Shown here in pieces: positions 1 to 64,000 of a DNA stretch of 64,000 nt. Position 1 is the first letter of the stretch; every line of letters begins with the position of its first letter. The notes under the pieces are model-generated. The model searched no databases and was not told the DNA's origin. It worked only from the letters and a program-made list of their open reading frames with translations. Both the position numbers and the translations under genes were made by a program. The stretch lies in contig NZ_JACHDP010000001.1 in the NCBI RefSeq assembly GCF_014201145.1, positions 4,402,001 to 4,466,000 of the forward strand, read 5' to 3'. Source of the DNA: Micromonospora parathelypteridis (GTDB taxonomy: Bacteria; Actinomycetota; Actinomycetes; Mycobacteriales; Micromonosporaceae).

Positions 1-117
1 ACCAGCACCAACGTGCTCGCCGAGCACGCCGAGCGCACCGGCCGGCGGTTCCTCGCCTACCGGGAGAGCCCCGCCGACCACTGGTACCCGGGCGATGGGA
101 TCGGCGTGGCATGGTGA
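1..117 (+). CDS. C-terminal end of an unrecognised protein (partial)
   Basis: Frame 1 is open from the window edge to a TGA at 115-117 and encodes 38 residues ending in GDGIGVAW. I do not recognise the family. The frame used by the following MOSC gene is also open to the window edge, so the evidence for this gene is mainly position: it ends 4 bases before the likely MOSC start, as in a tight operon. Confidence 0.4.
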   Translation, partial: TSTNVLAEHAERTGRRFLAYRESPADHWYPGDGIGVAW

Positions 118-121
118 CCGG

Positions 122-940
122 GTGCGGCTGACATCGATTCACACGTACCCCGTCAAGGGTTGTCACCGGGTCGACCACGACGGCGCGTTCGTGCAACCGT
201 GGGGCCTGGCGGGCGACCGACGCTGGATGGTCGTGGACGCCGACGGCGTCGGCGTCACCCAGCGGGAGACCACCCGGCTGGTCGGCCTGCGTGCCAGCGT
301 GCGCCCCGGAGGTCTGGCACTGCGCGCCGACGGGCAGCCCGACCTCGACGTGCCCGAGCCGACCGTCGGTGAGCCGGTCGCGGTGCGTACCTTCCGCAGT
401 CGCAAGGTCCCGGTCCCGGCTCTGCCGGCCGGTCGAGCCGCCGACGACTGGCTCGGCGCGCTGCTCGGCCGACCGGTCCGACTGGTCTGGCTGGCCCGGC
501 CGACTCGCCACCTGGCCGCCGAGGATCGCGAACACGACACCGGCGACCAGGTCAGCTTCGCCGACGCCTACCCGCTGCTGCTGGCGAACGCCGCCTCCCT
601 CGACGTCCTCAACGACTGGTTGGCCGAGGCGGGGGAGGAGCCGGTGCCGATGACCAGGTTCCGACCGAACCTGGTGGTCGACGGAGTGCCGGCCTGGGCT
701 GAGGACGACTGGATCGGCCGGTCGCTGCGCATCGGCGACCTGCGGTTCCGCGCCGCCGGGCCGTGCGACCGCTGCGTGGTGACCACGACGGACCAGGAAA
801 CCGGGGTACGCGCGAAGGAGCCGCTGCGCACCCTCGGACGCCACCGCAACATCAAGCAGAAGCTCCTCTTCGGACTGCACCTGGTGCCGCTGGACAGCGG
901 CCAACTGGCGGTGGGGGCGCCGATCAGCACCGCGTCCTGA
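122..940 (+). CDS. MOSC domain protein (YcbX/mARC-like)
   Basis: The protein of about 272 residues opens with the strand IHTYPVKG typical of the MOSC N-terminal beta-barrel. It carries the MOSC core: RFRPNLVVDG in the middle and a GPCDRCVVTT cysteine motif near the end. Related proteins (YcbX, mARC) bind molybdenum cofactor through the MOSC cysteine and reduce N-hydroxylated compounds or move sulfur. GTG at 122 is preferred to ATG at 95 because family members begin 3-5 residues before the IHTYPVKG strand; no clear Shine-Dalgarno sequence decides it. The electron-donor partner is not visible here. Confidence 0.85.
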   Translation: MRLTSIHTYPVKGCHRVDHDGAFVQPWGLAGDRRWMVVDADGVGVTQRETTRLVGLRASVRPGGLALRADGQPDLDVPEPTVGEPVAVRTFRSRKVPVPALPAGRAADDWLGALLGRPVRLVWLARPTRHLAAEDREHDTGDQVSFADAYPLLLANAASLDVLNDWLAEAGEEPVPMTRFRPNLVVDGVPAWAEDDWIGRSLRIGDLRFRAAGPCDRCVVTTTDQETGVRAKEPLRTLGRHRNIKQKLLFGLHLVPLDSGQLAVGAPISTAS

Positions 941-1053
941 CCGCGATCGTCTTCGGCTGCGATCGGAATGCGCCGATCACCGTCCGTCGATGCTGTCTTA
1001 GCTTTGGCTTAGCCGACTTGTCCGCCCACGCCCGGTCCGGCAGCATCGCCGTC

Positions 1054-2043
1054 GTGACGGACGGAAGCGCTGTCGACATCGACATCGACCTGGACCATGC
1101 TCCCGAGGCCCGGCCCGCATCGTCGTCCAGCCCGATGCCCTGGCTGGTCGCCACCGGCGTCACCGTTCTCGCGGCGGCTCTTGGGCTCACCCTGACCCTG
1201 CGGTCCGGGTCCGCCCCGGCCTGCGCCGCCGGCCGGACGCTCGCCGCCGCGCCGCCCACCGGCAACGCCACGCACAGCGGCAAGGCGAGCTTCTACGACT
1301 CGAACGGCGCTGGCGGCAACTGCTCGAACCCCGCTGCCCCGGCCAACCGGCTCTACGTCGCGCTCGGCCCGACCGAATACTCCGCCGCTGCGGCCTGCGG
1401 TGGATTTCTCGATGTGACCGGCCCGAAGGGCACCGTCCGTGTGCTGATCATGGACCAGTGTCCGGAGTGTGCGCCCGGGCATCTCGACCTGTCCCGCGAG
1501 GCGTTCGCCCGGATCGCCGACCCGGTCCAGGGCCTCGTCGCCGTGACCTACCGGGCGGTGGTCAACCCGCCACTGCCGGGACCGCTCACCTTCCGAATCA
1601 AGGAGGGCGCGTCGCAGTGGTGGTTCGCCGTCCGCATCGGTAACCACGGCAACCCACTGCGTTCCGTCGAGGTCCGGCAGGGCGACGGCGGTCCGTGGCG
1701 GTCGGCGGCCCGGCAGGACTACAACTACTGGCTGATCGCCTCCGGCGCCGGGCCCGGCCCGTTCAGTGTCCGCGTGAACGACGTGTACGGAAACCGGGCC
1801 ACCGTCGGAGGCATCCGCATGGCACCCGGCCAGGTGCAGAACAGCGCAGTCCGGATGTACGCGCGCGCCGCCGTCGCGGCCACCTCGCGCCCATCGGCAA
1901 CGGCGCGGCCGCCTGGCAACCGGCCCACCGGTACACCGACGCCGGCCCGCCGTCCGGTCGAGGTGGCGAGGGCGAGCGCCGCGGCCACCGGCACACCGAC
2001 CACCCGCCCGGCCGGTGCGAACGCCCGTTGGTGCGCAGCCTGA
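1054..2043 (+). CDS. Bacterial expansin (EXLX1-like), exported
   Basis: About 329 residues. An N-terminal hydrophobic segment (roughly residues 30-50, WLVATGVTVLAAALGLTLTL) anchors or exports the protein. Then come a double-psi beta-barrel (HSGKASFYDSNGAGGNC; MDQCPEC; HLDLS with the conserved Asp) and a CBM63-type domain with QWWF and YNYWL aromatics, equivalent to the cellulose-binding face of EXLX1. The last 60 residues are low-complexity Pro/Thr/Arg/Ala. Expansins loosen cellulose without hydrolysis. GTG 1054 is chosen because upstream codons in this frame show no domain and run back into the MOSC gene. Confidence 0.85.
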   Translation: MTDGSAVDIDIDLDHAPEARPASSSSPMPWLVATGVTVLAAALGLTLTLRSGSAPACAAGRTLAAAPPTGNATHSGKASFYDSNGAGGNCSNPAAPANRLYVALGPTEYSAAAACGGFLDVTGPKGTVRVLIMDQCPECAPGHLDLSREAFARIADPVQGLVAVTYRAVVNPPLPGPLTFRIKEGASQWWFAVRIGNHGNPLRSVEVRQGDGGPWRSAARQDYNYWLIASGAGPGPFSVRVNDVYGNRATVGGIRMAPGQVQNSAVRMYARAAVAATSRPSATARPPGNRPTGTPTPARRPVEVARASAAATGTPTTRPAGANARWCAA

Positions 2044-2047
2044 CCGC

Positions 2048-2584
2048 TCAGTCGACCGGCGTGAGGTCGAGCCACATCAGGATCTCGTCCCGGTCGTCGT
2101 CGGCCGCCAACCGCAACGCCCCCGGCAGTCGGCCGATCTCCCGGTACCCGAGGCGGCCGTAGAACTTGTCCAACCCCAACCCGTCGCGCACCGTGACGTG
2201 CAGCGCCTCGTGGCCGAACTCCCTACCCAGCCGGGCGGCCTCGGTCATCAACGCCGAGCCGTAGCCGGTGCCCTGGGTGTCCGGGTGGACCATCACCCGC
2301 TTCAGCACGCACCAGTGCGTCTTGAGCGGGAAACGGTTGTCGCTGAAGATCAGTAGGCCCACCAGCCGGTCGCCTGAGTATCCGACCAGCAGCCGATCCG
2401 GTCCGTCGGCGATGCCGGCGAAGGTCGGGTCGGCGGTGACCTGGACGTCGGCGGCGGTCACCGGCGGGACGAACCCGACCGCGCCGCCAGCGTTGCTGAC
2501 ATCCGCCCAGAGGTCGACGATCTCGGCGCGTAGCTGTGGGGTCAGATCGGGGTCGAGGACGAAGCGCAGACTCACGCCCGCCAT
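2048..2584 (-). CDS. GNAT family N-acetyltransferase
   Basis: A protein of 178 residues with GNAT features: VLKRVMVHPDTQGTGYGSALM is motif A (Q-x-x-G-x-G acetyl-CoA loop) and LGLDKFYGRLGYREIGR is the typical C-terminal motif B. The substrate cannot be read. The start at 2584 gives MAGVSLRF; the frame stays open further upstream only because it runs through the tRNA-Leu gene. It converges with the expansin gene with only 4 bases between stops. Confidence 0.85.
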   Translation of the reverse strand: MAGVSLRFVLDPDLTPQLRAEIVDLWADVSNAGGAVGFVPPVTAADVQVTADPTFAGIADGPDRLLVGYSGDRLVGLLIFSDNRFPLKTHWCVLKRVMVHPDTQGTGYGSALMTEAARLGREFGHEALHVTVRDGLGLDKFYGRLGYREIGRLPGALRLAADDDRDEILMWLDLTPVD

Positions 2585-2666
2585 CCTGACTCGGCGACCA
2601 GGCCCGCGACCCGTGACAGTGACGCGACCGACAACCGCGGCCCGGCAGGTGGTGCTCGTTGACCTG

Positions 2667-2749
2667 TGCGGGAGAGGGGATTCGAACCCCCACATCCTCT
2701 CGGATACAGGTTCCTAAGACCTGCGCGGCTGCCGTTACGCCACTCCCGC
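2667..2749 (-). tRNA. tRNA-Leu (anticodon UAG)
   Basis: On the minus strand a 7-bp acceptor stem (GCGGGAG with CTCCCGC at 2743-2749) encloses a T-arm with GGTTCGAATCC, a long class II variable arm and an anticodon loop reading TCTTAGG, which gives anticodon TAG. The length of 83 bases and the large variable arm fit tRNA-Leu reading CUA. The discriminator is A, and CCA is not encoded. Confidence 0.95.
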
Positions 2750-2785
2750 CAACTCGCTGAGTCTAGAACGTCTCGCGTCGAGGGG

Positions 2786-3262
2786 TCAGTCCAGGCCGAG
2801 GTCGCGGCGGAGCTTGGCGACGTGCCCGGTGGCCTTGACGTTGTAGAGCGCGCGCTCGATCTTGCCGTCGGCGTCGATCACGAACGTCGAGCGGATCACG
2901 CCGGTGACGGTCTTGCCGTACAGCTGCTTTTCGCCGTACGCGCCGTAGGCGGTCAGCACCGCCCTGTCCAGGTCCGACACCAGCGGGAAGGTGATCGCGT
3001 CGCGCTCGCGGAACTTCGCCAGCTTCTCCGGCTTGTCCGGGGAGATGCCGACGACCTCGTAGCCGGCGGCCTGGAGCGAGGCGAGCGAGTCGCGGAAGTC
3101 GCAGGCCTGCTTGGTGCAGCCGGGGGTCATCGCGGCCGGGTAGGCGTAGAGGACCACCTTGCGGCCTCGCAGGTCGGCGAGGGAGAGCTGGTCGCCGGTA
3201 TCGGTGGTGAGGGTGAACTCGGGCGCGGGGTCACCGGGGGAGAGTCGGTCGGGCGCGGTCAT
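2786..3262 (-). CDS. bcp: Bcp/PrxQ-type peroxiredoxin
   Basis: The protein has 158 residues, the usual length for bacterioferritin comigratory protein. It is an AhpC/TSA fold with the peroxidatic cysteine in MTPGCTKQACDF and the PrxQ-type resolving cysteine five residues later. It reduces hydroperoxides in the cytosol with thioredoxin-derived electrons. ATG at 3262 starts MTAPDRLSPGDPAPEF, which matches the family N-terminus; the longer open frame upstream is composed of antisense of cbiM. It is divergent from the cobalt/nickel importer operon. Confidence 0.93.
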   Translation of the reverse strand: MTAPDRLSPGDPAPEFTLTTDTGDQLSLADLRGRKVVLYAYPAAMTPGCTKQACDFRDSLASLQAAGYEVVGISPDKPEKLAKFRERDAITFPLVSDLDRAVLTAYGAYGEKQLYGKTVTGVIRSTFVIDADGKIERALYNVKATGHVAKLRRDLGLD

Positions 3263-3340
3263 GGCCCGACGATACCGCCGGGCCGGCGGATGCCGTCGTC
3301 GGCGACGCGCAGTGGTGTCGCACCCGTCATCGGCCGGAAG

Positions 3341-3385
3341 GGTGATCATCACCTCCCGTTGTTGCCAGAGTCTGGCAACAACGGG
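3341..3385. promoter_or_regulatory. Two adjacent palindromes; the second resembles a Nur (nickel-responsive Fur) box
   Basis: A 13-bp palindrome (GGTGAT-c-ATCACC, 3341-3353) is followed at 3355-3385 by a perfect 15-1-15 inverted repeat with arms CCCGTTGTTGCCAGA and TCTGGCAACAACGGG. Its core TTGCCA-N5-TGGCAA has the layout TTGCnn-N5-nnGCAA described for Nur in Streptomyces. It sits about 60 bases before the cbiM-like start, in the bcp/cbiM divergent region. That it is the operator of the metal importer is inference; no cobalamin riboswitch elements are visible. Confidence 0.6.
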
Positions 3386-3446
3386 GCTTGGGAAATAGGC
3401 TGACGCACGCCGGCCCGGTCGGGCCCGCTGACGTGTGGGAGGTCGC

Positions 3447-4163
3447 GTGGAAACACTGGCGATGCACATCTCGAACGGGATCATCGACGGTCCCGTCGCG
3501 GCGATCTTCGCTGCGCTCGCGCTTGCCGCGCTCACCGCCTGCGTCCTGCGCGGACGGCGCGACCTGGACGACCGGCTGGCCCCGATGGCGGGCCTGGTGG
3601 CCGCCTTCATCTTCGCCGTCCAGATGCTCAACTTCCCGATCTTCACGGCCGGCGTGAGTGGTCACCTGCTCGGTGGCGCGCTCGCCGCCATGCTGGTCGG
3701 CCCGTGGGTCGGCGCGCTCTGCGTGGCCGTGGTCCTGGTCGTGCAGGCACTGATCTTCGGTGACGGCGGCGTGGCGATGCTCGGCCTCAACATCACGAAC
3801 ATGGCGCTGCTCGGCACCGCCGCGGCGTACGTGCTGATCGCGGTGCTGCTGCGGGTGCTGCCCCGCACGCGGGCCGGTCTGGCGGTGACCGCGTTCGTCG
3901 CCGCGATGCTCAGCGTGGTGGTCGCGTCGCAGGGCTTCGTCCTGGAGTACTGGCTGGGCGGCACCACCGACCTGGGCAGCAACCTGACCGGCCTGGCCGG
4001 CACGATGGCCGGCGTCCACCTGCTGATCGGCATCGGCGAGGGCCTGATCACCGCGACCACCGTGCTCACCGTCGCGAAGGTGCGACCCGACCTGGTGTAC
4101 GCGCTGCGCTCCCTGCGCGCGCCCGCCGCCCCCGCTGTCCCGGTCGCTGGAGGTGTTCGATGA
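3447..4163 (+). CDS. cbiM: ECF cobalt/nickel transporter substrate-binding subunit (CbiM/NikM-like)
   Basis: About 238 residues, six or seven membrane segments, beginning near MHISNGIIDGP, which matches the CbiM/NikM signature MHI-x-[DNE]-G. In this family the first residues Met-His bind the metal through the free amino terminus. GTG 3447 follows a GGGAGG at 3437-3442, while ATG 3462 would place His at position 2 without processing; the family biology favours 3462, the ribosome site favours 3447. It overlaps the next gene by 4 bases. Whether Ni or Co is carried cannot be read, but the Nur-like operator suggests nickel. Confidence 0.9.
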   Translation: METLAMHISNGIIDGPVAAIFAALALAALTACVLRGRRDLDDRLAPMAGLVAAFIFAVQMLNFPIFTAGVSGHLLGGALAAMLVGPWVGALCVAVVLVVQALIFGDGGVAMLGLNITNMALLGTAAAYVLIAVLLRVLPRTRAGLAVTAFVAAMLSVVVASQGFVLEYWLGGTTDLGSNLTGLAGTMAGVHLLIGIGEGLITATTVLTVAKVRPDLVYALRSLRAPAAPAVPVAGGVR

Positions 4164-4588
4164 AGAATCGCTCGTGGGCCTTCCTGGCCGGTGGCCTGCT
4201 GGTCGCCCTGCTGCTCGCCGGTGTGGTGAGCAACTACGCCTCGTCCCACCCGGACGGGCTGGATTCGTCCCTGCTCAAGGGCTGCACGGTCGACGCCGAC
4301 GACAACATCGTCGGCGGCAGTTGCCCGGCTCAGCAGACACGGGACCACGAGTTGGCCGACAGTCCGCTCGCCGACTACGGCGTGCGGGGTGTGCAGAACA
4401 GCTTCGTCTCCACCGGCCTCTCCGGGGTGCTCGGGGTGTTGGTCACGTTCGCGATCGGCGCCGGCGGCTTCTGGCTGCTGCGCCGCCGGGGCACCACGCC
4501 CACCGGCGGTGACGCGACGACGTCCGCCGAGGGCGCGACGCCCGCCGAGGTTGACGCGGCGACGTCCCGCGCCAGCACCGCCGGCTGA
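4160..4588 (+). CDS. CbiN/NikN-like PDGLE-domain subunit
   Basis: A protein of 142 residues with two membrane helices (residues about 5-25 and 88-108) and the PDGLE-type motif HPDGLDSS on the extracytoplasmic side just after helix 1, followed by an Ala/Thr-rich tail. PDGLE proteins are the small accessory subunit of Co/Ni ECF transporters and are needed for metal loading of CbiM/NikM. The ATGA overlap with cbiM implies translational coupling. Confidence 0.85.
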   Translation: MKNRSWAFLAGGLLVALLLAGVVSNYASSHPDGLDSSLLKGCTVDADDNIVGGSCPAQQTRDHELADSPLADYGVRGVQNSFVSTGLSGVLGVLVTFAIGAGGFWLLRRRGTTPTGGDATTSAEGATPAEVDAATSRASTAG

Positions 4589-4604
4589 GCAGGGGGTACG
4601 CGCA

Positions 4605-5375
4605 ATGGGTGCCGGTCACGGGCATGTGCTGTACCGCGAGTCGGAATCTCCGGTGCACCGGCTCCCACCCGAGGTCAAGATCGTGGCGATGGTGGTCTTC
4701 ACCATCGCCGTGGTGGCCACCCCACGCACGGCGTTCTGGGCTTTCGGCGCGTACGCCGTGCTGGTGGCGGCGGTGGCGGCGCTGGCACGGGTGGGGCCGC
4801 GGTGGTTGCTCAGCCGGGCGCTGATCGAGCTGCCGTTCGTGCTGTTCGCCGTGGCGCTGCCGTTCCTCGGCGCTGGCCCTCGGGTCGACGTGCTGGGCCT
4901 GCGGCTGTCCGAGGACGGGCTGCACGGTGCCTGGAACATCCTGGCCAAGGGCACCCTGGGTGTGCTCGCCTCGCTGCTGCTCGCCGCGACCACCACCACC
5001 CGGGACCTGATCGTGGGGCTGGACCGTTTGCACTGCCCGCAGGTGCTCACCCAGATCGCCACGTTCATGCTGCGCTACCTCGACGTGCTGGTCGGCGAGG
5101 CGCGGAGGATGCGGGTGGCCCGGATCTCCCGGGGTGACGACCCGCGCTTCCTGTGGCAGTTGCGTGGCTTCGCCGCCGGGATCGGGGCGTTGTTCCTGCG
5201 CGCCTTCGAGCGTGGTGAGCGGGTCTATCTGGCGATGCTGTCGCGGGGTTACACCGGGCGGATGCCCGCCGTCTGGCAGGGCGATGGTGCGGCGAGCGCC
5301 GGTCAGTGGCTGGTCGCGGCGACCGTGCCGGTGTTGGCCGCCTCCATCGCTGCCACGGCCCTCGTGCTGACATGA
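4605..5375 (+). CDS. cbiQ: ECF transporter transmembrane (T) subunit, CbiQ family
   Basis: A protein of 256 residues with hydrophobic segments and the two arginine motifs that couple T subunits to the ATPase: ARISRG (about residues 176-181) and SRGYTG (about residues 213-218). ATG 4605 follows a GGGGG run 7 bases upstream and begins MGAGHGHVLYRESESP, with the usual cytosolic N-terminus before helix 1. It links CbiM to CbiO in the membrane complex. Its stop overlaps the cbiO start (ATGA). Confidence 0.9.
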   Translation: MGAGHGHVLYRESESPVHRLPPEVKIVAMVVFTIAVVATPRTAFWAFGAYAVLVAAVAALARVGPRWLLSRALIELPFVLFAVALPFLGAGPRVDVLGLRLSEDGLHGAWNILAKGTLGVLASLLLAATTTTRDLIVGLDRLHCPQVLTQIATFMLRYLDVLVGEARRMRVARISRGDDPRFLWQLRGFAAGIGALFLRAFERGERVYLAMLSRGYTGRMPAVWQGDGAASAGQWLVAATVPVLAASIAATALVLT

Positions 5376-6130
5376 TCGGTGTCGTGCAGACCGCTGTCTC
5401 CCTGGACGTTCGTGGTGTTCGGTACGCGTATCCGGACGGGCACGTCGCCCTGCACGGGGTGGACCTGAACGTGCCGCGCGGTGAGCGGGTGGCGCTGCTC
5501 GGGCCCAACGGGGCCGGCAAGACGACGCTGGTGCTGCATCTCAACGGCATCCTCACCCCGACCGAGGGCAGCGTGAGTGTCGGCGGGCTGACGGTCACAC
5601 CGGACCGGGCGACCCTGGCCGAGGTGCGTCGCCGGGTGGGCATCGTCTTCCAGGACCCGGACGACCAGTTGTTCCTGCCCACGGTGGCGGAGGACGTGGC
5701 GTTCGGGCCGGCGAACCTGGGTCTGCGCGGGGCGGAGTTGGCCGCCCGGGTGGACGAGGCGCTCGCCGCGGTGGGGATGGGTGAGCACCGGGACCGCGCC
5801 CCGCAGCACCTCTCGTTCGGGCAGCGCCGCCGGGTGGCGGTGGCCACCGTGCTCGCCATGCACCCGGAGATCCTGGTGCTCGACGAGCCGTCGTCGAACC
5901 TGGACCCGGCGGCCCGCCGTGAGCTGGCCGAGATCCTGCGCGACCTGCCGGTGACCCTGCTGATGGTCACGCACGACCTGCCGTACGCGGCGGAGCTCTG
6001 CGAACGCTCGGTGATCCTCGACGGTGGCCGGATCGTGGCCGACGCCCCCACCCTCGACCTGCTGCGTGACGCGCCCCTGCTGGCCAAACACCGCCTGGAA
6101 CTCCCCTACGGCTTCACCCCCCGCCCCTAA
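5372..6130 (+). CDS. cbiO: ECF transporter ATPase, CbiO family
   Basis: A protein of 252 residues with all ABC ATPase motifs: Walker A GPNGAGKT (about residue 45), Q-loop VFQDPDDQ, signature LSFGQRRR, Walker B ILVLDEPSSNLD, H-loop MVTHD. The FQDPDDQLF stretch is typical of CbiO/EcfA. It energises metal uptake with CbiM, N and Q. The start ATG overlaps the cbiQ stop. The gene ends the operon and is followed by an unusual C-rich tract. Confidence 0.93.
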   Translation: MIGVVQTAVSLDVRGVRYAYPDGHVALHGVDLNVPRGERVALLGPNGAGKTTLVLHLNGILTPTEGSVSVGGLTVTPDRATLAEVRRRVGIVFQDPDDQLFLPTVAEDVAFGPANLGLRGAELAARVDEALAAVGMGEHRDRAPQHLSFGQRRRVAVATVLAMHPEILVLDEPSSNLDPAARRELAEILRDLPVTLLMVTHDLPYAAELCERSVILDGGRIVADAPTLDLLRDAPLLAKHRLELPYGFTPRP

Positions 6131-6172
6131 CCCCACCCCACCCCACCCCACCCCCCACCCCCCACCCCTCGC

Positions 6173-6241
6173 CGATCTTGCACTTAGTGTCCCGACTTTT
6201 GGTGCAGAAGCCGCATAGCGGCGACCCAAAGTGCAAGATCG
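6173..6241. repeat. Intergenic inverted-repeat element after a CCCCA-rich tract
   Basis: Immediately after the cbiO stop lies a pyrimidine tract of reiterated CCCCA units (6131-6168), then an element bounded by perfect 13-bp inverted arms CGATCTTGCACTT (6173-6185) and AAGTGCAAGATCG (6229-6241). An inner imperfect stem pairs ACTTTTGGT...GCCGC with GCGGC...ACCCAAAGT. It looks like a dispersed REP-type intergenic element, or a bidirectional terminator between converging genes. No second copy was noticed in this window. Confidence 0.6.
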
Positions 6242-6258
6242 CGGAGGTGCGCGGAGGG

Positions 6259-7347
6259 TCAGGGGCGGGTTGGGGTTCGGGTTCGGGTTGGGGTCTTTGC
6301 GGTCGCGTGTAGGCGGAGGACGCCTGCTGACGTCGCACCGGTGCCGGTGATCAGCGCTGCCGCCACCATCACCCGGGCGATCTCGGGTGACCAGGGCACC
6401 GGGGCGATGGACCGGGCGAACACGGCGGCGTTCGCCGCGCCGGAGAAGAGCGCCAGACAGGCCCCGGCCAGCGCCACCGCGAAGTCGGCGGCCGGGCGGC
6501 GGGCCAGCGCGTACCACCCGGCGGCGATCGCACCGAGGCCGGTGAGCAGCGACCAGATCTGCCCGGACAGCAATCCGAGCGCCACCCCGCCCAGCCCCTG
6601 GGCGCCCGCGTCCAGCTCCCGCCCCACCGGGTACACGACGGCCACCACGCCGCCGGCGACCAGCAACGCGCCCAGCGCCGACAACGCGCGGGCGCCAGCA
6701 GGGGCTGCGGCGGCGACCAGGCCGAGCGCGCCCATCGCCAGCAGCCCCACGATGGTCACCGCCCACCAGGTGTACGCGTCCGGCGGCGGCACCCAGTCCA
6801 ACGTTCCGTTGATCATCACCGGGTCGGCGCCGTCGCGCAGTGGGACCGCCCAGTCGCGGACCCGGTGTTCACGGTCCGGCGCGGCGCGTACCTCCGCGGG
6901 TGGCGCCGACTCCTGCCACAGCGCGCGCTGGTCGTGCCAGCGCACCGTGGGCTCGTCGGAGACCCGCCGCCAGGACGGCGGAGCGGCCGGGTCGGCCTCG
7001 GCCGGGAGCGCGGTGTCCCCGGCGATGGTGCGGTTCAGGTAGGTGGCGGGGGAGCGGCTGTTCTCGAAGACCCCGTCCGGGCCGACCCGCAGGTACGGCT
7101 CGCCGGAGTAGCCGATGACCTCGATGGTGCGACCGGTGCTGTTGCTCAACTCGAGCCGTGCGCCCGCCTCGACGACGCGTACCTCCAACCCTGGCCGCGC
7201 CGGCGTCACCCCGGTGGTCCGGGTGCGGTAGTCGGTGCCGTCCGGTGCGTCCGCGCCGTGCGCGGCGGCCGGCGCCGCGGTGCTCAGGGTGACCATGCAG
7301 GCCGCGGCGGCGACCAGGCCGACGCGGGCCAGCAGGGTACGGATCAC
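6259..7347 (-). CDS. Exported membrane protein of the copper/redox cluster, unknown function
   Basis: About 362 residues. A signal peptide ends AAPAAAHGADAP, so the mature chain probably begins at or near His. A soluble region of about 190 residues follows, then six or so membrane helices, then a tail of Thr-Arg-Pro repeats. I do not recognise a named family with certainty; proteins like this accompany CopC/Sco genes in actinobacteria. The GTG start overlaps the stop of the DsbA-like gene (GTGA), so both are one operon. A role in copper handling or envelope thiol chemistry is inference from context. Confidence 0.7.
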   Translation of the reverse strand: MIRTLLARVGLVAAAACMVTLSTAAPAAAHGADAPDGTDYRTRTTGVTPARPGLEVRVVEAGARLELSNSTGRTIEVIGYSGEPYLRVGPDGVFENSRSPATYLNRTIAGDTALPAEADPAAPPSWRRVSDEPTVRWHDQRALWQESAPPAEVRAAPDREHRVRDWAVPLRDGADPVMINGTLDWVPPPDAYTWWAVTIVGLLAMGALGLVAAAAPAGARALSALGALLVAGGVVAVVYPVGRELDAGAQGLGGVALGLLSGQIWSLLTGLGAIAAGWYALARRPAADFAVALAGACLALFSGAANAAVFARSIAPVPWSPEIARVMVAAALITGTGATSAGVLRLHATAKTPTRTRTPTRP

Positions 7348-8060
7348 TTGCCGGCCGCCGCCACGGCTGCGGTGAGAGCGTCCGGGGTGGGGTTGTCGAG
7401 CGGCTGACCGTTGACCATGACGGTCGGTGTGCCGGTGACGTTGCTGCGGCTGGCCTCGTCGGTGACGTGTTCGGTCCACGTCCGGTACGTGCGGTCGTTG
7501 ACGCAACTGCCGAACGAGCCCCGATCGAGGCCCACACCGGTGCCGATGTCGATCAGCTCGCCGTCGGTGAGCCCGGCGCTGCCCTCCGGCGGCTGCTTGT
7601 CGAAGAGCGCCTTCGCGTACTCGCGGAACTTGCCGCCGGCCGCGGCACAGCCGGAAGCGGCCGAGGAGCGGGTGGAGTACTCGGTGGTGGAGAAACGGTT
7701 GAGGTAGGCGACCGGGTGGTAGACCACCTTCGCCTTGTTCTCGGCCACCAACTGTTCGAGCGTCGCCCCGGTGTTCCCCTCGAACTGCTTGCAGACCGGG
7801 CAGAGGAAGTCCTCGTAGACGTCGACGGTGACCGGCCCGCCACCGGTGACGATGCCGGTGCCGGCCGCGTTGGCGCCGGGCGGGGTGGTGAAGTCGTCGG
7901 AGCGCTGGTTGGACCAGACGGCCCAGCCGATGACACCGGCGATGACCAGGACGGCGACTGCGGCGGCGGAGACCCAGATCGTGCGTCGGCGCCGCCGCTC
8001 GCGGGCGAGCTGCTCACGGACCACCCGGGCGGCGTCCCGCTGCCCCTTGCGACTACTCAT
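7344..8060 (-). CDS. DsbA-like membrane-anchored thiol oxidoreductase
   Basis: A protein of 238 residues with a basic cytosolic N-terminus, one membrane helix (about residues 28-50) and a thioredoxin-fold domain with the active site CPVC in YEDFLCPVCKQFEG and the cis-proline region VTGTPTVMVNG. This is the DsbA/thioredoxin_4 family typical of actinobacterial envelopes, where it oxidises or isomerises exported protein thiols. It overlaps both neighbours in the operon, the MauE-like gene upstream by 8 bases and the unknown membrane protein downstream by 4. Confidence 0.9.
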   Translation of the reverse strand: MSSRKGQRDAARVVREQLARERRRRRTIWVSAAAVAVLVIAGVIGWAVWSNQRSDDFTTPPGANAAGTGIVTGGGPVTVDVYEDFLCPVCKQFEGNTGATLEQLVAENKAKVVYHPVAYLNRFSTTEYSTRSSAASGCAAAGGKFREYAKALFDKQPPEGSAGLTDGELIDIGTGVGLDRGSFGSCVNDRTYRTWTEHVTDEASRSNVTGTPTVMVNGQPLDNPTPDALTAAVAAAGK

Positions 8061-8577
8061 CCTCGTCCTCCACAGCGGGTTCGCCGGACAACCACCCGTC
8101 CACCGATACCGGCGTACGCGGCCAGATCAGCAGAAATCCGGCCAGTACCAAGAATCCCAGGTCCCGCAGGATCTCCGGGAGGTAACTGGGGGCCTGCCCC
8201 TCGGCCAACTGCCCGCCGCTGCCGAAGCAGCCGCAGTCGATGGCCAGCCCTCGCGCCCACGCCGAGGCGATCCCCGCGATGAAGACCACCAGCAGCGCGG
8301 CCGACACCCCGGCGACAAGCCGGGTGGCCAGCCCGAGCAGCAGCAGCACGCCCAGCGCCAGCTCGACGAAGGGCAGGGCTGCGCCGATCACCGTCGCCAC
8401 GTCGTACGGCATCACCTGGTAGGCGTTGACGGCCCGCCCGGAGGCGGCGAGATCGCCGACCTTCGACGCGCCGGCGACGAGCCAGACGGCGGCGAGGCCG
8501 AGCCGGGCCGCGATGCCGAGCCAGGGCCGGACGACAGACCACCGGTCGACCCGGGTGGGAGGTGCAGTCACGCTCAT
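8053..8577 (-). CDS. MauE/DoxX-family membrane protein
   Basis: A protein of 174 residues with four hydrophobic helices and a conserved DCGCFG motif between helices 3 and 4, a hallmark of the MauE-like branch of DoxX proteins. These are thought to pass electrons to periplasmic thioredoxin-fold partners. Its gene overlaps that of the DsbA-like protein, so MauE-type reduction of the CPVC protein is the obvious reading (inference). It starts 32 bases after the sigma factor stop. Confidence 0.85.
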   Translation of the reverse strand: MSVTAPPTRVDRWSVVRPWLGIAARLGLAAVWLVAGASKVGDLAASGRAVNAYQVMPYDVATVIGAALPFVELALGVLLLLGLATRLVAGVSAALLVVFIAGIASAWARGLAIDCGCFGSGGQLAEGQAPSYLPEILRDLGFLVLAGFLLIWPRTPVSVDGWLSGEPAVEDEDE

Positions 8578-8609
8578 TTGTCGTCCCGTCTCCGCCGGAA
8601 GTTCCGCGC

Positions 8610-9200
8610 TCAGCCGGTCAGGGCGTCGCCGACCGCCTCGACCAGCTCGTCACGGGCCCGAGCGACCCGGGAACGGATGGTGCCCACCGGCACCCCTTCG
8701 ACGGCGGCGGCCTCGGCGTACGACAGGCCGAGCAGTTGGGTGAGCACAAACGCGGCACGCCGCTCGGCGCTGAGCCTGCGGACCAGGTCCGCGGCGCCGA
8801 ACTGGCCGGCCGGATCCGGGTGTGGGCGGTCGGTGTACGCGTTCGCCGCCAGGCGCTCGTCGAGCCGGCGGCGGCGGATCACCGTGCGCAGGTGGTCGGC
8901 GCAGGCCCGCCGGGCGATGCCGAGCAGCCAGGTGCGGGCGCTCGAGCGACCCTCGAACGCGGGCAGGGCCCGAAACGCCCGCAGGTACGTCTCCTGGGTC
9001 AGGTCGTCGGCGCTGTCCGGGTCGACCAGGGCGGCGGCGAACCGCCACACCTCGACCTGGGTGAGCCGGACGAACGCCGCCTGGGCGGTCGGATCGCCGT
9101 CGCGCGCGGTCAACGCCCACTCGGTCGCCTTGTCCCGGGCGGCAGCACCGGCCGGCTCTGCCGGACCGGCGGCACCGGTGTCACGCGGGACAGGGATCAC
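8610..9200 (-). CDS. ECF-family RNA polymerase sigma factor
   Basis: A protein of 196 residues with sigma region 2 (DDLTQETYLRAFRALPAFEG, ARTWLLGIARRACADHLR) and region 4 (LLGLSYAEAAAVEGVPVGTIRSRVARARDEL). The start is a GTG at 9198-9200. It resembles the SigC-like group that lacks a linked anti-sigma gene, and none is found next to it here. It leads the MauE-DsbA operon and is divergent from copC-copD, so it may control the envelope copper genes (inference). Confidence 0.92.
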   Translation of the reverse strand: MIPVPRDTGAAGPAEPAGAAARDKATEWALTARDGDPTAQAAFVRLTQVEVWRFAAALVDPDSADDLTQETYLRAFRALPAFEGRSSARTWLLGIARRACADHLRTVIRRRRLDERLAANAYTDRPHPDPAGQFGAADLVRRLSAERRAAFVLTQLLGLSYAEAAAVEGVPVGTIRSRVARARDELVEAVGDALTG

Positions 9201-9271
9201 GACAAACCAGGTTACGCGGCGCCCGGCGGAGCGTCAGGGTCCTTCGGCCCTTGGATGGTCTGCGACACGTC

Positions 9272-9285
9272 GGGAACTTTTTCCC
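9272..9285. promoter_or_regulatory. Symmetric GGGAA-N4-TTCCC site in the sigma/copCD divergent region
   Basis: The sequence GGGAACTTTTTCCC presents a GGGAA(C) -35-like element on both strands, a shape expected for ECF sigma recognition in the 170-base region between the sigma gene and copC-copD. A matching -10 was not convincingly found, so this is a candidate divergent promoter only. Confidence 0.3.
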
Positions 9286-9372
9286 GCCACGCGCCGACTA
9301 CCAGATCATGACTTGCGACCACGAGCGCGATCACCGGTCTCGGGTCGCCGAAAGCGACACCCGTGGGCGACC

Positions 9373-11037
9373 ATGGCCGGCATGACTGTCGCCCTCCGCC
9401 GCCGGATCGCCCGGCTGGCCGCAGCCGCCGGCCTCCTGGTCACCGTCGTTGCCTTGTTGATCGCGCCCGCCACCCCGGCCAGCGCCCACGCGGTGCTGGA
9501 GAGCAGCAGCCCGGCCGCCGCCGCCGTCGTGCCGAGCGGGCCGTCCGAGGTGGTCCTCACGTTCAGCGAATCGGTCCGCAAGGTTCCCGGCAAGATCCGG
9601 GTCATCGCCCCGGACGGCTCCCGGGCCGACCGGGGCGAGCCGTCGTTCGGCGGCGCGGTGGTGACCATTCCGGTGGACCCGGGCGGCGCGCGCGGCACCT
9701 ACCTGGTCAGCTTCCGAGTGATCTCCGCCGACAGCCACCCGGTGTCCGGGGCGTTCACCTACTCGGTCGGCGCACCCTCGACGCCCCCCGTCGACGACGG
9801 CGCGGACAGCCGCGCCAACCCGGTGGTGGGTACGGCGGTGAAGGTGGCTCGTTTCCTCGGCTACCTCGGCCTGGTGCTGCTGGTCGGGCCGGCGCTGGTG
9901 CTCGCCGCACTGTGGCCACGACGGCTCTCCCGGCAGGGACCGGCCCGGCTGGCCTGGGCGGGCCTCGGCCTGGTGGCCGTCGCCACCCTCGCCGACCTGT
10001 GGTTGCAGGTGCCCTACACGGCCGGCGGCGGTCTCTTCGAGGTCACCGGCGAGGGGTTCGGCAGCGTGATCGGCAGCGCCTTCGGCGCCGCCCACCTGGT
10101 CCGACTCGGCCTGCTGGCGGCCTCCGCCTTCCTGCTCCGGCCGCTGCTGGCCCGGCCTGTCGGCCGCGCTGACGCGATCATCCTGGCCGTGCTGGGCGGG
10201 GCTGCCCTGCTGACCTGGCCGCTGGCCGGGCACCCGGCGGCCTCGCCGGCACCGGCGGTCTCCGTGGTGGTGGACGCGGTCCACCTGGGCAGCATGGCGG
10301 TCTGGCTGGGCGGTCTGCTCATGCTCGCCGCGTTCCTGCTGCGTCAGGCCGACGAGCGGGAGTTGGGCGCGATCCTGCCGATCTGGTCACGCTGGGCGGC
10401 GCTCGCCGTCTCGGCGCTGCTGCTGGCCGGCACCGTCCAGGCGTTGATCGAGGTGGCCACTCCGAAGGCGCTGTTCAACACCACGTACGGGCAGTTGCTG
10501 CTGGCCAAGATCGCGCTGTTCGCGGTGGTGATCGCTGTGGCCGCGTACTCCCGGCAGTTGGTGCGTCGGCGCATCGCGGCGGAGCGCCCGGCGCCGGTCC
10601 GCCGGGCGGTCTGGGTGGAGTTGGCCGTGACCGTGGTGGTGCTGGGCCTGTCCGCCACGCTCGTGCAGACCACGCCCGCCCGGACCGCCGTGGCCGGGCC
10701 GTCCGTCGCCGAGGCCGGCGAGTTCAGCACACGGCTGTCCAGCCCGCTCTATTCGCTGGAGGTCGAGGTGAGCCCGGCCCAGCGGGGCAACAATTCAGTG
10801 CACCTGTTCGCCTACGGCAAGGACAACCTGCCGCTGCCGGTGGCCGAGTGGCGGGCGACCGCCGCGCTGCCGTCGGCCGGGATCGAACCGATCGAGGTCC
10901 CGTTGCTGCCGCTGAGCGACTACCACGCCTACGGCGACATCAGCCTGCCGGCCGCTGGCGACTGGCAATTGAAGATCACCGTCCGCACGACCGACATCGA
11001 CCAGGCCACGGTGACCGCCACCGTGCCCATCCGTTAG
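9373..11037 (+). CDS. CopC-CopD fusion, copper resistance/import membrane protein
   Basis: About 554 residues. A signal peptide ends TPASAHAVLESSSPA, leaving His as mature residue 1, the first CopC copper ligand. A CopC beta-barrel (about residues 37-135, with SADSHPVSGAF carrying further ligands) is followed by eight or nine membrane helices of the CopD domain and a C-terminal extracytoplasmic domain of about 110 residues. Such fusions bind Cu(II) outside and move copper across the membrane. ATG 9373 or 9382 could start it; the frame upstream of these is antisense of the sigma factor. Confidence 0.88.
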   Translation: MAGMTVALRRRIARLAAAAGLLVTVVALLIAPATPASAHAVLESSSPAAAAVVPSGPSEVVLTFSESVRKVPGKIRVIAPDGSRADRGEPSFGGAVVTIPVDPGGARGTYLVSFRVISADSHPVSGAFTYSVGAPSTPPVDDGADSRANPVVGTAVKVARFLGYLGLVLLVGPALVLAALWPRRLSRQGPARLAWAGLGLVAVATLADLWLQVPYTAGGGLFEVTGEGFGSVIGSAFGAAHLVRLGLLAASAFLLRPLLARPVGRADAIILAVLGGAALLTWPLAGHPAASPAPAVSVVVDAVHLGSMAVWLGGLLMLAAFLLRQADERELGAILPIWSRWAALAVSALLLAGTVQALIEVATPKALFNTTYGQLLLAKIALFAVVIAVAAYSRQLVRRRIAAERPAPVRRAVWVELAVTVVVLGLSATLVQTTPARTAVAGPSVAEAGEFSTRLSSPLYSLEVEVSPAQRGNNSVHLFAYGKDNLPLPVAEWRATAALPSAGIEPIEVPLLPLSDYHAYGDISLPAAGDWQLKITVRTTDIDQATVTATVPIR

Positions 11038-11055
11038 AGAGGTTTCGCGAGAGCC

Positions 11056-11790
11056 ATGACCCGATTCCGGCGTACCGCAACCGCCGCTGCCGCCCTGGCG
11101 TTCACCGCCGCCGCCACCGCTGTGCTCGGCTTCGCCGGACCGGCGTCCGCTCACGTCACGGTGAACCCGAAGGAGGCGACCCAGGGCGGCTACGCCCGGG
11201 TGGCGTTCCGGGTGCCCAACGAGAGTGACAGCGCCTCGACCACCAAGCTGGAGGTGACGCTGCCGGAGGACGCCCCGGTCGGCTCGGTGTCGACCATGCC
11301 GGTGCCCGGGTGGACGGTGGCCACGGAGAAGCGCAAGGTGGACCCGCCGATCGACGTGCACGGCAGCCAGCTCACCGAGGCGATCTCCAAGATCACCTGG
11401 ACGGCCACCGGCGATGCGGCGGTGAAGCCGGGTCAGTTCCAGGAGTTCCCCGTCTCGATGGGGCCGCTGCCGCAGGTCGACACGATGGTCTTCAAGGTCC
11501 TGCAGACCTACTCGGACGGCAACATCTCGCGCTGGATCGAGCCGCCGACGCCGGGTGCTGAGGAGCCGGAGCACCCGGCCCCGGTGCTCACCCTGGCCCC
11601 CGCTGCGGCGCCAGCTGGTTCGGCTGCACCCACCGTTGCCGCCTCGGCCGTCGCGTCGTCCAAGGACGACGAGGGCAACGGGCTCGCGGTCGGCCTCGGT
11701 GTGGCCGGTCTCGTCGCCGGTCTGGCCGGCCTGGTGCTGGGTGGGCTGGCGTTCGCCCGTTCGCGCCGAGAGCCGGTCGTCAAGGCCTGA
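11056..11790 (+). CDS. YcnI-family (DUF1775) copper-binding exported protein
   Basis: A protein of 244 residues: signal peptide ending GPASAHVTVNPKEA, so His becomes the mature N-terminus; a DUF1775 domain with VPNES, LPEDAPV and PGWTV motifs; then a Pro/Ala linker and a C-terminal membrane helix with an RSRRE anchor. YcnI binds Cu(II) through its N-terminal His and is usually next to CopC/CopD, as here, 18 bases downstream. It probably passes copper to the fusion protein. Confidence 0.92.
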   Translation: MTRFRRTATAAAALAFTAAATAVLGFAGPASAHVTVNPKEATQGGYARVAFRVPNESDSASTTKLEVTLPEDAPVGSVSTMPVPGWTVATEKRKVDPPIDVHGSQLTEAISKITWTATGDAAVKPGQFQEFPVSMGPLPQVDTMVFKVLQTYSDGNISRWIEPPTPGAEEPEHPAPVLTLAPAAAPAGSAAPTVAASAVASSKDDEGNGLAVGLGVAGLVAGLAGLVLGGLAFARSRREPVVKA

Positions 11791-11802
11791 CCCCGTCGCA
11801 CA

Positions 11803-11836
11803 CGCTGGCCCGCCGGGACGATCCGGCGGGCCAGCG
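11803..11836 (+). terminator. Hairpin terminator after ycnI
   Basis: A perfect 14-bp stem (CGCTGGCCCGCCGG and its complement) with a 6-base loop begins 13 bases after the ycnI stop. There is no U-tract, as is common in this GC range. Confidence 0.75.
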
Positions 11837-11940
11837 CGCTCCCCGCAGTCAGACCTGGCCGTGCCGTGGATATCCCCTGATCAGAGCGCCCACGTCGGTA
11901 AGGTCGGCCGGGTATCTGGCTACGGAAGGGGACGGTGCGA

Positions 11941-13050
11941 ATGCGTTTCGTGCGGGCGATCGCCGGAGTACTGCTGTTGGTCGTGGGGATTCCGGCGCTG
12001 CTCGCCGGTGGCGCGTTGTGGCTGGTAGCCCGACACGCCGGCCCCGATGGGGCGTTCGCCGCCCGCTTCGAGACGATTCGCACCCCCGGTCACGCGGTCG
12101 TCGTCACCGACCTCGACCGGTTGCTGCGGGAGGCCGCCCCCTTCACGCGTGCCGGCCAGACCCTGCTGCGACTGGACGCCCGCACCGCGGACGGTCCGGC
12201 CTTCCTCGGGCTGGCGCCCGCCGCCGAGGTGAGCCGCTGGCTGGAGTCGGTGCCGCACGCCTCGGTCCGCCGGCTGACGCTGGCCCGGGGCCCGCTGCCG
12301 GTCCGGCTGGACCCGGCCGGTCCCACTGCCGGCGGCTCGGCTGATCCGGCCGGTCCTACCGCTGGCATCCCGGCCGCTGGTGGCAGCCCGGCCGCCGCTG
12401 CGCCGGTCAGCCCGCTGGGGCGGGCGTCGTGGACACGCCAGGGGATCGGCTCGCTGGAGTGGAGTGCGGACGACCTGGCCGGCGAGCCGATGAGCCTGGT
12501 GGTGATGCGCCCCGACGGGGTCGCCGACCTGGCCCTGGACCTGCGCGCCGAGTTGCGGGCAGGGTGGACCGGCCCGGCCACCTGGGGTCTGCTGTCCACG
12601 GGTGTCCTGCTGGTGGTGTGTGCTCTGCTGATCCTGCTGCGACCGCTGCGTCCGCGCGAGGTGATCTTCGTGGTCGAGCCGGATCAGGTGCCGGTGCTCG
12701 CCGGGCGGCTCGGGGTCACCTCGCTGAGTGGCCTGGGTGCCCGGGATCCCGGGTCGACTTTGCGGTTCCCGGCCGTACGACAGCTCACCTCGGTCGGTTC
12801 GGCCGCGGGGGAGCGGCCCCGGTCGGCGATCGGCGCTGAGTCGGGCCGGCCGGCCACCCTCGCCGACCTGGACGCGCCGGTCCGGTTGCCCCGGCGGCCG
12901 GCGGCGACGCTGAGTCTCGCCTGGCCGCCGGTCGGCGCGGAGACCACGGTTCGGCCGGTGGCGTTGGACGAAACGGCGAGTGGCCCTCCGCGCTGCCGAC
13001 GCGGAGGGCCACCCTCACCGGGGGATCGGTGCTACCCGAGCGACGCTTGA
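11941..13050 (+). CDS. Unknown two-helix membrane protein
   Basis: About 369 residues. An N-terminal helix (residues about 5-30), an extracytoplasmic domain with a Gly/Pro/Ala-rich insert (GPTAGGSADPAGPTAG repeats), a second helix near residue 220 (STGVLLVVCALLILL) and a cytosolic tail. ATG 11941 lies 9 bases after GGAAGGGG and is preferred to GTG 11935. No family recognised. The last 25 codons run through a 13-bp terminator-like hairpin (12980-13012), so the annotated C-terminus may be a late frameshift or natural read-through. Confidence 0.65.
   Translation: MRFVRAIAGVLLLVVGIPALLAGGALWLVARHAGPDGAFAARFETIRTPGHAVVVTDLDRLLREAAPFTRAGQTLLRLDARTADGPAFLGLAPAAEVSRWLESVPHASVRRLTLARGPLPVRLDPAGPTAGGSADPAGPTAGIPAAGGSPAAAAPVSPLGRASWTRQGIGSLEWSADDLAGEPMSLVVMRPDGVADLALDLRAELRAGWTGPATWGLLSTGVLLVVCALLILLRPLRPREVIFVVEPDQVPVLAGRLGVTSLSGLGARDPGSTLRFPAVRQLTSVGSAAGERPRSAIGAESGRPATLADLDAPVRLPRRPAATLSLAWPPVGAETTVRPVALDETASGPPRCRRGGPPSPGDRCYPSDA
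12980..13012. terminator. Terminator-like hairpin inside the 3' end of the preceding gene
   Basis: Arms GTGGCCCTCCGCG and CGCGGAGGGCCAC form a perfect 13-bp stem with a 7-base loop. It lies between two converging genes and would serve both strands, but overlaps the last codons of the plus-strand gene. Confidence 0.65.
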
Positions 13051-13082
13051 GGTAGATGAGGCCAGATTAGCGCCGATGGCGG

Positions 13083-14381
13083 CTACTGGGGAGATCTGTC
13101 CATTTGGTGCGATTTTTCCTCACGGCGGCTTGAGCGCAGCGGCCCCAGGCGCACCGTGGTCGAGCGCACCGGCAGGGCCGCCAGCAGCAGCACACTGAGC
13201 AGCACGTAGCCGTTCTGCTTGACGAAATCCACCGGATCTTCGGTGCGGACCGGTTCGGTGCCCCAGTCCTGGAACGTCACCACGCCGTAGATGATCAGAG
13301 CGGCGGTGCCCAGCGCGAGGCCGATCAACCACCACCGTCGGCGCAGCTCGTCCGGGCGGTTGGCACTCAACGCCGCGTCCGCGAGTAGCACCACGGCCGG
13401 CACGAACCAGTAGATGTGGTGGGTCCAGGTGATCGGGCTCGCCAGGGAGCCGACCAGCCCGGTCAGCGTCAGGCCCGTCAACAGGTCGCCGGCCCGAGCC
13501 GCGCGGGCGGCCCGCCACAGCCCGTAGGCGGCGATCACGGCGACCAGCAGCAGCCAGAGCAGCCGGTCCGGCTTCTCCGGCGCGGTAAACCGGCTGAGCA
13601 GGCCGAACAGCGACTGGTTGCCGACGTAGTCGGTGCGCCCCACCCGATCGGTGGCCCACAGTTCGTGGGTCCAGAACCGCCACGAGTCGCCCGGGGCGAC
13701 CGCCGCCGCGAGCAGGGTCGCCGCCGCCGCGGTCACGCTGGCCACCGCCGCGGCCCGCCACCGTCGGGTCGCCAACAGGTACACGATGAAGATGCCGGGG
13801 AAGAGCTTCAGCGCCGTCGCCAGCCCCACGCCCACCCCGGCCCAGCGCCGCGCCTGCGGCACCGCGTACAGCAGGTCGCCCAGGATGAGTACGACCAGCA
13901 GCATGTTGATCTGGCCGAAGGTGATCGTCTCGCGGGTGCTCTCCACCGCCAGCACCAGCAGGACGGCGGCGATCAGGGTGAACGCTCGCGGCAAATCGTG
14001 TCGGGCGATGACCGGTGTCACCAGCCACCGGGTGGTCAGCACCACGGCCAGCACGGTGAGCACCGTGAAGATCGTCACAGTGGCGCCCAGCTTCAGCAGC
14101 CCGAACGGCCACAGCAGCAGCGCGCTGAATGGCGGGTAGGTGAAGTACAACTCGCCCTGCACCCGGTCGGGTTGGACGTAGTCGTAGAGCGGGTGGCCGG
14201 CGCGCCACCAGTCCACCGCCGACATGTAGATCTTGAGGTCGAGGAACTTGTGGTTCAGGCCCGGCAGGTACAGCGCTGGCAGCACGGCGATGAGGGCCAC
14301 CACCGCGACCAGGCGACGGACCGTACGGCCGCCGGGATCGTCATCGGTGACGGCGGGCGGTGCGACGGGTTCTGCTGGCAC
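13083..14381 (-). CDS. GT87-family polyprenol-phosphate-mannose-dependent mannosyltransferase-like protein
   Basis: A protein of 432 residues with about ten membrane helices. After helix 1 comes the GT-C loop HKFLDLKIYMSAVDWWRAGHPLYDYV with an acidic residue, then YFTYPPFSALLLWP, both typical of the DUF2029/GT87 group (PimE relatives). These enzymes add mannose to phosphatidylinositol mannosides, lipoarabinomannan or exported glycoproteins on the outer face of the membrane. It stands alone, divergent from oligoribonuclease. The exact acceptor cannot be inferred. Confidence 0.85.
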   Translation of the reverse strand: MPAEPVAPPAVTDDDPGGRTVRRLVAVVALIAVLPALYLPGLNHKFLDLKIYMSAVDWWRAGHPLYDYVQPDRVQGELYFTYPPFSALLLWPFGLLKLGATVTIFTVLTVLAVVLTTRWLVTPVIARHDLPRAFTLIAAVLLVLAVESTRETITFGQINMLLVVLILGDLLYAVPQARRWAGVGVGLATALKLFPGIFIVYLLATRRWRAAAVASVTAAAATLLAAAVAPGDSWRFWTHELWATDRVGRTDYVGNQSLFGLLSRFTAPEKPDRLLWLLLVAVIAAYGLWRAARAARAGDLLTGLTLTGLVGSLASPITWTHHIYWFVPAVVLLADAALSANRPDELRRRWWLIGLALGTAALIIYGVVTFQDWGTEPVRTEDPVDFVKQNGYVLLSVLLLAALPVRSTTVRLGPLRSSRREEKSHQMDRSPQ

Positions 14382-14453
14382 CCCGAAACCCTAGCGGGCT
14401 GGTCCGCTGAGAGCGCGCAGCCGCGAGGCGTGGGCTGCGCGTAGGCTGTCCCG

Positions 14454-15044
14454 GTGGCTGATCTCCTCGTTTGGATCGACTGTGAGATGACCGGGCTGGA
14501 CCTCGGCAGGGACAAGCTGATCGAGGTTGCGGCACTGGTCACCGATCCCGACCTCAACGTGCTGGGTGACGGGGTCGACGTGGTGATCCACGCCGATGAG
14601 GCGGCGCTGGAGGGGATGCCCGAGATCGTCCAGACGATGCACGCCAAGTCCGGCCTCACCGAGGAGGTCCGTCGTTCGGCGGTCACCCTCGCCGAGGCGG
14701 AAGACCTGGTCCTGGACTACGTCCGCACCTTCGTCAAGGATCCGCGCACGGCGCCGCTCTGCGGCAACTCGATCGCCACCGACCGGGGCTTCATCGCCCG
14801 GGACATGCCCCGCCTCGACGCGCACCTGCACTACCGGATGATCGACGTCTCGTCGATCAAGGAACTCTGCCGTCGCTGGTACCCCCGGGTGTACTTCGGC
14901 CAGCCGCAGAAGGGCCTCGCGCACCGGGCGCTGGCCGACATCCGGGAGAGCATCCGGGAATTGGAGTACTACCGGCGCACGGTCTTCGTCCCGCTGCCCG
15001 GCCCCGACGTCGAGACCGCCAAGGCGATCGCCGCCGAACTCTGA
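14454..15044 (+). CDS. orn: Oligoribonuclease
   Basis: A protein of 196 residues, close to the usual Orn length, starting from GTG. DEDDh exonuclease motifs are visible: [10 protein letters not shown] (Exo I), [17 protein letters not shown] (Exo II) and [18 protein letters not shown] (Exo III with His and Asp). It degrades 2-5 nucleotide RNAs, including pGpG, to mononucleotides. In actinobacteria orn is often followed by tRNA-His, as here. Confidence 0.96.
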
Positions 15045-15079
15045 CCCGGGCAGCGGCCACCGGGGAGCAGGGAACCCGC

Positions 15080-15110
15080 TAGACGTGGTGCGCGACGGTG
15101 TGGCTATTAT
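15080..15110 (+). promoter_or_regulatory. Candidate promoter for tRNA-His
   Basis: TAGACG (15080-15085) and TATTAT (15105-15110) are separated by 19 bases and lie about 47 bases before the tRNA. The -10 is a good match and the spacing is long. Confidence 0.35.
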
Positions 15111-15156
15111 TGGTCCGCACCCCGCCCGGGGCGATCGACCGGGCGACGGAGGCATG

Positions 15157-15229
15157 GTGGCTGTAGCTCAGTTGGCAGAGCACCGGGTTGTGGTCCCGGT
15201 TGTCGTGGGTTCAATTCCCATCAGTCACC
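15157..15229 (+). tRNA. tRNA-His (anticodon GUG)
   Basis: GTGGCTG pairs with CAGTCAC (one G-U), the D-arm is AGCTCAGTTGGCAGAGC, the anticodon stem-loop CCGGG-TTGTGGT-CCCGG shows GTG, and the T-arm carries GGTTCAATTCC. The discriminator is C and the base before the gene (15156) is G, as expected for the His identity pair. CCA is not fully encoded. Confidence 0.96.
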
Positions 15230-15246
15230 CAGTTGGTTTCACTGCT

Positions 15247-15281
15247 CAGGCCCCCTCCTCGGAGGGGGCCTGAGTCGTTTT
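15247..15281 (+). terminator. Rho-independent terminator after tRNA-His
   Basis: Arms CAGGCCCCCTCC and GGAGGGGGCCTG make a 12-bp stem with a tight loop, followed by AGTCGTTTT, one of the few terminators here with a T-run. Confidence 0.85.
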
Positions 15282-15303
15282 GGGGGCGAGATAGGGGCTA
15301 CGC

Positions 15304-15331
15304 GAAAGCCCCCTCCGAGGAGGGGGCTTTC
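15304..15331 (-). terminator. Hairpin terminator for the first L,D-transpeptidase gene
   Basis: Arms GAAAGCCCCCTCC and GGAGGGGGCTTTC form a 13-bp stem 11 bases after the minus-strand stop. Its GCCCCCTCC/GGAGGGGGC core is the same as that of the tRNA-His terminator 23 bases away. Confidence 0.75.
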
Positions 15332-15341
15332 GTCAGGTCGC

Positions 15342-16631
15342 TCAGGCGGTCGGGGTGGGTGTCGGCGTGTCGGCGGCGTCCGGGGTCGGGGTGGCGTCCG
15401 GGTCGGCCGGCTGCTCGTACGGGAGGGCGCTGCCCTTGACGTACTCGTCCCAGCTCATGTTCCAGTCGGTCCAGCCGTTGCCGTTCTGCAGCCTGCGCTC
15501 GGTGCCCTTGACCGTGATCGGGTCGCCGACCTGGGTGTTCTTGAACAGCCAGTCGCCGTTGGCCATCGACACGTTCACGCAACCGTGCGAGACGTTCACG
15601 CTGCCCTGCTGGCCCTCGGACCAGGGCGCGGCGTGGATGAACTCGCCACCCCAGGTGAGCCGCTGCGCAAAGTCGATCTTGGTGCGGTAGCCCTCCTCGG
15701 GGCCCAGCTCCTCCATCGTGTCGAAGACGGTCTTGCGCAGCTTCTCGATCACCACCATCGTCCCGCTGGACGAGGGAGTGGCCTTCTTGCCGAGGCTGAC
15801 CGGGATGGTCTTGACCACGGCGCCGTTGCGGGTCACCGTCATCCGCTTGGTCTTGTTGTCCACCGTCATGATCACCGACGCGCCGATCTTGATGTCCACC
15901 GCGAGGTCGGCGCGGCCGTACCAGCCCGCACCCATCGGCAGGCCACCAGCCTGCACCCGGTAGGAGACCTTGCTGTCGGCCTTCCAGAACTCCTTCGGCC
16001 GGTACCGGATCTCGGTGGGGCTGACCCAGTGCCAGATGCCCTCCTGGGCCGGTGTCGAGGTCACCGTCATCCGGCGCTGCACGTCGTCGCGGTAGTCCTC
16101 CGGGATGGCCCGGCTGAACTTCACGATCAGCGGCATTCCGACCCCGACCACCTGGTTGTCACCGAGGAAGCTGCTCACCCGTACCTGATTGGCCGGCTTG
16201 GCCATGGTGGTGAAGGTGCTGGTCGCGGTGGCCGGACGATCGTCGTCGCCGGTGGCGGTCACGGTCGCCGTGTAGCTCGTGCCATACGCCAGCGCGCCGG
16301 CCGGCAGCCACGTCTTGCCATCCGCGGCGAGGGTGCCCTCGATCGCCTTGCCGGTCGCGTCCTTGAGGTCGACGGTGGTCTTCACGGCGTCCTTCGTGGT
16401 GAAGGTGATGCCGGTGGACGCTGGCACGTCCTTGGCGTCGGTCGCCGGCTCGCTGATGGTCGCCGCCGCCTTCGGTGCCGGGCTCTCCCCGCCCCCGTGC
16501 CACGAGGACGGCTTGCCGCCGTCGCCGTCGGTGCAGGCGGAGGTGAAGGCCAGCGCCACGGCGAGGAGCCCCGCCGCGAACACGCGGCGTCGCCCACCGG
16601 GCCTGATCAGCTGGTCCTGGCTAGCTCGCAT
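15342..16631 (-). CDS. L,D-transpeptidase lipoprotein (Ldt) with Ig-like domains
   Basis: A protein of 429 residues: signal peptide with lipobox FTSAC (acylated Cys near residue 32), two Ig-like domains (about 50-255, including TSTFTTMAKP), the YkuD catalytic domain with IHAAPWSEGQQG and SHGCVNVS (nucleophile Cys), and a C-terminal W-rich helix followed by a Thr/Pro/Asp tail. It forms 3-3 cross-links in peptidoglycan outside the membrane. ATG 16631 follows GAGGGAA closely; upstream codons add no signal-peptide sense. Confidence 0.94.
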   Translation of the reverse strand: MRASQDQLIRPGGRRRVFAAGLLAVALAFTSACTDGDGGKPSSWHGGGESPAPKAAATISEPATDAKDVPASTGITFTTKDAVKTTVDLKDATGKAIEGTLAADGKTWLPAGALAYGTSYTATVTATGDDDRPATATSTFTTMAKPANQVRVSSFLGDNQVVGVGMPLIVKFSRAIPEDYRDDVQRRMTVTSTPAQEGIWHWVSPTEIRYRPKEFWKADSKVSYRVQAGGLPMGAGWYGRADLAVDIKIGASVIMTVDNKTKRMTVTRNGAVVKTIPVSLGKKATPSSSGTMVVIEKLRKTVFDTMEELGPEEGYRTKIDFAQRLTWGGEFIHAAPWSEGQQGSVNVSHGCVNVSMANGDWLFKNTQVGDPITVKGTERRLQNGNGWTDWNMSWDEYVKGSALPYEQPADPDATPTPDAADTPTPTPTA

Positions 16632-16834
16632 GATTCCCTCACAGTCGTGGTCGCTGCCCCATCGTCTCCTACTGACGCGCCAGAGCCGGCCCCGGTTGCC
16701 GAGGGTGAACCGAAACACGCCGACCGTCGTGCCGGAATTTTGCTACTATCCGGCGTTTCGTGAGCGTGGCTCGTCTCCGTACCGGGGCTGAGGGGTCGCC
16801 GCGGCAGCGTCGCGTCGCGGGAGTGCAAGGGTAC

Positions 16835-16865
16835 GCGCCGGCCCGGCCATCGGCAGGGCCGGCGC
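16835..16865 (-). terminator. Hairpin terminator for the second L,D-transpeptidase gene
   Basis: Arms GCGCCGGCCC and GGGCCGGCGC form a 10-bp stem with an inner GGCC/GGC pairing, 15 bases beyond the minus-strand stop at 16881. Confidence 0.7.
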
Positions 16866-16880
16866 GAAATGGCCGACGGC

Positions 16881-18152
16881 TCAGAGCGCCGGGCCGGCCC
16901 CGCCACTCGGCACGGGCAGTGCGCTGCCCTTGATGAACTGCGACCAGCTCTGGCTCCACGCCGTCCAGCCGTTGCCGGCGGCGAGCCGGCGCTCGGTGCC
17001 CTTGATCGTGATCGGGTCACCGATCCTCGTCTTGTCGAACAGCCACCGGGCGTTCGCCATGGACACGTTCACGCAGCCGTGCGAGACGTTCTGGCGCCCC
17101 TGCACGTGCTCCGACCAGGGGGCGGCGTGGATGTACTCGCCACCCCAGGTGAGCCGCTGGGCGAACTCGATGTCGGTGACGTAGCGGTTGGCCGGGTCCG
17201 GGTCGTCGCGGGTGTCGAAGGTCGTGGCTTCCTTCTTCTCCATCACGACCATCGTGCCGCTGGACGACGGCGTGCTCTTCTTGCCGAGGCTCACCGGAAT
17301 GGTGCGCACCAGCGCGCCGTTCTCGTACACCGTCATCTTCTTGTTGGCGTTGTCGACCTTCATCTCGAAGGACCGCCCGATCTTGGCGGTGGCCTTCCGG
17401 TCGACGTCGCCGTACTTGCCGTTGCTCAGCGGTATGCCAGCCAGCGCGATCCGCACCGTGATGGTGGTGCCGGGCTTCCAGTACTCGGGTGCCCGGTAGT
17501 AGGCCTGCGTGCCGTTGTCGACCCAGTGCCACGCCCCCGGCTGCGGCGGGTCGGTGCGGACGAACATCCGCTTCTGCACCGCCGCCCGGTCCTTCTTCGG
17601 AATCCCCGGGTGGAACTCGGTGACCACCGGCATGGCCACCCCGTAGCTCTTGTCGTCGAAGAGGTACAGGCCGGAACCAACAGTCGACTTCGGCTTGGCC
17701 ATCGTGGTGAAGCTGCTCGTGCCCTGGCTGCTCGTGCCGTCGGCAGCGCTCGCCGTCACCGAGGCGGTGTAGCGGGTGCCGTACTTCAGCGGGGCGGACG
17801 GCACCCAGGCGGAACCGTCGGTGCGCAGCTTGCCCTCCACCGCGCCCCCGCCGTCCGCCGTCAGGGTGACGGCGGAGACCTTCCCGCCGTCCGGGAGCTT
17901 CGCGCTGATCTCCGTGCTCACCGGCCGGTTGTTCGTGCCGTCGGCCGGGCTCAGGGTGAGCGTGGGCCCGCTCTGCGCGCTTGGCGTGCCCGGTGCCGAG
18001 GGCGCGGACGAGTCTGGTGCGGCGCTCGTGTCTGAGGACGCCCCGCCGACGAATTCCGGCTTCTTCTGCTTGTCGCCGCACCCGGTCAGTGCCAGCGACG
18101 CCACCAGAGTCAGAGCGCCCAGCACCGCCCCGGCTCGCGTGAACCGTGTCAT
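16881..18152 (-). CDS. L,D-transpeptidase lipoprotein (Ldt), tandem paralogue
   Basis: A protein of 423 residues with the same plan as its neighbour: lipobox LTGC at about residue 24, Ser/Pro/Ala linker, Ig-like domains with TSSFTTMAKP, and a YkuD domain with RLTWGGEYIHAAPWSEHVQG and SHGCVNVSMANA. ATG 18152 follows AGAGGTGGGG and gives a clean lipoprotein signal, unlike the longer upstream reading. It is probably a tandem duplicate of the preceding gene; each has its own promoter region and terminator. Confidence 0.94.
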   Translation of the reverse strand: MTRFTRAGAVLGALTLVASLALTGCGDKQKKPEFVGGASSDTSAAPDSSAPSAPGTPSAQSGPTLTLSPADGTNNRPVSTEISAKLPDGGKVSAVTLTADGGGAVEGKLRTDGSAWVPSAPLKYGTRYTASVTASAADGTSSQGTSSFTTMAKPKSTVGSGLYLFDDKSYGVAMPVVTEFHPGIPKKDRAAVQKRMFVRTDPPQPGAWHWVDNGTQAYYRAPEYWKPGTTITVRIALAGIPLSNGKYGDVDRKATAKIGRSFEMKVDNANKKMTVYENGALVRTIPVSLGKKSTPSSSGTMVVMEKKEATTFDTRDDPDPANRYVTDIEFAQRLTWGGEYIHAAPWSEHVQGRQNVSHGCVNVSMANARWLFDKTRIGDPITIKGTERRLAAGNGWTAWSQSWSQFIKGSALPVPSGGAGPAL

Positions 18153-18291
18153 CCCCACCTCTGTTCTCGCGTACCTGGCGGACATCGTGCCGCATCAACG
18201 CCGCAACTCACCCCCCTGTCTTGAGCGCGATGGTGGTTTTGTGCCCTCTTGCCCGCAAAGCTCGACCGAAGGGTGGAGTCGGGTAACCGAA

Positions 18292-18321
18292 TTGGAGCCC
18301 GACTCGGGCGGGTGCTAATGT
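18292..18321 (+). promoter_or_regulatory. Candidate promoter for the first tRNA-Lys
   Basis: TTGGAG (18292-18297) and TAATGT (18316-18321) are 18 bases apart and end 19 bases before the tRNA gene. Confidence 0.5.
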
Positions 18322-18340
18322 TCTCTCCGTTGCCGAACGA

Positions 18341-18416
18341 GCGCCGCTAGCTCAACTGGCAGAGCAGCGGACTCTTAATCCGCGGGTTCGGGGTTCGAGT
18401 CCCTGGCGGCGCACCA
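18341..18416 (+). tRNA. tRNA-Lys (anticodon CUU), copy 1, CCA encoded
   Basis: Acceptor arms GCGCCGC and GCGGCGC, D-arm AGCTCAACTGGCAGAGC, anticodon stem-loop GCGGA-CTCTTAA-TCCGC giving CTT, T-arm GGTTCGAGTCC, discriminator A and an encoded CCA. The same gene recurs at 29418; the identical block extends from 18338 to 18419. Confidence 0.97.
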
Positions 18417-18422
18417 GCAATA

Positions 18423-18459
18423 ATCTGGGCATCTTCCCTTCATGGGTGGGTGCCCAGAT
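18423..18459 (+). terminator. Hairpin terminator after tRNA-Lys copy 1
   Basis: Arms ATCTGGGCA and TGCCCAGAT (9 bp) enclose a loop that itself holds CCC/GGG pairing. It begins 7 bases after CCA. Confidence 0.65.
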
Positions 18460-18569
18460 GTCGTTTCGACGCCAGCAACAGCCGCAACCCGTCAGCGTCA
18501 GCACCCCACCCGGTTGGCCCTCGACGCCCTCAAACTGATCGTGCGCAACGACTGACTGCGGGGGAGCGC

Positions 18570-19139
18570 GTGGCCGCCGACTCCGTACCGACCGGCAGCC
18601 CGGAAACGGTCCTCGTCTGCATTCGAGGCAACTCCGGTTCGGGTAAGAGCAGCATCGCCAGAGAGTTGCGGCGTCGGCACGGCCGGGGTTGTGCGTTGGT
18701 AGAGCAGGACTACCTGCGTCGCATCGTGCTGCGCGAGCGGGACCGTCCCGGCTGGGCGGCGCCGGCGTTGATCGAACAGACCGTGCGTTTCGCGCTCGAC
18801 CACGGCTACCACGTGGTGCTGGAGGGCATCCTGCACACCAGCCGTTACCGGAGCATCTTGACGGGTCTGTGGGACGGCCACCGGGGGCGGTCACTGTTCT
18901 GCTATCTCGACGTTTCCCTGCCCGAGACCCTGAGCCGGCACCTCACGCGTCCGCAGGTCAGCGAGTTCACCGCCGAGCACATGAGCGGCTGGTACGCCGC
19001 CCACGACGTCCTCGGCTGGCCCGGCGAACTCGTCCTCCCAGAGACCGTCGCGCTGGAGGAAGCCGTCGAGGCCATCGCCGCAGCCGCCGGACTACCGCAA
19101 ACAGGGCGGGACGACGACGTGCTCCCGATCGTCCCGTAG
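18570..19139 (+). CDS. P-loop small-molecule kinase (AAA_33/zeta-like)
   Basis: A protein of 189 residues starting at GTG after GGGGGAG. Walker A is GNSGSGKSSIA; then VEQDYLRR, HVVLEGILHTSRY (strand carrying the Walker B acidic residue) and an Arg-containing lid. This layout is shared by nucleoside/antibiotic kinases such as chloramphenicol phosphotransferase and by zeta-type kinases. No antitoxin-like gene is adjacent, so toxin function is not supported. The substrate is unknown. Confidence 0.75.
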   Translation: MAADSVPTGSPETVLVCIRGNSGSGKSSIARELRRRHGRGCALVEQDYLRRIVLRERDRPGWAAPALIEQTVRFALDHGYHVVLEGILHTSRYRSILTGLWDGHRGRSLFCYLDVSLPETLSRHLTRPQVSEFTAEHMSGWYAAHDVLGWPGELVLPETVALEEAVEAIAAAAGLPQTGRDDDVLPIVP

Positions 19140-19225
19140 TGCCCAGTCGCGGCGTGGTCCTGACGAGCTCACGGTGCTGTTTTTGGGTACCACGACGGGG
19201 ATGTTGATCTCGTAGGATGCCGCCC

Positions 19226-20167
19226 ATGATCGTCTCGCCGACTACCCTCACGACGGACCCGGTCGTTGCCAACCCGGAGCTGGCGCCGCTGCGTGAGGCG
19301 GTGCGCGCAGGTGACTGGCCCGCCGTACGCGACCAGCTCGCCGCCTGTGAGGGTGACGCCCGAACCCGGGCGATCCGCGCCGTGTCACAAAAGGCCCCGA
19401 CCGGCTTCCTGGAGTCCGTCGTCAAGGCCGACCCGGCGGACACCGCCGCAGCGGCGATGCTCGCCGACCGGCTCACCGAGAAGGCGTGGCTGGTACGAAC
19501 CCGCAAGATGGCACAGGACGTCAGTCCTGAGCAGTTCAAGCGCTTCCACGAGATGCTCGCCGAGGCGGAACGGGTGACGGCGGACTCCGTGGCGCACGAC
19601 GGCAGCGACCCCGCGGTGTGGACGGTGCGCCTCGTGATCGCCCGAGGTCTTCAGATGGGGGAGGCAGAGACCCGAAGGCGGTACGAGCAGGTCGCCGCAC
19701 GAGACCCGCACCACCTGTCGGCGCAGAGCCAGCTTCTCCAGCGACTCTGCCCGAAGTGGGGTGGGTCGGTCGAGGCCATGCACGAATTTGCCCGGCAGTG
19801 CGCCGCGGCGGCGCCCGAGGGTGCCCACAACGCCGTCCTGATCGCCGAGGCGCACCTCGAGCACGCGTTGTCGCTGCCCGGCGGCCGGCAGGCGTACCTC
19901 AGTCGCCGGGAGGTGGTGGCCGAACTTCAGGAGGCGTTGGGGCGCACGGTCCTGCACCCGGCCTTCCAGCGCACCCCAGGATGGGTTGAGGTCCACCACT
20001 CGTTCGCCCTGCTGTTCGGCCTGATCGGCGATCGCAAGACCGCTCGGCCGCTGTTCGAGGCGACCGGGAACCTGGTCAGCGAGATGCCCTGGAGATATTT
20101 CGGCGACCCGGTCGACGTCTTCCAGGAGCACCGCGCCCGGGCAATGCGGAAGTGGCGGTTGTGGTGA
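19226..20167 (+). CDS. Unknown soluble protein, helical-repeat-like, coupled to an M16 peptidase gene
   Basis: About 313 residues, no signal peptide or membrane segment. The composition and regular A/L helices (LREAVRAGDWPAVRDQLAACEGD; ALRPLFEATG-type pairs near the end) resemble tetratricopeptide-like or DUF4034-like proteins, but I cannot assign a family. ATG 19226 is preferred to 19217 because an AGG lies directly against the earlier ATG. Its TGA overlaps the GTG start of the M16-like gene, implying coupled translation and a joint function. Confidence 0.7.
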   Translation: MIVSPTTLTTDPVVANPELAPLREAVRAGDWPAVRDQLAACEGDARTRAIRAVSQKAPTGFLESVVKADPADTAAAAMLADRLTEKAWLVRTRKMAQDVSPEQFKRFHEMLAEAERVTADSVAHDGSDPAVWTVRLVIARGLQMGEAETRRRYEQVAARDPHHLSAQSQLLQRLCPKWGGSVEAMHEFARQCAAAAPEGAHNAVLIAEAHLEHALSLPGGRQAYLSRREVVAELQEALGRTVLHPAFQRTPGWVEVHHSFALLFGLIGDRKTARPLFEATGNLVSEMPWRYFGDPVDVFQEHRARAMRKWRLW

Positions 20168-21861
20168 TCGAGCGGACCGAGGTGGACGGCGTCCCCTCCG
20201 TCGTCGCCCACACGAGCGGCCCCGCCCGGGCCGGTCTGCTGTTCCGGGTCGGCCAAGCTGACGAGACGCTCGCCAGACGAGGCATCACCCACCTGCTCGA
20301 ACATCTGGTACTACACCCGCTCGGCCAGGCGGATTACCACTACAACGGCTCGACGGGGCAGGTCGTCACCCACTTTCACCTCCAGGGCCCGGTCGATGCC
20401 GTCACCGACTTCCTCGCCAGCGTCTGCCGGTCCGTGCAGAACCTCGACGACGCGCGGATCGAGATCGAGAAGTCCATCGTGTCGACCGAGGAGGGCGGTC
20501 GTGTCACCGGTCCTCTCGATGAGATGCCGCTGTGGCGCTACGGAGCCCGTGACCACGGCCTGGTCAGCTTTCCCCAGTGGGGCCTGCACAACGTCACCGC
20601 GAGCGACCTGCGCGAGTGGGCCGCGCGGTATTTCACCAGGGGTAACGCGGTCCTGTGGTTCGCCGGTGCGGAGCTTCCCGCCGGGCTGAAACTCGACCTG
20701 CCGGACGGCGTCCGCCACGCCGTACCCTCGCCGTCGTCGGCGCTGCCCAGCACGCCGGCGTTCTTCGCGGGCAGCTCACACGCGACGGCGCTCGACGCGG
20801 TGATCCGTGATCGCCCGGCGGGGAGGGTGCTCGCCGGGGTGCTGGAGCGCCGGCTCTTCCGCGCGCTGCGTCAGGAAGCCGGCCTGTCGTATACGGCTGC
20901 CACCAACTACGACTCACGTGGCGACGGATTCGCCGTGCTCAGCGCCCTCGCGGACGCGCTGCCCGGCAAGCAGGGCGCGGTGCTCGGCGGATTTCTGGAC
21001 GTCCTGGCCGAGCTGCGGGTGGGTCGGATCGACGAGGACGACGTCGCGTCGGTGGTGAATCGGGCGACCGCCGCTCTCGAAGGTGACGACGCCGACGCTG
21101 CCCGCCTTCCCAGCGTCGCGTTCCAACTACTGACCAACCAGCCGGTCCTGGACCGTGACCAACTCGTCCGCGAGCTGAAAGCGATCGACGCCGCGGCGGT
21201 CAGGGAGGCGGCTGCCGAGGCGCTGGAGTCGGCGTTGCTCATGACGCCCTTCGGCGCCACGGCGGAGTGGGCCGGTTTCACGGCCGCGCCGACCGGGTCG
21301 ACCGCTGCGCCGGCACCCGCCGCGGGTGACAAGCACCATGCCTCTGGCGCCGATCCCGCGGAACGACTCACGGTGGGTCTGGAGCACGTCAGCCGAGTGA
21401 ACCCGGACCGGCAAGCGACGACGGTACGGTTCGACAACTGCGCCGCGCTGCTCGCCTATCCCGATGGCGGGCGCCTGATGGTCGGCAACGACGCTGTCTC
21501 GGTACGGATCGAGCCCACGATCTATCTCGGCGTGGATACCGCCGCCATCGATGCCCGGGTCCCCGCTCAGCGGCGTATCGCCATGCCCGCTCGGGACCCG
21601 GGTCACATTCCTCACCTCGGACGGCCGGGGACGACGGGGACCCAGGCACCTCTCGTTCGGGTACGACAGTTGGACGTCAAGCAGAAGGTGACCCTCGGGG
21701 TCTTCGCCGTCCTCGCCGTGGTGATGGGTGGCGTGGCCCTGGCCGTGTCGATCGCCATGGCCGTCGGGGCTACGGCGCTGCGCCCGCTCCCCGCCATCGG
21801 TGCATGGATTGCCGCCGGCTACTTCGCTCGCAAGCTTCGTGCGCAATGGACCGAAGCATGA
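20164..21861 (+). CDS. M16-family zinc peptidase-like protein with C-terminal membrane hairpin
   Basis: About 565 residues. The inverted zinc motif HLLEH lies near residues 43-47, and a downstream IEKSIVSTEEGG supplies the third glutamate typical of M16. An RRLFRALRQEAGLSYTAAT stretch (about 225-245) matches the R/Y region of the second M16 half-domain. After a Pro/Ala linker (about 375-395) comes an unassigned beta-rich part and two membrane helices (about 505-555). No signal peptide is seen, so the peptidase is likely cytosolic and membrane-tethered. GTG 20164 overlaps the previous stop (GTGA). Confidence 0.75.
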   Translation: MIERTEVDGVPSVVAHTSGPARAGLLFRVGQADETLARRGITHLLEHLVLHPLGQADYHYNGSTGQVVTHFHLQGPVDAVTDFLASVCRSVQNLDDARIEIEKSIVSTEEGGRVTGPLDEMPLWRYGARDHGLVSFPQWGLHNVTASDLREWAARYFTRGNAVLWFAGAELPAGLKLDLPDGVRHAVPSPSSALPSTPAFFAGSSHATALDAVIRDRPAGRVLAGVLERRLFRALRQEAGLSYTAATNYDSRGDGFAVLSALADALPGKQGAVLGGFLDVLAELRVGRIDEDDVASVVNRATAALEGDDADAARLPSVAFQLLTNQPVLDRDQLVRELKAIDAAAVREAAAEALESALLMTPFGATAEWAGFTAAPTGSTAAPAPAAGDKHHASGADPAERLTVGLEHVSRVNPDRQATTVRFDNCAALLAYPDGGRLMVGNDAVSVRIEPTIYLGVDTAAIDARVPAQRRIAMPARDPGHIPHLGRPGTTGTQAPLVRVRQLDVKQKVTLGVFAVLAVVMGGVALAVSIAMAVGATALRPLPAIGAWIAAGYFARKLRAQWTEA

Positions 21862-21924
21862 CTCATCGACTTTTCTAGGAGCCAGTGTTCCGTCCGCCGG
21901 TGGCGTCATCAATCGGCGGACGTC

Positions 21925-21996
21925 TATAGTTGCGCGGATCACCCCAGTCATGGCCGTGGTGACGCGGCCGGATCGTCGAAGCGCTTCGACGATCCG
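21925..21996 (+). promoter_or_regulatory. Promoter-like -10 and 28-bp palindrome before the GH3 gene
   Basis: TATAGT (21925-21930) is a good -10. At 21969-21996 lies a perfect palindrome with arms CGGATCGTCGAAGC and GCTTCGACGATCCG; its centre GAAGCGCTTC has the AAnCGnTT core of LacI-family operators. It could instead be the terminator of the M16 gene, since the same sequence would fold as a hairpin. Confidence 0.45.
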
Positions 21997-22085
21997 TCGT
22001 TCAGGCCCGTCAGCCGGGTGTCGAGCCTGGTCACGCCGGCCTCGGTGCCCGCTGGGCGCCTGTCGTACGACATGAGGAGAACCGC

Positions 22086-25070
22086 ATGCGGAACTGGCGC
22101 CTCCGGCGCGGAATCACCGCGCTCGCGCTCGCCCTGCTGGCCCTACCGGCCGTTCCCGGCACGGCGCTCGCCGACCCCACCTACCCGTTCCGAAATCCAC
22201 ACCTGCCCGTGGACGCCCGGGTCGACGACCTGCTCGGGCGGCTCACCCAGGACGAGAAGATCTCGTGGCTGCACCAGTACCAGCCGGCCATTCCCCGGCT
22301 GGGCATCGGCCTGTTCAAGACCGGCACCGAGGCGTTGCACGGGGTGGCCTGGTCGACCGACATCGACAACAACGGCGCGGTGGTGAAGGCCCGCGGAACC
22401 GTCTTCCCTCAGCCGGTGGGCATGGCAAGCACCTGGAACACCGACCTGATCCGGCAGGTGGGTTCGGCGGTCGGTGACGAGGCACGCGGCTACCACGCGC
22501 AGAACCCCCGAGTGTGGGGTCTCAACCTCTGGGCGCCGGTGGTCAACCTGCTGCGCGACCCCCGGTGGGGCCGCAACGAGGAGGGCTACTCCGAGGACCC
22601 GGTGCTCACCGCCGCGATCTCCACCGCGTACGGCTCGGGGATGACCGGCGGAGATCCCGACCATCTGAAGACCGCACCGACCCTGAAGCACTACCTGGCC
22701 TACAACAACGAGGTGCGGCGTGACGTGACCTCGTCGAACGTGCCGCCTCGGGTGCTCAACGAGTACGACCGGGCCGCGTTCGAGCCGGCCATCGCCGCCG
22801 ACGCGGCGACCGGGGTGATGGCCGCGTACAACCTGGTCAACGGCCGTCCTGCCACTGTGGATCCGGATCTCGCCACGGTGGTACGCGACTGGACCGACCA
22901 ACCGCTGATGAACGTCACGGACGCCTGGGCGCCGAACAACCTCGTCGCCTCGCAGGGGTACTACGCCACCCAGGCCGAGGGGAACGCCGCGATCGTCAAG
23001 GCCGGCCTCAACAGCTTCATCACCGACGACACCAACGCGCAGCCGACCATCACCGCCATCAAGCAGGCGCTGGCGACCGGTCTGCTCACCGAGCAGGATG
23101 TCGACGCGCGAATCCGGGAAATCCTGAACGTGCGGTTCCGGTTGGGCGAGTTCGACCCGGGCGGCGGCCGGTACGGCGGCATCACCCCGGACGTCATCAA
23201 CAGCCCCGAACATCAGCGGCTGGCCCGGCAGGCCGCGGGCGAGGCGATGGTGTTGCTGAAGAACTCCCGGCAGGCCCTTCCGTTGGACCCGGCCCGGACC
23301 CGCAAGGTGGCCGTGCTCGGGCCGCTGGCCGACACCCTCTACTCCGACTGGTACGGCGGCGACCTGCCGTATCAGGTGACCGCGCTCGACGGCATCCGCG
23401 AGCGGTTGGGCAGCTCGGCGAGCGTCAGCGGGCTCGACGGGGCGGACCGGATCGCCCTGAAGGACCCGGCGACCGGCCGGTACGTCACGGCCACCGGCAC
23501 CACCGACGCCGACCCGGTCGCGGCCACCGGTGTCAGCGCGTCCCTCGCCGCTCAGTTCGACGTGGTGGACTGGGGCCAGGACGTGGTGACGCTGCGCAAC
23601 GCCGCCAACGGCCGTTACCTCGGCTACAACTGGGGGCCGTTCCTCACCCGCGACGAGCAGCCGAACGGCTGGTACGTGCAGCAGCAGTTCAAGCTGGAGC
23701 CGCAGGCCGACGGCAGCGTGGTGCTGCGCTACGTCGGCTACGAGACCAAGGAGAGCTGGTTCGGCGCCGACACGTACGTCACGGTTGGCGCCGACGGCGC
23801 CCTCAAACTCGGCGCGTCGACCGCGGCCGACGCGACCCACTTCAGTCGCGAGGTCATCAGCAGCGGGCTCGACCGGGCAGTCGCCGCGGCCAAGGCCGCC
23901 GACACGGCCGTCCTGGTCGTCGGCAGCAACCCGTTCATCAACGGGCGCGAGGCGCACGACCGGACCTCCACGGCGTTGAGCGCCGGCCAGGAAGCGCTGG
24001 TCAAGGCGGTCGTCAAGGCCAACCCACGCACCGTGCTCGTGCTTCAGACCAGCTACCCGGTCACCATCGGATGGGAGCAGGAGCACGTGCCGGCCATCGT
24101 CTGGACCACCCACGCGGGGGCCGAAACCGGGCACGCCGTCGCCGACGTCCTGTTCGGTGACCGCAACCCGTCCGGCCGGCTCACCCAGACCTGGTACCGC
24201 TCGGACGGGCAGTTGCCGCCGGACCTGCTGGAGTACGACATCATCACGTCCGGCCAGACCTACCTGTACAACACCGCGAAGCCGCTCTATCCGTTCGGCT
24301 ACGGGCTGTCGTACACCCGGTTCCGGTACGGCCAGCCCCGCACCACCGCCCAGTCGGTCGCGCCCGACGGCACCATCGCGGTCAGCGTCGACGTGACCAA
24401 CACCGGCAGCCGGGCCGGGTCCGAGGTGGTCCAGCTCTACACCCACCAGCGCACCTCGCGGGACAAGACGCCGATCCGAGCGCTCAAGGCGTTCCAGCGG
24501 GTCGAACTGGCACCCGGGCAGACCCGGACCGTGACGCTGCGACTGCCCGCCGCCGACCTGGCGCACTGGGACGTCACCCGCAGCCGCTGGGTGGTCGAGT
24601 CGTCCACCTACGACCTGCTGGTGGGCGCGTCCGCCGACGATATCCGGGCCCGGACGGCGGTCGCGGTGCGCGGTGAGACGATCCCGGCCCGGGACCTGTC
24701 CCGGACCACCCGGGCGGAGAACTTCGACCGGTACGCGGGGGTCCGGCTGGTCGACGAGACGAAGGTCCGGGGTACGGCCGTCGGTGCCACCGCTTCCGGT
24801 CAGTGGATCTCGTTCGCCGGGTCCGCCCTGCGCCCCGGCGCGCACACCTTCACCGCGAAGGTCGCCAAGGCCGGCGCGGACGCCGGCACGATCCAGGTCC
24901 GACTGGGCTCGCCCACCGGCCGGTTGCTCGGTACGGCCACCGTGCCCAGCAGCGGCGACGACTACCGGTACGTCAGCGTCAGCGCCGAACTGGCCCGGGC
25001 CGGCGGCACCCACGACGTGTACCTGGTGTTCGACTCCGCGCTGCGGCTGGCCGACTTCTCCATCAGGTGA
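22086..25070 (+). CDS. Secreted GH3 beta-glycosidase with inserted fascin-like domain and C-terminal CBM6-like domain
   Basis: A protein of 994 residues, signal peptide ending GTALADP. GH3 N-terminal barrel (residues about 35-365) with KHYLAYNNE and the nucleophile region NVTDAW (Asp about 279); GH3 C-terminal domain split by an insert (about 455-590, DPATGRYVTATG and NAANGRYLGYNWG) resembling a fascin/RICIN-type trefoil; fibronectin-III-like GH3 end (about 760-860); then a CBM6-like jelly roll (about 877-994). The closest activity class is beta-xylosidase/beta-glucosidase. A good GGAG ribosome site precedes the ATG. Confidence 0.9.
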   Translation: MRNWRLRRGITALALALLALPAVPGTALADPTYPFRNPHLPVDARVDDLLGRLTQDEKISWLHQYQPAIPRLGIGLFKTGTEALHGVAWSTDIDNNGAVVKARGTVFPQPVGMASTWNTDLIRQVGSAVGDEARGYHAQNPRVWGLNLWAPVVNLLRDPRWGRNEEGYSEDPVLTAAISTAYGSGMTGGDPDHLKTAPTLKHYLAYNNEVRRDVTSSNVPPRVLNEYDRAAFEPAIAADAATGVMAAYNLVNGRPATVDPDLATVVRDWTDQPLMNVTDAWAPNNLVASQGYYATQAEGNAAIVKAGLNSFITDDTNAQPTITAIKQALATGLLTEQDVDARIREILNVRFRLGEFDPGGGRYGGITPDVINSPEHQRLARQAAGEAMVLLKNSRQALPLDPARTRKVAVLGPLADTLYSDWYGGDLPYQVTALDGIRERLGSSASVSGLDGADRIALKDPATGRYVTATGTTDADPVAATGVSASLAAQFDVVDWGQDVVTLRNAANGRYLGYNWGPFLTRDEQPNGWYVQQQFKLEPQADGSVVLRYVGYETKESWFGADTYVTVGADGALKLGASTAADATHFSREVISSGLDRAVAAAKAADTAVLVVGSNPFINGREAHDRTSTALSAGQEALVKAVVKANPRTVLVLQTSYPVTIGWEQEHVPAIVWTTHAGAETGHAVADVLFGDRNPSGRLTQTWYRSDGQLPPDLLEYDIITSGQTYLYNTAKPLYPFGYGLSYTRFRYGQPRTTAQSVAPDGTIAVSVDVTNTGSRAGSEVVQLYTHQRTSRDKTPIRALKAFQRVELAPGQTRTVTLRLPAADLAHWDVTRSRWVVESSTYDLLVGASADDIRARTAVAVRGETIPARDLSRTTRAENFDRYAGVRLVDETKVRGTAVGATASGQWISFAGSALRPGAHTFTAKVAKAGADAGTIQVRLGSPTGRLLGTATVPSSGDDYRYVSVSAELARAGGTHDVYLVFDSALRLADFSIR

Positions 25071-25075
25071 GCGGG

Positions 25076-25114
25076 GCCCCGGGGCCGGGTCGGCAGTCGA
25101 CCCGGCCCCGGGGC
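25076..25114. terminator. Strong bidirectional terminator hairpin
   Basis: A perfect 17-bp stem (arms GCCCCGGGGCCGGGTCG and its complement) with loop GCAGT lies between the converging GH3 and CotH genes. Confidence 0.85.
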
Positions 25115-25152
25115 TTGTGCCGAGATCGGCACGGTGCGCCGGCTTGGCTTCG

Positions 25153-27255
25153 TCAGCTCGCCGTGCAGGTCAGCGTGGGTGTGCTGGGCGTGCCGGTGGA
25201 CGAGCCGAGGAATCCGAACGTCGTGCTGGAGCCCGCGCCGAGGGCACCGTTGTAGGCGACATTGCGGGCGGTGACCGTGGACCCCTGACTCGTGACGGTC
25301 GCGTTCCATGTCTGGGTGACGCTCTGCCCGTTGGGGAAGGTCCACGTCACGGTCCAACCCCTGATCGCCGAGGTCCCGGCGGTGACCCGTACCTCGCCCT
25401 GGAAGCCGCCGGACCACTGGCTGGTCACCGCGTACGTTGCCGTGCAGCCGGCCGCTGGTGGCGGTGTGGTCGGCGGCGGCGGCGTGGTCGGGGAGGGCGG
25501 CGGGGTCGTCGGAGTGGGCGACGGCGTGGGCGGTGGCGTGGTGACGGATCCGCCCCAGCCGGCGGTGGAGTCCAGCCAGGCGGCGCGGCGCAGCATCCAG
25601 TCCCGCATGACCTGGACCTGGCCCTGCCAGGTGGGCGAGGTCGGGGTACGGAAGAAGCTGACCATCGGTGCCGTCAGGTTGGGCCAGCGTTGGAAATTGC
25701 GCTGGGCCGCGTTGGTCAGCGGGGTGGCGAGGGCATTGATCCGAGCCTGTAGCGCGGTGTCGGAGAGCAGGCCGCGGCGCAGCGTCTGCCAGCGCGATCG
25801 GGCCTGGTTGACGAACGCGGGATCCCGCATCAACTGGACGAACCAGTCGTTGGCCGACGGCTGCCGGGTCTGCTGGTACTGCCAGCCCGACACCTGGTCG
25901 TTGGCGAAGAATCCCCCGACGCCGAAGCTGAGGTCGAAGTCCCACAGGGGCCCAGCGAAGATCTTGCTGTCGCGATCCTTGTAGAAGTGGGAGCTACGGA
26001 CGTACGAGTCCATCTCCCGGCTCAGCTCGTTGACGATCATGAGGTCGACGAAGGAGTCGACGTCGATGTACTTGCGGTAACCGGTGCTCGGGTCGGCGAA
26101 GTTCGACGCCCGCAGCACGTCGTTGAACTCCTGGATGTGACCGCGCAGCCAGTCCCGCTGTTGCGGTTGCAGCGGTGACGGGTCGACGACCTCGAGATAG
26201 TTCCAGCAGGTGGCCGCCGGTCCGGTGCACGGCAACGTCGGCTCCTCGGCCGCCATCCACTCGAACTTCCAGATGTACCCGCCCTGGATCTTGGGCAGGG
26301 TCACGTCCTCGGGGTCCAACTGTTTGAGGTCGAGGCGGTCCTTGGAGTTCTTGATCGTCTCCACGATCATGTAGACGCCCATGTAGTCGCCGGCGCCCAC
26401 CGGGGCGGCATCCGTGTTGAGGTAGAACTCGGCGAACGCGTAGCGCGGAGCGGGCAGCCCCATGTCCCGCCCGAGGTCGTAGACGAGCGCCTCCCGGATC
26501 AGCGCCTTGTCGGTGAACGGGCCGCGCAACACCCAGTCGGAGTCGGCCGGCATGCCCAGCACCGGGTGGTCGGCGTCGTCGTCATCGTTGTCCCAGAACT
26601 CGACGCGGAACGGCGTCTTCTCGAACGTCGCGGACGAGTTGCCGCGCAGCCGGAATCCCGCCCGGGTGCTGACCGTCGGGGTGGCCGCCAGCGACGTGGT
26701 GCCGCCGCCGGTCGGCTCGAAGATCATGGTTGTGGCGTCGAAGTACTCGCGGTCGGGCCGTCCGGCACCGTACGAGTCGATCAGCACCACCGGCAGGTCG
26801 TGGGCGGTGGTGACGTTCTGGGCGGCGTACATGGCGGTGCCGGGCGCACCCGTCGCTGTCTGGCCGACGAACGCCTGTGCCCGCAACTGGGTGGTGCGGG
26901 TGAAGCGCAGCGCCGAGCCCGCATAGAGCGACGACTGGGCGGTGGGCGGCTGCCCGTTGGTGGTGTAGCGGATCTGCGCGCCGTTGACCGTGCTGCTCAA
27001 CGTCACGGCCACCTCCCCCTGGAAGGTGCCGCTGGGCACCGAGAAGGTGATGTCGCCGACCAGGTCGTCGGCCGCGGTTGGTGCGGCGAGGGCATCGGCG
27101 GCCGAGACGCCGGTGAGGTCTTCGGTGACGGGCTCGGCGCCGGCCTGTGGCGAGCCCACCACGAGGAGGCCTGCGACGAACACGCTGGCGGCGGCGATCC
27201 CGGCGGCACGCAGGGCCGCCACCGGGAGACCGGTGTTGCGGATGGTCAGGCGCAT
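25153..27255 (-). CDS. Secreted CotH-family kinase-like protein with CBM2 cellulose-binding module
   Basis: A protein of 700 residues: signal peptide ending PQAGAEP, a chitobiase/beta-hexosaminidase C-terminal-like Ig domain (about 67-125, IRYTTNGQPPT), a CotH domain (about 170-560; RGNSSATFEKTPFRVEFWDN, WVLRGPFTDKALIREALVYDL, GDYMGVYMIVETIK, FAGPLWDFDLSFG), a long Pro/Thr linker and a CBM2 (about 612-700) with conserved Trp. CotH proteins are atypical secreted kinases in spore coats. ATG 27255 follows AGGAGG. The gene overlaps the VTC gene and is third in the operon. Confidence 0.9.
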   Translation of the reverse strand: MRLTIRNTGLPVAALRAAGIAAASVFVAGLLVVGSPQAGAEPVTEDLTGVSAADALAAPTAADDLVGDITFSVPSGTFQGEVAVTLSSTVNGAQIRYTTNGQPPTAQSSLYAGSALRFTRTTQLRAQAFVGQTATGAPGTAMYAAQNVTTAHDLPVVLIDSYGAGRPDREYFDATTMIFEPTGGGTTSLAATPTVSTRAGFRLRGNSSATFEKTPFRVEFWDNDDDDADHPVLGMPADSDWVLRGPFTDKALIREALVYDLGRDMGLPAPRYAFAEFYLNTDAAPVGAGDYMGVYMIVETIKNSKDRLDLKQLDPEDVTLPKIQGGYIWKFEWMAAEEPTLPCTGPAATCWNYLEVVDPSPLQPQQRDWLRGHIQEFNDVLRASNFADPSTGYRKYIDVDSFVDLMIVNELSREMDSYVRSSHFYKDRDSKIFAGPLWDFDLSFGVGGFFANDQVSGWQYQQTRQPSANDWFVQLMRDPAFVNQARSRWQTLRRGLLSDTALQARINALATPLTNAAQRNFQRWPNLTAPMVSFFRTPTSPTWQGQVQVMRDWMLRRAAWLDSTAGWGGSVTTPPPTPSPTPTTPPPSPTTPPPPTTPPPAAGCTATYAVTSQWSGGFQGEVRVTAGTSAIRGWTVTWTFPNGQSVTQTWNATVTSQGSTVTARNVAYNGALGAGSSTTFGFLGSSTGTPSTPTLTCTAS

Positions 27256-28067
27256 GATGCCTCCTGTTCTGATCGGGTGGGAAGGGTCAACGCCGGAATC
27301 CCGTAGGACGGGTTGGCGCGGAAATGGCGGCGCAGCGTCCGCCGCCACGGCACGTCCGGTAGATCCAGGCGGAGAGCCGCGAGACCGGTGGCGTACTTCG
27401 AGATGCGTACCGGTCGGGTCCCGCGCTGCCACAGCACGCGGTCGACAAGCGAAGGCGCCGAACTGGTCTTGGTCTCGACCACGGCGATGCCGGGCAGTCG
27501 CAGCGTGCGGTCACCGTGCTGCCAGGTGAGCCCGGTGTCGATGGTGACGCGACTCGCGGTCGCAGGCAGCAGCAGAGTGCTGCGGCGGTAGTTGGTGACC
27601 AGCACCGGCTCAAGCGGGCTGGCGGTGAGGTCGGACAGGATCGACTCCCGGACGAGCGCCTCGTCCACGAACGCGCGTCCGGACCGGACGGTGCGGCGGT
27701 CCTCGGCGAGATACGGCAGTCGGTGCTTGGTGACCCGCCCGCGCGCCCCGCTGATCTTCACCTCCAGCCAGCACTGGGCCGAGTCGAGGTAGGTACGGGT
27801 CCGTACCTTGAAGCGCCTGCGCCGCCGGTACGCCGCGCAGTGGTAGCTGGCCAGGCAGGGCGTGTCGAAGTACACCGACTCGTACCGGAAGGCGCGCTCA
27901 CCGTCGATGTCCAGCACCCGGGCGTACGGGATGAGCTGATCCAGCAGGTGCGGCAGCTCGTCCACGGCGATCACGTACTTGCGGTCCACCCTGCACAGCA
28001 GCGCTGCCCGGTCGATCAGCTCGGCGAGTGAAATCGGGGCGAGCCCCGCCAGCGGCGACGGGGTCAT
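27246..28067 (-). CDS. VTC-domain protein (polyphosphate polymerase-like)
   Basis: A protein of 273 residues with VTC/CYTH tunnel features: RVDRKYVI at the start, RYESVYFDTP, KVRTRTY, WLEVKISGARGRVTKHRLPY, TNYRRSTLLL, RVTIDTGLTW and VVETKTS, supplying the Lys/Arg lining and acidic metal ligands expected of a polyphosphate-synthesising TTM enzyme. It overlaps DUF4956 (ATGA) upstream and the CotH gene by 10 bases downstream. The VTC-DUF4956-CotH set recurs in bacterial genomes; its joint function is not established. Confidence 0.9.
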   Translation of the reverse strand: MTPSPLAGLAPISLAELIDRAALLCRVDRKYVIAVDELPHLLDQLIPYARVLDIDGERAFRYESVYFDTPCLASYHCAAYRRRRRFKVRTRTYLDSAQCWLEVKISGARGRVTKHRLPYLAEDRRTVRSGRAFVDEALVRESILSDLTASPLEPVLVTNYRRSTLLLPATASRVTIDTGLTWQHGDRTLRLPGIAVVETKTSSAPSLVDRVLWQRGTRPVRISKYATGLAALRLDLPDVPWRRTLRRHFRANPSYGIPALTLPTRSEQEASCA

Positions 28068-28666
28068 CGGACCGCTCCGGCCCGTGCCGGCCTGCTGGTG
28101 CCGGCTGCCGTGCCGCGCCCGGCGACCGAGTATCGGACGTCGACCACGGTGGTCTCGTTGACCATGTCGAGACGCTGGACGGTGGCGGTGTGCACCCGGG
28201 CGTTGAGCAGTTGCTCCAGCTGGGCGACGAGAGCGACCTGATCGGTGACGGCGGAGTCGAGCACCATGATCTGGTGTCGGTAGTGCCGGAGCAGCCGCCG
28301 GTGGTCGCCGACGAACATCACCGCGACGATGAGCGCCATCAGGCCACCGCTGAGCCAGACCGAGGTGGTGCTGAGCGCGCCGAGAATGCCCAGCGCGAGA
28401 GCGGAGAAGTAGTACGCGACCTCGTGCTGGTCCAGCTCCGTCGACCGCAGTCGGATGATGGAGAGCACCCCGAACAGCGCGAGCCCCAGCCCGAGCCCGG
28501 CACCGACGTCGCTTGCGCTCAGCGCGCTCGCCACCGCGAGGACGCCGACGTTGACGCCCAGGTAGGCGACGACCAGGTCGCGCCTGCGGTGCCGAGGGAA
28601 GTAGAGCCCGAAGACGAGCAGCGCCACCGCGCAGATGTCGATGGCGAACAGGACGAGCTGCGACAT
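28064..28666 (-). CDS. DUF4956 membrane protein
   Basis: A protein of 200 residues with four or five membrane helices in the first 125 residues, the family motif SIIRLRSTELDQHEVAYYF on the cytosolic side, and a soluble C-terminal domain of about 70 residues. AGGAGG lies 10 bases before the ATG. As first gene of the operon with VTC and CotH proteins it may hold the VTC enzyme at the membrane and pass its product outward; that is inference. Confidence 0.88.
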   Translation of the reverse strand: MSQLVLFAIDICAVALLVFGLYFPRHRRRDLVVAYLGVNVGVLAVASALSASDVGAGLGLGLALFGVLSIIRLRSTELDQHEVAYYFSALALGILGALSTTSVWLSGGLMALIVAVMFVGDHRRLLRHYRHQIMVLDSAVTDQVALVAQLEQLLNARVHTATVQRLDMVNETTVVDVRYSVAGRGTAAGTSRPARAGAVR

Positions 28667-28695
28667 CGCTGAGGTTCCTCCTGAGCCGGACTAAT

Positions 28696-28754
28696 TTTCG
28701 GTAAACTTTCGGTATCTCAGAGGTGACTGTAAGCATGGCATCGGAACGTGTCAA
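28696..28754 (-). promoter_or_regulatory. Near-consensus promoter and TTTCGGTA repeats of the DUF4956-VTC-CotH operon
   Basis: On the minus strand TTGACA (28754-28749) and TACAGT (28731-28726) are separated by exactly 17 bases. Transcription should start near 28719. Just downstream, two direct copies of TTTCGGTA (plus strand 28696-28703 and 28707-28714) lie 11 bases apart, one helical turn, where a bound protein would block elongation or initiation. Confidence 0.7.
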
Positions 28755-28872
28755 TGTAAGGCGATGCCTCCGGGGTGCCGCCGCCAGGATGTTGTGCCAC
28801 TGACATGGGGATGTCTGGAGACTGGTGGGGCGGCGATTCACCCAACGGGATGCGTCATGCCGCGCGAGCCAC

Positions 28873-28892
28873 CGAAACTTCCGGAAGTTTCG
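28873..28892. promoter_or_regulatory. 20-bp perfect palindrome CGAAACTTCCGGAAGTTTCG
   Basis: The palindrome lies about 150 bases upstream of the operon start site. Its CGAAAcTTtcG-like halves resemble the CGAAACTTTCG motifs reported before actinobacterial xylanase and cellulase genes, and share CTTTCG/CGAAAG halves with the downstream repeats. Confidence 0.5.
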
Positions 28893-29028
28893 AGATTCAT
28901 CTGACGTGTTGCGACTCGCTGGTGCTCGACGTTCCCGACCCCGCGCGGCCGACTGCCCCGGCGACGTCAGGAGGGGTGCGGTGAGGTCGGCGGGGTGCGA
29001 CCGGACAGCAAGTGGGTAATGGTGGGCG

Positions 29029-29325
29029 ATGAAATCAACCTGGAAGCCCCACGAGAAGCACGGCGGCCTGTCGGACAAGGACAAGCGCGAGTTGCCGGAG
29101 AGCGTTTTCGCGTTTCCCGACAAACGCAAGGAGCCGATGACCGATGCGGGCCACGTCCGCAATGCCATCGCCCGCTTCGACCAGGTGCAGGGCGTCACCG
29201 ACAAGGACCGCGACCTGGCCTTCCAGAACATCCTGGCCGCTGCGGCTCATTACGGCGTCGACGTCGCGGAGACGGACTGGCACCAACTCGGTAAATTGCC
29301 GCACACGCCGAACCCCGCCCACTGA
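29029..29325 (+). CDS. DUF6582-like small soluble protein
   Basis: A protein of 98 residues: KHGGLSDKDKRELPESVFAFPDKRKEPMTDAGHVRNAIARFDQV is the conserved core found in small actinobacterial and phage-linked proteins of this family, followed by a short helical end. Function unknown; no membrane segment. It stands alone just before the second tRNA-Lys. Confidence 0.75.
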   Translation: MKSTWKPHEKHGGLSDKDKRELPESVFAFPDKRKEPMTDAGHVRNAIARFDQVQGVTDKDRDLAFQNILAAAAHYGVDVAETDWHQLGKLPHTPNPAH

Positions 29326-29417
29326 GCAGGCCACCGCGGAGCTGACCCGGCTTGGCCCCGGGACGGGGTCCGAAAGCCGGATCGGAGACGTGTTAGCGTG
29401 CTCGTCGTTGTCAGCGA

Positions 29418-29493
29418 GCGCCGCTAGCTCAACTGGCAGAGCAGCGGACTCTTAATCCGCGGGTTCGGGGTTCGAGTCCCTGGCGGCGCACCA
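29418..29493 (+). tRNA. tRNA-Lys (anticodon CUU), copy 2, CCA encoded
   Basis: Identical in sequence to the gene at 18341-18416; the shared block is 82 bases (29415-29496). A TTAGCG -10-like element lies at 29393-29398, at the same distance as in copy 1. An orphan excisionase gene starts immediately downstream on the other strand, pointing at the tRNA 3' end as in integrated elements. Confidence 0.97.
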
Positions 29494-29503
29494 GCAGTAA
29501 CAT

Positions 29504-29536
29504 CCTCAGGGCAGGTCGGTTAGACCGGCCCTGAGG
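29504..29536. terminator. Hairpin terminator after tRNA-Lys copy 2
   Basis: Arms CCTCAGGGC and GCCCTGAGG (9 bp) with an inner GGTC/GACC stem. It overlaps the last codons of the convergent excisionase gene. Confidence 0.65.
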
Positions 29537-29717
29537 CCATTTGGTGAACCCTGCGTCCGGCATCGAACAGGTAACCCAGGCGACGAGCGCGCCCGATCCG
29601 CACACCCGTGAGTTCCCGCGCTCTGATGAGCCGATCCACCGTCCAGTACGAGACGCTCAGCATTTCGGCCACCTGGTCAATCGTCAGCCAGTTGCCGACG
29701 CTCTTCGACGTGTCCAC
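29520..29717 (-). CDS. Excisionase-like MerR/Xis-type DNA-binding protein
   Basis: A protein of 65 residues beginning at GTG, 7 bases after GGAGG. WLTIDQVAEMLSVSYWTVDRLIRARELTGVRIGRARRLGYLF is the winged-helix HTH_17 fold of excisionases from actinobacterial integrative elements. In such elements the order is rep-xis-int-att; here only 26 bases separate xis from the tRNA and no integrase fits, so this is most likely a decayed element remnant. Confidence 0.8.
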   Translation of the reverse strand: MDTSKSVGNWLTIDQVAEMLSVSYWTVDRLIRARELTGVRIGRARRLGYLFDAGRRVHQMASGPV

Positions 29718-30076
29718 AGTCAGTTCCTCCCGTTGCTGGAGGTGGCGTCAGGGCTTGCAGAGATATCGGGGGCGTCGTCCTGTGTCACCTTGTCTGCTGC
29801 CGAGCAGGGCGGACCGGCGTTGCGCCCGCTGGGACAGGGCGCGCAGGAGCCGGCGTTGCAGCGGCGGGATATCCGGGTCATCCGGGCGGGCCAGCCCTCA
29901 GGCGTAGGTGGCCGGTTGGTGAGGGCCGGCGGGGTCGCCGTCGTCGGTGCCAGTGCTGATGCCGAGGAAGTTTGCGGACCCAGACGCGGGCGTGCTAAAC
30001 GCCATACAGGAGCCAGTTGGCGCACCGCTCGTTGCACGGCGTGATTCGCAGCTGGTGCCACAGCCGGTCGAGGTCG
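29718..30076. other. Region upstream of the excisionase, no confident gene
   Basis: The region holds one small open frame (29720-29884) and otherwise nothing with coding support. Its position upstream of xis is where a rep-type gene of an integrative element would lie, so it may be degraded element DNA. Confidence 0.4.
29720..29884 (-). CDS. Possible small cysteine-rich peptide or gene remnant
   Basis: A 54-residue reading begins MTRISRRCNAGSC and has four cysteines in C-x4-C-x2-C-x9-C spacing, suggestive of a zinc site. Its TGA lies 2 bases before the xis start codon. The frame is open well upstream without a plausible start, so it could equally be the end of a lost larger gene. Confidence 0.25.
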   Translation of the reverse strand, partial: RMTRISRRCNAGSCAPCPSGRNAGPPCSAADKVTQDDAPDISASPDATSSNGRN

Positions 30077-30610
30077 TCAGCGACCGGGTGGGCTCACGGT
30101 GGTGATCGGAACACCGGCGCGGCGGGAGATCAGGCCGGCCAGTTGATCCACGTCGACGTAGGTGGTGTTGAGGGTCCAGTCAACGGTCTCCGGGCGCGGC
30201 GGACGCCGCAGCTCCAGCGTGTAGTGCAGGGTCGTGCCGGCCGGCAGCGAGTTCACCGCGTACGAGGTTTCCTCGGTGCTGATGGACACCACGTCGGTCC
30301 ACCGCACGCCGACTAGGCGGCGGCCAGCGGCATCGACGAAGCCGCCAGTGAAGACGTAGAGCCCGCCGCGTGTCCGCCGGAACCACACGTACACCCAGGC
30401 GGCGACGCTCAGCAGAGCCAGCGTCATCCCGGTGACGGTCAGGGCGTTATACGGACCGTTGACGAGGAAGTTCGCGGTGACGATCAGAACCACACAGCAG
30501 AACACCATCCCAGGGAGGCCGGGCCGGCGGAGCACCCGCCGCTCGAATCGGCCGAGTTCTAGGCGCCGTGCCAGCGCCGCAACTGCTTCGCCGGGGGTAT
30601 CAATCGACAT
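30077..30610 (-). CDS. Unknown two-helix membrane protein with PH-like domain
   Basis: A protein of 177 residues: basic cytosolic start, two membrane helices (about 34-75), then a beta-rich domain (GGLYVFTGGFVDAAGRRLVGVRWTDVVSIST) that resembles bacterial PH domains, and a short helical end. No family assigned. It precedes the excisionase remnant on the same strand but has no visible link to it. Confidence 0.65.
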   Translation of the reverse strand: MSIDTPGEAVAALARRLELGRFERRVLRRPGLPGMVFCCVVLIVTANFLVNGPYNALTVTGMTLALLSVAAWVYVWFRRTRGGLYVFTGGFVDAAGRRLVGVRWTDVVSISTEETSYAVNSLPAGTTLHYTLELRRPPRPETVDWTLNTTYVDVDQLAGLISRRAGVPITTVSPPGR

Positions 30611-30958
30611 GGCCTGCGCAGGGGGTAGATGGGAACGGTCGCTCTTGCACCCTAGCTGGAATACACATGGGTAGCACTAGGTGAGTCGCCCGTTGGCGGC
30701 ATCGTCGGTGGCTTGGTCGCCATCCGTGTTCAGGTCGACGATTCAATTTGCGGTTAGTTTGGCTGCGAACCAGCCGGACGGGCCGGGTCGTTTCGACCGC
30801 GCCTGCGCCGGCCACCCACCGCCACGATGGGCACCGTTGGGTGCTCGGGCGCTGTGGACGAACCCGTTGTCGGGTGGACTGACTGGGACGCTTACTCGAC
30901 TGAATCGGGCCGGAGCCGCGAGCAGATGGACTCACGCGACCCGGTTGCACCGCGTCCG
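30611..30958. other. Intergenic region, nothing recognised
   Basis: These 348 bases between two minus-strand genes contain overlapping open frames of low-complexity composition on both strands without ribosome sites or domain content. I see no gene, hairpin or RNA here. Confidence 0.5.
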
Positions 30959-31357
30959 TCACTCGAACAGGCCGGCCGGCGGCGAGTGGTGGCCTTCCTG
31001 CACGTGCGAGTAGTCGCGGGCCTCGGCCACGAGGCCCGCCTCGTCGAAGCGCAGCACCGTACATCCGGAAATGGTCAGGGGTTGGTCCTTGACGTCGACC
31101 AGCGCCCAGTACTCCACGACTGCGGCGTCGCCATCGACCTGCGGCTCAGCGAACCACACCTGGGCGGGGCGGGACTCCTCGGTGAAGTACTCCTCCAGAT
31201 AGGTCCGGAGGCCGGATCGGCCACGGTACGGGCGGAACAGGGAGGCCCAGTGGTCGCCGTCCTCCCGTTGCAGGGCCACGATCGCGTCGACGTCCTGAGC
31301 CGGCCAGGCGTCGATCCAGGTCCTGGCCCAGCGCCGGGCTGCCGTGCGTGTCCGCAT
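30959..31357 (-). CDS. SnoaL/NTF2-like protein
   Basis: A protein of 132 residues with the NTF2 cone pattern: ARTWIDAWPAQDVDAIVALQ, FRPYRGRSGLRTYLEEYF, AVVEYWALVDVKDQPLTISGCTVLRFDEAGLVAEARDY. Members are polyketide cyclases, isomerases or ligand-binding proteins; none is implied here. ATG 31357 follows GGAGGAGA and is preferred to the ATG at 31381. Confidence 0.8.
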   Translation of the reverse strand: MRTRTAARRWARTWIDAWPAQDVDAIVALQREDGDHWASLFRPYRGRSGLRTYLEEYFTEESRPAQVWFAEPQVDGDAAVVEYWALVDVKDQPLTISGCTVLRFDEAGLVAEARDYSHVQEGHHSPPAGLFE

Positions 31358-31388
31358 GAACGTCTCCTCCGCCGAAGACAACGGCCCG

Positions 31389-32579
31389 CTACTTCTGGTA
31401 ACCGTAGTTGTCGCAGGTCCTGCGCCCTTGGACGCAGTTCTTGGTGCGCTTGTTCATGGTGTTGACGTCCCACATCACGAACGCGTCGCCGTGCATCGAC
31501 GACGCGCTCTTGCCCTCCTTGTCGGAGGAGAGGTAGTAACCCGCCGGGGTGCCCTTGGCCGGGTACTGGATGTCGAAGGTGATCGCCGGGATCCGGACCG
31601 GGTGGCTGGTCGGGCAGGCGTTGCCGCGGCCGTACGCCACATGGTCCTTGTGGTTGGGGCTGTCCAGGTGCTTGCCGTCCCAGCAGTCGGGGAACTGCAT
31701 CATGAAGTGCAGCGTCGCGTCCCCACCGCAGATGGGCCAGTTGCCGTTGGTGCTGCGGGCGATGCCGTCGAGGTCACCGGGGCCGTAGAAGGCGCAGTAG
31801 AACTGGCCGGTCGCACCGCGCGGTGTCGGCTTCTTCTTCTTGGCGTCGCCCGAGATCATGCGCAGGCCGTTGGGCATGGGCATCTGGCCGGCCGAGTTCT
31901 TGGCGAGCGAGCGGTAGTAGACCCGGAAACCCGTGGTCTCGACCGGCTTGCCGGTCGCGTTGTCGTAGAGCGTGGGCACCCAGTAGGCGGAGTGGTCCTG
32001 CGCGGGCTTGCAGCTGGTGGCCGTGAACTTCTGCAGATCCCCGGCGACGGTGTTCGCGTCGAGCGCCTTGTTGCCGACGAAGGAGTGCATGTGTGAGGCG
32101 CCCGGCAGGCCGGGGGCGACGATCGGGTCGTCCGGCAGCCGGTGGCTGTACTGGCAGTCCGCCCGGAACTCCGGGAGGTTGCCGACACCGGCCGGGACAG
32201 GGTCGGTCTTCAAAGCGTTGTACGCGCTGACCTGCGCCTTCCAGGCCGCGCCGTCGACGGGGACCCAGCCGGTCACGGGGATCTTCGGCGTCGCAGCGGT
32301 CGACGGCTTCGCTCGCGGCGATGGTGCCGTCGACGTCGACGGCGACGGCATCGTGCTGGGCGACTCCGTCGGCGCGGCCGACGGCGACGGCTCTTCGAGG
32401 GCGTTGGCCGCATTCGACGGCTTGGGCTCGGTGGCAGCGTTGGCCAGGTACACACCGCCGGCCGCGATGACGAGCACCGCGACCACGGTGGCGGCGATGC
32501 CCAACCTGTTGCGGGCGACCCGGCCGGGAGGGGAGGGCGGCGGGCTCGCGTCCGCTTCCCGGAACGAGGCGTACGACAC
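31389..32579 (-). CDS. Secreted DUF1996 protein
   Basis: A protein of 396 residues with one N-terminal membrane helix (about 25-48), a long Pro/Ser/Thr linker (about 60-95) and a DUF1996 domain (about 130-375; FRADCQYSHRLPDDPIV, MHSFVGNKALD, WVPTLYDN, CWDGKHLDSPNHKDH, HGDAFVMWD). DUF1996 is best known from fungal secreted proteins and actinobacteria; function unknown, often next to carbohydrate enzymes. A CTTTAA/TTAAAG inverted repeat (32667-32685) lies about 90 bases upstream. Confidence 0.88.
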   Translation of the reverse strand: MSYASFREADASPPPSPPGRVARNRLGIAATVVAVLVIAAGGVYLANAATEPKPSNAANALEEPSPSAAPTESPSTMPSPSTSTAPSPRAKPSTAATPKIPVTGWVPVDGAAWKAQVSAYNALKTDPVPAGVGNLPEFRADCQYSHRLPDDPIVAPGLPGASHMHSFVGNKALDANTVAGDLQKFTATSCKPAQDHSAYWVPTLYDNATGKPVETTGFRVYYRSLAKNSAGQMPMPNGLRMISGDAKKKKPTPRGATGQFYCAFYGPGDLDGIARSTNGNWPICGGDATLHFMMQFPDCWDGKHLDSPNHKDHVAYGRGNACPTSHPVRIPAITFDIQYPAKGTPAGYYLSSDKEGKSASSMHGDAFVMWDVNTMNKRTKNCVQGRRTCDNYGYQK

Positions 32580-32717
32580 GGGTCACTCCCAACGAGCAGA
32601 CGACAGGCGGACCCGAATGGCCACGGCCGCCGAATGGTAGGCACTTTCCGCGCGTACTCGGAAGGTCTTTAAACCATCCTTAAAGTACGTGGGCTGTCGG
32701 CGTGGAGTGCTCCTCGT

Positions 32718-33509
32718 CTAGCGCGGTGGCGAGACGTACAGCCCGGTCCTGCACCCCATCTCGCCCGGCTCCAGCCAGACCGGGTCGTACCCCGGTGCCT
32801 GGATGCCGCCGCCGGGTGTTCGGACCAGCAGGAGGCAGTCCCGCTCGGCGGGAACGCCCACCGCGGCGACGAGGGCATTGTCGTGAGTGGTCGTGTCGAC
32901 GGTGACGTGCTTCTCGGGAAAAGCCGCCCGCACCGCGCCCGCGAGGGTGTCGGGTGTGGCGGTGCGCAGCGCGGCGGTGAGACGGTCGCGCGCATCGTCG
33001 GGCAGCGTTGGAAACGGCGCGGCGGTGGGCACCGGAGGGGTCACCACGGACGGGCAGTCGATCTCCCCGAACGATGTGTAGCGATAGAGCTGCAACAGGT
33101 AGCGGTAGCACCGCGTGGCCTGGCCGGCAGAGTTGCCGAGGTCGCCGAAGGTGGCCCCGCTGTCCTCCTCCACCGTCGCCACGAACCGGACGTCGATGCT
33201 GGCCTGCTCGTCGCCGCCGGTTCGGCCGGACCAGGCCAGCGGCTCACGTCTGACGTTCGACGTGCCGCCCTCGGCCGCGTCGAGGATCTCGGTCGCGGCG
33301 ATGTACTCGGCATCCCGCACCCGACTGCGATGACCGAGGCTCTCGTTCAGGGACTCTGCTTCGGCCGCGGCGTCGTTTCGTGCCATCGAGTCGCCGTCGC
33401 GGTACTCCGAGCATCCGGCCGACAACAGACAGACCGCCACCGCAGCGCAGACCAGAGCTGTGGAGCCGAGGCGTCGACGGGTGCGGTGAGGAGACATGGC
33501 GTCGAGCAT
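32718..33509 (-). CDS. Unknown lipoprotein
   Basis: About 263 residues (or 259 from ATG 33497). A signal peptide ends with lipobox LSAGC. The mature part has several cysteines (ATRCYRYLLQL, GEIDCPS, AERDCLLLV, GEMGCRTGL) that probably form disulfides. No family recognised. The next gene upstream, a MarR regulator, is on the same strand with 36 bases between, so they may be cotranscribed. Confidence 0.75.
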   Translation of the reverse strand: MLDAMSPHRTRRRLGSTALVCAAVAVCLLSAGCSEYRDGDSMARNDAAAEAESLNESLGHRSRVRDAEYIAATEILDAAEGGTSNVRREPLAWSGRTGGDEQASIDVRFVATVEEDSGATFGDLGNSAGQATRCYRYLLQLYRYTSFGEIDCPSVVTPPVPTAAPFPTLPDDARDRLTAALRTATPDTLAGAVRAAFPEKHVTVDTTTHDNALVAAVGVPAERDCLLLVRTPGGGIQAPGYDPVWLEPGEMGCRTGLYVSPPR

Positions 33510-33545
33510 GCCGGCCGACGGTAGCGGCGGGATGAGTGCTCGTAC

Positions 33546-34007
33546 TCATCCTGCCGGCGTCTGGTCGGTGCGGCACTGGGGATCGTGTGCCGTGTAGAGC
33601 AGGGACAACTGGTGGTGAAGCTGGAGCCGTTCGTCCTCGCGTAGGGGAGCGAGGAAGTCGTCCTCGGTCCGACGTACCGCCGCGAGGGCTTCCGACAGCG
33701 CGGTGCCGCCGGCCGTGGTGACGCTGATGAACTGTTTGCGGCGGTCGCTGGGGCTGCGATCACGCCGGACGTAGCCGTTGCGCTCCAGCTCGTCGATGAC
33801 CGCGACCATCGTGGTGCGGTCGAGTCCGGTCTGCCGGCACAGGTCGCGCTGGGTCAGCTCGCCGTCCTGGACGAAGGCCAGTACCCGCAGGTCCCGGCCG
33901 CGTAGGCGGAGCGGCAGGAGCGCCTGTTCCATCCGGGCGCTGGCCAGGCCGGCCAGCTTCAGCAGGAGGTACCCGGTGGTGGAAGAGATGGCTTCGGATG
34001 AGCGCAT
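33546..34007 (-). CDS. MarR-family transcriptional regulator
   Basis: A protein of 153 residues with the MarR winged helix: LRVLAFVQDGELTQRDLCRQTGLDRTTMVAVIDELERNGYVRRDRSPSDRRKQFISVTTAG, including the D-x-R wing. It dimerises through its terminal helices and binds a palindrome, probably the one at 34032-34060 between itself and the divergent small membrane protein. Confidence 0.93.
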   Translation of the reverse strand: MRSSEAISSTTGYLLLKLAGLASARMEQALLPLRLRGRDLRVLAFVQDGELTQRDLCRQTGLDRTTMVAVIDELERNGYVRRDRSPSDRRKQFISVTTAGGTALSEALAAVRRTEDDFLAPLREDERLQLHHQLSLLYTAHDPQCRTDQTPAG

Positions 34008-34031
34008 CCCCGTAGCCTAGTCTTCCGCTCG

Positions 34032-34060
34032 CCTGATTATCAGCTAAGCTGACGATCAGG
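34032..34060. promoter_or_regulatory. Candidate MarR operator
   Basis: Arms CCTGATTATCAGC and GCTGACGATCAGG are an inverted repeat with two mismatches and a 3-base centre, located between the divergent MarR gene and the membrane protein gene 27 bases before the latter's start. MarR sites are typically 16-30 bp palindromes in such positions. Confidence 0.6.
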
Positions 34061-34086
34061 CAGCCGGCCCTACTTTGGAGAGTCGC

Positions 34087-34476
34087 ATGAAGATGCGCGT
34101 CATCTTCACCATCGTCGGCGTGATCACCGCAACGCCGGCCCTGGCCCTGTTCTGGCCGCGCCTTCTGGCGAGCAGTTATGGGCTGGCTGATCCCGACCCC
34201 ATGACTACCGCGCTGCTCCAGCACCGGGGTGTGCTGCAGGCGGCGCTTGGCGCGGCCATCATCTGGGGAGCCTTCTACCGGCCGGCCAGAGTGCCGGCGG
34301 CGGTGACCGCCATCATCACCAAGACAGCCTTTCTCGCCCTGACCGTCGTCGATGGCGGGATGCGGGCCGACATGAACCTCATCTCGCTGGTGTTCGACCC
34401 GCTCGCCATCGTCATCCTGGCCGTCGTGGTCGTGCTCCACTTCCGCGAAGCGCCCTCCACCGCCGCACCAGCCTGA
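34087..34476 (+). CDS. Small four-helix membrane protein, probable MarR target
   Basis: A protein of 129 residues with four hydrophobic helices (VIFTIVGVITATPALALF; ALGAAIIWGAFY; VTAIITKTAFLALTVV; PLAIVILAVVVVLHF). GGAG lies 6 bases before ATG 34087. No family recognised. Divergence from the MarR gene across a shared palindrome suggests it is the regulated function; similar small proteins are often annotated only as hypothetical. Confidence 0.7.
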   Translation: MKMRVIFTIVGVITATPALALFWPRLLASSYGLADPDPMTTALLQHRGVLQAALGAAIIWGAFYRPARVPAAVTAIITKTAFLALTVVDGGMRADMNLISLVFDPLAIVILAVVVVLHFREAPSTAAPA

Positions 34477-34534
34477 AACCCGCTACGTGCGTGGTTCCTC
34501 CGACCACGGTCGTGCCAGCGATAGCGTTCAGAGC

Positions 34535-35542
34535 ATGACCGACAGCATGCAGGTGGTGGGTTACCGCAGGAACCTGCCCATCGACAACCCCGAGAGCCTC
34601 GTCGATGCCGAGATCGACGTCCCGGCGCCGGGTCCGCACGATCTGCTGGTACGCATCGAGGCGGTGTCCGTCAACCCCGTCGACGTGAAGGTGCGGGCCG
34701 GCAGTGACCCCGAGGGTGCGCTGAAGGTTCTCGGTTATGACGCGGCCGGCACCGTGAGCGCTGTCGGCCCGGGCGTCACCCGGTTCCGCGTCGGCGACGA
34801 GGTCTACTACGCCGGGTCGATCGCCCGCCCGGGCACCAATGCCCAGTTCCATCTGGTCGACGAGCACATCGTCGGGCACAAGCCGGCCAGCCTGACCCAC
34901 GCGGAGGCGGCCGCGCTGCCGCTCACCACGATCACCGCCTGGGAGACGCTCTTCGACCGGTTCGCCCTCAGCAAGGACAGCACGGGCACCCTCCTGGTTG
35001 TCGGTGCCGCCGGTGGCGTGGGCTCCATGATCGTGCAGCTTGCCCGCGCGTTGACCGGCCTGACCGTCATCGGCACCGCGTCACGCCCCGAGACACGCCA
35101 GTGGGTCACCGACCTCGGCGCCCACCACGTCGTCGACCACCATGGCGGTCTCGCCGACGCGGTCCTGGACGTGGCCCCTGCCGGCGTCGACTACCTGTTC
35201 ACCGCGTTCTCGGACGGCCAGGTCGAACAGTTCGCGCGCGTCGTGCGGCCGAACGGCCAGATCACCGCCATCGACGATCCGGCGGGGCTCGACCTGTTGC
35301 CGCTCAAGTCGAAGAGCATCGCCTGGCACTGGGAGTTCATGTTCACCAGGCCGTTGTTCCTGCCGACCGACCCGACCCAGCACGAGATCCTCGAACAGAC
35401 CGCCCGACTGGTCGACGACGGCACCCTCCGCACCACCGTCACCAACGAACTCGGCCCGATCAACGCCGCGAACCTGCGCCAGGCTCACGCGTTGATCGAG
35501 ACATCGGCCACCATCGGCAAGATCGTTCTCGCTGGCTTCTGA
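34535..35542 (+). CDS. Zinc-type alcohol dehydrogenase-like / quinone oxidoreductase-family protein
   Basis: A protein of 335 residues of the medium-chain dehydrogenase family: GroES-like domain with VSVNPVDVKVRAG and GYDAAGTVSAVGPGVTRFRVGDEVYYAG, then a Rossmann fold with VVGAAGGVGSMIVQLA. The catalytic zinc Cys/His ligands of true alcohol dehydrogenases are absent, placing it with the ZADH/quinone-reductase branch that reduces enones or quinones with NADPH. It follows the membrane protein by 58 bases on the same strand. Confidence 0.9.
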   Translation: MTDSMQVVGYRRNLPIDNPESLVDAEIDVPAPGPHDLLVRIEAVSVNPVDVKVRAGSDPEGALKVLGYDAAGTVSAVGPGVTRFRVGDEVYYAGSIARPGTNAQFHLVDEHIVGHKPASLTHAEAAALPLTTITAWETLFDRFALSKDSTGTLLVVGAAGGVGSMIVQLARALTGLTVIGTASRPETRQWVTDLGAHHVVDHHGGLADAVLDVAPAGVDYLFTAFSDGQVEQFARVVRPNGQITAIDDPAGLDLLPLKSKSIAWHWEFMFTRPLFLPTDPTQHEILEQTARLVDDGTLRTTVTNELGPINAANLRQAHALIETSATIGKIVLAGF

Positions 35543-35779
35543 CCCGGCACCGCCAGCCGTCGAGTGTCCACTCAGGCCCGCCCGGCTGATCGACAGTTGC
35601 CTAGAGCATCTAAATGTTACGAATCATAGTGCGAGTTGCGTGATATCTATCGCTTGATCTTGCCATCGCAGCGGTAGGGCTACCGGGTCTAGCGTGACGT
35701 TGGTTTAAAGATCATCGTGAGCGGCCGGGCACCCCCGGCCGGACTCGCGAGAACCGGGTAACCACCCGAAGGAGGTTCC

Positions 35780-37999
35780 ATGGCACGCACCCGCATGGCT
35801 GGGGCGCTCGCCGCCGTCCTCGTCCTACCGGCTCTCACCGTCGTCGCCGCGACGTCTCCGGCGTCGGCGGAAGCCGCCGCTCCGAAGGCCGCGCCGCAGA
35901 GTGACATGCGTGAGCTCACTCGGAAGGACTTCACACTGGACGGCCGGCCGATCGAGACGCCCCCGCGGTACCAGCCGCGGATGGGCGCGCGGAAGCAGGC
36001 GCAGGAGGCCGAGACGCCGGCGGTCGGTACGGTCCGTCAGTGGCTCGGCCTCGACGACATCCAGGGCTCGGTCTACCGCAAGGACTACACGCTGCGGGCG
36101 GTCGGTGAGCACATCGAGGTCTGGGTCGCCAACGACCTGTCGTTCCCGGCCGGTGACTGCCGCGCCCAGGTGCCGTCCTCGACGCAGGTCACCGACGCGC
36201 AGGTGAAGCACCTCGTCGACGAGTTCGACACGAACATGTACCCGAAGGAGACCAAGGCCTTCAGCACCCCGCCGGACCGGGACGGCAGCAACGCCCAGAT
36301 CGGGCCGGACGCCGACGGCAACGGTGGCGTCTACACCGGTGCCGGCAACAAGACCGTCACGCTCGTCGACAACGTGCGGGACGACAACTACTACACGTTC
36401 CCGGCCGCCCCGACCTACATCGCCGGGTTCTTCTCCGCGCAGTTCAACGAGCTGCTCGACCGTAACGTGATGACGATCGACGCGTTCGACTGGCTGCACC
36501 GCATGACGCCGAACCCGCCGGACGAGCCGACCGACGACCTCTGCACCAGCCGTGGCGCCCGGCCGAACAGCTACGAGGGCACGTTTGCCCACGAGTGGCA
36601 GCACCTCGCGCACTACTACACCGACCCCTTCGAGACCACCTGGATCAACGAGGGTCTGTCCGACTTCGCCATGTCGCTGACCGGTTACAGCGACTCGAAG
36701 GCCACGGTCTTCGACCGCGGCGCGGAGAGCCACCTCTACTGCTACCAGGGGTTCGGCAGCGTGCAGACGCCGTACAACACGAACCCGCGTGACTGTGGTG
36801 GCCCGGAGAACTCCCTGACCCTCTGGGATGAGAGCCCCAACCCGAACGCGGTGCTCGCCGACTACGGCAACGCGTACTCGTTCATGATGTACCTGTACGA
36901 CCGTTACGGTGCCGACTTCATGTCGCGGCTGCACCGCGATGGTGAGCGGCAGGGCATCGCGAGTCTGGACGCCGAGCTGGAGACCGTCAAGGTTCACGAC
37001 GTCTACCAGGTCATCCACGACTACCAGTCGATGACGCTGCTGGACAAGATCGTCGGCGACGCACGGCTCGGGATCACCCTCGGTGTCTCCAAGAGCCGGG
37101 TGACCACGCCGAGCCTGCGCTCCACCGTCAACCTGGCCAGCACGACGGCGAACGGTACGCCGGGCGTCGCGCCGAACGGTGCCGACTACGTGCAGTTGGG
37201 CGCGGCCAAGGGCAAGCTGCTCAGCGGCCGCGACCTGCGTTCGGTGAAGTTCCAGGGTGCGAAGACCCTGCCCGCCCTCCCGCTGGCATGGACGACCACC
37301 ACCCAGGACCCGGACCGGCCGGGCAACGCCGTTCTCTTCTCCGGCAACGCCAACAGCCTGGACTCGGCGGCCGTCACCTCGGTCACGGTGCCGACCACCG
37401 ACCCGACGCTGCGGTTCGCCGCCAAGTACGGCGCCGAGTTTGGCTTCGACTACGGCTACGTGACGGTCTCGACCGACGGTGGCACCACGTACACGGCGAT
37501 CCCCGGCGACCACACCGTCGAGGGGCCGCTCGGCCCGGCGCTGAACGGTACGACCGTCGGCTTCGAGGCCCGTTCGTACGACCTGTCGGCGTACGCCGGA
37601 AAGAACGTGCTGCTCGGCTTCCGCTACGTCAGCGACGGTGGCGTCAACGAGGGCGGCCTGCTGCTCGACGACATCACCCTCGGTGGGAAGACGCTCAGCG
37701 ACGGCAGCAGCCTGACCCCGTTCGACTCGCCCACGGAGATCCGGCCGACCGCGGTCAAGAACTGGAACCTGCGGCTCGTCGGCATCGACGAGAAGCACTC
37801 GATCGCCTGGCAGTTCGAGTCCAACGGCAAGTCCGAGGTGACGATCGGCAAGCTGGAGTTGGCGGTGCTGGACGCGTTCCCCAAGGTCGTGGCCATCGTG
37901 GCGTACGACGACCCGACCGAGCAGGTGGCGCAGTACGCCCCGTACAAGCTCACCGTGAACGGCGTGGTGCAGCCGGGGGGTAACAGCTCGCTGAGCTGA
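35780..37999 (+). CDS. Secreted HExxH metallopeptidase (M6/immune inhibitor A-like)
   Basis: A protein of 739 residues, signal peptide ending SPASAEA, propeptide-like region to about 140, catalytic part with HEWQH at about 271-275 followed 18 residues later by NEGLSDFA (third ligand Glu), then C-terminal beta-sandwich domains (about 480-680, YVTVSTDGGTTYTAIPG, a MAM/jelly-roll-like fold as in immune inhibitor A proteases). It is a secreted zinc endopeptidase; substrate unknown. A GGAGG lies 6 bases before the ATG and TTTAAAGATCATC elements precede it. Confidence 0.87.
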   Translation: MARTRMAGALAAVLVLPALTVVAATSPASAEAAAPKAAPQSDMRELTRKDFTLDGRPIETPPRYQPRMGARKQAQEAETPAVGTVRQWLGLDDIQGSVYRKDYTLRAVGEHIEVWVANDLSFPAGDCRAQVPSSTQVTDAQVKHLVDEFDTNMYPKETKAFSTPPDRDGSNAQIGPDADGNGGVYTGAGNKTVTLVDNVRDDNYYTFPAAPTYIAGFFSAQFNELLDRNVMTIDAFDWLHRMTPNPPDEPTDDLCTSRGARPNSYEGTFAHEWQHLAHYYTDPFETTWINEGLSDFAMSLTGYSDSKATVFDRGAESHLYCYQGFGSVQTPYNTNPRDCGGPENSLTLWDESPNPNAVLADYGNAYSFMMYLYDRYGADFMSRLHRDGERQGIASLDAELETVKVHDVYQVIHDYQSMTLLDKIVGDARLGITLGVSKSRVTTPSLRSTVNLASTTANGTPGVAPNGADYVQLGAAKGKLLSGRDLRSVKFQGAKTLPALPLAWTTTTQDPDRPGNAVLFSGNANSLDSAAVTSVTVPTTDPTLRFAAKYGAEFGFDYGYVTVSTDGGTTYTAIPGDHTVEGPLGPALNGTTVGFEARSYDLSAYAGKNVLLGFRYVSDGGVNEGGLLLDDITLGGKTLSDGSSLTPFDSPTEIRPTAVKNWNLRLVGIDEKHSIAWQFESNGKSEVTIGKLELAVLDAFPKVVAIVAYDDPTEQVAQYAPYKLTVNGVVQPGGNSSLS

Positions 38000-38013
38000 C
38001 CCGCACCCCGGTC

Positions 38014-38055
38014 GCGGGGGCACTCGCCGTCGAAGTCGACGGTGGGTGCCCCCGC
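38014..38055 (+). terminator. Hairpin terminator after the metallopeptidase gene
   Basis: Arms GCGGGGGCAC and GTGCCCCCGC (10 bp) with an inner CCGTCGA/TCGACGG stem, followed by TTCGTCATT. Confidence 0.8.
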
Positions 38056-38161
38056 TTCGTCATTGCCTGGCCGGTCCGGCTCGGTCAGTTTGCGGGGCGC
38101 TCGCCTGGGGATGACGAGCCGCCGGCCGGATAGGTTCGCCTGCGGTGGGTAAACGGCGCGG

Positions 38162-39376
38162 ATGCCCGCGGAGCAGGAGCCGGCGGCCGACACCGACCCG
38201 GCCGCGCACGGGTCATCGTGGGTCGGCCGAGCGCGGGTCCGCCTGCGCGGGCGGATGCGGCACGCGCTGCGCAGTCGTGCGTGGCGGTTACGCCTCTTCG
38301 GGCTGCTCGCCGTGCAGGCCGGGGTCGCGGCGGCGCTCGCCTGGTTCGTCGGGGACCAGTTCCTGGACAATCCCACCCCGGTCTTCGCGCCCACCGTCGC
38401 GGTCGGCATCGTGGCCGCCGCGATGGGATCACGCCTGCGGCGCACTGTCGAACTGCTGGTCGGGGCGGTCCTCGGGCTCGCCGTCGGTGACACGCTCATG
38501 CCGCTGTTCGGCATCGGGGCCTGGCAGACCGGCGCGGTCGTCGTGCTGGCGATCATCGTCGCCCTGTTGTTCAAGGGCGGTGGATCACTGCTCACCCAGG
38601 CCGGCGGTACCGCAGTGCTCATCGCCACCCTGGAACCGCCCGTGCGTGACCTGTCCATCCCTCGCTTCGTCGACGCGGCGGTCGGCGGGTTGATCGGGCT
38701 GGCGGTCGGTCTGCTGCTGGTGCCCATCCACCCGCAGCGGACAGTACGCCGGCTGGCCGAACCGGTCATCGATCCGGCTGTCGCCACCATGCACGACCTG
38801 GCCGCGGCGCTGCGGCGTCGGGATCTTGGCGGGGCCGAGCGGAGCCTGGGCGCGCTGCGGGAACTCGGCCCCCGGCTGACCCTGCTGGACGAGGGGCTCG
38901 ACGCCGCTCAGGAGGTGGTGCGACTGGCGCCACTGCGCTGGCGTGACCGCACGTCCCTGGCCTTCTACACCACCGCGGTACGGCATCTGGAACGCAGCCT
39001 GTACAGCTGTCGAGCCGTCGCGCGGCGACTCACCAGAGCCCTCAAGGAGGATGAGCCGATACCGGAGGAGTTTCCCGTCGCCATCGACCTGCTGGCCGCC
39101 AGCGTGCAGACCCTGAGATGCACGATCCGTGCCCATGCGGAGCCGCGGGAGGTGCGCCACCAGATTCTGACGGCTGTCGAGTTGGTCAGCAGGGCGCAGG
39201 GGGCGGCTGCGCCGGATCCCACCCGCCCGCACACCCACCGGTTGGGCTACTCCGGCATGATCGCCGCGGGTGAGTTCCGCACGGCCGCCCACGACCTGCT
39301 CATGGCCAGCGGGTTGGACGCCGACCGAGCGGCAGTGCTGGTGCGGCAGACGGTGGAGCGGAGCGAGCGGCACTGA
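38162..39376 (+). CDS. FUSC/aromatic acid exporter family membrane protein
   Basis: A protein of 404 residues: a basic N-terminus, about six membrane helices between residues 40 and 185 with VFAPTVAVGIVAAAMGSRLRRTVELLVGAVLGLAVGD, which is the ArAE_1/FUSC motif, and a long helical cytosolic domain. Members export aromatic acids or lipophilic compounds. No regulator is adjacent on the same strand. No obvious Shine-Dalgarno sequence precedes the ATG. Confidence 0.82.
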   Translation: MPAEQEPAADTDPAAHGSSWVGRARVRLRGRMRHALRSRAWRLRLFGLLAVQAGVAAALAWFVGDQFLDNPTPVFAPTVAVGIVAAAMGSRLRRTVELLVGAVLGLAVGDTLMPLFGIGAWQTGAVVVLAIIVALLFKGGGSLLTQAGGTAVLIATLEPPVRDLSIPRFVDAAVGGLIGLAVGLLLVPIHPQRTVRRLAEPVIDPAVATMHDLAAALRRRDLGGAERSLGALRELGPRLTLLDEGLDAAQEVVRLAPLRWRDRTSLAFYTTAVRHLERSLYSCRAVARRLTRALKEDEPIPEEFPVAIDLLAASVQTLRCTIRAHAEPREVRHQILTAVELVSRAQGAAAPDPTRPHTHRLGYSGMIAAGEFRTAAHDLLMASGLDADRAAVLVRQTVERSERH

Positions 39377-39407
39377 GCCGGTGGGCACGCACGGTGGCCG
39401 GCCACCG

Positions 39408-39959
39408 CTACTGCTGACCCACCAGGCGTGCGACCTCCCGGGCCAGCACCTTCGCGCGGGTTTCCGGGGTACGCGCCTTCAACAGCGGCAGGATCACGGC
39501 GTACCGGGCGGATCGGCCGAGCTGCTCGAACGCGGCGCTCGCGCGAGGGTCGTCGGCCAACGCGGCCACCAGATCGGGCGGGACGGTGGCGGTGCGCTGC
39601 CCCTCGTACGCCGCCTCCCAGCGGCCGTCGGCCTTGGCGGCCGCGACCTCCCTGAGCCCGGCGGGCCGCATCCGGCCCACCGTCGTCAGGGCCTCGACCT
39701 TCACCACGTTGACCTGCGACCACGTGCTCCGCGGCCGACGGCGTGAGTATCGCTGCAGGAACGACAGGTCGTCGAGTGCCCTGCGTTGACCGTCGATCCA
39801 GCCGAAGCAGAGGGCCACGTCGAGCGCGTCGGTGATCGTGATCGCGGAGAGCCCGGAGTGCCGTTTGGCGATCCGCAGCCACGCCTCGTCTCGAACCTCG
39901 TGCTGTGCGTTCAGCCATGCCTCCCACGCCGCCGCGTCGGGAAAGTCGAGCACCTCCAC
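39408..39959 (-). CDS. YdeI/OmdA-family protein
   Basis: A protein of 183 residues with the YdeI signature: HSGLSAITITDALDVALCFGWIDGQRRALDD then RYSRRRPRSTWSQVNVVKVEAL and a C-terminal bacteriocin-protection/OmdA part (VPPDLVAALADDPRASAAFEQL). Biochemical role unknown. It follows the VOC gene by a single base on the minus strand and is cotranscribed with it. Confidence 0.9.
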   Translation of the reverse strand: MEVLDFPDAAAWEAWLNAQHEVRDEAWLRIAKRHSGLSAITITDALDVALCFGWIDGQRRALDDLSFLQRYSRRRPRSTWSQVNVVKVEALTTVGRMRPAGLREVAAAKADGRWEAAYEGQRTATVPPDLVAALADDPRASAAFEQLGRSARYAVILPLLKARTPETRAKVLAREVARLVGQQ

Positions 39960-39960
39960 C

Positions 39961-40386
39961 TCAGGTCGCCTTGAGCGACGCGAGGACGTCGAGGTAATGC
40001 GGGTTCTTCATGACACCCAGCACGTTGCCGAACGGGTCGACGACCGCCGCGGTGATGAACCCCTCGTCCCCGTGCGGAGTGATCGGCTGGTACTCCGTGG
40101 CACCCAACGCCAACAACCGTTCGACGGTGGCGTCGAGGTCGTCGACGTACCAGTGCATCACCACGCCGCCCGGCCCCGTCGTGGCGCCGGGCGGTGCGAA
40201 CCTACGGTCGATGATGCCCAACTCTGCCTGGTAGTCGCCGATGCGGAACTCGGTGTAGGCAGGGCGTCCGTCGGGCCCCGGGCGCATGAAGTACGCCTCG
40301 ATGCCGAGGAAGTCCGCATACCAGGCGGTGGCTGCCGCCACGTCGTCAGCCCAGATGTTGAGTGTGGCAAATCCTCGCAGGCTCAT
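39961..40386 (-). CDS. VOC/glyoxalase-like superfamily protein
   Basis: A protein of 141 residues with paired beta-alpha-beta-beta-beta units: FATLNIWADDVAAATAWYADFLG, YTEFRIGDYQAELGI, VVMHWYVDDLDATVERLLALGATEYQP and AAVVDPFGNVLGVM. His/Glu positions are compatible with metal binding, but the reaction cannot be read. AGAGGAC lies before ATG 40386. First gene of a two-gene operon with the YdeI protein. Confidence 0.88.
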   Translation of the reverse strand: MSLRGFATLNIWADDVAAATAWYADFLGIEAYFMRPGPDGRPAYTEFRIGDYQAELGIIDRRFAPPGATTGPGGVVMHWYVDDLDATVERLLALGATEYQPITPHGDEGFITAAVVDPFGNVLGVMKNPHYLDVLASLKAT

Positions 40387-40580
40387 CAGGTGTCCTCTCG
40401 TCGATGTGTTCGCTGCCGACGTTATCGACGATTGCGGAAGGAGCGCTTCCGCAATGGCAGGTGAGTTCGAAGAAGTCGGCCCGCCTGGCGAAATAGCTGC
40501 GTACGCCAACTGGATGCTTGCGATAGCAACAAAATGAAGCGACCATGGCATCCACGTCCATCGACGCATTGGAGTTGCGC

Positions 40581-40907
40581 ATGCGAGCAAGAGCAGCCCG
40601 GGCCGGCGCAGTGCTGACCATGTCCGCGATCCTGACCGCCGGGCTCGGTTTCCTGGCCTCTCCCGCATCGGCGCAGGAGTCCGGCCTGACCTTCTACAGT
40701 GGCAACTTCACCACGGCGCTCGCCAACTTCCCGGCGCCGACCGGTGCCTGCACGCCGCTGCCCCCGACCGCCGACAGTCACGTCGGTTGGAGCGGCTTCC
40801 AGGACGTCTTCTTCTACCGGACCCCGGACTGCTCCGGGCAGGTGACGGGTGCGGGCACGCTCCTCACCTACCCCGCCGGGCGCTGGACGAGCTTCCGCGC
40901 CATCTGA
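40581..40907 (+). CDS. Small secreted protein (crystallin/I36-inhibitor-like)
   Basis: A protein of 108 residues with signal peptide ending SPASAQES and a mature domain of about 70 residues with two cysteines and FYSGNF, DVFFYRTPDCSG, YPAGRWTSFRAI, similar to small beta/gamma-crystallin-like or peptidase inhibitor I36 proteins of actinobacteria. GGAG before ATG 40581 favours that start over ATG 40545. Function not established. Confidence 0.7.
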   Translation: MRARAARAGAVLTMSAILTAGLGFLASPASAQESGLTFYSGNFTTALANFPAPTGACTPLPPTADSHVGWSGFQDVFFYRTPDCSGQVTGAGTLLTYPAGRWTSFRAI

Positions 40908-41039
40908 CCGGACGAAGTCGGGACGGGGCGGGAAGGACAGCGCGCGAGCCCCGTCTCGACACGGGACACCTCCGGGCCGACTATCACGGCGATTCCCGGG
41001 TAGACGCCGCCGTCGGTACGACGAACGGCGGGAGACAGC

Positions 41040-42875
41040 GTGGAGGCGACCTACCCGGCGGTGGAGGAGCACGGTCTGATCGGTGACCTGCAAACCGCCG
41101 CGCTCATCAGCGCGGACGGCACGGTCGACTGGTTCTGTGCGCCCCGGTTCGACTCGCCGAGCGTCTTCGCGGCGCTGCTGGACCACGGCAAGGGCGGCCA
41201 CTTCCAACTCTCGCCCGACGGCGTCGAATACACCAGCAAGCAGCTCTACCTGCCCGGAACGCCGATCCTCATCACCCGCTTCCACAGTGCCGACGGCGTG
41301 GGGGAGCTGTTGGACTTCATGCCCGTCACCGGTGAGCGTGCCACCGACCAGCACCAGTTGATCCGGCTGGTCCGGATGGTGCGGGGGAGCATGCGGTTCC
41401 GCTTCGACTGCCGGCCCCGGTTCAACTACGGACGCGACCCGTACAAGCTGGAGGTGCACCCCGAGGGTGACATCTTCCGGAGCAAGACTCTGAGCCTCAC
41501 CCTCACCTCCTTGAAGAACGCGGATCGGTTGGTGGACGCGGGGAGCATCCGACGCGACGAGGACGGCGTGTCCGCGCACTTCACGCTGCACGCGGGTGAC
41601 ATCGGCGGGGTGGTCCTGGAGACGGCCTGCCCACATGCGCCCCGAGCGCTCAGCACCGAGGAGGCGTGCGACCTGCTCGCGCAGACCCGCGACTACTGGC
41701 GGCGGTGGTTGGGCGGTTCCCAGTACCGGGGCCGCTGGAGGGAGATGGTCGAGCGGTCGGCGATGACGCTCAAGCTGATGACGTACGCGCCGACCGGGGC
41801 CCTGGTCGCGGCGCCCACCACAGGGCTACCGGAGCAGATCGGCGGGCAGCGGAACTGGGACTACCGCTACACCTGGGTCCGAGACGCGTCCTTCTCCGTG
41901 CACGCGCTGCTCCGCCTGGGCTTCACCAGCGAGGCCGAGAAGTATCTGTCCTGGCTCCACGCGCGCATCCGTGATGCCCGGGACGACGACGTGCCCCTGC
42001 AGGTCATGTACCGGATCGATGGCTCACCTGACCTCCCGGAGGAGGTGCTGGGCCACCTGGAGGGCTACCGCGGCTCGGCCCCGGTGCGCATCGGCAACGG
42101 CGCGGCGGGCCAGCTGCAACTCGACATCTACGGCGAGGCGCTCAACTCGCTGGAACTCGCCGACCGGCACGGGCTGATCGCCCCGTACGAGGGGTGGCGG
42201 AAGACAGCCCGGTTGATGGACTGGCTCTGCGAGCACTGGAACCAACCCGAGGACGGCATCTGGGAGACCCGGTCCGGTCGGCAGGACTTCACCTACGGAC
42301 GGGTGATGTGCTGGGTGGCGCTCGACCGTGCCATCCGCATCGCGCAGCGCCGCGGGCGCCCCGGCGACATCGTCCGCTGGACCACCGAACGCAACGCCAT
42401 CTACGAGCAGGTCATGGCGCGGGGGTTCCACTCCGGGCGTCGTGCCTTCGTGCAGCACTACCGTTCCGGCATCCTGGACGCCTCGCTTCTCGCGATGCCC
42501 GGGGTCGGCTTCATCTCGCCGACCGACCCGATGTGGGAGTCGACGCTGCGGGCGGTGGACGCCGAGCTGGTCTGCGACAGCCTGGTCTACCGCTACAACC
42601 CGAACGCCTCGCCGGACGGCCTCGCCGGCACCGAGGGCACCTTCAACATGTGCACCTTCTGGTACGTACAGGCACTCGCCCTGGCCGGCCGGATCGACGA
42701 CGCCCGGTTGACCTTCGAGAAGATGCTGACCTACAGCAGCCCACTTGGCCTCTACTCCGAGGAGATCGCCCCGACCGGCGAGCAGATCGGCAACTTCCCG
42801 CAGGCGTTCAGCCACCTCTCGCTGATCAGCACGGCGGCCCACCTCGACGACCTGCTCGGCGACGAGCAGCGCTGA
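41040..42875 (+). CDS. GH15 family glycoside hydrolase (glucoamylase/trehalase-like)
   Basis: A protein of 611 residues from GTG after GGGAGA. IGDLQTAALISADGTVDWFCAPRFDSPSVFAALLD is the N-terminal domain of the GH15 trehalase-like branch; the catalytic barrel has RNWDYRYTWVRDASFSVHAL (general acid region), and GTFNMCTFWYVQALALAG with LYSEEI near the end (general base Glu). Cytosolic, no signal. Actinobacterial members cleave trehalose or alpha-glucans. No trehalose synthesis genes are nearby. Confidence 0.92.
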   Translation: MEATYPAVEEHGLIGDLQTAALISADGTVDWFCAPRFDSPSVFAALLDHGKGGHFQLSPDGVEYTSKQLYLPGTPILITRFHSADGVGELLDFMPVTGERATDQHQLIRLVRMVRGSMRFRFDCRPRFNYGRDPYKLEVHPEGDIFRSKTLSLTLTSLKNADRLVDAGSIRRDEDGVSAHFTLHAGDIGGVVLETACPHAPRALSTEEACDLLAQTRDYWRRWLGGSQYRGRWREMVERSAMTLKLMTYAPTGALVAAPTTGLPEQIGGQRNWDYRYTWVRDASFSVHALLRLGFTSEAEKYLSWLHARIRDARDDDVPLQVMYRIDGSPDLPEEVLGHLEGYRGSAPVRIGNGAAGQLQLDIYGEALNSLELADRHGLIAPYEGWRKTARLMDWLCEHWNQPEDGIWETRSGRQDFTYGRVMCWVALDRAIRIAQRRGRPGDIVRWTTERNAIYEQVMARGFHSGRRAFVQHYRSGILDASLLAMPGVGFISPTDPMWESTLRAVDAELVCDSLVYRYNPNASPDGLAGTEGTFNMCTFWYVQALALAGRIDDARLTFEKMLTYSSPLGLYSEEIAPTGEQIGNFPQAFSHLSLISTAAHLDDLLGDEQR

Positions 42876-42884
42876 CCGCTCGGG

Positions 42885-43724
42885 TCAGAACAGCGTCAGG
42901 GGCTCGACCGGTATCGGCTCGGGCAGCGCGTCGAGCTCGGGTACGCGTGCCCGTACCTCGTCGTGGAACCGGCGGGCGAGCACGGGCGCGTCGGCGTTGT
43001 CCGGGGTGTGGATGAACATCGTCGGCGAGCGTCCCTCGCGTAGCCAGGCCACGGTGACGTCGATCCAGCGCTGCCACCCCTCGGTCGTGCGCGCCGAGTC
43101 GTCGCGGCCGAGGTAGCGGACGATCGGCCGGTCGGTCAGCGCGCGCGACCGGAGCGGCACGCGCGGCTTCTTGGTCCAGGCGTCCCGTTCCGCGTCACTG
43201 GTCGGTGGGCTGGCGAAGAAGGCGGTGGTGTCGAAGGGGATCCACTCGGCCGACGCGCTGCCGAGGGTCGCCTCGAGCAGGCGCGCGGCGCTGGCCTCGG
43301 TGAAGAACGCCTGGTGGCGGACCTCCACCGCGTACCGGTGGGACTGCGGGAGTTGGCCCAGGAACCGGCTGAGGGTCGGGAGGTCGGCGGGGCCGAACGA
43401 GCCGGGCAGCTGGATCCAGAGGGCATGTGCGCGCGGGCCGAGCGGTGCGATCGCGTCCAGGAAGGCGCGCAACGGTTCCCCGACGTTGGCGAGCCGGCGT
43501 TCGTGCGTGATGACCTTGGGAAGTTTGAGGACGAACCGGAAATCGGGGTCCGTCTGGGCGGCCCACGACGCCACGGTGTCCCGGGCCGGGGTCGCGTAGA
43601 ACGTCGTGTTTCCCTCCACGGCGTCGCACCAACTGGCGTAGTGCCGCAGGCGCTCTGCGGGCGGCAGCAGGTGACCCTGCCACGACCTGTGCGTCCACAT
43701 CGCGCATCCCACGTGAAGACGCAT
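42885..43724 (-). CDS. DUF72 protein (YecE family)
   Basis: A protein of 279 residues with the TIM-barrel DUF72 signature: VGCAMWTHRSWQG, WCDAVEGNTTFYATPARDTVASWA, FRFVLKLPKVITHE, YAVEVRHQAFF and the C-terminal NADAPVLARRF. The family function is unknown. It converges with the GH15 gene and is divergent from the glycosyltransferase. Confidence 0.92.
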   Translation of the reverse strand: MRLHVGCAMWTHRSWQGHLLPPAERLRHYASWCDAVEGNTTFYATPARDTVASWAAQTDPDFRFVLKLPKVITHERRLANVGEPLRAFLDAIAPLGPRAHALWIQLPGSFGPADLPTLSRFLGQLPQSHRYAVEVRHQAFFTEASAARLLEATLGSASAEWIPFDTTAFFASPPTSDAERDAWTKKPRVPLRSRALTDRPIVRYLGRDDSARTTEGWQRWIDVTVAWLREGRSPTMFIHTPDNADAPVLARRFHDEVRARVPELDALPEPIPVEPLTLF

Positions 43725-43834
43725 GACCGCCCTTCCCGTCGGTGAACCGCGCCTGAACCGCAGCCCACCGTATACGCGGCACGTGCCACCGGACGCGACC
43801 GGACCGGCGGGTGCGGCAGGTAGGGTCCGGCGCC

Positions 43835-44845
43835 ATGCGTGTGCTGTTCGCCAGTCTTGCCTCCGTCGGTCACACCTATCCGCTGATCCCGCTGGCGATC
43901 GCTGCCCGGGATGCCGGTCATGAGGTCCACTTCGCCGCCGGCACGGCCGTGCATGCGCCGCTCGCCGCGAACGGCCTGCGGCCGTTCCGCCCCGGCGACG
44001 CCTTCTACGAGGTGTACGCCGAGGATCTCGCACCGGAGTTGGCGCGGCTGCGCCCCGACCTGGTGGTGCACGAGTGGGGGCTGCCGGGTGCGGCCATCGC
44101 CGCTCATCGGGCCGGCATTCCGGGCATCTGGCACGGGTTCGGGCGGATGTTCCCCGACGGCATCGGCCTCGAACTGCCCACGAGGAACGCCGAGGCCGCC
44201 GGCCGGCCGCACCTGGACATCTGGCCGCCCTCGCTTCAGGACAAGGACTTCCTCGCCACGGAACGTCGGATCGAGCTGCGACCGGTCGCCTTCTCGACGC
44301 CGGCACCGCTGCCCGAACGGGTGAGCCGTCGCACGTCCCGACCGCTGATCTACCTGACCCTCGGCACCGCGTTCGGCACGCCGGAGCTGCTGCGCACCGC
44401 CATCGCCGGCCTGGCGGCGCTGGACGCCCAGGTGGTGGTCGCGGCCGGCCGGGTGCCCCTGGAACAGTTGGGCGAGATCCCCGGCCACGTCAGCGTCCAC
44501 CCGTGGGTCTCGCAGGCGGAGCTGTTGCCGCTCGTCGACGTGGTGGTGCACCACGGGGGCAGCGGCACCACCCTCGGCGCGCTCGCGGTTGGCGTACCGC
44601 AGTTGCTGCTGCCGCAGGGCGCCGACCAGTTCGCCAACGCCGACACGCTCGCCGCCGCCGGTGTCGCCCTGCGGCTCCTTCCCGGCCAGGTGGACGCGGG
44701 CGCCGTCGCCGAGCAGGCGCGCCTGCTGCTGCCTCGGCGGGGCCAGGTCGAGCAGCGCGACGCAGCCCGACTGATCGCCGAGGAGATCGCCGGCATGCCC
44801 TCTCCGGCGGCCGTCGCCCAGCTCCTGCCGGAGTACGTCGCCTGA
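43835..44845 (+). CDS. MGT-type UDP-glycosyltransferase (GT1)
   Basis: A protein of 336 residues, shorter than typical 390-420 residue members. N-terminal GT-B half: VLFASLASVGHTYPLIPLAIAARDAGHEVHFA; C-terminal half: YLTLGTAFGTPELL, VHPWVSQAELLPLVDVVVHHGGSGTTLGALAVGVPQLLLPQGADQFANAD, the nucleotide-sugar binding motif of EryCIII/MGT enzymes. It would glycosylate a small hydrophobic molecule or antibiotic; no biosynthetic cluster lies beside it. ATG 43835 fits the usual N-terminus. Confidence 0.9.
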   Translation: MRVLFASLASVGHTYPLIPLAIAARDAGHEVHFAAGTAVHAPLAANGLRPFRPGDAFYEVYAEDLAPELARLRPDLVVHEWGLPGAAIAAHRAGIPGIWHGFGRMFPDGIGLELPTRNAEAAGRPHLDIWPPSLQDKDFLATERRIELRPVAFSTPAPLPERVSRRTSRPLIYLTLGTAFGTPELLRTAIAGLAALDAQVVVAAGRVPLEQLGEIPGHVSVHPWVSQAELLPLVDVVVHHGGSGTTLGALAVGVPQLLLPQGADQFANADTLAAAGVALRLLPGQVDAGAVAEQARLLLPRRGQVEQRDAARLIAEEIAGMPSPAAVAQLLPEYVA

Positions 44846-44858
44846 GCGGAGCCGTAGT

Positions 44859-44907
44859 CGTCAACTCAGGGTTGACGCAAGGAATGCGTCAACCTATGGT
44901 TGACGCA
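44859..44907 (+). promoter_or_regulatory. Promoter with two embedded palindromic operators and predicted leaderless start
   Basis: TTGACG (44872-44877) and TATGGT (44895-44900) are 17 bases apart; a start 7 bases after the -10 falls on the A of the ATG at 44907. Palindrome 1 (44859-44877, CGTCAAC-N5-GTTGACG) covers the -35; palindrome 2 (44885-44907, arms TGCGTCAACC and GGTTGACGCA around TAT) covers the -10 and the start codon. Centres are 28 bases apart. A repressor bound to both would close the promoter. Confidence 0.75.
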
Positions 44908-45656
44908 TGACAGATCCTCTTCAGATCGGTAGCACCGTCAAGCTCGACGACCTGATCCAGGCGATCAAAACGGCGCACAGCGACGCACTCGACCAACTCA
45001 CCGACGCGGTCATCGCCGCCGACCACCTCGGCGAGGTGGCCGACCACCTGATCGGACACTTCGTCGACCAGGCAAGGCGCTCCGGCGCCTCCTGGACCGA
45101 CATCGGACGCAGCATGGGGGTCAGCAAGCAGGCCGCCCAGAAGCGCTTCGTGCCGAAGGCGACCGACGCGGCCGCGCTCGACCCCAACGCTGGCTTCGGC
45201 CGGTTCACCCCCCGGGCCCGCAACGTGGTGATCGCCTCGCAGGAGGAGGCCCGCGCCAGCGGAAACGCCGAGATCGGCCCCGAGCACCTGGTGCTGGGCC
45301 TGCTGGCCGAGCCGGAAGCACTGGCCGCCAGGGTGATGGCTGGTCGCGGCGCCACCCCCGAGGCGGTACGGGAGGCGGTCGGCGCCGTCCTCCCACCGAG
45401 GGTCGAGCAGGTTCCGGACCTCATCCCGTACGACGCGCGCGGCAAGAAGGCGTTGGAGCTGACCTTTCGGGAGGCGCTGCGCCTCGGGCACAACTACATC
45501 GGCACCGAGCACATCCTGCTCGCCCTGCTGGAGCAGGAGGACGGTGCCGGCGTGCTCACCAACCTCGGCCTGGACAAGGCGGCGGTCGAGACCGATCTGG
45601 CCGCCGCCCTCGCCGCGGCCGTCAAAGCCGCCGCGACGGATGGCGACGTCGGGTAG
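44907..45656 (+). CDS. Clp N-terminal repeat protein with HTH, likely self-regulated
   Basis: A protein of 249 residues: an N-terminal helical/HTH part (residues about 20-82) with SGASWTDIGRSMGVSKQAAQKRF, then two Clp N repeats (about 97-165 and 170-240) with FTPRARNVVIASQEEARASGNAEIGPEHLVLGLL and GKKALELTFREALRLGHNYIGTEHILLALLEQEDGAGVLTNLG. No ATPase module is present. Such proteins may sense or adapt Clp substrates. The gene starts directly at a predicted transcription start, inside palindromic operators, suggesting autorepression. Confidence 0.88.
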   Translation: MTDPLQIGSTVKLDDLIQAIKTAHSDALDQLTDAVIAADHLGEVADHLIGHFVDQARRSGASWTDIGRSMGVSKQAAQKRFVPKATDAAALDPNAGFGRFTPRARNVVIASQEEARASGNAEIGPEHLVLGLLAEPEALAARVMAGRGATPEAVREAVGAVLPPRVEQVPDLIPYDARGKKALELTFREALRLGHNYIGTEHILLALLEQEDGAGVLTNLGLDKAAVETDLAAALAAAVKAAATDGDVG

Positions 45657-45685
45657 CGGCAGGCCGGCAACACCCGTCGGGCGTC

Positions 45686-45714
45686 GTCCCGGAGTGGCAC
45701 TGCCACTCCGGGAC
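45686..45714 (+). terminator. Hairpin terminator after the Clp-N/HTH gene
   Basis: Arms GTCCCGGAGTGGCA and TGCCACTCCGGGAC, a 14-bp stem with a minimal loop, 29 bases after the stop. Confidence 0.8.
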
Positions 45715-45849
45715 TCGCTGCGAACCGGGCTACAAGTCCGGCAAGTCGTACATGCTCTCACGGGTCGTCACGCCGGGCAGCGCTCCCCTAGCCTCGGGTA
45801 ATCGCAGTAGCGATCGACGCATGGACATTCTTTAGACGGGGGAGCGGCC

Positions 45850-48800
45850 TTGAGAAGTTCCTTTGGACGACTGGTTCGGCGGACCCTGGGAGCTGCCGTC
45901 GTCCTGACCGTGGCCGGTGGAATGCTCGCCGCGCCAGCGTATGCCGAGCCACCGACCCCCGCCGACCGACAACGTTGCGTCGACCTTCTGCTGACCGGCG
46001 GGCCGGAAGTTGCCCGCGCCGCTGAGCTGGCGTTGACCGGCTCGGACGCCGACCTGCGGGCCTTCCTGGACACCGGGTTGGCCGCCGCTCAGGCACACGA
46101 CGACCGGGTCGAGGTGGCGCAATACCAGGCGGCGGGCGGCAGCACCCTGCGCAGCGCCGCCGAGGCCGTTCTGGCCGGCTCACCCGCGGATGTCCGCGCC
46201 TTCCTCGACAGTGGCTACGAGGAACCGTTGAACATCGACATGCGGATCAAGTTGGGTCAGGTCATCGCCGTCAGCGGACCACAGGTCAAGGCCGCCGGGC
46301 AGACCGCGCTGGGCGGCACCCCGCAGGATGTCCTGACGTTCTTCTACCTGGGCCTCGACCAGGCCCGGCAGCTCGACGACCGGATCCGGATCGCGCAGAT
46401 CATCAGCGCCGGCGGCCCCACGGTCAAGGCGGCCGGCCAGCAGGCCCTCAACAGTGGCACGGGCCAGGACCTGCGGGAGTTCCTGATCGCCGGGCAGAAC
46501 GTGGCGCGGGCCCGCGACCAGGAGATCAGCACGCTCTCCCTGCTCGTCAGCCGGGCCAAGGAGGCGGGTGAGCTCGCGGCCGAGGAGACCGAGGCAGCCA
46601 AGCTCGCCTCGGCCCAGGCGGTGGAGGCATCCCGGCTGGCCAAGGAGGCCGCCGAGCGCGCGAAGGCCGAGACCCAGGCCGCGCAGAACTCCGCCGAGCG
46701 GGCGTCGCGGGCTGCGGCCCGGGCGGCCGACGCGGCGGCCCGCGCGGCGGACGCGGCACGGACCGCGGTCAGCGCGTCGAAGGCAGCGAACAACGCCGCC
46801 CGACTCGCCTCGAACGCCGCGGCTCGAGCCGCCTCGGCCGCGACTCTCGCCGGTCAGGCGGCATCCAAGGCGTTCGGCGCGGCCGCCGCGGCGGCGACCG
46901 ATGCGTCGAAGGCTGAGGCAGCCCGGCAGGCCGCCGCAACCGCGCGGAAGGTGGCAACGGACGCGCGTAAGGCAGCCGACGCCTCCAGGGCGGCGGGCAA
47001 CGCGGCGCTGGCCGCGAGCGGGGCAGCCGTGAGCGCGGCCAACGCCGGGGCGAACGCGGCTGCCGCGGCTGCCGCGGCAGCCGCCGCCGGCGGGCAGTCA
47101 AACGTGGCTGCGGCGGAGGCGGCGCGAGCCCGCGCGGCCGCAGAGGCCGCGCAGCGTAACGCGGCTGCGGCTACCCGTGCGGCCAACGAGGCCGAACGGT
47201 TCGCCCGGCAGTCGGCGCAGGCAGCCAATCAGGCCTACCAGGCGGCGATGGACGCGGCGGCACACGCAACTGCCGCCGCCGCGGCGGCCGATGACGCGGC
47301 GGCGCACGCTGGTGACGCCGCGACCGCCGCGGCCAAGTCGACCCAGCACGCGGCGGGAGCGCTGGCCGCCGCCAACACCGCCACCGATGCGGCGAACCAG
47401 GCCGCCGCCGTGGAGGAGGCCGCGCGGGTCGCCGACGTGGAGCGGCTGGCGGCACAGACCGAGTTCGGCGTGCAGGGCGCGAAGGAGGCCCGGCTCGCCG
47501 AGCAGATTGAGCTGGCGAGCGCTGCGGACGACGCGGCCGAGGAGGCCCGGCTGGACGCGCAGACGCGGCAGTGGTTGACCGAGGCCAGCGCGCCGGATGC
47601 ATCCTCGGAGACCGTCCTGTCCAGCGGCCGACTCGCGGCCGCGCGACTCGTCCGCACCGGCGGAGAATGGACCCAGAAGGCGGCTGCGGAGGCCCTCGCG
47701 GGTTCCGAGGCCGACCTGCGTACCTTCCTCTCCAGCGGCCGAGCCGTGGCGGCGGACGAGGACGACCGCGCCCGGGTGCGACACATCGGCGCCCTGGGCA
47801 AGCCCGCCCTGCTCGACGCCGCCAAGGTGGCGCTCGCCGGTGACCACGACGACGTGGAGCAGTTCCTGCTGACCCGGGAGTACGCGGGCAAGGAGCAGGA
47901 CGACCGCATCAAGATCGGCCAGTTGATCACCGCCGGTGGGCCGACGATGAGGACGATGGGGCAGGCAGCGCTCAACGGGACCGAGGCTGCCCGGCACGCG
48001 TTCCTGATGACCGGGCAGTACGCCGCGGCCGAGACCGACGACCGGATCAAGGTCGGCCAGATCATCTCGGCCGGCGGCCCCGAGGTGAAGTCCGCAGGGC
48101 AGGTCGCCCTCGAAGGATCACGGACCTACCTGAAGGATTTCCTCGCCGACGGGCAGTTCCGGGCGCAGCGACGGGATCTGGAGGCGGTCACCCACGTGGC
48201 GCGGGTACGCGGGTTGGTCGCTGAGGCGGCCGGTTCTGCCGCCAACGCGCGCAAGGACGCCGCCGAGGCGGCGCGGGTGGCGGCGGTGGCTCGGGCAGCG
48301 GCCGCGGATGCGGCGCGCTACGCCCAGGAGGCCCAGCAGGCGGCCAGCCAGGCCGCAGGCTACGCCACACAGGCGCAGCAGTCGGCCCAGGCAGCGGCGG
48401 CATCGGCGATTCAGGCCGCGCAGTCGGCCCAGGTCGCCAAGGCCGCGGCCGCCGCCGCGAGGCAGAGCGCTGCGAACGCCGCTGCGTCGGCTGCCAAGGC
48501 CACTGACGCTGCGGCACGGGCCAGTGCCTACGCCAGCGCGGCTTACGATGCCGCAGACCGTGCCCGCGCCTCGGCGCTCGCCGCCGGAAGGAGCGCCAGC
48601 CAGGCTGCTGCGGAGGCATCGGCGGCGTTGGCAGCGGCGGTCGACCTGCAGCGGCAGGAGGCGGCCCAGAACCCGGGTGGACCGGCGGACCCGCCGCCGC
48701 TCGATCAGCCCACCGCCCACGATCCGAGGCGATTGGGAAACCAGTTGTTGGGCAACAACGTCCTCGCCCAGGCGGCGCTGGCACTTTGGGGCGGCAACTG

Positions 48801-49212
48801 TTTCATCGCCGCCAAGCAGATCATCTGCACCGATGTGGACACACCGAACGGTCGCCCCATGACGGTTGGCGATTACCTGCTCTACCCGGACTCCCGCCAG
48901 AAGCTCACGGAGGAGTTGGCCGCGGAGGCCGCAGAGCGGGCCGCGATGCGGGCAGCGGGCGTGGACGCCAGCACCTACGGCCCCGACCTCCTCGAACATG
49001 AGGCGCGGCACTCGGACCAGTGGCAGTATTTCCCGCCAAACACATTCCTCAGCATGTACTTCCTCGGAACTGGCGCCTCCTACCTCCTGACGGGCACTGA
49101 CGGGAACGGCAACCCCTGGGAGATTGGTGCCAACCCGTACAAGGGCGGATACTGGGGACCCGGTAAGTCAATCGTTGACTGGTCCAAGTGCTGGATCATC
49201 GTCTGGTGTTGA
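45850..49212 (+). CDS. Exported giant ALF-repeat, alanine-rich protein with C-terminal HEARH domain; candidate polymorphic toxin
   Basis: A protein of 1,120 residues from TTG after GGGGGAG; signal peptide ending APAYAEP. Two similar halves: four ALF-type repeats (about 50-230; SDADLRAFLDTG, HDDRVEVAQ pattern) plus an Ala-rich coiled coil (about 235-570), then four ALF repeats (about 590-785) and a second Ala-rich coil (about 790-945). After a Pro-rich hinge a separate domain (about 957-1120) has four cysteines, LLEHEARHSDQW (His1050 to His1054, zinc-peptidase-like HExxH) and ends IIVWC. Toxin function is inference. A lipoprotein gene follows after 6 bases. Confidence 0.82.
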   Translation: MRSSFGRLVRRTLGAAVVLTVAGGMLAAPAYAEPPTPADRQRCVDLLLTGGPEVARAAELALTGSDADLRAFLDTGLAAAQAHDDRVEVAQYQAAGGSTLRSAAEAVLAGSPADVRAFLDSGYEEPLNIDMRIKLGQVIAVSGPQVKAAGQTALGGTPQDVLTFFYLGLDQARQLDDRIRIAQIISAGGPTVKAAGQQALNSGTGQDLREFLIAGQNVARARDQEISTLSLLVSRAKEAGELAAEETEAAKLASAQAVEASRLAKEAAERAKAETQAAQNSAERASRAAARAADAAARAADAARTAVSASKAANNAARLASNAAARAASAATLAGQAASKAFGAAAAAATDASKAEAARQAAATARKVATDARKAADASRAAGNAALAASGAAVSAANAGANAAAAAAAAAAAGGQSNVAAAEAARARAAAEAAQRNAAAATRAANEAERFARQSAQAANQAYQAAMDAAAHATAAAAAADDAAAHAGDAATAAAKSTQHAAGALAAANTATDAANQAAAVEEAARVADVERLAAQTEFGVQGAKEARLAEQIELASAADDAAEEARLDAQTRQWLTEASAPDASSETVLSSGRLAAARLVRTGGEWTQKAAAEALAGSEADLRTFLSSGRAVAADEDDRARVRHIGALGKPALLDAAKVALAGDHDDVEQFLLTREYAGKEQDDRIKIGQLITAGGPTMRTMGQAALNGTEAARHAFLMTGQYAAAETDDRIKVGQIISAGGPEVKSAGQVALEGSRTYLKDFLADGQFRAQRRDLEAVTHVARVRGLVAEAAGSAANARKDAAEAARVAAVARAAAADAARYAQEAQQAASQAAGYATQAQQSAQAAAASAIQAAQSAQVAKAAAAAARQSAANAAASAAKATDAAARASAYASAAYDAADRARASALAAGRSASQAAAEASAALAAAVDLQRQEAAQNPGGPADPPPLDQPTAHDPRRLGNQLLGNNVLAQAALALWGGNCFIAAKQIICTDVDTPNGRPMTVGDYLLYPDSRQKLTEELAAEAAERAAMRAAGVDASTYGPDLLEHEARHSDQWQYFPPNTFLSMYFLGTGASYLLTGTDGNGNPWEIGANPYKGGYWGPGKSIVDWSKCWIIVWC

Positions 49213-49218
49213 GCGAAA

Positions 49219-49704
49219 TTGTCGACTAAACCACGGATCCGGGCGGTGAGTGTCCTGCTGACGCTCACCGCCCTGGCGGGGCTCTCCGCCTGCACCCCGG
49301 CGGACAAGCCGCTGACCGCACTACGAGTCGTTGACGGGCAGCCGGTCCTGGTTGTGGCGGAGTGTGCCGTCTTCACAGCGACCAGGATCGCCGTCTTCAA
49401 CGAGGGCACGCCGACCGGGAAGTGGGCGATCGAACGGGAGGGGACCGAGGAGCTCGCGGCGGTGACCCTGTTGCAGCCACCGCCGGGCTGGAAGGTCGCT
49501 GAGCAGTCACTCGTCGCGTTGGAGCCCGACACCCTGTACGCGGTCACCGCTTATGGCAGTCAGAACGATGCCGCTCCCATCGACTTCACCCTGGGCGAGG
49601 TGACCAGGCTCGGGCCGGATCAGGTCCTCGTCAACGACGGCGGCACCAAGCGGAAGGCGATTACCGAGACCGCCTTCCGCGACCGAGCCAAGAAGGCCTG
49701 CTGA
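49219..49704 (+). CDS. Small lipoprotein, possible immunity partner of the ALF-repeat protein
   Basis: A protein of 161 residues from a TTG start without a strong ribosome site, 6 bases after the preceding stop, so probably coupled. Signal peptide with lipobox LSAC (Cys about 25). The mature part is a beta-rich domain of about 130 residues ending in Cys (RDRAKKAC), with one internal Cys (VVAECAVF). No family recognised. Membrane-anchored outside location suits protection against an exported effector, but this is inference from position. Confidence 0.72.
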   Translation: MSTKPRIRAVSVLLTLTALAGLSACTPADKPLTALRVVDGQPVLVVAECAVFTATRIAVFNEGTPTGKWAIEREGTEELAAVTLLQPPPGWKVAEQSLVALEPDTLYAVTAYGSQNDAAPIDFTLGEVTRLGPDQVLVNDGGTKRKAITETAFRDRAKKAC

Positions 49705-49713
49705 CGCGGTCGG

Positions 49714-50232
49714 TCAGGAGACCTCGGAGAAGCCGTACCGCAGGGCGTGCTCCGGATCGGACGGGTCGAGCTGGCGCACGCCCGCGTCGGCGAGCCGCTT
49801 GTTGACCTCGTCGAGCTGCTCGCGCACCAGTCGGGCCTCCTCCTCGGTGACCCGACCCCGGTGCGGCTTGCCGGCGTGCTCCAGCGTGCCGTAGTCGATC
49901 TTCTCGGCGCTCTTACGGGCCTTGGGTGGGCGGACCCGCTCGGCCGTCTTCAGCAGCTGCGCCATCGGCACGTCGGTGGCCATCGCGTCGAACTCGCTGG
50001 CGGTGAGCACCACCCGGCGGGGCTCGCCGCCGCCGTGCCGGTCGTGGATCTCCACCACCGCCACGTCGAGGGCGGCGTCGTCGATGTTCTCCACCTCGCC
50101 CGGGGTGGCGTCCAACTGCACGGGCCCGGCGACCAGGTCCGGGTGCTCCAGCACGACGACGCGTACCACCTCGTCGTCCTGCTGCAGGACCGTGCCGGTG
50201 AAGTCGGAGACGTGGATCGTCTTCTTGCCCAT
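49714..50232 (-). CDS. Conserved actinobacterial hypothetical protein
   Basis: A protein of 172 residues, acidic, cytosolic: KKTIHVSDFTGTVLQQDDEVVRVVVLEHPDL at the start, a beta-rich middle, and a basic C-terminal segment (RPPKARKSAEKIDYGTLEH) followed by HRGRVTEEEARLVREQLDEVNKRLADAGVRQLDPSDPEHALRYGF. The last part looks like a small helical binding module. I cannot assign a function. It converges with the lipoprotein gene. Confidence 0.75.
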   Translation of the reverse strand: MGKKTIHVSDFTGTVLQQDDEVVRVVVLEHPDLVAGPVQLDATPGEVENIDDAALDVAVVEIHDRHGGGEPRRVVLTASEFDAMATDVPMAQLLKTAERVRPPKARKSAEKIDYGTLEHAGKPHRGRVTEEEARLVREQLDEVNKRLADAGVRQLDPSDPEHALRYGFSEVS

Positions 50233-50369
50233 GCGGGGAGCTTCTCCTGTCGTAGGCCGGGATGCCGGACCACAAGAAATTACCCGACAGGTGTGCGAAT
50301 GCCGCCGCTGGACCTCCCCGGTGTGTCGCCCCGCGCCTGACCGTCAGGACCCGCCCCCGGGCCGCTCGG

Positions 50370-50567
50370 TCAGTGGGTGTTCAGGCGGTGCCTACTGGAA
50401 CTGCCGGCGGGCAACTTGTTCAGCCTGGCCCACGACAGGATGTCAGCGCCGCCGACGGCCCGGGGGTTCCGGTAGCGCGGCTGGGGCGGAAGGCCTCCGA
50501 CGGTCTCCGCCGCCTGCCAGAGTCGCTCGGGGTCCTGCTGGTAGTGGTGGTTCGGCTGAATCGACAT
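50370..50567 (-). CDS. Small protein of 65 residues, unknown
   Basis: The reading MSIQPNHHYQQDPERLW continues with a Pro/Arg-rich centre (GGLPPQPRYRNPRAVGG) and a short helical end. A weak AAGG lies before the ATG, and the upstream 70 bases are unusually A/T-rich with a GTAT/ATAC repeat and two AGGTATG copies 28 bases apart, which supports real transcription. No family recognised; no modification enzymes are adjacent, so peptide natural product status is not supported. Confidence 0.4.
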   Translation of the reverse strand: MSIQPNHHYQQDPERLWQAAETVGGLPPQPRYRNPRAVGGADILSWARLNKLPAGSSSRHRLNTH

Positions 50568-50738
50568 GCCTTACCGTCCCAAACAAAGTTGTACAGGTAT
50601 GGAAATACATATGACGGTCGATAGGTATGCCTGGTTCCCCCAACCTCGCCCGGCCCTGAGGGATCGTCCGCCCGGCCCGCCGGCCCGCCGGCCCGGCGTA
50701 CGGTGATCCACGACAGGTGCGGTGACGGGGAGGTGGGC

Positions 50739-51401
50739 ATGCTCGATCGGCGGCTCCACCTGCACCTGGCCACCTGGCTTGGCCAATGGCCGGCCGGGCC
50801 GGGACTGCACGTGGTCGCCTCGCAACGGCGGGCGGAACCGGCCTGGGACGGCCGGCTGCGGCCCGCGCTCGCCGTGCAGACCGGGCGGAGCGCAGTGCTC
50901 TCCGTGGCGCCGGAGCGGGTCGCGGCGATCCGCTCGCTGGTCCGGCGTACACCGGACCGGCTGCTCGCCGCGCTGCCGGAGGCGGTCGGGCTGCCCGACT
51001 GGTGTGTGCACGACGGCCCCTTCCGCTGGAGCCGGTCACCCGCCCCGCTGCCCGACGTGGGGGAGTGGACCGAGTCGACGGCTCCCGGGCTGCCGCCCTG
51101 GCTGCGGCTCTTCGACCGGCCGGTGTTGGTGGTCCGTGCCCCGGACGGCAGCTACCTGGCCGGTGCCGGGATAAAACGGCACGACGCGTACGGGCAGGAG
51201 TTGGCGGTGGGGACCGCGCCCGCCGCTCGGGGCCGCGGCCTCGCCCGGCGACTGGTCGCACAGGCGGCGCGGCGCGTACTCGACGAGGGAGCGGTGCCCA
51301 CCTACCTGCACGAGCGGGACAATCACGCCTCGGCCCGGGTCGCTGACGCGGCCGGTTTTCCGGACCGGGGCTGGCGCGCGTACGGGGTCTATCCACGCTG
51401 A
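50739..51401 (+). CDS. GNAT-like N-acetyltransferase
   Basis: A protein of 220 residues; the first 130 are not typical, the last 80 hold a GNAT fold with YGQELAVGTAPAARGRGLARRLVAQAARRVLDEGAVPTYLHERDNHASARVADAAGFPDRGWRAYG, i.e. the acetyl-CoA R-G-R-G-L-A loop and the N-x-A-S-x-x-V-A helix. ATG 50739 follows GGGGAGG by 5 bases. Substrate unknown. Confidence 0.82.
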   Translation: MLDRRLHLHLATWLGQWPAGPGLHVVASQRRAEPAWDGRLRPALAVQTGRSAVLSVAPERVAAIRSLVRRTPDRLLAALPEAVGLPDWCVHDGPFRWSRSPAPLPDVGEWTESTAPGLPPWLRLFDRPVLVVRAPDGSYLAGAGIKRHDAYGQELAVGTAPAARGRGLARRLVAQAARRVLDEGAVPTYLHERDNHASARVADAAGFPDRGWRAYGVYPR

Positions 51402-51413
51402 GTGGCGACGGGC

Positions 51414-51449
51414 GCGGACCGTGGATCCCGGGCCGGATCCACGGTCCGC
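51414..51449 (+). terminator. Hairpin terminator after the GNAT gene
   Basis: A perfect 15-bp stem (GCGGACCGTGGATCC and its complement) with loop CGGGCC, 12 bases after the stop. Confidence 0.85.
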
Positions 51450-51476
51450 AACCTCTCCCCAGGCCCCGGTCTCGCG

Positions 51477-51508
51477 CGTACCGACCCGCGCGTTGGCGAG
51501 TCGGTACG
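51477..51508. repeat. Inverted repeat CGTACCGAC / GTCGGTACG
   Basis: Nine-base perfect arms around a 14-base spacer, between the GNAT and TetR genes, which converge. It may be a weak terminator for the TetR gene or a protein site; no further support. Confidence 0.35.
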
Positions 51509-51620
51509 TGTCGATCACGCTACGTATCGAAAAGGCGTGGGGCAAGGTGTGAGCTGTCGGTTCGGAGTGTCGAAAAGTGGACTTGACCTGCGGTTAGACC
51601 AGTTGATGCGGCCGGCCGGG

Positions 51621-52319
51621 TCAGTGACGTAGCGTGCGGATCAGGTCGAAAACCTGCCGGGTCACGGGGCGGAGGACCCGTAGCCGGGACAGCGCCACCA
51701 GCCGGTCGATCAACGGCACGACGCCGTCGATCAGCTGGCGGGTCTTGGTCTGCCCCGGAGACCGGTCGTGCACCCAGTAGAGGATCACTCCCATGTACGC
51801 CAGCCAGAGCAGCTCGGGCAACTGCGGGCGCAGCTCAGCGTCGACCTTGGCCGTCGAGCCCGTCAACACCTCGCCGAAGAGGTCGATCGCGGACTCTCGG
51901 GGGCCGGAGGACTCCGCCGAGAAGGGGCTGAGCGGCGACGTCGGCTCCGCCGCCGTCTTGAAGAAGGTTGCCGCGAACTCGTGCGACGGCGTCAGCACGT
52001 CGATGCCCGCGTGCAGCACTCCGGCGAGCCGGGCGCCGAACGCGTCCTCCCGGTCGAGCACCGGCCGGGCGGCGGCTCGGTGCTCGACCTGGGCCTGGGC
52101 GTAGAACTCCTGAATCAGGTGATCCTTGGAGCCGAAGTAGTAGTAGGCGTTGCCGACCGCGACGCCGGCCTCCTGCGCGATCGCCCGCATGGTGGTCTGG
52201 GCGTAACCGCGCTCGCGGAACAGCCGCATCGCGGTGTCCCGGATGAGCTGCCGGGTCTGCTCACCTCGGGCGGTCGCAGGGTCACCCGCAGTGGTCGTCG
52301 GTGCAGGCTGCTCGGTCAT
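51621..52319 (-). CDS. TetR-family transcriptional regulator
   Basis: A protein of 232 residues with TetR N-terminal HTH: RQLIRDTAMRLFRERGYAQTTMRAIAQEAGVAVGNAYYYFGSKDHLIQEFYAQA, then an all-helical ligand domain. ATG 52319 or GTG 52328 could start it; either overlaps the DCC gene, so three genes form one operon. It probably represses its own operon through the two TTGAAC/GTTCAA sites at 53270-53326. Confidence 0.93.
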   Translation of the reverse strand: MTEQPAPTTTAGDPATARGEQTRQLIRDTAMRLFRERGYAQTTMRAIAQEAGVAVGNAYYYFGSKDHLIQEFYAQAQVEHRAAARPVLDREDAFGARLAGVLHAGIDVLTPSHEFAATFFKTAAEPTSPLSPFSAESSGPRESAIDLFGEVLTGSTAKVDAELRPQLPELLWLAYMGVILYWVHDRSPGQTKTRQLIDGVVPLIDRLVALSRLRVLRPVTRQVFDLIRTLRH

Positions 52320-52776
52320 CGGGGTCACCGTATCCCGCCAGTTCGTCCGTCGGCTCGGCCCACGGGTCGCGGACCCGCTCCCGGATCGCCGAGGCGGTGG
52401 CCACCATCTGCCGGGCGAGCGGCAACAGGTGCGGTCGAGCCAGCCGCTCCGCTGCGGACCGGTGGTCGGCCAGCGCCCACAGGCAGGCGAACCAGGCGCC
52501 GTCGCCCGCGTACACCTCGCCGGTGTCAGCCACCACGGTCAGGTCGCGCAGCGTCGCGTCGTGATCCAGGCCGGGAAAGCGCCGCCGGGCCTCGGCTGAC
52601 CCGGCCGGCACGAATTCCAGGGGTACGAGTTGCGCGCGGGAGGTCAGCCACCGGCGGGCAGCCCGGCAGAGCGGGCAGTTCGCGTCGAACAGGACGGTGA
52701 ACCCCTGGATCCCGCCGCCGGACTGTGCGGCGGGATCCGGGAACCGGCCGAGGTTGTCGGCTGGCGGGACGGTCAT
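52282..52776 (-). CDS. DCC-family thiol-disulfide oxidoreductase-like protein
   Basis: A protein of 164 residues with the family motif FDANCPLCRAARRWL (DxxCPxC) near residue 30, followed by the typical FPGLDHDATLRDLTVV and GDGAWFACLWALADH regions. It has a thioredoxin-like fold of unknown redox partner. The start overlaps the stop of the membrane protein gene (ATGA), and its 3' end overlaps the TetR gene. Confidence 0.88.
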   Translation of the reverse strand: MTVPPADNLGRFPDPAAQSGGGIQGFTVLFDANCPLCRAARRWLTSRAQLVPLEFVPAGSAEARRRFPGLDHDATLRDLTVVADTGEVYAGDGAWFACLWALADHRSAAERLARPHLLPLARQMVATASAIRERVRDPWAEPTDELAGYGDPDDRAACTDDHCG

Positions 52777-53255
52777 CGGGTCGGCGGGTTGGCCGGTGGC
52801 CCGGCGCTCGGCTGCGGTCCACCCGGCTGTTGTCCGACCGGCTGCGAGCCGTACGGGGTGGATGGCATCGGGAGCCGGCCGATCGGTGCGATGGGCGGGT
52901 GGGTGGCGAGCTGGCGGAGCCGGTTTCGGCGGTAGCGGCCCAGTGCGAAGACGTTGAAGAAGTGCAGCGCGCCGAGCACCAGCAGCACCTGGCCGATCTT
53001 GAGGGAGAGTTCCTCCATCGCCTGGCTGGTCGACCCCACCGGGTCGTCGTGCTTCATCGCCACCGTGACGTAGCCGAGGTTGAGCAGGTAGAAGCCGACC
53101 ACCAGGAGGCTGTTGACCGCCTGTGCCAACCGTTCGTCGGCGAACACCTCCTCCAGGAAGATCAGCCCGTTGCGGGCCAGTGCCCGGGCCACCCAGATGG
53201 TGAGGCCGATGCTGACCGCGAGGTAGACCACGTACATCCAGACCTTGATGTCCAT
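52773..53255 (-). CDS. Unknown membrane protein, first gene of a TetR-controlled operon
   Basis: A protein of 160 residues with three membrane helices (about 5-25, 45-68, 85-105) and a Pro/Gly/Gln-rich tail. No named family recognised. It lies directly behind the two palindromic TetR-type sites, and its product is likely membrane partner of the DCC protein encoded next. Confidence 0.75.
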   Translation of the reverse strand: MDIKVWMYVVYLAVSIGLTIWVARALARNGLIFLEEVFADERLAQAVNSLLVVGFYLLNLGYVTVAMKHDDPVGSTSQAMEELSLKIGQVLLVLGALHFFNVFALGRYRRNRLRQLATHPPIAPIGRLPMPSTPYGSQPVGQQPGGPQPSAGPPANPPTR

Positions 53256-53269
53256 GCCGGACGCCTCTC

Positions 53270-53326
53270 TTGAACGTGTTCAACTACCGATGGCGTCAGC
53301 GTAGGGCAGGTTTTGAACATGTTCAA
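53270..53326. promoter_or_regulatory. Two TetR-type operators TTGAAC-GT-GTTCAA and TTGAAC-AT-GTTCAA
   Basis: Perfect or near-perfect 14-base palindromes at 53270-53283 and 53313-53326, centres 43 bases apart (four helical turns), flank the probable promoter of the membrane-DCC-TetR operon. TTGAAC half-sites with short centres are usual for this regulator class. Confidence 0.8.
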
Positions 53327-53382
53327 TAGGCGCGAGGGCGACCCGCGATAGTGGACGGTGTGATCTCGCCGACCGCTGCGGC

Positions 53383-54837
53383 TCAGCGCGCCAGACCGAG
53401 CACCTCGGCGGCGGCCCGGCCATTGGCGTGGCTCGCGCCGTACGTGGTGACGAAGGCGCGCACGCCCGCCGGGCGCCACTGTGCCGGCCAGCCCATCTCC
53501 ACCACGGTCACCGGATGCTCGGCGGCCAGACCGGCAACCAGCTCCGGGCCGCCGGGCAGTCGGTGCAGGTGCCGCCCGACCAGCACGATGGGACGGTCAC
53601 CGGCCAACTCGCGCAGCCTCGCCGCGTCGGTCTCCGCGGCGATCACCCGGATCTCCGGCACCCCGTCGAGGTGTGGACCGAGGCCCCAGGGCACCCGACC
53701 CTCGGCGATCGTCGACTCGGTGTGCAGCTGCACCACCAGTGGCCGGTCCAGGCCGGTCAGTACTCCGTCCACCCGGACCGCTCGACGCGCTGCCGCGTAC
53801 CCCAGCTCGGTGTCCTCGGTGGCCGACGACCTGACGGCGGCCCGGGTCCAGGCGGCGAGCTCGGCGGCCCGGCCGGCGGCCTGCTCGACCCGCGCGGTCG
53901 CCAACCGGCCGTCGCCGAGGGCGTCGACGATCTCGGCGGCCACCCGCTCGACCAGTTGCGCGTCGACCTTCGCGCCGATGCAGAGCAGATCGGCGCCGGC
54001 GGCCAGGGCCCGGACCGCGGCCGGCCCGACTCCACCGGCAGCCACCGCGGCGCCCTTCATCTCCAGCGCGTCGGTGATGACGGCGCCGGTGAAGCCGTAG
54101 TCGGTGCGGAGCAGGTCGACCAGGACGGCCCGGCTGAAGGTGGCCGGGTCGGCGCCGGTCAGTGCCGGCACCCGGATGTGCGCGGTCATCACGGCGCGCG
54201 CCCCGGCCGCGACGACCGCCGCGAACGGCGGCAGGTCCCGCTGGCGTAGCAGGCTCAGCGGTGCGTCCACGGTGGGCAGCTCGTGGTGGGAGTCGGTGAC
54301 GGTGGCGCCGTGCCCGGGGAAGTGCTTGGCGCAGGCGGCCACGCCGGCGGCCTGCAGCCCGGTCACGGCGGCGGCCGAGTGGGCGGCCACCCGCACCGGA
54401 TCCGCGCCGAAGGACCGGGTGCCGATCACCGGGTTGTCGTCGGCGGTGTTGACGTCCACCGTCGGGGCGAGGTTGACGGTGATGCCGAGCGCGGCCAGCT
54501 CGGCGCCGATCGACTGGTAGACCCGTCGGGTGAGCGCCACGTCGCCGATCGCGCCGAGGGCGGCGTTTCCGGGGTACGGGCTGCCGGTGGCGTGCGCCAG
54601 CCGGGTCACGTCGCCACCCTCCTCGTCGATGGCGATCAGCACGTCCGGCCGGCCCGCGCGCAGTGCCGCGGTGCTCGCCGCCACCTGCGCCCGGTCATGC
54701 ACGTTGGTCCCGAACAGGGTGTGCCCGGCCAGCCCGTCGGCCAGCAGGTCGACCGCCCAGTCCGGTGGGACCGGTCCTGGGTACGCGGCGAGCAGCGTGC
54801 CCAGCGCCAGCCGGCGCAGTCCTGGATCCAGCCCCAC
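53383..54837 (-). CDS. GH3 beta-N-acetylhexosaminidase, NagZ-like
   Basis: A protein of 484 residues with the NagZ hallmark KHFPGHG followed by TVTDSHHELP, the loop that carries the His general acid, and the nucleophile region GAVITDALEMKGA. No signal peptide, so cytosolic: it would release N-acetylglucosamine from muropeptides or chitin fragments. GTG 54837 lies 7 bases after AAGGGAGA. A C-terminal GH3 domain of about 140 residues is present. It is divergent from a ROK regulator. Confidence 0.92.
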   Translation of the reverse strand: MGLDPGLRRLALGTLLAAYPGPVPPDWAVDLLADGLAGHTLFGTNVHDRAQVAASTAALRAGRPDVLIAIDEEGGDVTRLAHATGSPYPGNAALGAIGDVALTRRVYQSIGAELAALGITVNLAPTVDVNTADDNPVIGTRSFGADPVRVAAHSAAAVTGLQAAGVAACAKHFPGHGATVTDSHHELPTVDAPLSLLRQRDLPPFAAVVAAGARAVMTAHIRVPALTGADPATFSRAVLVDLLRTDYGFTGAVITDALEMKGAAVAAGGVGPAAVRALAAGADLLCIGAKVDAQLVERVAAEIVDALGDGRLATARVEQAAGRAAELAAWTRAAVRSSATEDTELGYAAARRAVRVDGVLTGLDRPLVVQLHTESTIAEGRVPWGLGPHLDGVPEIRVIAAETDAARLRELAGDRPIVLVGRHLHRLPGGPELVAGLAAEHPVTVVEMGWPAQWRPAGVRAFVTTYGASHANGRAAAEVLGLAR

Positions 54838-54974
54838 GTGATCTTCTCCCTTCGGTGCCCCCGCGGGTACGAAACGTCGTACCGGTGGTGGTGTTCGCCC
54901 TGCCGAATCGGCCGAGCGCCCCACCTCCGGGTGGCCGATACGCTACGGCTACCCGTTCGCAGGATGGTTTACAG

Positions 54975-54991
54975 TTAGCAAAGTTTACTAA
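54975..54991. promoter_or_regulatory. Palindrome TTAGCAAA-g-TTTACTAA, candidate ROK operator
   Basis: Two 8-base arms with one mismatch, in an A/T-rich patch between divergent nagZ-like and ROK genes, 17 bases before the ROK start. ROK repressors bind such A/T-rich palindromes. Confidence 0.65.
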
Positions 54992-55007
54992 AACTAGAGG
55001 ACGTGTC

Positions 55008-56183
55008 ATGAGTGCGACCCGGCTGCCCGGCACCCCCCGTCTGTTGCGGGCGCTCAACGACCGTGCGGCGCTGGAGCTGCTCCTCGAACGCGGCCCGCTG
55101 ACCCGGGCCCGCCTCGGCGAGCTGACCGGGTTGTCGAAGGTGACCGCCTCGCAACTGGTCGAGCGGCTGGAGGAGCGTGGCCTCGTCACGCGGGTCGGCG
55201 AGCAGGCCGGCGGGCGAGGGCCGAACGCCCAGCTCTACGCGGTCAGCCCAGGCAGCGCCCACGTGGTCGGTGTGGACGTCGGGCCAGACCGGGTGGTGGC
55301 CGCGTGTGCCGACATCACCGGTGCGGTCATCGGCCGGGTGGAGCAGTCGACCCGGGACACCGACGACCCGGTGGGCGTGGTGCACAACGCAGTGGTGCAG
55401 GCCGCCAGCAGCGCCCAGGCGCAGCTGAGCAGCGTACGGCGGATCGTGCTCGGCACGCCCGGCCTGGTCGACCCCGGCACCGGCGACATCACGTTCGCCT
55501 TCAACCTGCCGCGCTGGCACAGCGGGCTGCTCGCCGCGTTGCGGGACGACCTGCACACCCCGGTGGTCTTCGAGAACGACGTCAACCTCGCCGCGGTGGC
55601 CGAGGCGCAGTCCGGCGCCGCGCAGGGGGTGGGCGACTTCGTGCTGGTCTGGGTCGGTGCCGGCGTCGGCCTGGCGATCGTGCTGGGAGGTCGGCTGCAC
55701 CACGGCAGCAGCGGTGCCGCCGGTGAGATCGGCTACCTGCCGGTGCCCGGTGCGCCCATCCCGCGCGACGTCTCCCGCCGCGCCAAGCCGGCCTTCCAGC
55801 AACTGGTCGGCGCGGACTCGGTGCGCGCGGTGGCCAGCGAGCACGGCTACCCGGCCGCCGAGGCCGCCGAGGCGGTCCGCGCGGCAGTGGCGGCCGGCGC
55901 CGACGGCGGCCCGATGCTCGACGAGCTGGCCCGGCGTCTCGCCCTCGGCGTGGCCAGCACCTGCGTGGTGCTCGACCCGCCGCTGGTCGTGCTCGCCGGC
56001 GAGGTGGGCCAGGCCGGCGGCACCGCGCTCGCGGACCGGGTGCAGCACGAGGTGGCCGCGATCACGCTGGTCCAACCTCGCGTCGTGCCGACCGGGCTGA
56101 CCGAGGAGCCGATCCTGCAGGGAGCGCTGCGGACCGCCCTGGACGCCGTGCGCGACGAGGTGTTCGGCTCCACCGTCGGCTGA
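55008..56183 (+). CDS. ROK-family transcriptional regulator
   Basis: A protein of 391 residues: winged helix at 10-75 (ALELLLERGPLTRARLGELTGLSKVTASQLVERLEERGLVTRVG) and a ROK sugar-kinase-like domain (about 85-385) with VGVDVGPDRVVAACAD, FENDVNLAAVAEA and SSGAAGEIGYLP. The CxCGxxGC zinc motif is not seen, unlike many ROK repressors. AGAGGA precedes ATG 55008. Likely senses amino sugars and controls the divergent hexosaminidase and itself. Confidence 0.9.
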   Translation: MSATRLPGTPRLLRALNDRAALELLLERGPLTRARLGELTGLSKVTASQLVERLEERGLVTRVGEQAGGRGPNAQLYAVSPGSAHVVGVDVGPDRVVAACADITGAVIGRVEQSTRDTDDPVGVVHNAVVQAASSAQAQLSSVRRIVLGTPGLVDPGTGDITFAFNLPRWHSGLLAALRDDLHTPVVFENDVNLAAVAEAQSGAAQGVGDFVLVWVGAGVGLAIVLGGRLHHGSSGAAGEIGYLPVPGAPIPRDVSRRAKPAFQQLVGADSVRAVASEHGYPAAEAAEAVRAAVAAGADGGPMLDELARRLALGVASTCVVLDPPLVVLAGEVGQAGGTALADRVQHEVAAITLVQPRVVPTGLTEEPILQGALRTALDAVRDEVFGSTVG

Positions 56184-56257
56184 GCCCGCTGCGGCGGTCA
56201 TGTGAAGGAATATTTCACCGCCGGTCGGCGGGTTGCAAGCTCTTGCCGTACTCCGGG

Positions 56258-56304
56258 TCGGTCCGCGGGCCGCCCGAAGCGAGGCGGGCGGCCCGGCGGA
56301 CCGA
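56258..56304. terminator. Bidirectional terminator between ROK and ABC genes
   Basis: A stem of 9 bp, one bulge and 10 bp (arms beginning TCGGTCCGC and ending GCGGACCGA) with an 8-base loop, between converging genes. Confidence 0.8.
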
Positions 56305-56307
56305 AAC

Positions 56308-57324
56308 TCAGATCAGGTCGCGGCGACGGAACACGGCGAACGCCGCAGCGGTCAGCCCGCCGGTGAGCGCGAGCAGCACCAGCAGCGACGGGCCCCAGGT
56401 CAGGCTGTAGAAGCTGTCGCAGTAGTCGCTGCCGGAGCCGTTGGCGCAGATCTGCGGATCCCAGAACCTCGCCTCGCCGGTGAGCCAGGCCCCGATGTGG
56501 CTGGAGAGCATCAGCTGGTCCGGCCGTCGGGCATTGACGATCTCCATGACCAGGCGGCCGCCCAACTCCCACACCACCGCGTACGCCGCCGCCGCCCCCA
56601 ACGCCGCCGACGTGTGCCGACCCAGCGTGGCGATCGCGAAGCCCAGCGCGGAGGCCAACAGCACCAGCACCATGCCGCGTCCGTGCACCGCGCCGAGCGA
56701 ACGCCAGAAGTCGCCGTCCAACCGGCCGGGCAACCCGGCGGTCTGCCCGATCACCCAGAACGTGCCGAGGTAGGCCACCGACGCCAGCAGGGACAGGACC
56801 AGGACCGTGCCGAGCAGGGTGCCCAACTTGGCCGCGAGCACCGTCAGCCGGCGTGGTCGCCAGAGCAGCAGGTTCACCACACCGCCGGAGTTCAGGTCAG
56901 CGCCGATGTAGGAGGCGCCGACCAGGAACCCGAAGAGCACCAGGAACGCGATGAGGAAATAGAGCAACGGGAGCGCCTGCTGGGCGAAGGTGAACACACC
57001 CGGCAGGAAGTCGGCGGCGATCGGCAGCTTCTCCTGTCGGATCGGATCGATCTCGGAACAGTCGGCGGGGAAGTAGCGTCCCGTGTCCTGCGCCGGGAGC
57101 GAGCCGCTCTGGCGGGCCAGGCACTCCTGGTAGGACACCTCCATGCTCTGCCGCGCCTGGGAAGCCTGCGCCCGGGCCGAGCTCAACTCGTCCGCGCTCG
57201 GCTTGTGGGAACCAGCCAGGGTGGTGGCCGCCGTGACCGCGAACGCCAACGCCAGCAGCACGACCATGAGCTGTACGAAGCGACGCGCGGACAGCCGCTC
57301 CAACTCGGCACGAACCAGGTTCAC
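56308..57324 (-). CDS. ABC-2 type transporter permease
   Basis: A protein of 338 residues with six membrane helices, a large extracytoplasmic loop after helix 1 (about 38-115, with cysteines at ECLAR and ADCSE) and a second pair of cysteines near the end (QICANG, YCDSF). The ABC2_membrane_5-type layout fits antibiotic or lantibiotic exporters. The GTG start overlaps the ATPase stop (GTGA). Confidence 0.87.
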   Translation of the reverse strand: MNLVRAELERLSARRFVQLMVVLLALAFAVTAATTLAGSHKPSADELSSARAQASQARQSMEVSYQECLARQSGSLPAQDTGRYFPADCSEIDPIRQEKLPIAADFLPGVFTFAQQALPLLYFLIAFLVLFGFLVGASYIGADLNSGGVVNLLLWRPRRLTVLAAKLGTLLGTVLVLSLLASVAYLGTFWVIGQTAGLPGRLDGDFWRSLGAVHGRGMVLVLLASALGFAIATLGRHTSAALGAAAAYAVVWELGGRLVMEIVNARRPDQLMLSSHIGAWLTGEARFWDPQICANGSGSDYCDSFYSLTWGPSLLVLLALTGGLTAAAFAVFRRRDLI

Positions 57325-58328
57325 GCGTCCACTCCCCGATCGAGATTGATCACAGCTTCGCCCTGACCGGCGTGCGGCAGCGACGAGTCGTCGACCTGCC
57401 GGGGCACCGACGAATGCTCGTACGCACCCGTCAGCTCCAGGAAGACGCTCTCCAGGTCCGGCCGAAGTGGCGTCAACTCGCCCACCCACAGCCCCTGCTC
57501 GCCGAGCACCCGGCTGATGACCGTCGGGTCGTTCGCCCCGCTCACCACCAGCGCCTCGCCGTCGACGACCGCCGTCAGCTCGGCCGCCTGCAGCAACTCG
57601 ACAGCACGCTCCGGCTCCGCCACCCGCACCAGGAACTCGTGCCGGTCGTGGCCCGCCAGCACCTCGTCCACCCGGCCGGCCGCCACCCGCCGCCCCTGCG
57701 AGATGATCGTGACGTGGTCGCAGATCAGCTGGATCTCGCCCAGGATGTGACTGGACACCAGCACGGTCACGCCGGTCGCGGCCAGCGACCGCATCAGGTC
57801 CCGCATCTCCCGGATGCCCGCCGGGTCCAGCCCGTTCGCCGGCTCGTCCAGGATCAGCAGCCGTGGGTCCTTCAGCAGCGCGGACGCCACCGCGAGGCGC
57901 TGCTTCATGCCCAGCGAGTAGCCCTTGACCCGCTCGTCACCCCGGTCGCGCAGGCCCACCAGATCCAGCGCCTCGTCCACCCGCGAGATCGGCACTCCAC
58001 CGGCACGGGCCAACAGGCGCAGCGTGCGATACCCGGTGAAGTTGCCGAAGAACTGAGGGCTCTCGACGATGGCGCCGACCTGGCCGGCCACCCGCGGCAG
58101 CAGCTCCGGCGACGGTTCGCCGAGCACAGTCATCCGTCCGCTGTCGGCGCGTACCAGGCCCAGCAGGGCGCGCAGGGTGGTGGTCTTGCCAGAACCGTTG
58201 GGGCCCAGGAATCCGTGGATCTGGCCTGCCTCGACCAGCAGGTCGAACCCGTCCACCGCCACTCGTCGGCCGTTGCGCACGCTGTGGAAGGTCTTGCGCA
58301 GACCCTCGATCTCGATGACCGCGCTCAT
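57321..58328 (-). CDS. ABC transporter ATPase (DrrA/BcrA-like)
   Basis: A protein of 335 residues: Walker A GPNGSGKTTT, signature YSLGMKQRLAVASALL, Walker B LLILDEPANGLDP, H-loop SSHILGE, followed by a C-terminal domain (about 220-310) as in drug-export ATPases. ATG 58328 gives MSAVIEIEGLRKTF. Paired with the overlapping permease gene; substrate unknown, possibly a peptide antibiotic. Confidence 0.92.
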   Translation of the reverse strand: MSAVIEIEGLRKTFHSVRNGRRVAVDGFDLLVEAGQIHGFLGPNGSGKTTTLRALLGLVRADSGRMTVLGEPSPELLPRVAGQVGAIVESPQFFGNFTGYRTLRLLARAGGVPISRVDEALDLVGLRDRGDERVKGYSLGMKQRLAVASALLKDPRLLILDEPANGLDPAGIREMRDLMRSLAATGVTVLVSSHILGEIQLICDHVTIISQGRRVAAGRVDEVLAGHDRHEFLVRVAEPERAVELLQAAELTAVVDGEALVVSGANDPTVISRVLGEQGLWVGELTPLRPDLESVFLELTGAYEHSSVPRQVDDSSLPHAGQGEAVINLDRGVDA

Positions 58329-58459
58329 CCGCGCGGCTCCGTACCTCGACGGGGCATGGGCCGTCCTCCGGGTGTGGTGATCAACGACACGGCGCTTCAC
58401 CCTATGGCCGAGGCGCTGCCCATGGGGGGCACCTCGACGCTGCGTGGTTGGATGGTGTG

Positions 58460-59302
58460 GTGACTGGTGATCTGATCCCCGGCGTTACCGGCGCCGCGCC
58501 TGCCGCCGCCCCCGTGGACCCGGATCTGGTGGTCAGCCTCGACGGCGTCGGCGTACGCCGGTCTGGCACCGCGCTCCTCCAGGACCTGACCTGGCGGGTC
58601 GAGCTGGACGAGCGGTGGGTCGTGCTCGGCTCCAACGGCGCCGGCAAGACCACTCTCCTCAACCTCGCCGCGGGCCGACTGCACCCCACCACCGGCGTCG
58701 CGCACGTGCTCGGCGAGCGGATCGGCCGCACCGACGTCAACGAGCTGCGTACCCGGATCGGGCTCACCACCGCCGCGCTCGCCGAGCGGCTGCCCGCCGA
58801 CGAGCAGGTCAGCGACGTGGTGATGACCGCCGCCTGGTCGGTGGTCGGCCGCTGGCGGGAGAACTACGAGCGCGGTGACGAGGCCCGGGCGCGGGCACTG
58901 CTCAGCCAGCTCGGCGTCGGTGGCCTCGGTGAGCGCCGTTACGGCACCCTCTCCGAGGGTGAGCGCAAGCGGGTGCAGATCGCCCGTGCCCTGATGACCG
59001 ACCCGGAGCTGCTGCTGCTCGACGAGCCCGCCGCCGGGCTCGACCTGGGAGGTCGGGAAGACCTGGTCGCCCGGCTGGCCGAGCTGGCGTACGACCCGGA
59101 TGCCCCGGCGATGGTGCTGGTCACCCACCACGTGGAGGAGATCCCGCCGGGGTTCACCCACGCGTTGCTGCTGCGTGAAGGCGGAGTGGTCGCCCAGGGT
59201 CTGCTCGCCGAGACGCTGACCGGTGACAACCTCTCCAAGACGTTCGGTCTGCCGCTGGTGGTCGAGCGGTCGGGCGATCGTTACACCGCCCGGGCCGCCT
59301 GA
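58460..59302 (+). CDS. Stand-alone ABC ATPase (ModF/YlmA-like)
   Basis: A protein of 280 residues: Walker A GSNGAGKTTL, signature LSEGERKRVQIARALM, Walker B LLLLDEPAAGLDL, H-loop VTHHVEEIPPGFTHALLLREG. The VTHHVEEIPPGFTH stretch is typical of the single-domain ATPases annotated as molybdenum or iron-type without a permease. GTG 58460 is the likely start among several GTG/TTG codons. The ribokinase gene follows by 24 bases. Confidence 0.85.
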   Translation: MTGDLIPGVTGAAPAAAPVDPDLVVSLDGVGVRRSGTALLQDLTWRVELDERWVVLGSNGAGKTTLLNLAAGRLHPTTGVAHVLGERIGRTDVNELRTRIGLTTAALAERLPADEQVSDVVMTAAWSVVGRWRENYERGDEARARALLSQLGVGGLGERRYGTLSEGERKRVQIARALMTDPELLLLDEPAAGLDLGGREDLVARLAELAYDPDAPAMVLVTHHVEEIPPGFTHALLLREGGVVAQGLLAETLTGDNLSKTFGLPLVVERSGDRYTARAA

Positions 59303-59326
59303 GCGTCGGACAGAGCGGAGACGACA

Positions 59327-60223
59327 GTGCCGCAGACCCGGGTCGCCGTGGTGGGCAGCGCCAACATGGACCTGGTCGCGATGGCTCCCGCGTTGCCGCG
59401 GGTGGGCGAGACCATGCTGGGCACCGACTTCGTGATGGTGCCCGGCGGTAAGGGCGCCAACCAGGCCGTCGCCGCGGTTCGGGCCGGTGCCTCCTGCGCG
59501 TTCCTCGGCGCGATCGGGTCGGACGCCTTCGGCGTCACCCTGAAGGCCCGCATCACCGCGGCCGGGGTGGACACGAGTCACCTGCGCGTCGTCTACGGCA
59601 CCTCCGGGGTCGCGCTGGTGATGGTCAACGCCCAGGGTGAGAACGCCATCATGGTGACTCCCGGTGCGAACGACGCGCTGGTCGGGCTCACCGAGGAGGA
59701 GCTGGCCACGGTGCGTGCGGCGGACGTCCTGGTCGCCCAACTGGAGGTCCCGGTGGAGACCGTGACAGCCGCCGCGGTGGCCGCCCGCGCCGCCGGCACC
59801 CGGGTCATCCTGAACGCCGCCCCGGCCCGGGATCTCCCGCCCGAGCTGCTCGGCGCGGTGGACGTGCTGGTCGTGAACGAGGGCGAGGCGCAGGCGCTGG
59901 CTGGCCGAGGCCGGGAGGAGCCCCGTGCGCTGCTCGAGCTGACCCCCCGCGCCGTGCTCACTCTTGGCGGCGAGGGCGCCTGGTACGTCGACCGGGACGG
60001 CGCCGAAGTGCACGTGCCGGCGGTCCGGGTCGACGTGGTCGACTCCACCGCCGCAGGCGACGCCTTCACCGCCGCGCTGGCCGTCGGCTGGGGCGAGGGG
60101 CGCGACCTGGTCGACGCGGTGCGCTGGGCATCGGCTGCCGGCGCCGCCTGCGTACGCAAGCTGGGCGCCTCGGTGGCGCTACCCCGACGCGCCGAGATCG
60201 ACGAGCTGTACGCCCCGGCCTGA
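59327..60223 (+). CDS. rbsK: Ribokinase (PfkB family)
   Basis: A protein of 298 residues with both PfkB signatures: GGKGANQAVAAVRAGA (N-terminal) and DSTAAGDAFTAALAV (C-terminal, catalytic Asp in the anion hole AGD). VGSANMDLVA and PGANDAL fit ribokinases proper. Phosphorylates ribose to ribose 5-phosphate in the cytosol. GTG start. No ribose transporter genes lie near. Confidence 0.92.
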   Translation: MPQTRVAVVGSANMDLVAMAPALPRVGETMLGTDFVMVPGGKGANQAVAAVRAGASCAFLGAIGSDAFGVTLKARITAAGVDTSHLRVVYGTSGVALVMVNAQGENAIMVTPGANDALVGLTEEELATVRAADVLVAQLEVPVETVTAAAVAARAAGTRVILNAAPARDLPPELLGAVDVLVVNEGEAQALAGRGREEPRALLELTPRAVLTLGGEGAWYVDRDGAEVHVPAVRVDVVDSTAAGDAFTAALAVGWGEGRDLVDAVRWASAAGAACVRKLGASVALPRRAEIDELYAPA

Positions 60224-60234
60224 CCACACCCGCG

Positions 60235-61263
60235 CTATGCCGGCCGTCCCGCGCCCGTGCGGAAGGCCCGGCGGTACGCCGACGGCGACGTCAGCATGAC
60301 CCGGCCAAAATGGTGGCGATAGGTGACCGGCGTGTCGAAGCCCACCGCGCGCGAGACCTGCTCGACCGGGGCGTCCGTCTCCTCCAGCAGGGTCAGGCTG
60401 GCGCGGATCCGCTGGTCGATCAGCCAGCGGATCGGGCTGGTCCCGGTGGCCCGGGCGAAGTGGCGCAGGTAGGTGCGGGGCGACATGTGCGCCTGGCCGG
60501 CGAGCTGGGCCACGCTGAGCGGCTCGGCGAGATGCGCGAGTGCCCAGTCGATGCTGCCCGCGATCCGGTCGTCGTCCGGGTCGGCGGGCACCGGGGCCTC
60601 GACGAACTGGGCCTGCCCGCCGTCGCGGTGCGGCGGGATCACCAGCCGCCGGGCGACCGCGTTGGCAATCGCCGCGCCGTGGTCGCGCCGGATCACGTGC
60701 ACGCAGAGGTCCAGGCCAGCGGCGCTGCCGGCGCTGGTGAGCAGGTCGCCGTCGTCGAGATAGAGCACGTCCGGGTCCACCTCGACCCGCGGGTAGCGCC
60801 GTGCCAGCAGCTCCGCGTACCGCCAGTGGGTCGTGGCCCGTCGGCCGTCGAGCAGCCCGGCGCCTGCCAGCGCGAACGCGCCCGAGCAGATCGACATGAT
60901 TCGGGCACCGCGCCGGTGCGCCTGGCGTAGCGCGGTCACCAGCTCGGGTGACGGGTCGCCGGTCACGTCCGGTACGCCGGGCACGATCACCGTCCGCGCC
61001 GCCGCCAGCTCCGCCAGACCGTACGGGGTGTGCAGGCTGGCTCCGCCGACCACCGGGACCGGTCCCGGCTGCTCGGCGCAGACCACCAGGTCGTACCAGT
61101 CGACGTTCAACTCGGGCCGGGGCAGCCCGAAGACCTCGGTGACGATGCCGGTCTCGAACACCGACATCCCCGGGTACGCGAGCACGGCGACGCGGTGCGC
61201 GGCTGCCGGCCGTCGGGGCGCAGGCAGCAGGCGCGGGGCGGTGGTCGTGGCCGGGATCGGCAT
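60235..61263 (-). CDS. GlxA-type AraC regulator with DJ-1/PfpI domain
   Basis: A protein of 342 residues: class I glutamine amidotransferase-like domain (about 22-200; VAVLAYPGMSVFETGIVTEVFGLPR, SICSGAFALAGAGLLDGRRATTHW with the elbow Cys) and an AraC double HTH (about 235-335; LAGQAHMSPRTYLRHFARATGTSPIRWLIDQRI, VSRAVGFDTPVTYRHHFGRVMLTSPSAYRR). Divergent from the rhodanese gene with 71 bases between, so it may regulate that gene. Confidence 0.93.
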   Translation of the reverse strand: MPIPATTTAPRLLPAPRRPAAAHRVAVLAYPGMSVFETGIVTEVFGLPRPELNVDWYDLVVCAEQPGPVPVVGGASLHTPYGLAELAAARTVIVPGVPDVTGDPSPELVTALRQAHRRGARIMSICSGAFALAGAGLLDGRRATTHWRYAELLARRYPRVEVDPDVLYLDDGDLLTSAGSAAGLDLCVHVIRRDHGAAIANAVARRLVIPPHRDGGQAQFVEAPVPADPDDDRIAGSIDWALAHLAEPLSVAQLAGQAHMSPRTYLRHFARATGTSPIRWLIDQRIRASLTLLEETDAPVEQVSRAVGFDTPVTYRHHFGRVMLTSPSAYRRAFRTGAGRPA

Positions 61264-61334
61264 GGCGAGATGTTAGCGCAGGACGTCGTCTCCGCCACTC
61301 ACCTCGATGCGCCGGCCCTGGCGAAAATCGGTGC

Positions 61335-61793
61335 ATGACCTTCAGCTTCGCCGTTGCGCCGGCCGACCCGGCCACCGCCGCCGCCTACTTCCGCACCCGG
61401 CTCAGCGTCGAGACCGACGTCAGTGACGTACACGCCGACCTGTCGGCGCGTACCCCAGATCTGGTGGTGGTCGACTCCCGGGGCGCGGCCGCCTGGGCAC
61501 AGGGACACCTCCCGGGCGCGGTGCACCTGCCCACCGCCGAGATCGTGGCCCGGGCGGCGGAGCTGATCCCCGCCGGCTCGGCGGTGGTCACCTACTGCTG
61601 GGGTCCCGGCTGCAACGGCGCGACCCGCGCGGCGCTGGAGTTCGCCCGGCTCGGTTACCCGGTCAAGGAGATGCTCGGTGGCTTCGAGTACTGGGTGCGG
61701 GAAGGGCTGCCGGTGGTGACGACGTCCGGGCTGACCAGGCGCCCGGTCGACGACCTGACCGCGCCGACCGCGACGATCACCTGCGACTGCTGA
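61335..61793 (+). CDS. Rhodanese-like sulfurtransferase
   Basis: A protein of 152 residues with one rhodanese domain: LVVVDSRGAAAWAQGHLPGAVHLP and the active-site loop VVTYCWGPGCNGATRAALEFARLGY, where the Cys of TYC is the catalytic residue. It ends in CDC. It transfers sulfane sulfur to cyanide or thiols. Rhodanese genes divergent from GlxA-type regulators occur widely, which suggests control by the neighbour. Confidence 0.9.
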   Translation: MTFSFAVAPADPATAAAYFRTRLSVETDVSDVHADLSARTPDLVVVDSRGAAAWAQGHLPGAVHLPTAEIVARAAELIPAGSAVVTYCWGPGCNGATRAALEFARLGYPVKEMLGGFEYWVREGLPVVTTSGLTRRPVDDLTAPTATITCDC

Positions 61794-61829
61794 GCCGAGC
61801 GCCGACTGACAGCGCCGCCGGCCGAGGGC

Positions 61830-62558
61830 TCAGCCGGCGGGCTCGTCGGTCAGCTTCTCGCCGCGACGGCGCAGCATGCCCAGCCCGGGGATGCCGGCCA
61901 CGGCGAGCTTGAGATCGCGGGTCACGTCGAGCAGGTCGTGCAGGTCGGGCCCGACCCGGTCCAGGGTGGCCAGGATCGGCAGGATGTCGGCCGTCAGGTG
62001 CTCCTTGAGCTTGGGCAGCTCATCGATCAGGTGGATCGCCGCGCTGATCTCCTCATGGCTCAGCTCCTCGACGAACCGCCCGGCCATCGGCGCGGCCCGG
62101 CGCAACGCCGGCTCGTACGCCGCCAGCAGCTCGGCCGCCGTGGCGGCGGCCTCCGCCGCACTGCCCACGGTGACGGCGGCCCGACCGGCCACCCCGTCGG
62201 CCTCGGCGACCACCGTGCCGGCGGCCCGGGCCACCCGGTCGGCCTCGGTCACCACCACGGCAGCGGTGGCCGCCACCTCGGTGGCGGTGTCGATGGCGGT
62301 GGTCGCGGCGGCGCTGATGACGGCCACCTCGCGGACCGCCGTCTCGGCGTCGGTGAGCACCTGATCGGTCCGGTCCAGGGTGGTCTCGATCCGGTCCACC
62401 ACCTTGTTGATTCGGGCCAGCAGCGCCTCCACCCCGTCCAGCACCGCGAACGCGCGGGCGGGCACGGCGGCGAACGAGGCGGCCGAGCCGAGTGCCTGGT
62501 CGAGAGCGGAGCGGGTCAGGCCGACCACCGCGGTCGGTGTGGGGAGGGGAATCGCCAT
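61830..62558 (-). CDS. Coiled-coil rich conserved hypothetical protein
   Basis: A protein of 242 residues, mostly helical. A central Ala/Val/Thr-rich heptad region (about 45-150, LLARINKVVDRIETTLDRTDQVLTDAETAV onward) and an apolipophorin-like helical end (LIDELPKLKEHLTADILPILATLDRVGPDLHDLLDVTRDL) are typical of an actinobacterial family without known function. No membrane helix. Nothing in the context gives its role. Confidence 0.78.
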   Translation of the reverse strand: MAIPLPTPTAVVGLTRSALDQALGSAASFAAVPARAFAVLDGVEALLARINKVVDRIETTLDRTDQVLTDAETAVREVAVISAAATTAIDTATEVAATAAVVVTEADRVARAAGTVVAEADGVAGRAAVTVGSAAEAAATAAELLAAYEPALRRAAPMAGRFVEELSHEEISAAIHLIDELPKLKEHLTADILPILATLDRVGPDLHDLLDVTRDLKLAVAGIPGLGMLRRRGEKLTDEPAG

Positions 62559-62616
62559 GGGATCAAGTGTGCGTCGGCCGCGCCGCAACCGCTCGACGGC
62601 GACGCGGCGGTGATGG

Positions 62617-63102
62617 TCATCGATGGTCCCCGTGCTGCTCGACGGCGCGCTGCACGGCCCGGTAGATCTGCCCAAACCGTAGCGCGTCCGGGGTGCGCAC
62701 CAGCAGATCCTCCCGGCCGTGGTGCTGCACCCACAGCTCGTGCACGTGGCTGCCGCGCTCGTAGGAGCGGTCCAGCCAGCCGAGGGGGATCTCCAGAAAC
62801 GGCAGCATCACCAACGTCCCCACCGCGCAGGCGGCGAGGATGATCAGCGCCAGCTGCCAGTTGCCCCGGTCCTGTGCCGACCAGGCCAGGGACAGCACGC
62901 AGACCACCGCGACCAGCGGCGGCAGCGACAGCAGCAGGACCAGGACGCCGCGACCCAGCACCCGGCCGCGGACGGCGAGGGTCTTCTGCCCCCGCGCGTG
63001 CCAGACGAATGCCACGTCGGACAGGGCGATCACGTGACCGCCCGCCCGGATCGACTCGGAGGTCACCTGCACCGCGTCGTCCCGGTAATAGAGGGTCATC
63101 AC
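62617..63102 (-). CDS. DUF6232 membrane protein
   Basis: A protein of 161 residues: an N-terminal beta-rich part (MTLYYRDDAVQVTSESIRAGGHVIALSDVAFVWHARG), two membrane helices (about 50-75 and 85-105), and a C-terminal ELWVQHHGREDLLVRTPDALRFGQIYRAVQRAVE that is nearly identical in pattern to the next gene. The RFGQIYRAVQRAVE block is the family mark. Function unknown. Confidence 0.85.
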   Translation of the reverse strand: MMTLYYRDDAVQVTSESIRAGGHVIALSDVAFVWHARGQKTLAVRGRVLGRGVLVLLLSLPPLVAVVCVLSLAWSAQDRGNWQLALIILAACAVGTLVMLPFLEIPLGWLDRSYERGSHVHELWVQHHGREDLLVRTPDALRFGQIYRAVQRAVEQHGDHR

Positions 63103-63166
63103 TAAGCCTAACCACCGGCAGGCAACCCTCGCCCCGCCCGACTCCCGTCAGGCCGAAACCCGACGC

Positions 63167-63646
63167 TCAGCGGCGGGTGCCGGGGCGGGCCGGTTGGCTG
63201 TGCTCGACCGCGCGTTGCACGGCGCGGTAGATCTGACCGAAGCGCAGCGCGTCGCCGGTGCGCAGCAACCGCACCGGCTGGCCCCGCCAACGGGCCCAGA
63301 TCTCCAGTTGGCGGCTGCCCCGGGCGTACGAGCGGTCCAGGTGTTCGAAGAGGAAGTCGGCGACCGGCCCGACGGCCAGCCCGACCAGCACCGAAGCGCC
63401 GACGATCGCGATCGTCACGGTGGGCGAGCGGTGCAGCCAGACGGCCAGGCCGATGCCGAGCACCGCCGCGACCAGCGGACCGGCGAGTGCGGCGCCGATC
63501 GCGCCCCGGCCCACGAGCACGCGCCAGGAACGGGTGCCACGGCGGTGCCAGATCATGGTGATGTCCCTCAGCGCGTAGCTGCGGCCGTCGACTCGGAAGG
63601 CGGTGGAGGTGACCTGCACCGACTTGTCGTCGTAATACGTGATCAT
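63167..63646 (-). CDS. DUF6232 membrane protein, tandem paralogue
   Basis: A protein of 159 residues with the same plan: MITYYDDKSVQVTSTAFRVDGRSYALRDITMIWHRRG, two membrane helices, and EIWARWRGQPVRLLRTGDALRFGQIYRAVQRAVEHS. The gene lies 64 bases upstream of its paralogue on the same strand, and the two are probably a duplication cotranscribed as a unit. Confidence 0.85.
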   Translation of the reverse strand: MITYYDDKSVQVTSTAFRVDGRSYALRDITMIWHRRGTRSWRVLVGRGAIGAALAGPLVAAVLGIGLAVWLHRSPTVTIAIVGASVLVGLAVGPVADFLFEHLDRSYARGSRQLEIWARWRGQPVRLLRTGDALRFGQIYRAVQRAVEHSQPARPGTRR

Positions 63647-63744
63647 GGCTGGACTCCCGCCCGGGGGGCTGACACCACACTACTTACCCAAACGAGCCGG
63701 GTCGTAAGGTTGGCACGCGACTTCGACGAGGAAGTGAGGGCAGC

Positions 63745-64000
63745 GTGGGCGAGTTCGTTCGGCTGGAGACCAAGGACGGCATCGGCACGATCCGGCTGGA
63801 GCGGCCGCCGATGAACGCGCTCAACACCCAGGTGCAGGAGGAGTTGCGCGCCGCCGCCGCCGCGGCCACCGCCGACCCTGAGGTCCGCGCCGTCATCCTG
63901 TACGGCGGGGAGAAGGTCTTCGCCGCCGGCGCCGACATCAAGCAGATGGCCGAAATGTCCTACGTGGACATGGTCGACCGGGCCCCGAACCTGTCCACCG
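63745..64000 (+). CDS. Enoyl-CoA hydratase/isomerase family protein (partial, runs off the window)
   Basis: The visible 85 residues from GTG 63745 (after GAGG) read as a crotonase: IGTIRLERPPMNALNTQVQEEL and VRAVILYGGEKVFAAGADIKQMAEM, where AAGADIKQ supplies the oxyanion loop. The second half lies beyond the window. Likely fatty acid or branched-chain acid oxidation. Confidence 0.9.
   Translation, partial: MGEFVRLETKDGIGTIRLERPPMNALNTQVQEELRAAAAAATADPEVRAVILYGGEKVFAAGADIKQMAEMSYVDMVDRAPNLST

Follow-up and report, generated by a model that had tools for sequence, protein, structure and literature searches.

Does the large, probably exported ALF-repeat protein encoded in this Micromonospora parathelypteridis locus, together with the small lipoprotein encoded directly behind it, represent a toxin-immunity pair, and to which delivery system would such a pair belong? 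Both genes are located within a 64,000-nt window, i.e., the whole stretch of DNA analyzed (assembly GCF_014201145.1, contig NZ_JACHDP010000001.1, forward strand, positions 4,402,001-4,466,000). The preliminary description of this DNA had proposed two modules of four ALF repeats plus an Ala-rich coil each, followed by a Pro-rich hinge and a HEARH tip, with a lipoprotein gene six bases downstream. Pfam and sequence analyses confirmed this architecture of the 1,120-residue protein; likewise, the lipoprotein gene was verified by the ORF positions, with a spacing of 6 nt, and by the lipobox LSAC with Cys25. Corresponding features are compiled in Table 1.

Table 1. Features of the umbC-like locus and its flanks (positions refer to the window).
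Feature	Position	Strand	Basis
umbC-like gene; encodes a probably secreted 1,120-aa ALF-repeat scaffold ending in a metallopeptidase-like tip	45850..49212	+	ORF, TTG start
Putative signal peptide, residues 1-32, twin Arg 10-11, probable cleavage after AYA	45850..45945	+	By-eye reading
ALF repeats 1-4, residues 40-221	45967..46512	+	Pfam and sequence
Ala-rich coil 1, residues 222-592	46513..47625	+	Aligns with coiled-coil part of UmbC1
ALF repeats 5-8, residues 593-775	47626..48174	+	Pfam and sequence
Ala-rich coil 2, about residues 776-936	48175..48657	+	Ala content
Pro-rich hinge, about residues 937-956	48658..48717	+	By-eye reading
Tip, HExxHSxQW...E metallopeptidase-like domain, residues 957-1120, 164 aa	48718..49209	+	
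HEARH motif, H1050, E1051, H1054 (residues 1050-1054)	48997..49011	+	Alignment of 19 tips
E1091, possible third metal ligand	49120..49122	+	Alignment and model
Lipoprotein gene, candidate immunity protein (UmbD-like), 161 aa	49219..49704	+	ORF, TTG start
Flanking gene, Clp_N repeats (Pfam PF02861), chromosomal site marker, outside toxin system	44907..45656	+	
Flanking 172-aa gene, marks opposite side of site, outside toxin system	49714..50232	-	

The UmbC scaffold and its genomic partners

Residues 10-962 of the encoded protein align with UmbC1 of Streptomyces coelicolor (PDB 8w20_A, E=6e-125), and the Pfam family ALF (PF03752) matched eight stretches (E=7e-68). Alanine accounts for 46% and 54% of the sampled stretches of coil 1 and coil 2, respectively. 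By sequence, the scaffold is that of UmbC, the core protein of umbrella toxin particles reported in 2024 (PMC11062931); the layout of the stalk is not an undescribed one. Third-position GC amounts to 0.86 in the umbC-like and the lipoprotein gene alike. The Clp_N-repeat gene is the same neighbor at L051-L053 and at the remnant sites L059 and L068, and the 172-aa gene at L051-L054, L059 and L068. An InhA-like protein (35780-37999) and a small secreted ORF (40545-40907) were also considered as partners of the umbC-like gene, checked and discarded.

In the published umbrella toxin work, UmbB binding was abolished by the ALF position-4 change I4Q, and ALF2-4, 7 and 8 are described as retaining the UmbB contact residue at this position, which ALF6 does not (PMC11062931). 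In the protein studied here, position 4 is V, I and I in ALF2, ALF3 and ALF4, I in ALF7 and ALF8, and A in ALF6, a less drastic residue than the Q introduced in the Nature paper. These residues, compared at one contact position, fit the five-spoke pattern of UmbB contacts.

One intact UmbB featuring the VED motif was identified in the M. parathelypteridis genome (C1:1030165-1030674, E=1.4e-66); the UmbB family profile matched UmbB1 (8w20_B) with E=5e-28. As deduced from the record coordinates, it is located approximately 3.4 Mb from the umbC-like gene, and thus far outside the distance of ten genes between UmbB and UmbC applied in the 2024 survey (PMC11062931), a criterion that defines survey loci and not particle function. 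Moreover, the genome encodes four UmbA-like pseudo-trypsins. All four contain a Trypsin domain and lack the usual trypsin His and Ser motifs, three additionally feature FG-GAP or Tachylectin domains, and the two that were compared with UmbA1 (8w20_C) yielded E=3e-55 and 5.5e-44. A broken trypsin triad was also reported for UmbA in the published umbrella toxin work (PMC11062931).

Eight of the ten genomes with a UmbC-borne tip of this type were searched for partner genes, M. parathelypteridis included. In none of them did umbB or umbA adjoin the respective umbC, and therefore the particle would have to be built from distant genes. Each of the eight encodes one or more UmbB as well as three or more UmbA-like proteins. 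Among 27 UmbC loci, UmbB adjoins UmbC in at least 15, a lower bound obtained from ORFs of 90-330 aa at most 5 kb from UmbC and leaving out the UmbB at G135:C31, inside L081. The UmbB adjoining the second UmbC of the M. parathelypteridis genome is degenerate. Together with the missing linkage, this degeneration could mean that this UmbC lineage builds no umbrella particles any more and acts as a free secreted toxin. Such a loss appears rather unlikely, considering that position 4 is still hydrophobic in all five contact repeats, that partner genes occur in all eight genomes and that the A. xinjiangensis relative possesses umbB directly upstream.

The metallopeptidase-like tip and the candidate immunity protein

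Within the 19 aligned tips, both His and the Glu of the HExxH motif are invariant, as is E1091, located 37 residues past the second motif His. Two cysteines are likewise invariant in these tips, and two further ones are conserved in the UmbC-type tips; in the UmbC-like protein, cysteines occupy positions 43, 984, 993, 1114 and 1120. Five models of the tip were predicted, with pLDDT values from 83.5 (best) down to 67.8. Pfam, which may contain some of the Tox-MPTase1-5 families, returned no credible match for the tip, nor did any NCBIfam family match, and none of the solved metallopeptidases compared with the tip model by means of Foldseek and VIA-align was found to be alike. The earlier designation as zinc-peptidase-like thus stands as far as HExxH and the later Glu are concerned, which the model places on separate helices, and finds no counterpart among solved folds. 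The downstream lipoprotein was modeled as a beta-sandwich (pLDDT 85.8) and probably protects the producer from the tip in the manner of an UmbD-like immunity protein.

A toxin acting in the cytoplasm could be paired with such a lipoprotein if the latter intercepted it at the surface or blocked its entry, with no surface target being guarded. An interceptor of this kind would also be a lipoprotein, and the deaminase domain of S. coelicolor UmbC1 would have to reach the cytoplasm. This explanation is considered unlikely, since the invariant and conserved tip cysteines suit the oxidizing conditions outside, and Imm65 is listed as the only lipoprotein immunity protein in the collection of Zhang et al. 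(PMC3482391), making such a placement unusual for toxins of the cytoplasm.

Profile comparison revealed similarity of the tip to a family of standalone proteins with the motif HExRHxxQY (hhalign 97.8%). These relatives in turn resemble the eCIS core/PVC-metallopeptidase family PF13699 (72.9% in profile comparison), which weakly matched five of nine members (best E 0.0039). Unlike these standalone relatives, none of 13 tips was matched by PF13699, and the direct profile comparison of tip and PF13699 gave a weak 8.8%. Motif and profile similarity suggest a metallopeptidase fold for the tip, which is a probable metal-dependent enzyme toxin.

The tip position varies considerably among UmbC proteins. 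Within 31 UmbCs fetched from the genus, 15 tip clusters were distinguished; these loci do not represent a random sample, comprising the window and 27 loci, namely six obtained via the lipoprotein search, the second UmbC of the genome and 20 chosen strong ALF hits, with frames below 600 aa dropped (L056). The second UmbC of M. parathelypteridis bears a different tip. Related ALF stalks hence carry other tips, as had been anticipated for a polymorphic toxin. This variation also bears on the possibility that the tip is a peptidase involved in processing or maturing the particle, with the lipoprotein as its regulator or anchor. PVC-metallopeptidases with the HExxHxxQ-E signature are described as mostly releasing peptidases (PMC3482391), the signature of the tip resembles theirs, and its standalone relatives weakly match the eCIS core. 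A maturation function nevertheless seems quite improbable: the tip is the last domain, leaving no further toxin to be released, unrelated domains hold its position in other UmbCs, and PVC-metallopeptidases in C-terminal position are regarded as likely toxins (PMC3482391).

Distribution and linkage of tip and lipoprotein

A single-sequence query had made the tip appear nearly unique (one protein match; two of 61 genomes), because a single query was used and the sampled genomes were limited. This result was overturned by an alignment query, which matched 43 of 354 family genomes. Matches with E<1e-9 were obtained in 20 genomes, comprising ten UmbC-type, three RHS-type and six Fn3-type cases as well as one remnant (G070). 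In the remaining 23 genomes, the weaker matches cover about positions 89-148 only; the 11 inspected (L002, L118-L127) are short frames with the HExRHxxQY motif and no visible scaffold. In two of the ten UmbC-type cases (G066, G135), the gene is truncated at the end of a contig, and no ALF repeat was seen in the G135 piece. Among six Fn3-type cases, five were matched by Pfam fn3, and the fragment G259 was assigned by eye. Three further RHS-type loci originate from another search; five of the resulting six have a Pfam RHS match, the sixth (L147) being in pieces and RHS-like by eye and by its likeness to L146.

Linkage of the lipoprotein was scored by means of an HMM over stop-to-stop frames. The lipoprotein gene was detected directly behind the tip in all ten UmbC-type genomes, representing several genera, and in five of the six RHS-type loci, three of these five being outside Micromonosporaceae; it was detected behind neither the sixth RHS-type tip nor any of the six tips borne by Fn3-type secreted proteins. 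By these sequence criteria, the same tip-lipoprotein pair is present on two scaffold classes, UmbC and RHS. Furthermore, distances between tips correlate with distances between lipoproteins (Mantel r=0.90, p=0.0001, the minimum obtainable with 9,999 permutations) for 15 linked pairs, in which G066, G085, G135, G129, G256 and G367 were represented by L139, L141, L140, L144, L143 and L142 from the same contigs; species kinship would raise r as well. These results, along with the 15 tip clusters, support the initial proposal of a polymorphic toxin-immunity pair: tips vary between homologs, and the lipoprotein is linked to the UmbC-borne tip in all ten genomes.

The lipoprotein family also occurs on its own, since 11 of 20 fetched lipoprotein loci lack a tip or a remnant thereof, and eight of these 11 share one site, including the paralog L062 of the M. 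parathelypteridis genome. An unrelated housekeeping gene located downstream by happenstance is highly improbable in spite of these standalone copies, given the linkage counts and the parallel divergence of lipoprotein and tip. Since gene order and motifs are kept in relatives of other species, chance is excluded as an explanation for the arrangement as read from the sequences.

Proposed mode of action and relation to known systems

Sequence analyses show the UmbC scaffold, the presence of UmbA and UmbB in the genome, the variability of the tips and the pairing of tip and lipoprotein on UmbC as well as RHS scaffolds. The two genes are considered likely to encode the UmbC core of an umbrella toxin and the corresponding immunity protein; the metallopeptidase-like tip would act on the outside of the membrane, where the lipoprotein would neutralize it. 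The eight ALF repeats would close into a ring binding five UmbB adaptors, into which UmbA pseudo-trypsin lectins would plug to locate the target cell, and the coiled-coil stalk would present the C-terminal tip. As a cysteine-containing, zincin-like domain with HExxH and a later Glu, the tip would most likely hydrolyze a target located either in the cell wall of the victim or at the outer surface of its membrane. The lipoprotein, anchored externally to the membrane of the producer, would bind and block the tip. That UmbB and UmbA from unlinked genes join the particle, that the activity depends on a metal, where it is exerted and that the lipoprotein neutralizes it are inferences from these data. 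Action at the surface would accord with a lipoprotein as the candidate immunity protein, as in some loci of VgrG2b-type metallopeptidase toxins.

A broader interpretation, to which we assign an even chance, is that metallopeptidase toxins of an undescribed family act at the surface and move together with their lipoprotein immunity gene as a cassette between UmbC and RHS platforms. The Micromonospora umbrella machine would be split over the chromosome, its orphan umbC relying on an isolated umbB and on umbA genes at other sites, and standalone lipoproteins would be immunity genes retained by non-producers. Surveys requiring linkage would therefore miss such particles. The locus adds to the umbrella toxins an orphan umbC alongside a free-standing umbB in one genome, and the tip may need no membrane crossing, thereby sidestepping the question by which route umbrella toxins reach the cell interior. 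The pair on UmbC and RHS offers a test case for cassette transfer between delivery systems, and a lipoprotein blocking a metallopeptidase, if true, would be a natural inhibitor of interest for structural work.

The locus shares with the umbrella systems Umb1-3 of S. coelicolor (PMC11062931, PMC13274773) eight ALF repeats arranged as two fours, a coiled-coil stalk, a variable C-terminal domain, a small gene directly downstream, and UmbB and a pseudo-trypsin UmbA in the genome. Export, which uses the Tat pathway in S. coelicolor, is probably common to both, as by-eye reading showed an N-terminus resembling a signal peptide, with RR at 10-11. Unlike in Umb1-3, umbC is distant from umbB and umbA, and a metallopeptidase-like tip is combined with a lipoprotein as candidate immunity protein. 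The main texts of both publications mention neither peptidase, metallo nor lipoprotein; the tip may already figure among the 77 toxin families tabulated in the 2024 paper (PMC11062931). Experiments on umbrella toxins described in these publications were conducted with Streptomyces; the 2024 survey also listed umb loci from further orders of actinobacteria and included a test of one Actinoplanes UmbB (PMC11062931).

Regarding the tip, the HExxHxxQ...E signature is common to the PVC-metallopeptidase/eCIS core family, and the Tox-MPTase1-5 domains, likened by description, are small HExxH tips on polymorphic toxins as well (PMC3482391). VgrG2b with its C-terminal metallopeptidase and PA0261 (Tpe/Tpi), also compared by description, is an antibacterial toxin that carries HExxH and exerts its effect outside the cytoplasm, and its immunity protein is envelope-located, cysteine-containing and a predicted lipoprotein in Enterobacteriaceae; unlike the Micromonospora pair, it depends on Type VI secretion in Gram-negatives (PMC6899460). 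The Listeria metzincin Mtz and the TIMP-like lipoprotein Tim constitute, by their description, a Gram-positive gene pair of a secreted metalloprotease and a lipoprotein, but this pair is phage-derived and not a polymorphic toxin, and Mtz is said to cleave the lipoprotein (PMC8235301). RHS-repeat polymorphic toxins of actinomycetes carry the same tip, usually with the lipoprotein behind it, on an RHS scaffold in place of ALF.

The gene pair and its umbrella toxin scaffold

The host genome consists of a single contig of 7.01 Mb, in which an ALF-repeat protein and the lipoprotein encoded directly behind it had been put forward as a candidate toxin-immunity pair. The ALF protein starts with a signal-like N-terminus, and a Pro-rich hinge lies between its second Ala-rich coil and the C-terminal domain (tip). 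The lipoprotein features the lipobox LSAC with Cys25 and two more conserved cysteines, one of them at or near the C-terminus. A secreted protein that combines an InhA-like MAM domain with the motif HEWQH (window 35780-37999, + strand) is unlinked to this pair.

Features of the pair and of related genes in the host genome (C1, contig; L020 and L062, fetched loci)
Feature	Position	Strand	Length	Remarks
umbC-like gene	window 45850-49212		1,120 aa	ORF
ALF1-4	residues 40-221			followed by Ala-rich coil
ALF5-8	residues 593-775			followed by second Ala-rich coil
Tip	residues 957-1120			HEARH at 1050-1054, four cysteines
Lipoprotein gene	window 49219-49704		161 aa	ORF, 6 nt past umbC-like gene
Second UmbC (C1:5.974 Mb)	L020:7955-11593	+		ALF protein
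Gene behind second UmbC	L020:11560-12096	+		overlaps umbC; without Pfam family
Degenerate UmbB copy	L020:7475-7816	+		beside second UmbC
Sole intact UmbB found	C1:1030165-1030674			VED motif present
Paralogous standalone lipoprotein	L062:6085-6654	-		near MerR-like gene

In a PDB sequence search, residues 10-962 yielded 8w20_A (also 8w22) as the sole match (E=6e-125). Both entries represent Umb1 particle structures deposited by the 2024 Nature paper (PMC11062931), and length and repeats of chain A fit UmbC1. Based on sequence, the scaffold is identified as UmbC. According to passages of that paper, the UmbC1 immunity gene is located directly downstream, UmbB contacts ALF2-4, 7 and 8, ALF6 being left unbound, and UmbB binding is lost upon the I4Q exchange in ALF2 (PMC11062931). 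Position 4 of the window protein's repeats is occupied by V, I, I (ALF2-4), A (ALF6) and I, I (ALF7-8), which agrees with the published contact pattern.

The second UmbC of the host genome carries a different tip, which clusters with that of genome G003 (L075). A trypsin-like and FG-GAP protein encoded nearby matched the UmbA chain 8w20_C (E=3e-55). Furthermore, a small-gene family adjoining UmbC in 15 or more of 27 loci matched the UmbB chain 8w20_B (one member, E=2e-10; profile, E=5e-28). Neither umbC nor umbA was seen adjoining the intact UmbB gene, the neighbourhood of which was found again in G162. All four UmbA-like proteins of the host genome possess a Trypsin domain, accompanied in three by FG-GAP or Tachylectin, and the customary His and Ser motifs are missing from all four, as published for UmbA. 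In all eight genomes searched, out of ten with the tip on UmbC, one or more UmbB and no fewer than three UmbA-like proteins are encoded, and their genes never adjoin the tip-bearing umbC in those eight. In Actinoplanes xinjiangensis, umbB is located directly upstream of an umbC carrying the HExxH tip.

Distribution of the tip and linkage to the lipoprotein

ALF repeats occurred in 62 of 160 genus genomes, and the last 130 residues of 31 UmbC proteins (window and fetched loci) formed 15 clusters. The tip profile matched in 43 of the 354 genomes of the family search, 20 of them strongly, and strong matches terminate three scaffold types, namely UmbC, RHS and secreted Fn3-rich proteins. Relatives were also found in Streptomyces and Sphaerisporangium. 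Across 19 aligned tips, the motif H, E and H, two cysteines and S99, Q101, W102, E135, A138, G143 and Y145 (residue 1 being protein residue 957) are invariant; two additional cysteines are shared by the eight UmbC-type tips of another alignment. Fn3-rich secreted proteins with this HExxH...E domain as their C-terminus were observed in L132, L134, L135, L136 and L138, with DUF4185/DUF5005 matches in all of these except L134 and a shorter His-Glu spacing in the tips of L134-L138; no lipoprotein was found near those five proteins.

Linkage was counted with an HMM of the lipoprotein, applied to all stop-to-stop frames in the loci fetched. The lipoprotein directly follows the tip in 10/10 UmbC-type genomes (G000, G162, G183, G160, G066, G135, G156, G085, G367, G256), representing all UmbC-type strong matches of the independent family-wide tip search, and in five of six RHS-type loci (G129, G186, L146, L147, L148). 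It was detected behind the tip neither in the RHS-type locus G273 nor in any of six Fn3-type loci (G083, G132, G096, G082, G118, G259). The tip stop and the candidate lipoprotein start are separated by 4-12 nt in nine tabulated UmbC loci of Micromonospora, Salinispora and A. xinjiangensis and by 1 or 22 nt in Spirilliplanes. Moreover, tip and lipoprotein distances are correlated (Mantel r=0.90, p=0.0001, 15 pairs), and the sequences suggest that the lipoprotein goes with the tip. In Streptomyces sp. WM4235 (L147:5351-6420), the RHS-like tip gene is fragmented and the tip ends prematurely, with the downstream lipoprotein frame still open, as that of a retained immunity gene would be.

Lipoprotein homologues occurred in 35/160 genus genomes. 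Among 20 fetched loci, seven included the tip, two retained remnants at the same chromosomal site as the window and 11 were standalone copies, which count against a simple tip-lipoprotein pairing. Eight of these 11 (L060, L061, L062, L063-L066, L070) occupy one common site with a MerR-like gene, and in six of the eight a protein of approximately 380 aa with a terminal NCLDQGVKC stretch is encoded nearby. One standalone copy, from Salinispora, shares 65% identity with the tip-linked copy of the same genome, as would be expected for an orphan immunity gene. G034 retains only a lipoprotein remnant at the chromosomal site of the window, and G070 only tip and lipoprotein remnants; therefore, the pair was lost there.

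Predicted folds of tip and lipoprotein

The best AlphaFold2 model of the tip reached a mean pLDDT of 83.5 and a pTM of 0.77 (other four models, pLDDT 82.7 to 67.8), with values below 50 for most of the last 23 residues. In this model, helix 91-102 carries HEARH, and helix 133-138 carries the late Glu (E1091). A passage of PMC3482391 gives HExxHxxQ-E as the signature of PVC-metallopeptidases and assigns its His to the second helix and its Glu to the third. In profile comparisons, the tip matched a standalone HExRHxxQY family (97.8%, E=1.2e-12), which in turn weakly resembled the eCIS core/PVC-metallopeptidase (72.9%); five of nine family members weakly matched the eCIS core (best E=0.0039). Because the tip profile, compared directly with that of the eCIS core, matched weakly (8.8%) and the model matched no solved fold, the tip is termed only metallopeptidase-like and is not counted as a proven member of a peptidase family. 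The standalone family (HExRHxxQY...FExxAG..GGY; L118-L127, L002), observed in Micromonosporaceae, has no Pfam or NCBIfam name and may be a relative that gave rise to the toxin tip. In its model (pLDDT 85.8), the lipoprotein forms a beta-sandwich to which a helix is added at the C-terminus, weakly matching Fn3-like folds.

Novelty, proposed mechanism and known parallels

The umbrella scaffold is already known, and umb loci outside Streptomyces and UmbB of Actinoplanes philippinensis are named in passages of the 2024 paper (PMC11062931). No such toxin was found in literature on umbrella toxins with Micromonospora, ALF repeats with Micromonospora or metallopeptidase, or polymorphic metallopeptidase toxins with lipoprotein immunity, nor by term search in the main texts of both umbrella papers. 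The tip family is thus considered undescribed only within this literature, outside the supplementary tables with their 77 toxin families, and within Pfam, NCBIfam and PADLOC.

Most likely, the predicted umbrella particle would dock on a related actinomycete, guided by its lectin, whereupon the tip would cleave a surface or wall component; in the producer, the lipoprotein would block the tip. In the producer, the lipoprotein would reside at the outer surface of the membrane. Immunity proteins are usually located where the toxin acts. As described in passages of PMC6899460, VgrG2b is a metallopeptidase toxin active in the periplasm, and its immunity proteins, among them PA0261, are envelope-located and, in Enterobacteriaceae, predicted to be lipoproteins. 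VgrG2b and PA0261 represent the nearest tested parallel found for the tip-lipoprotein pair.
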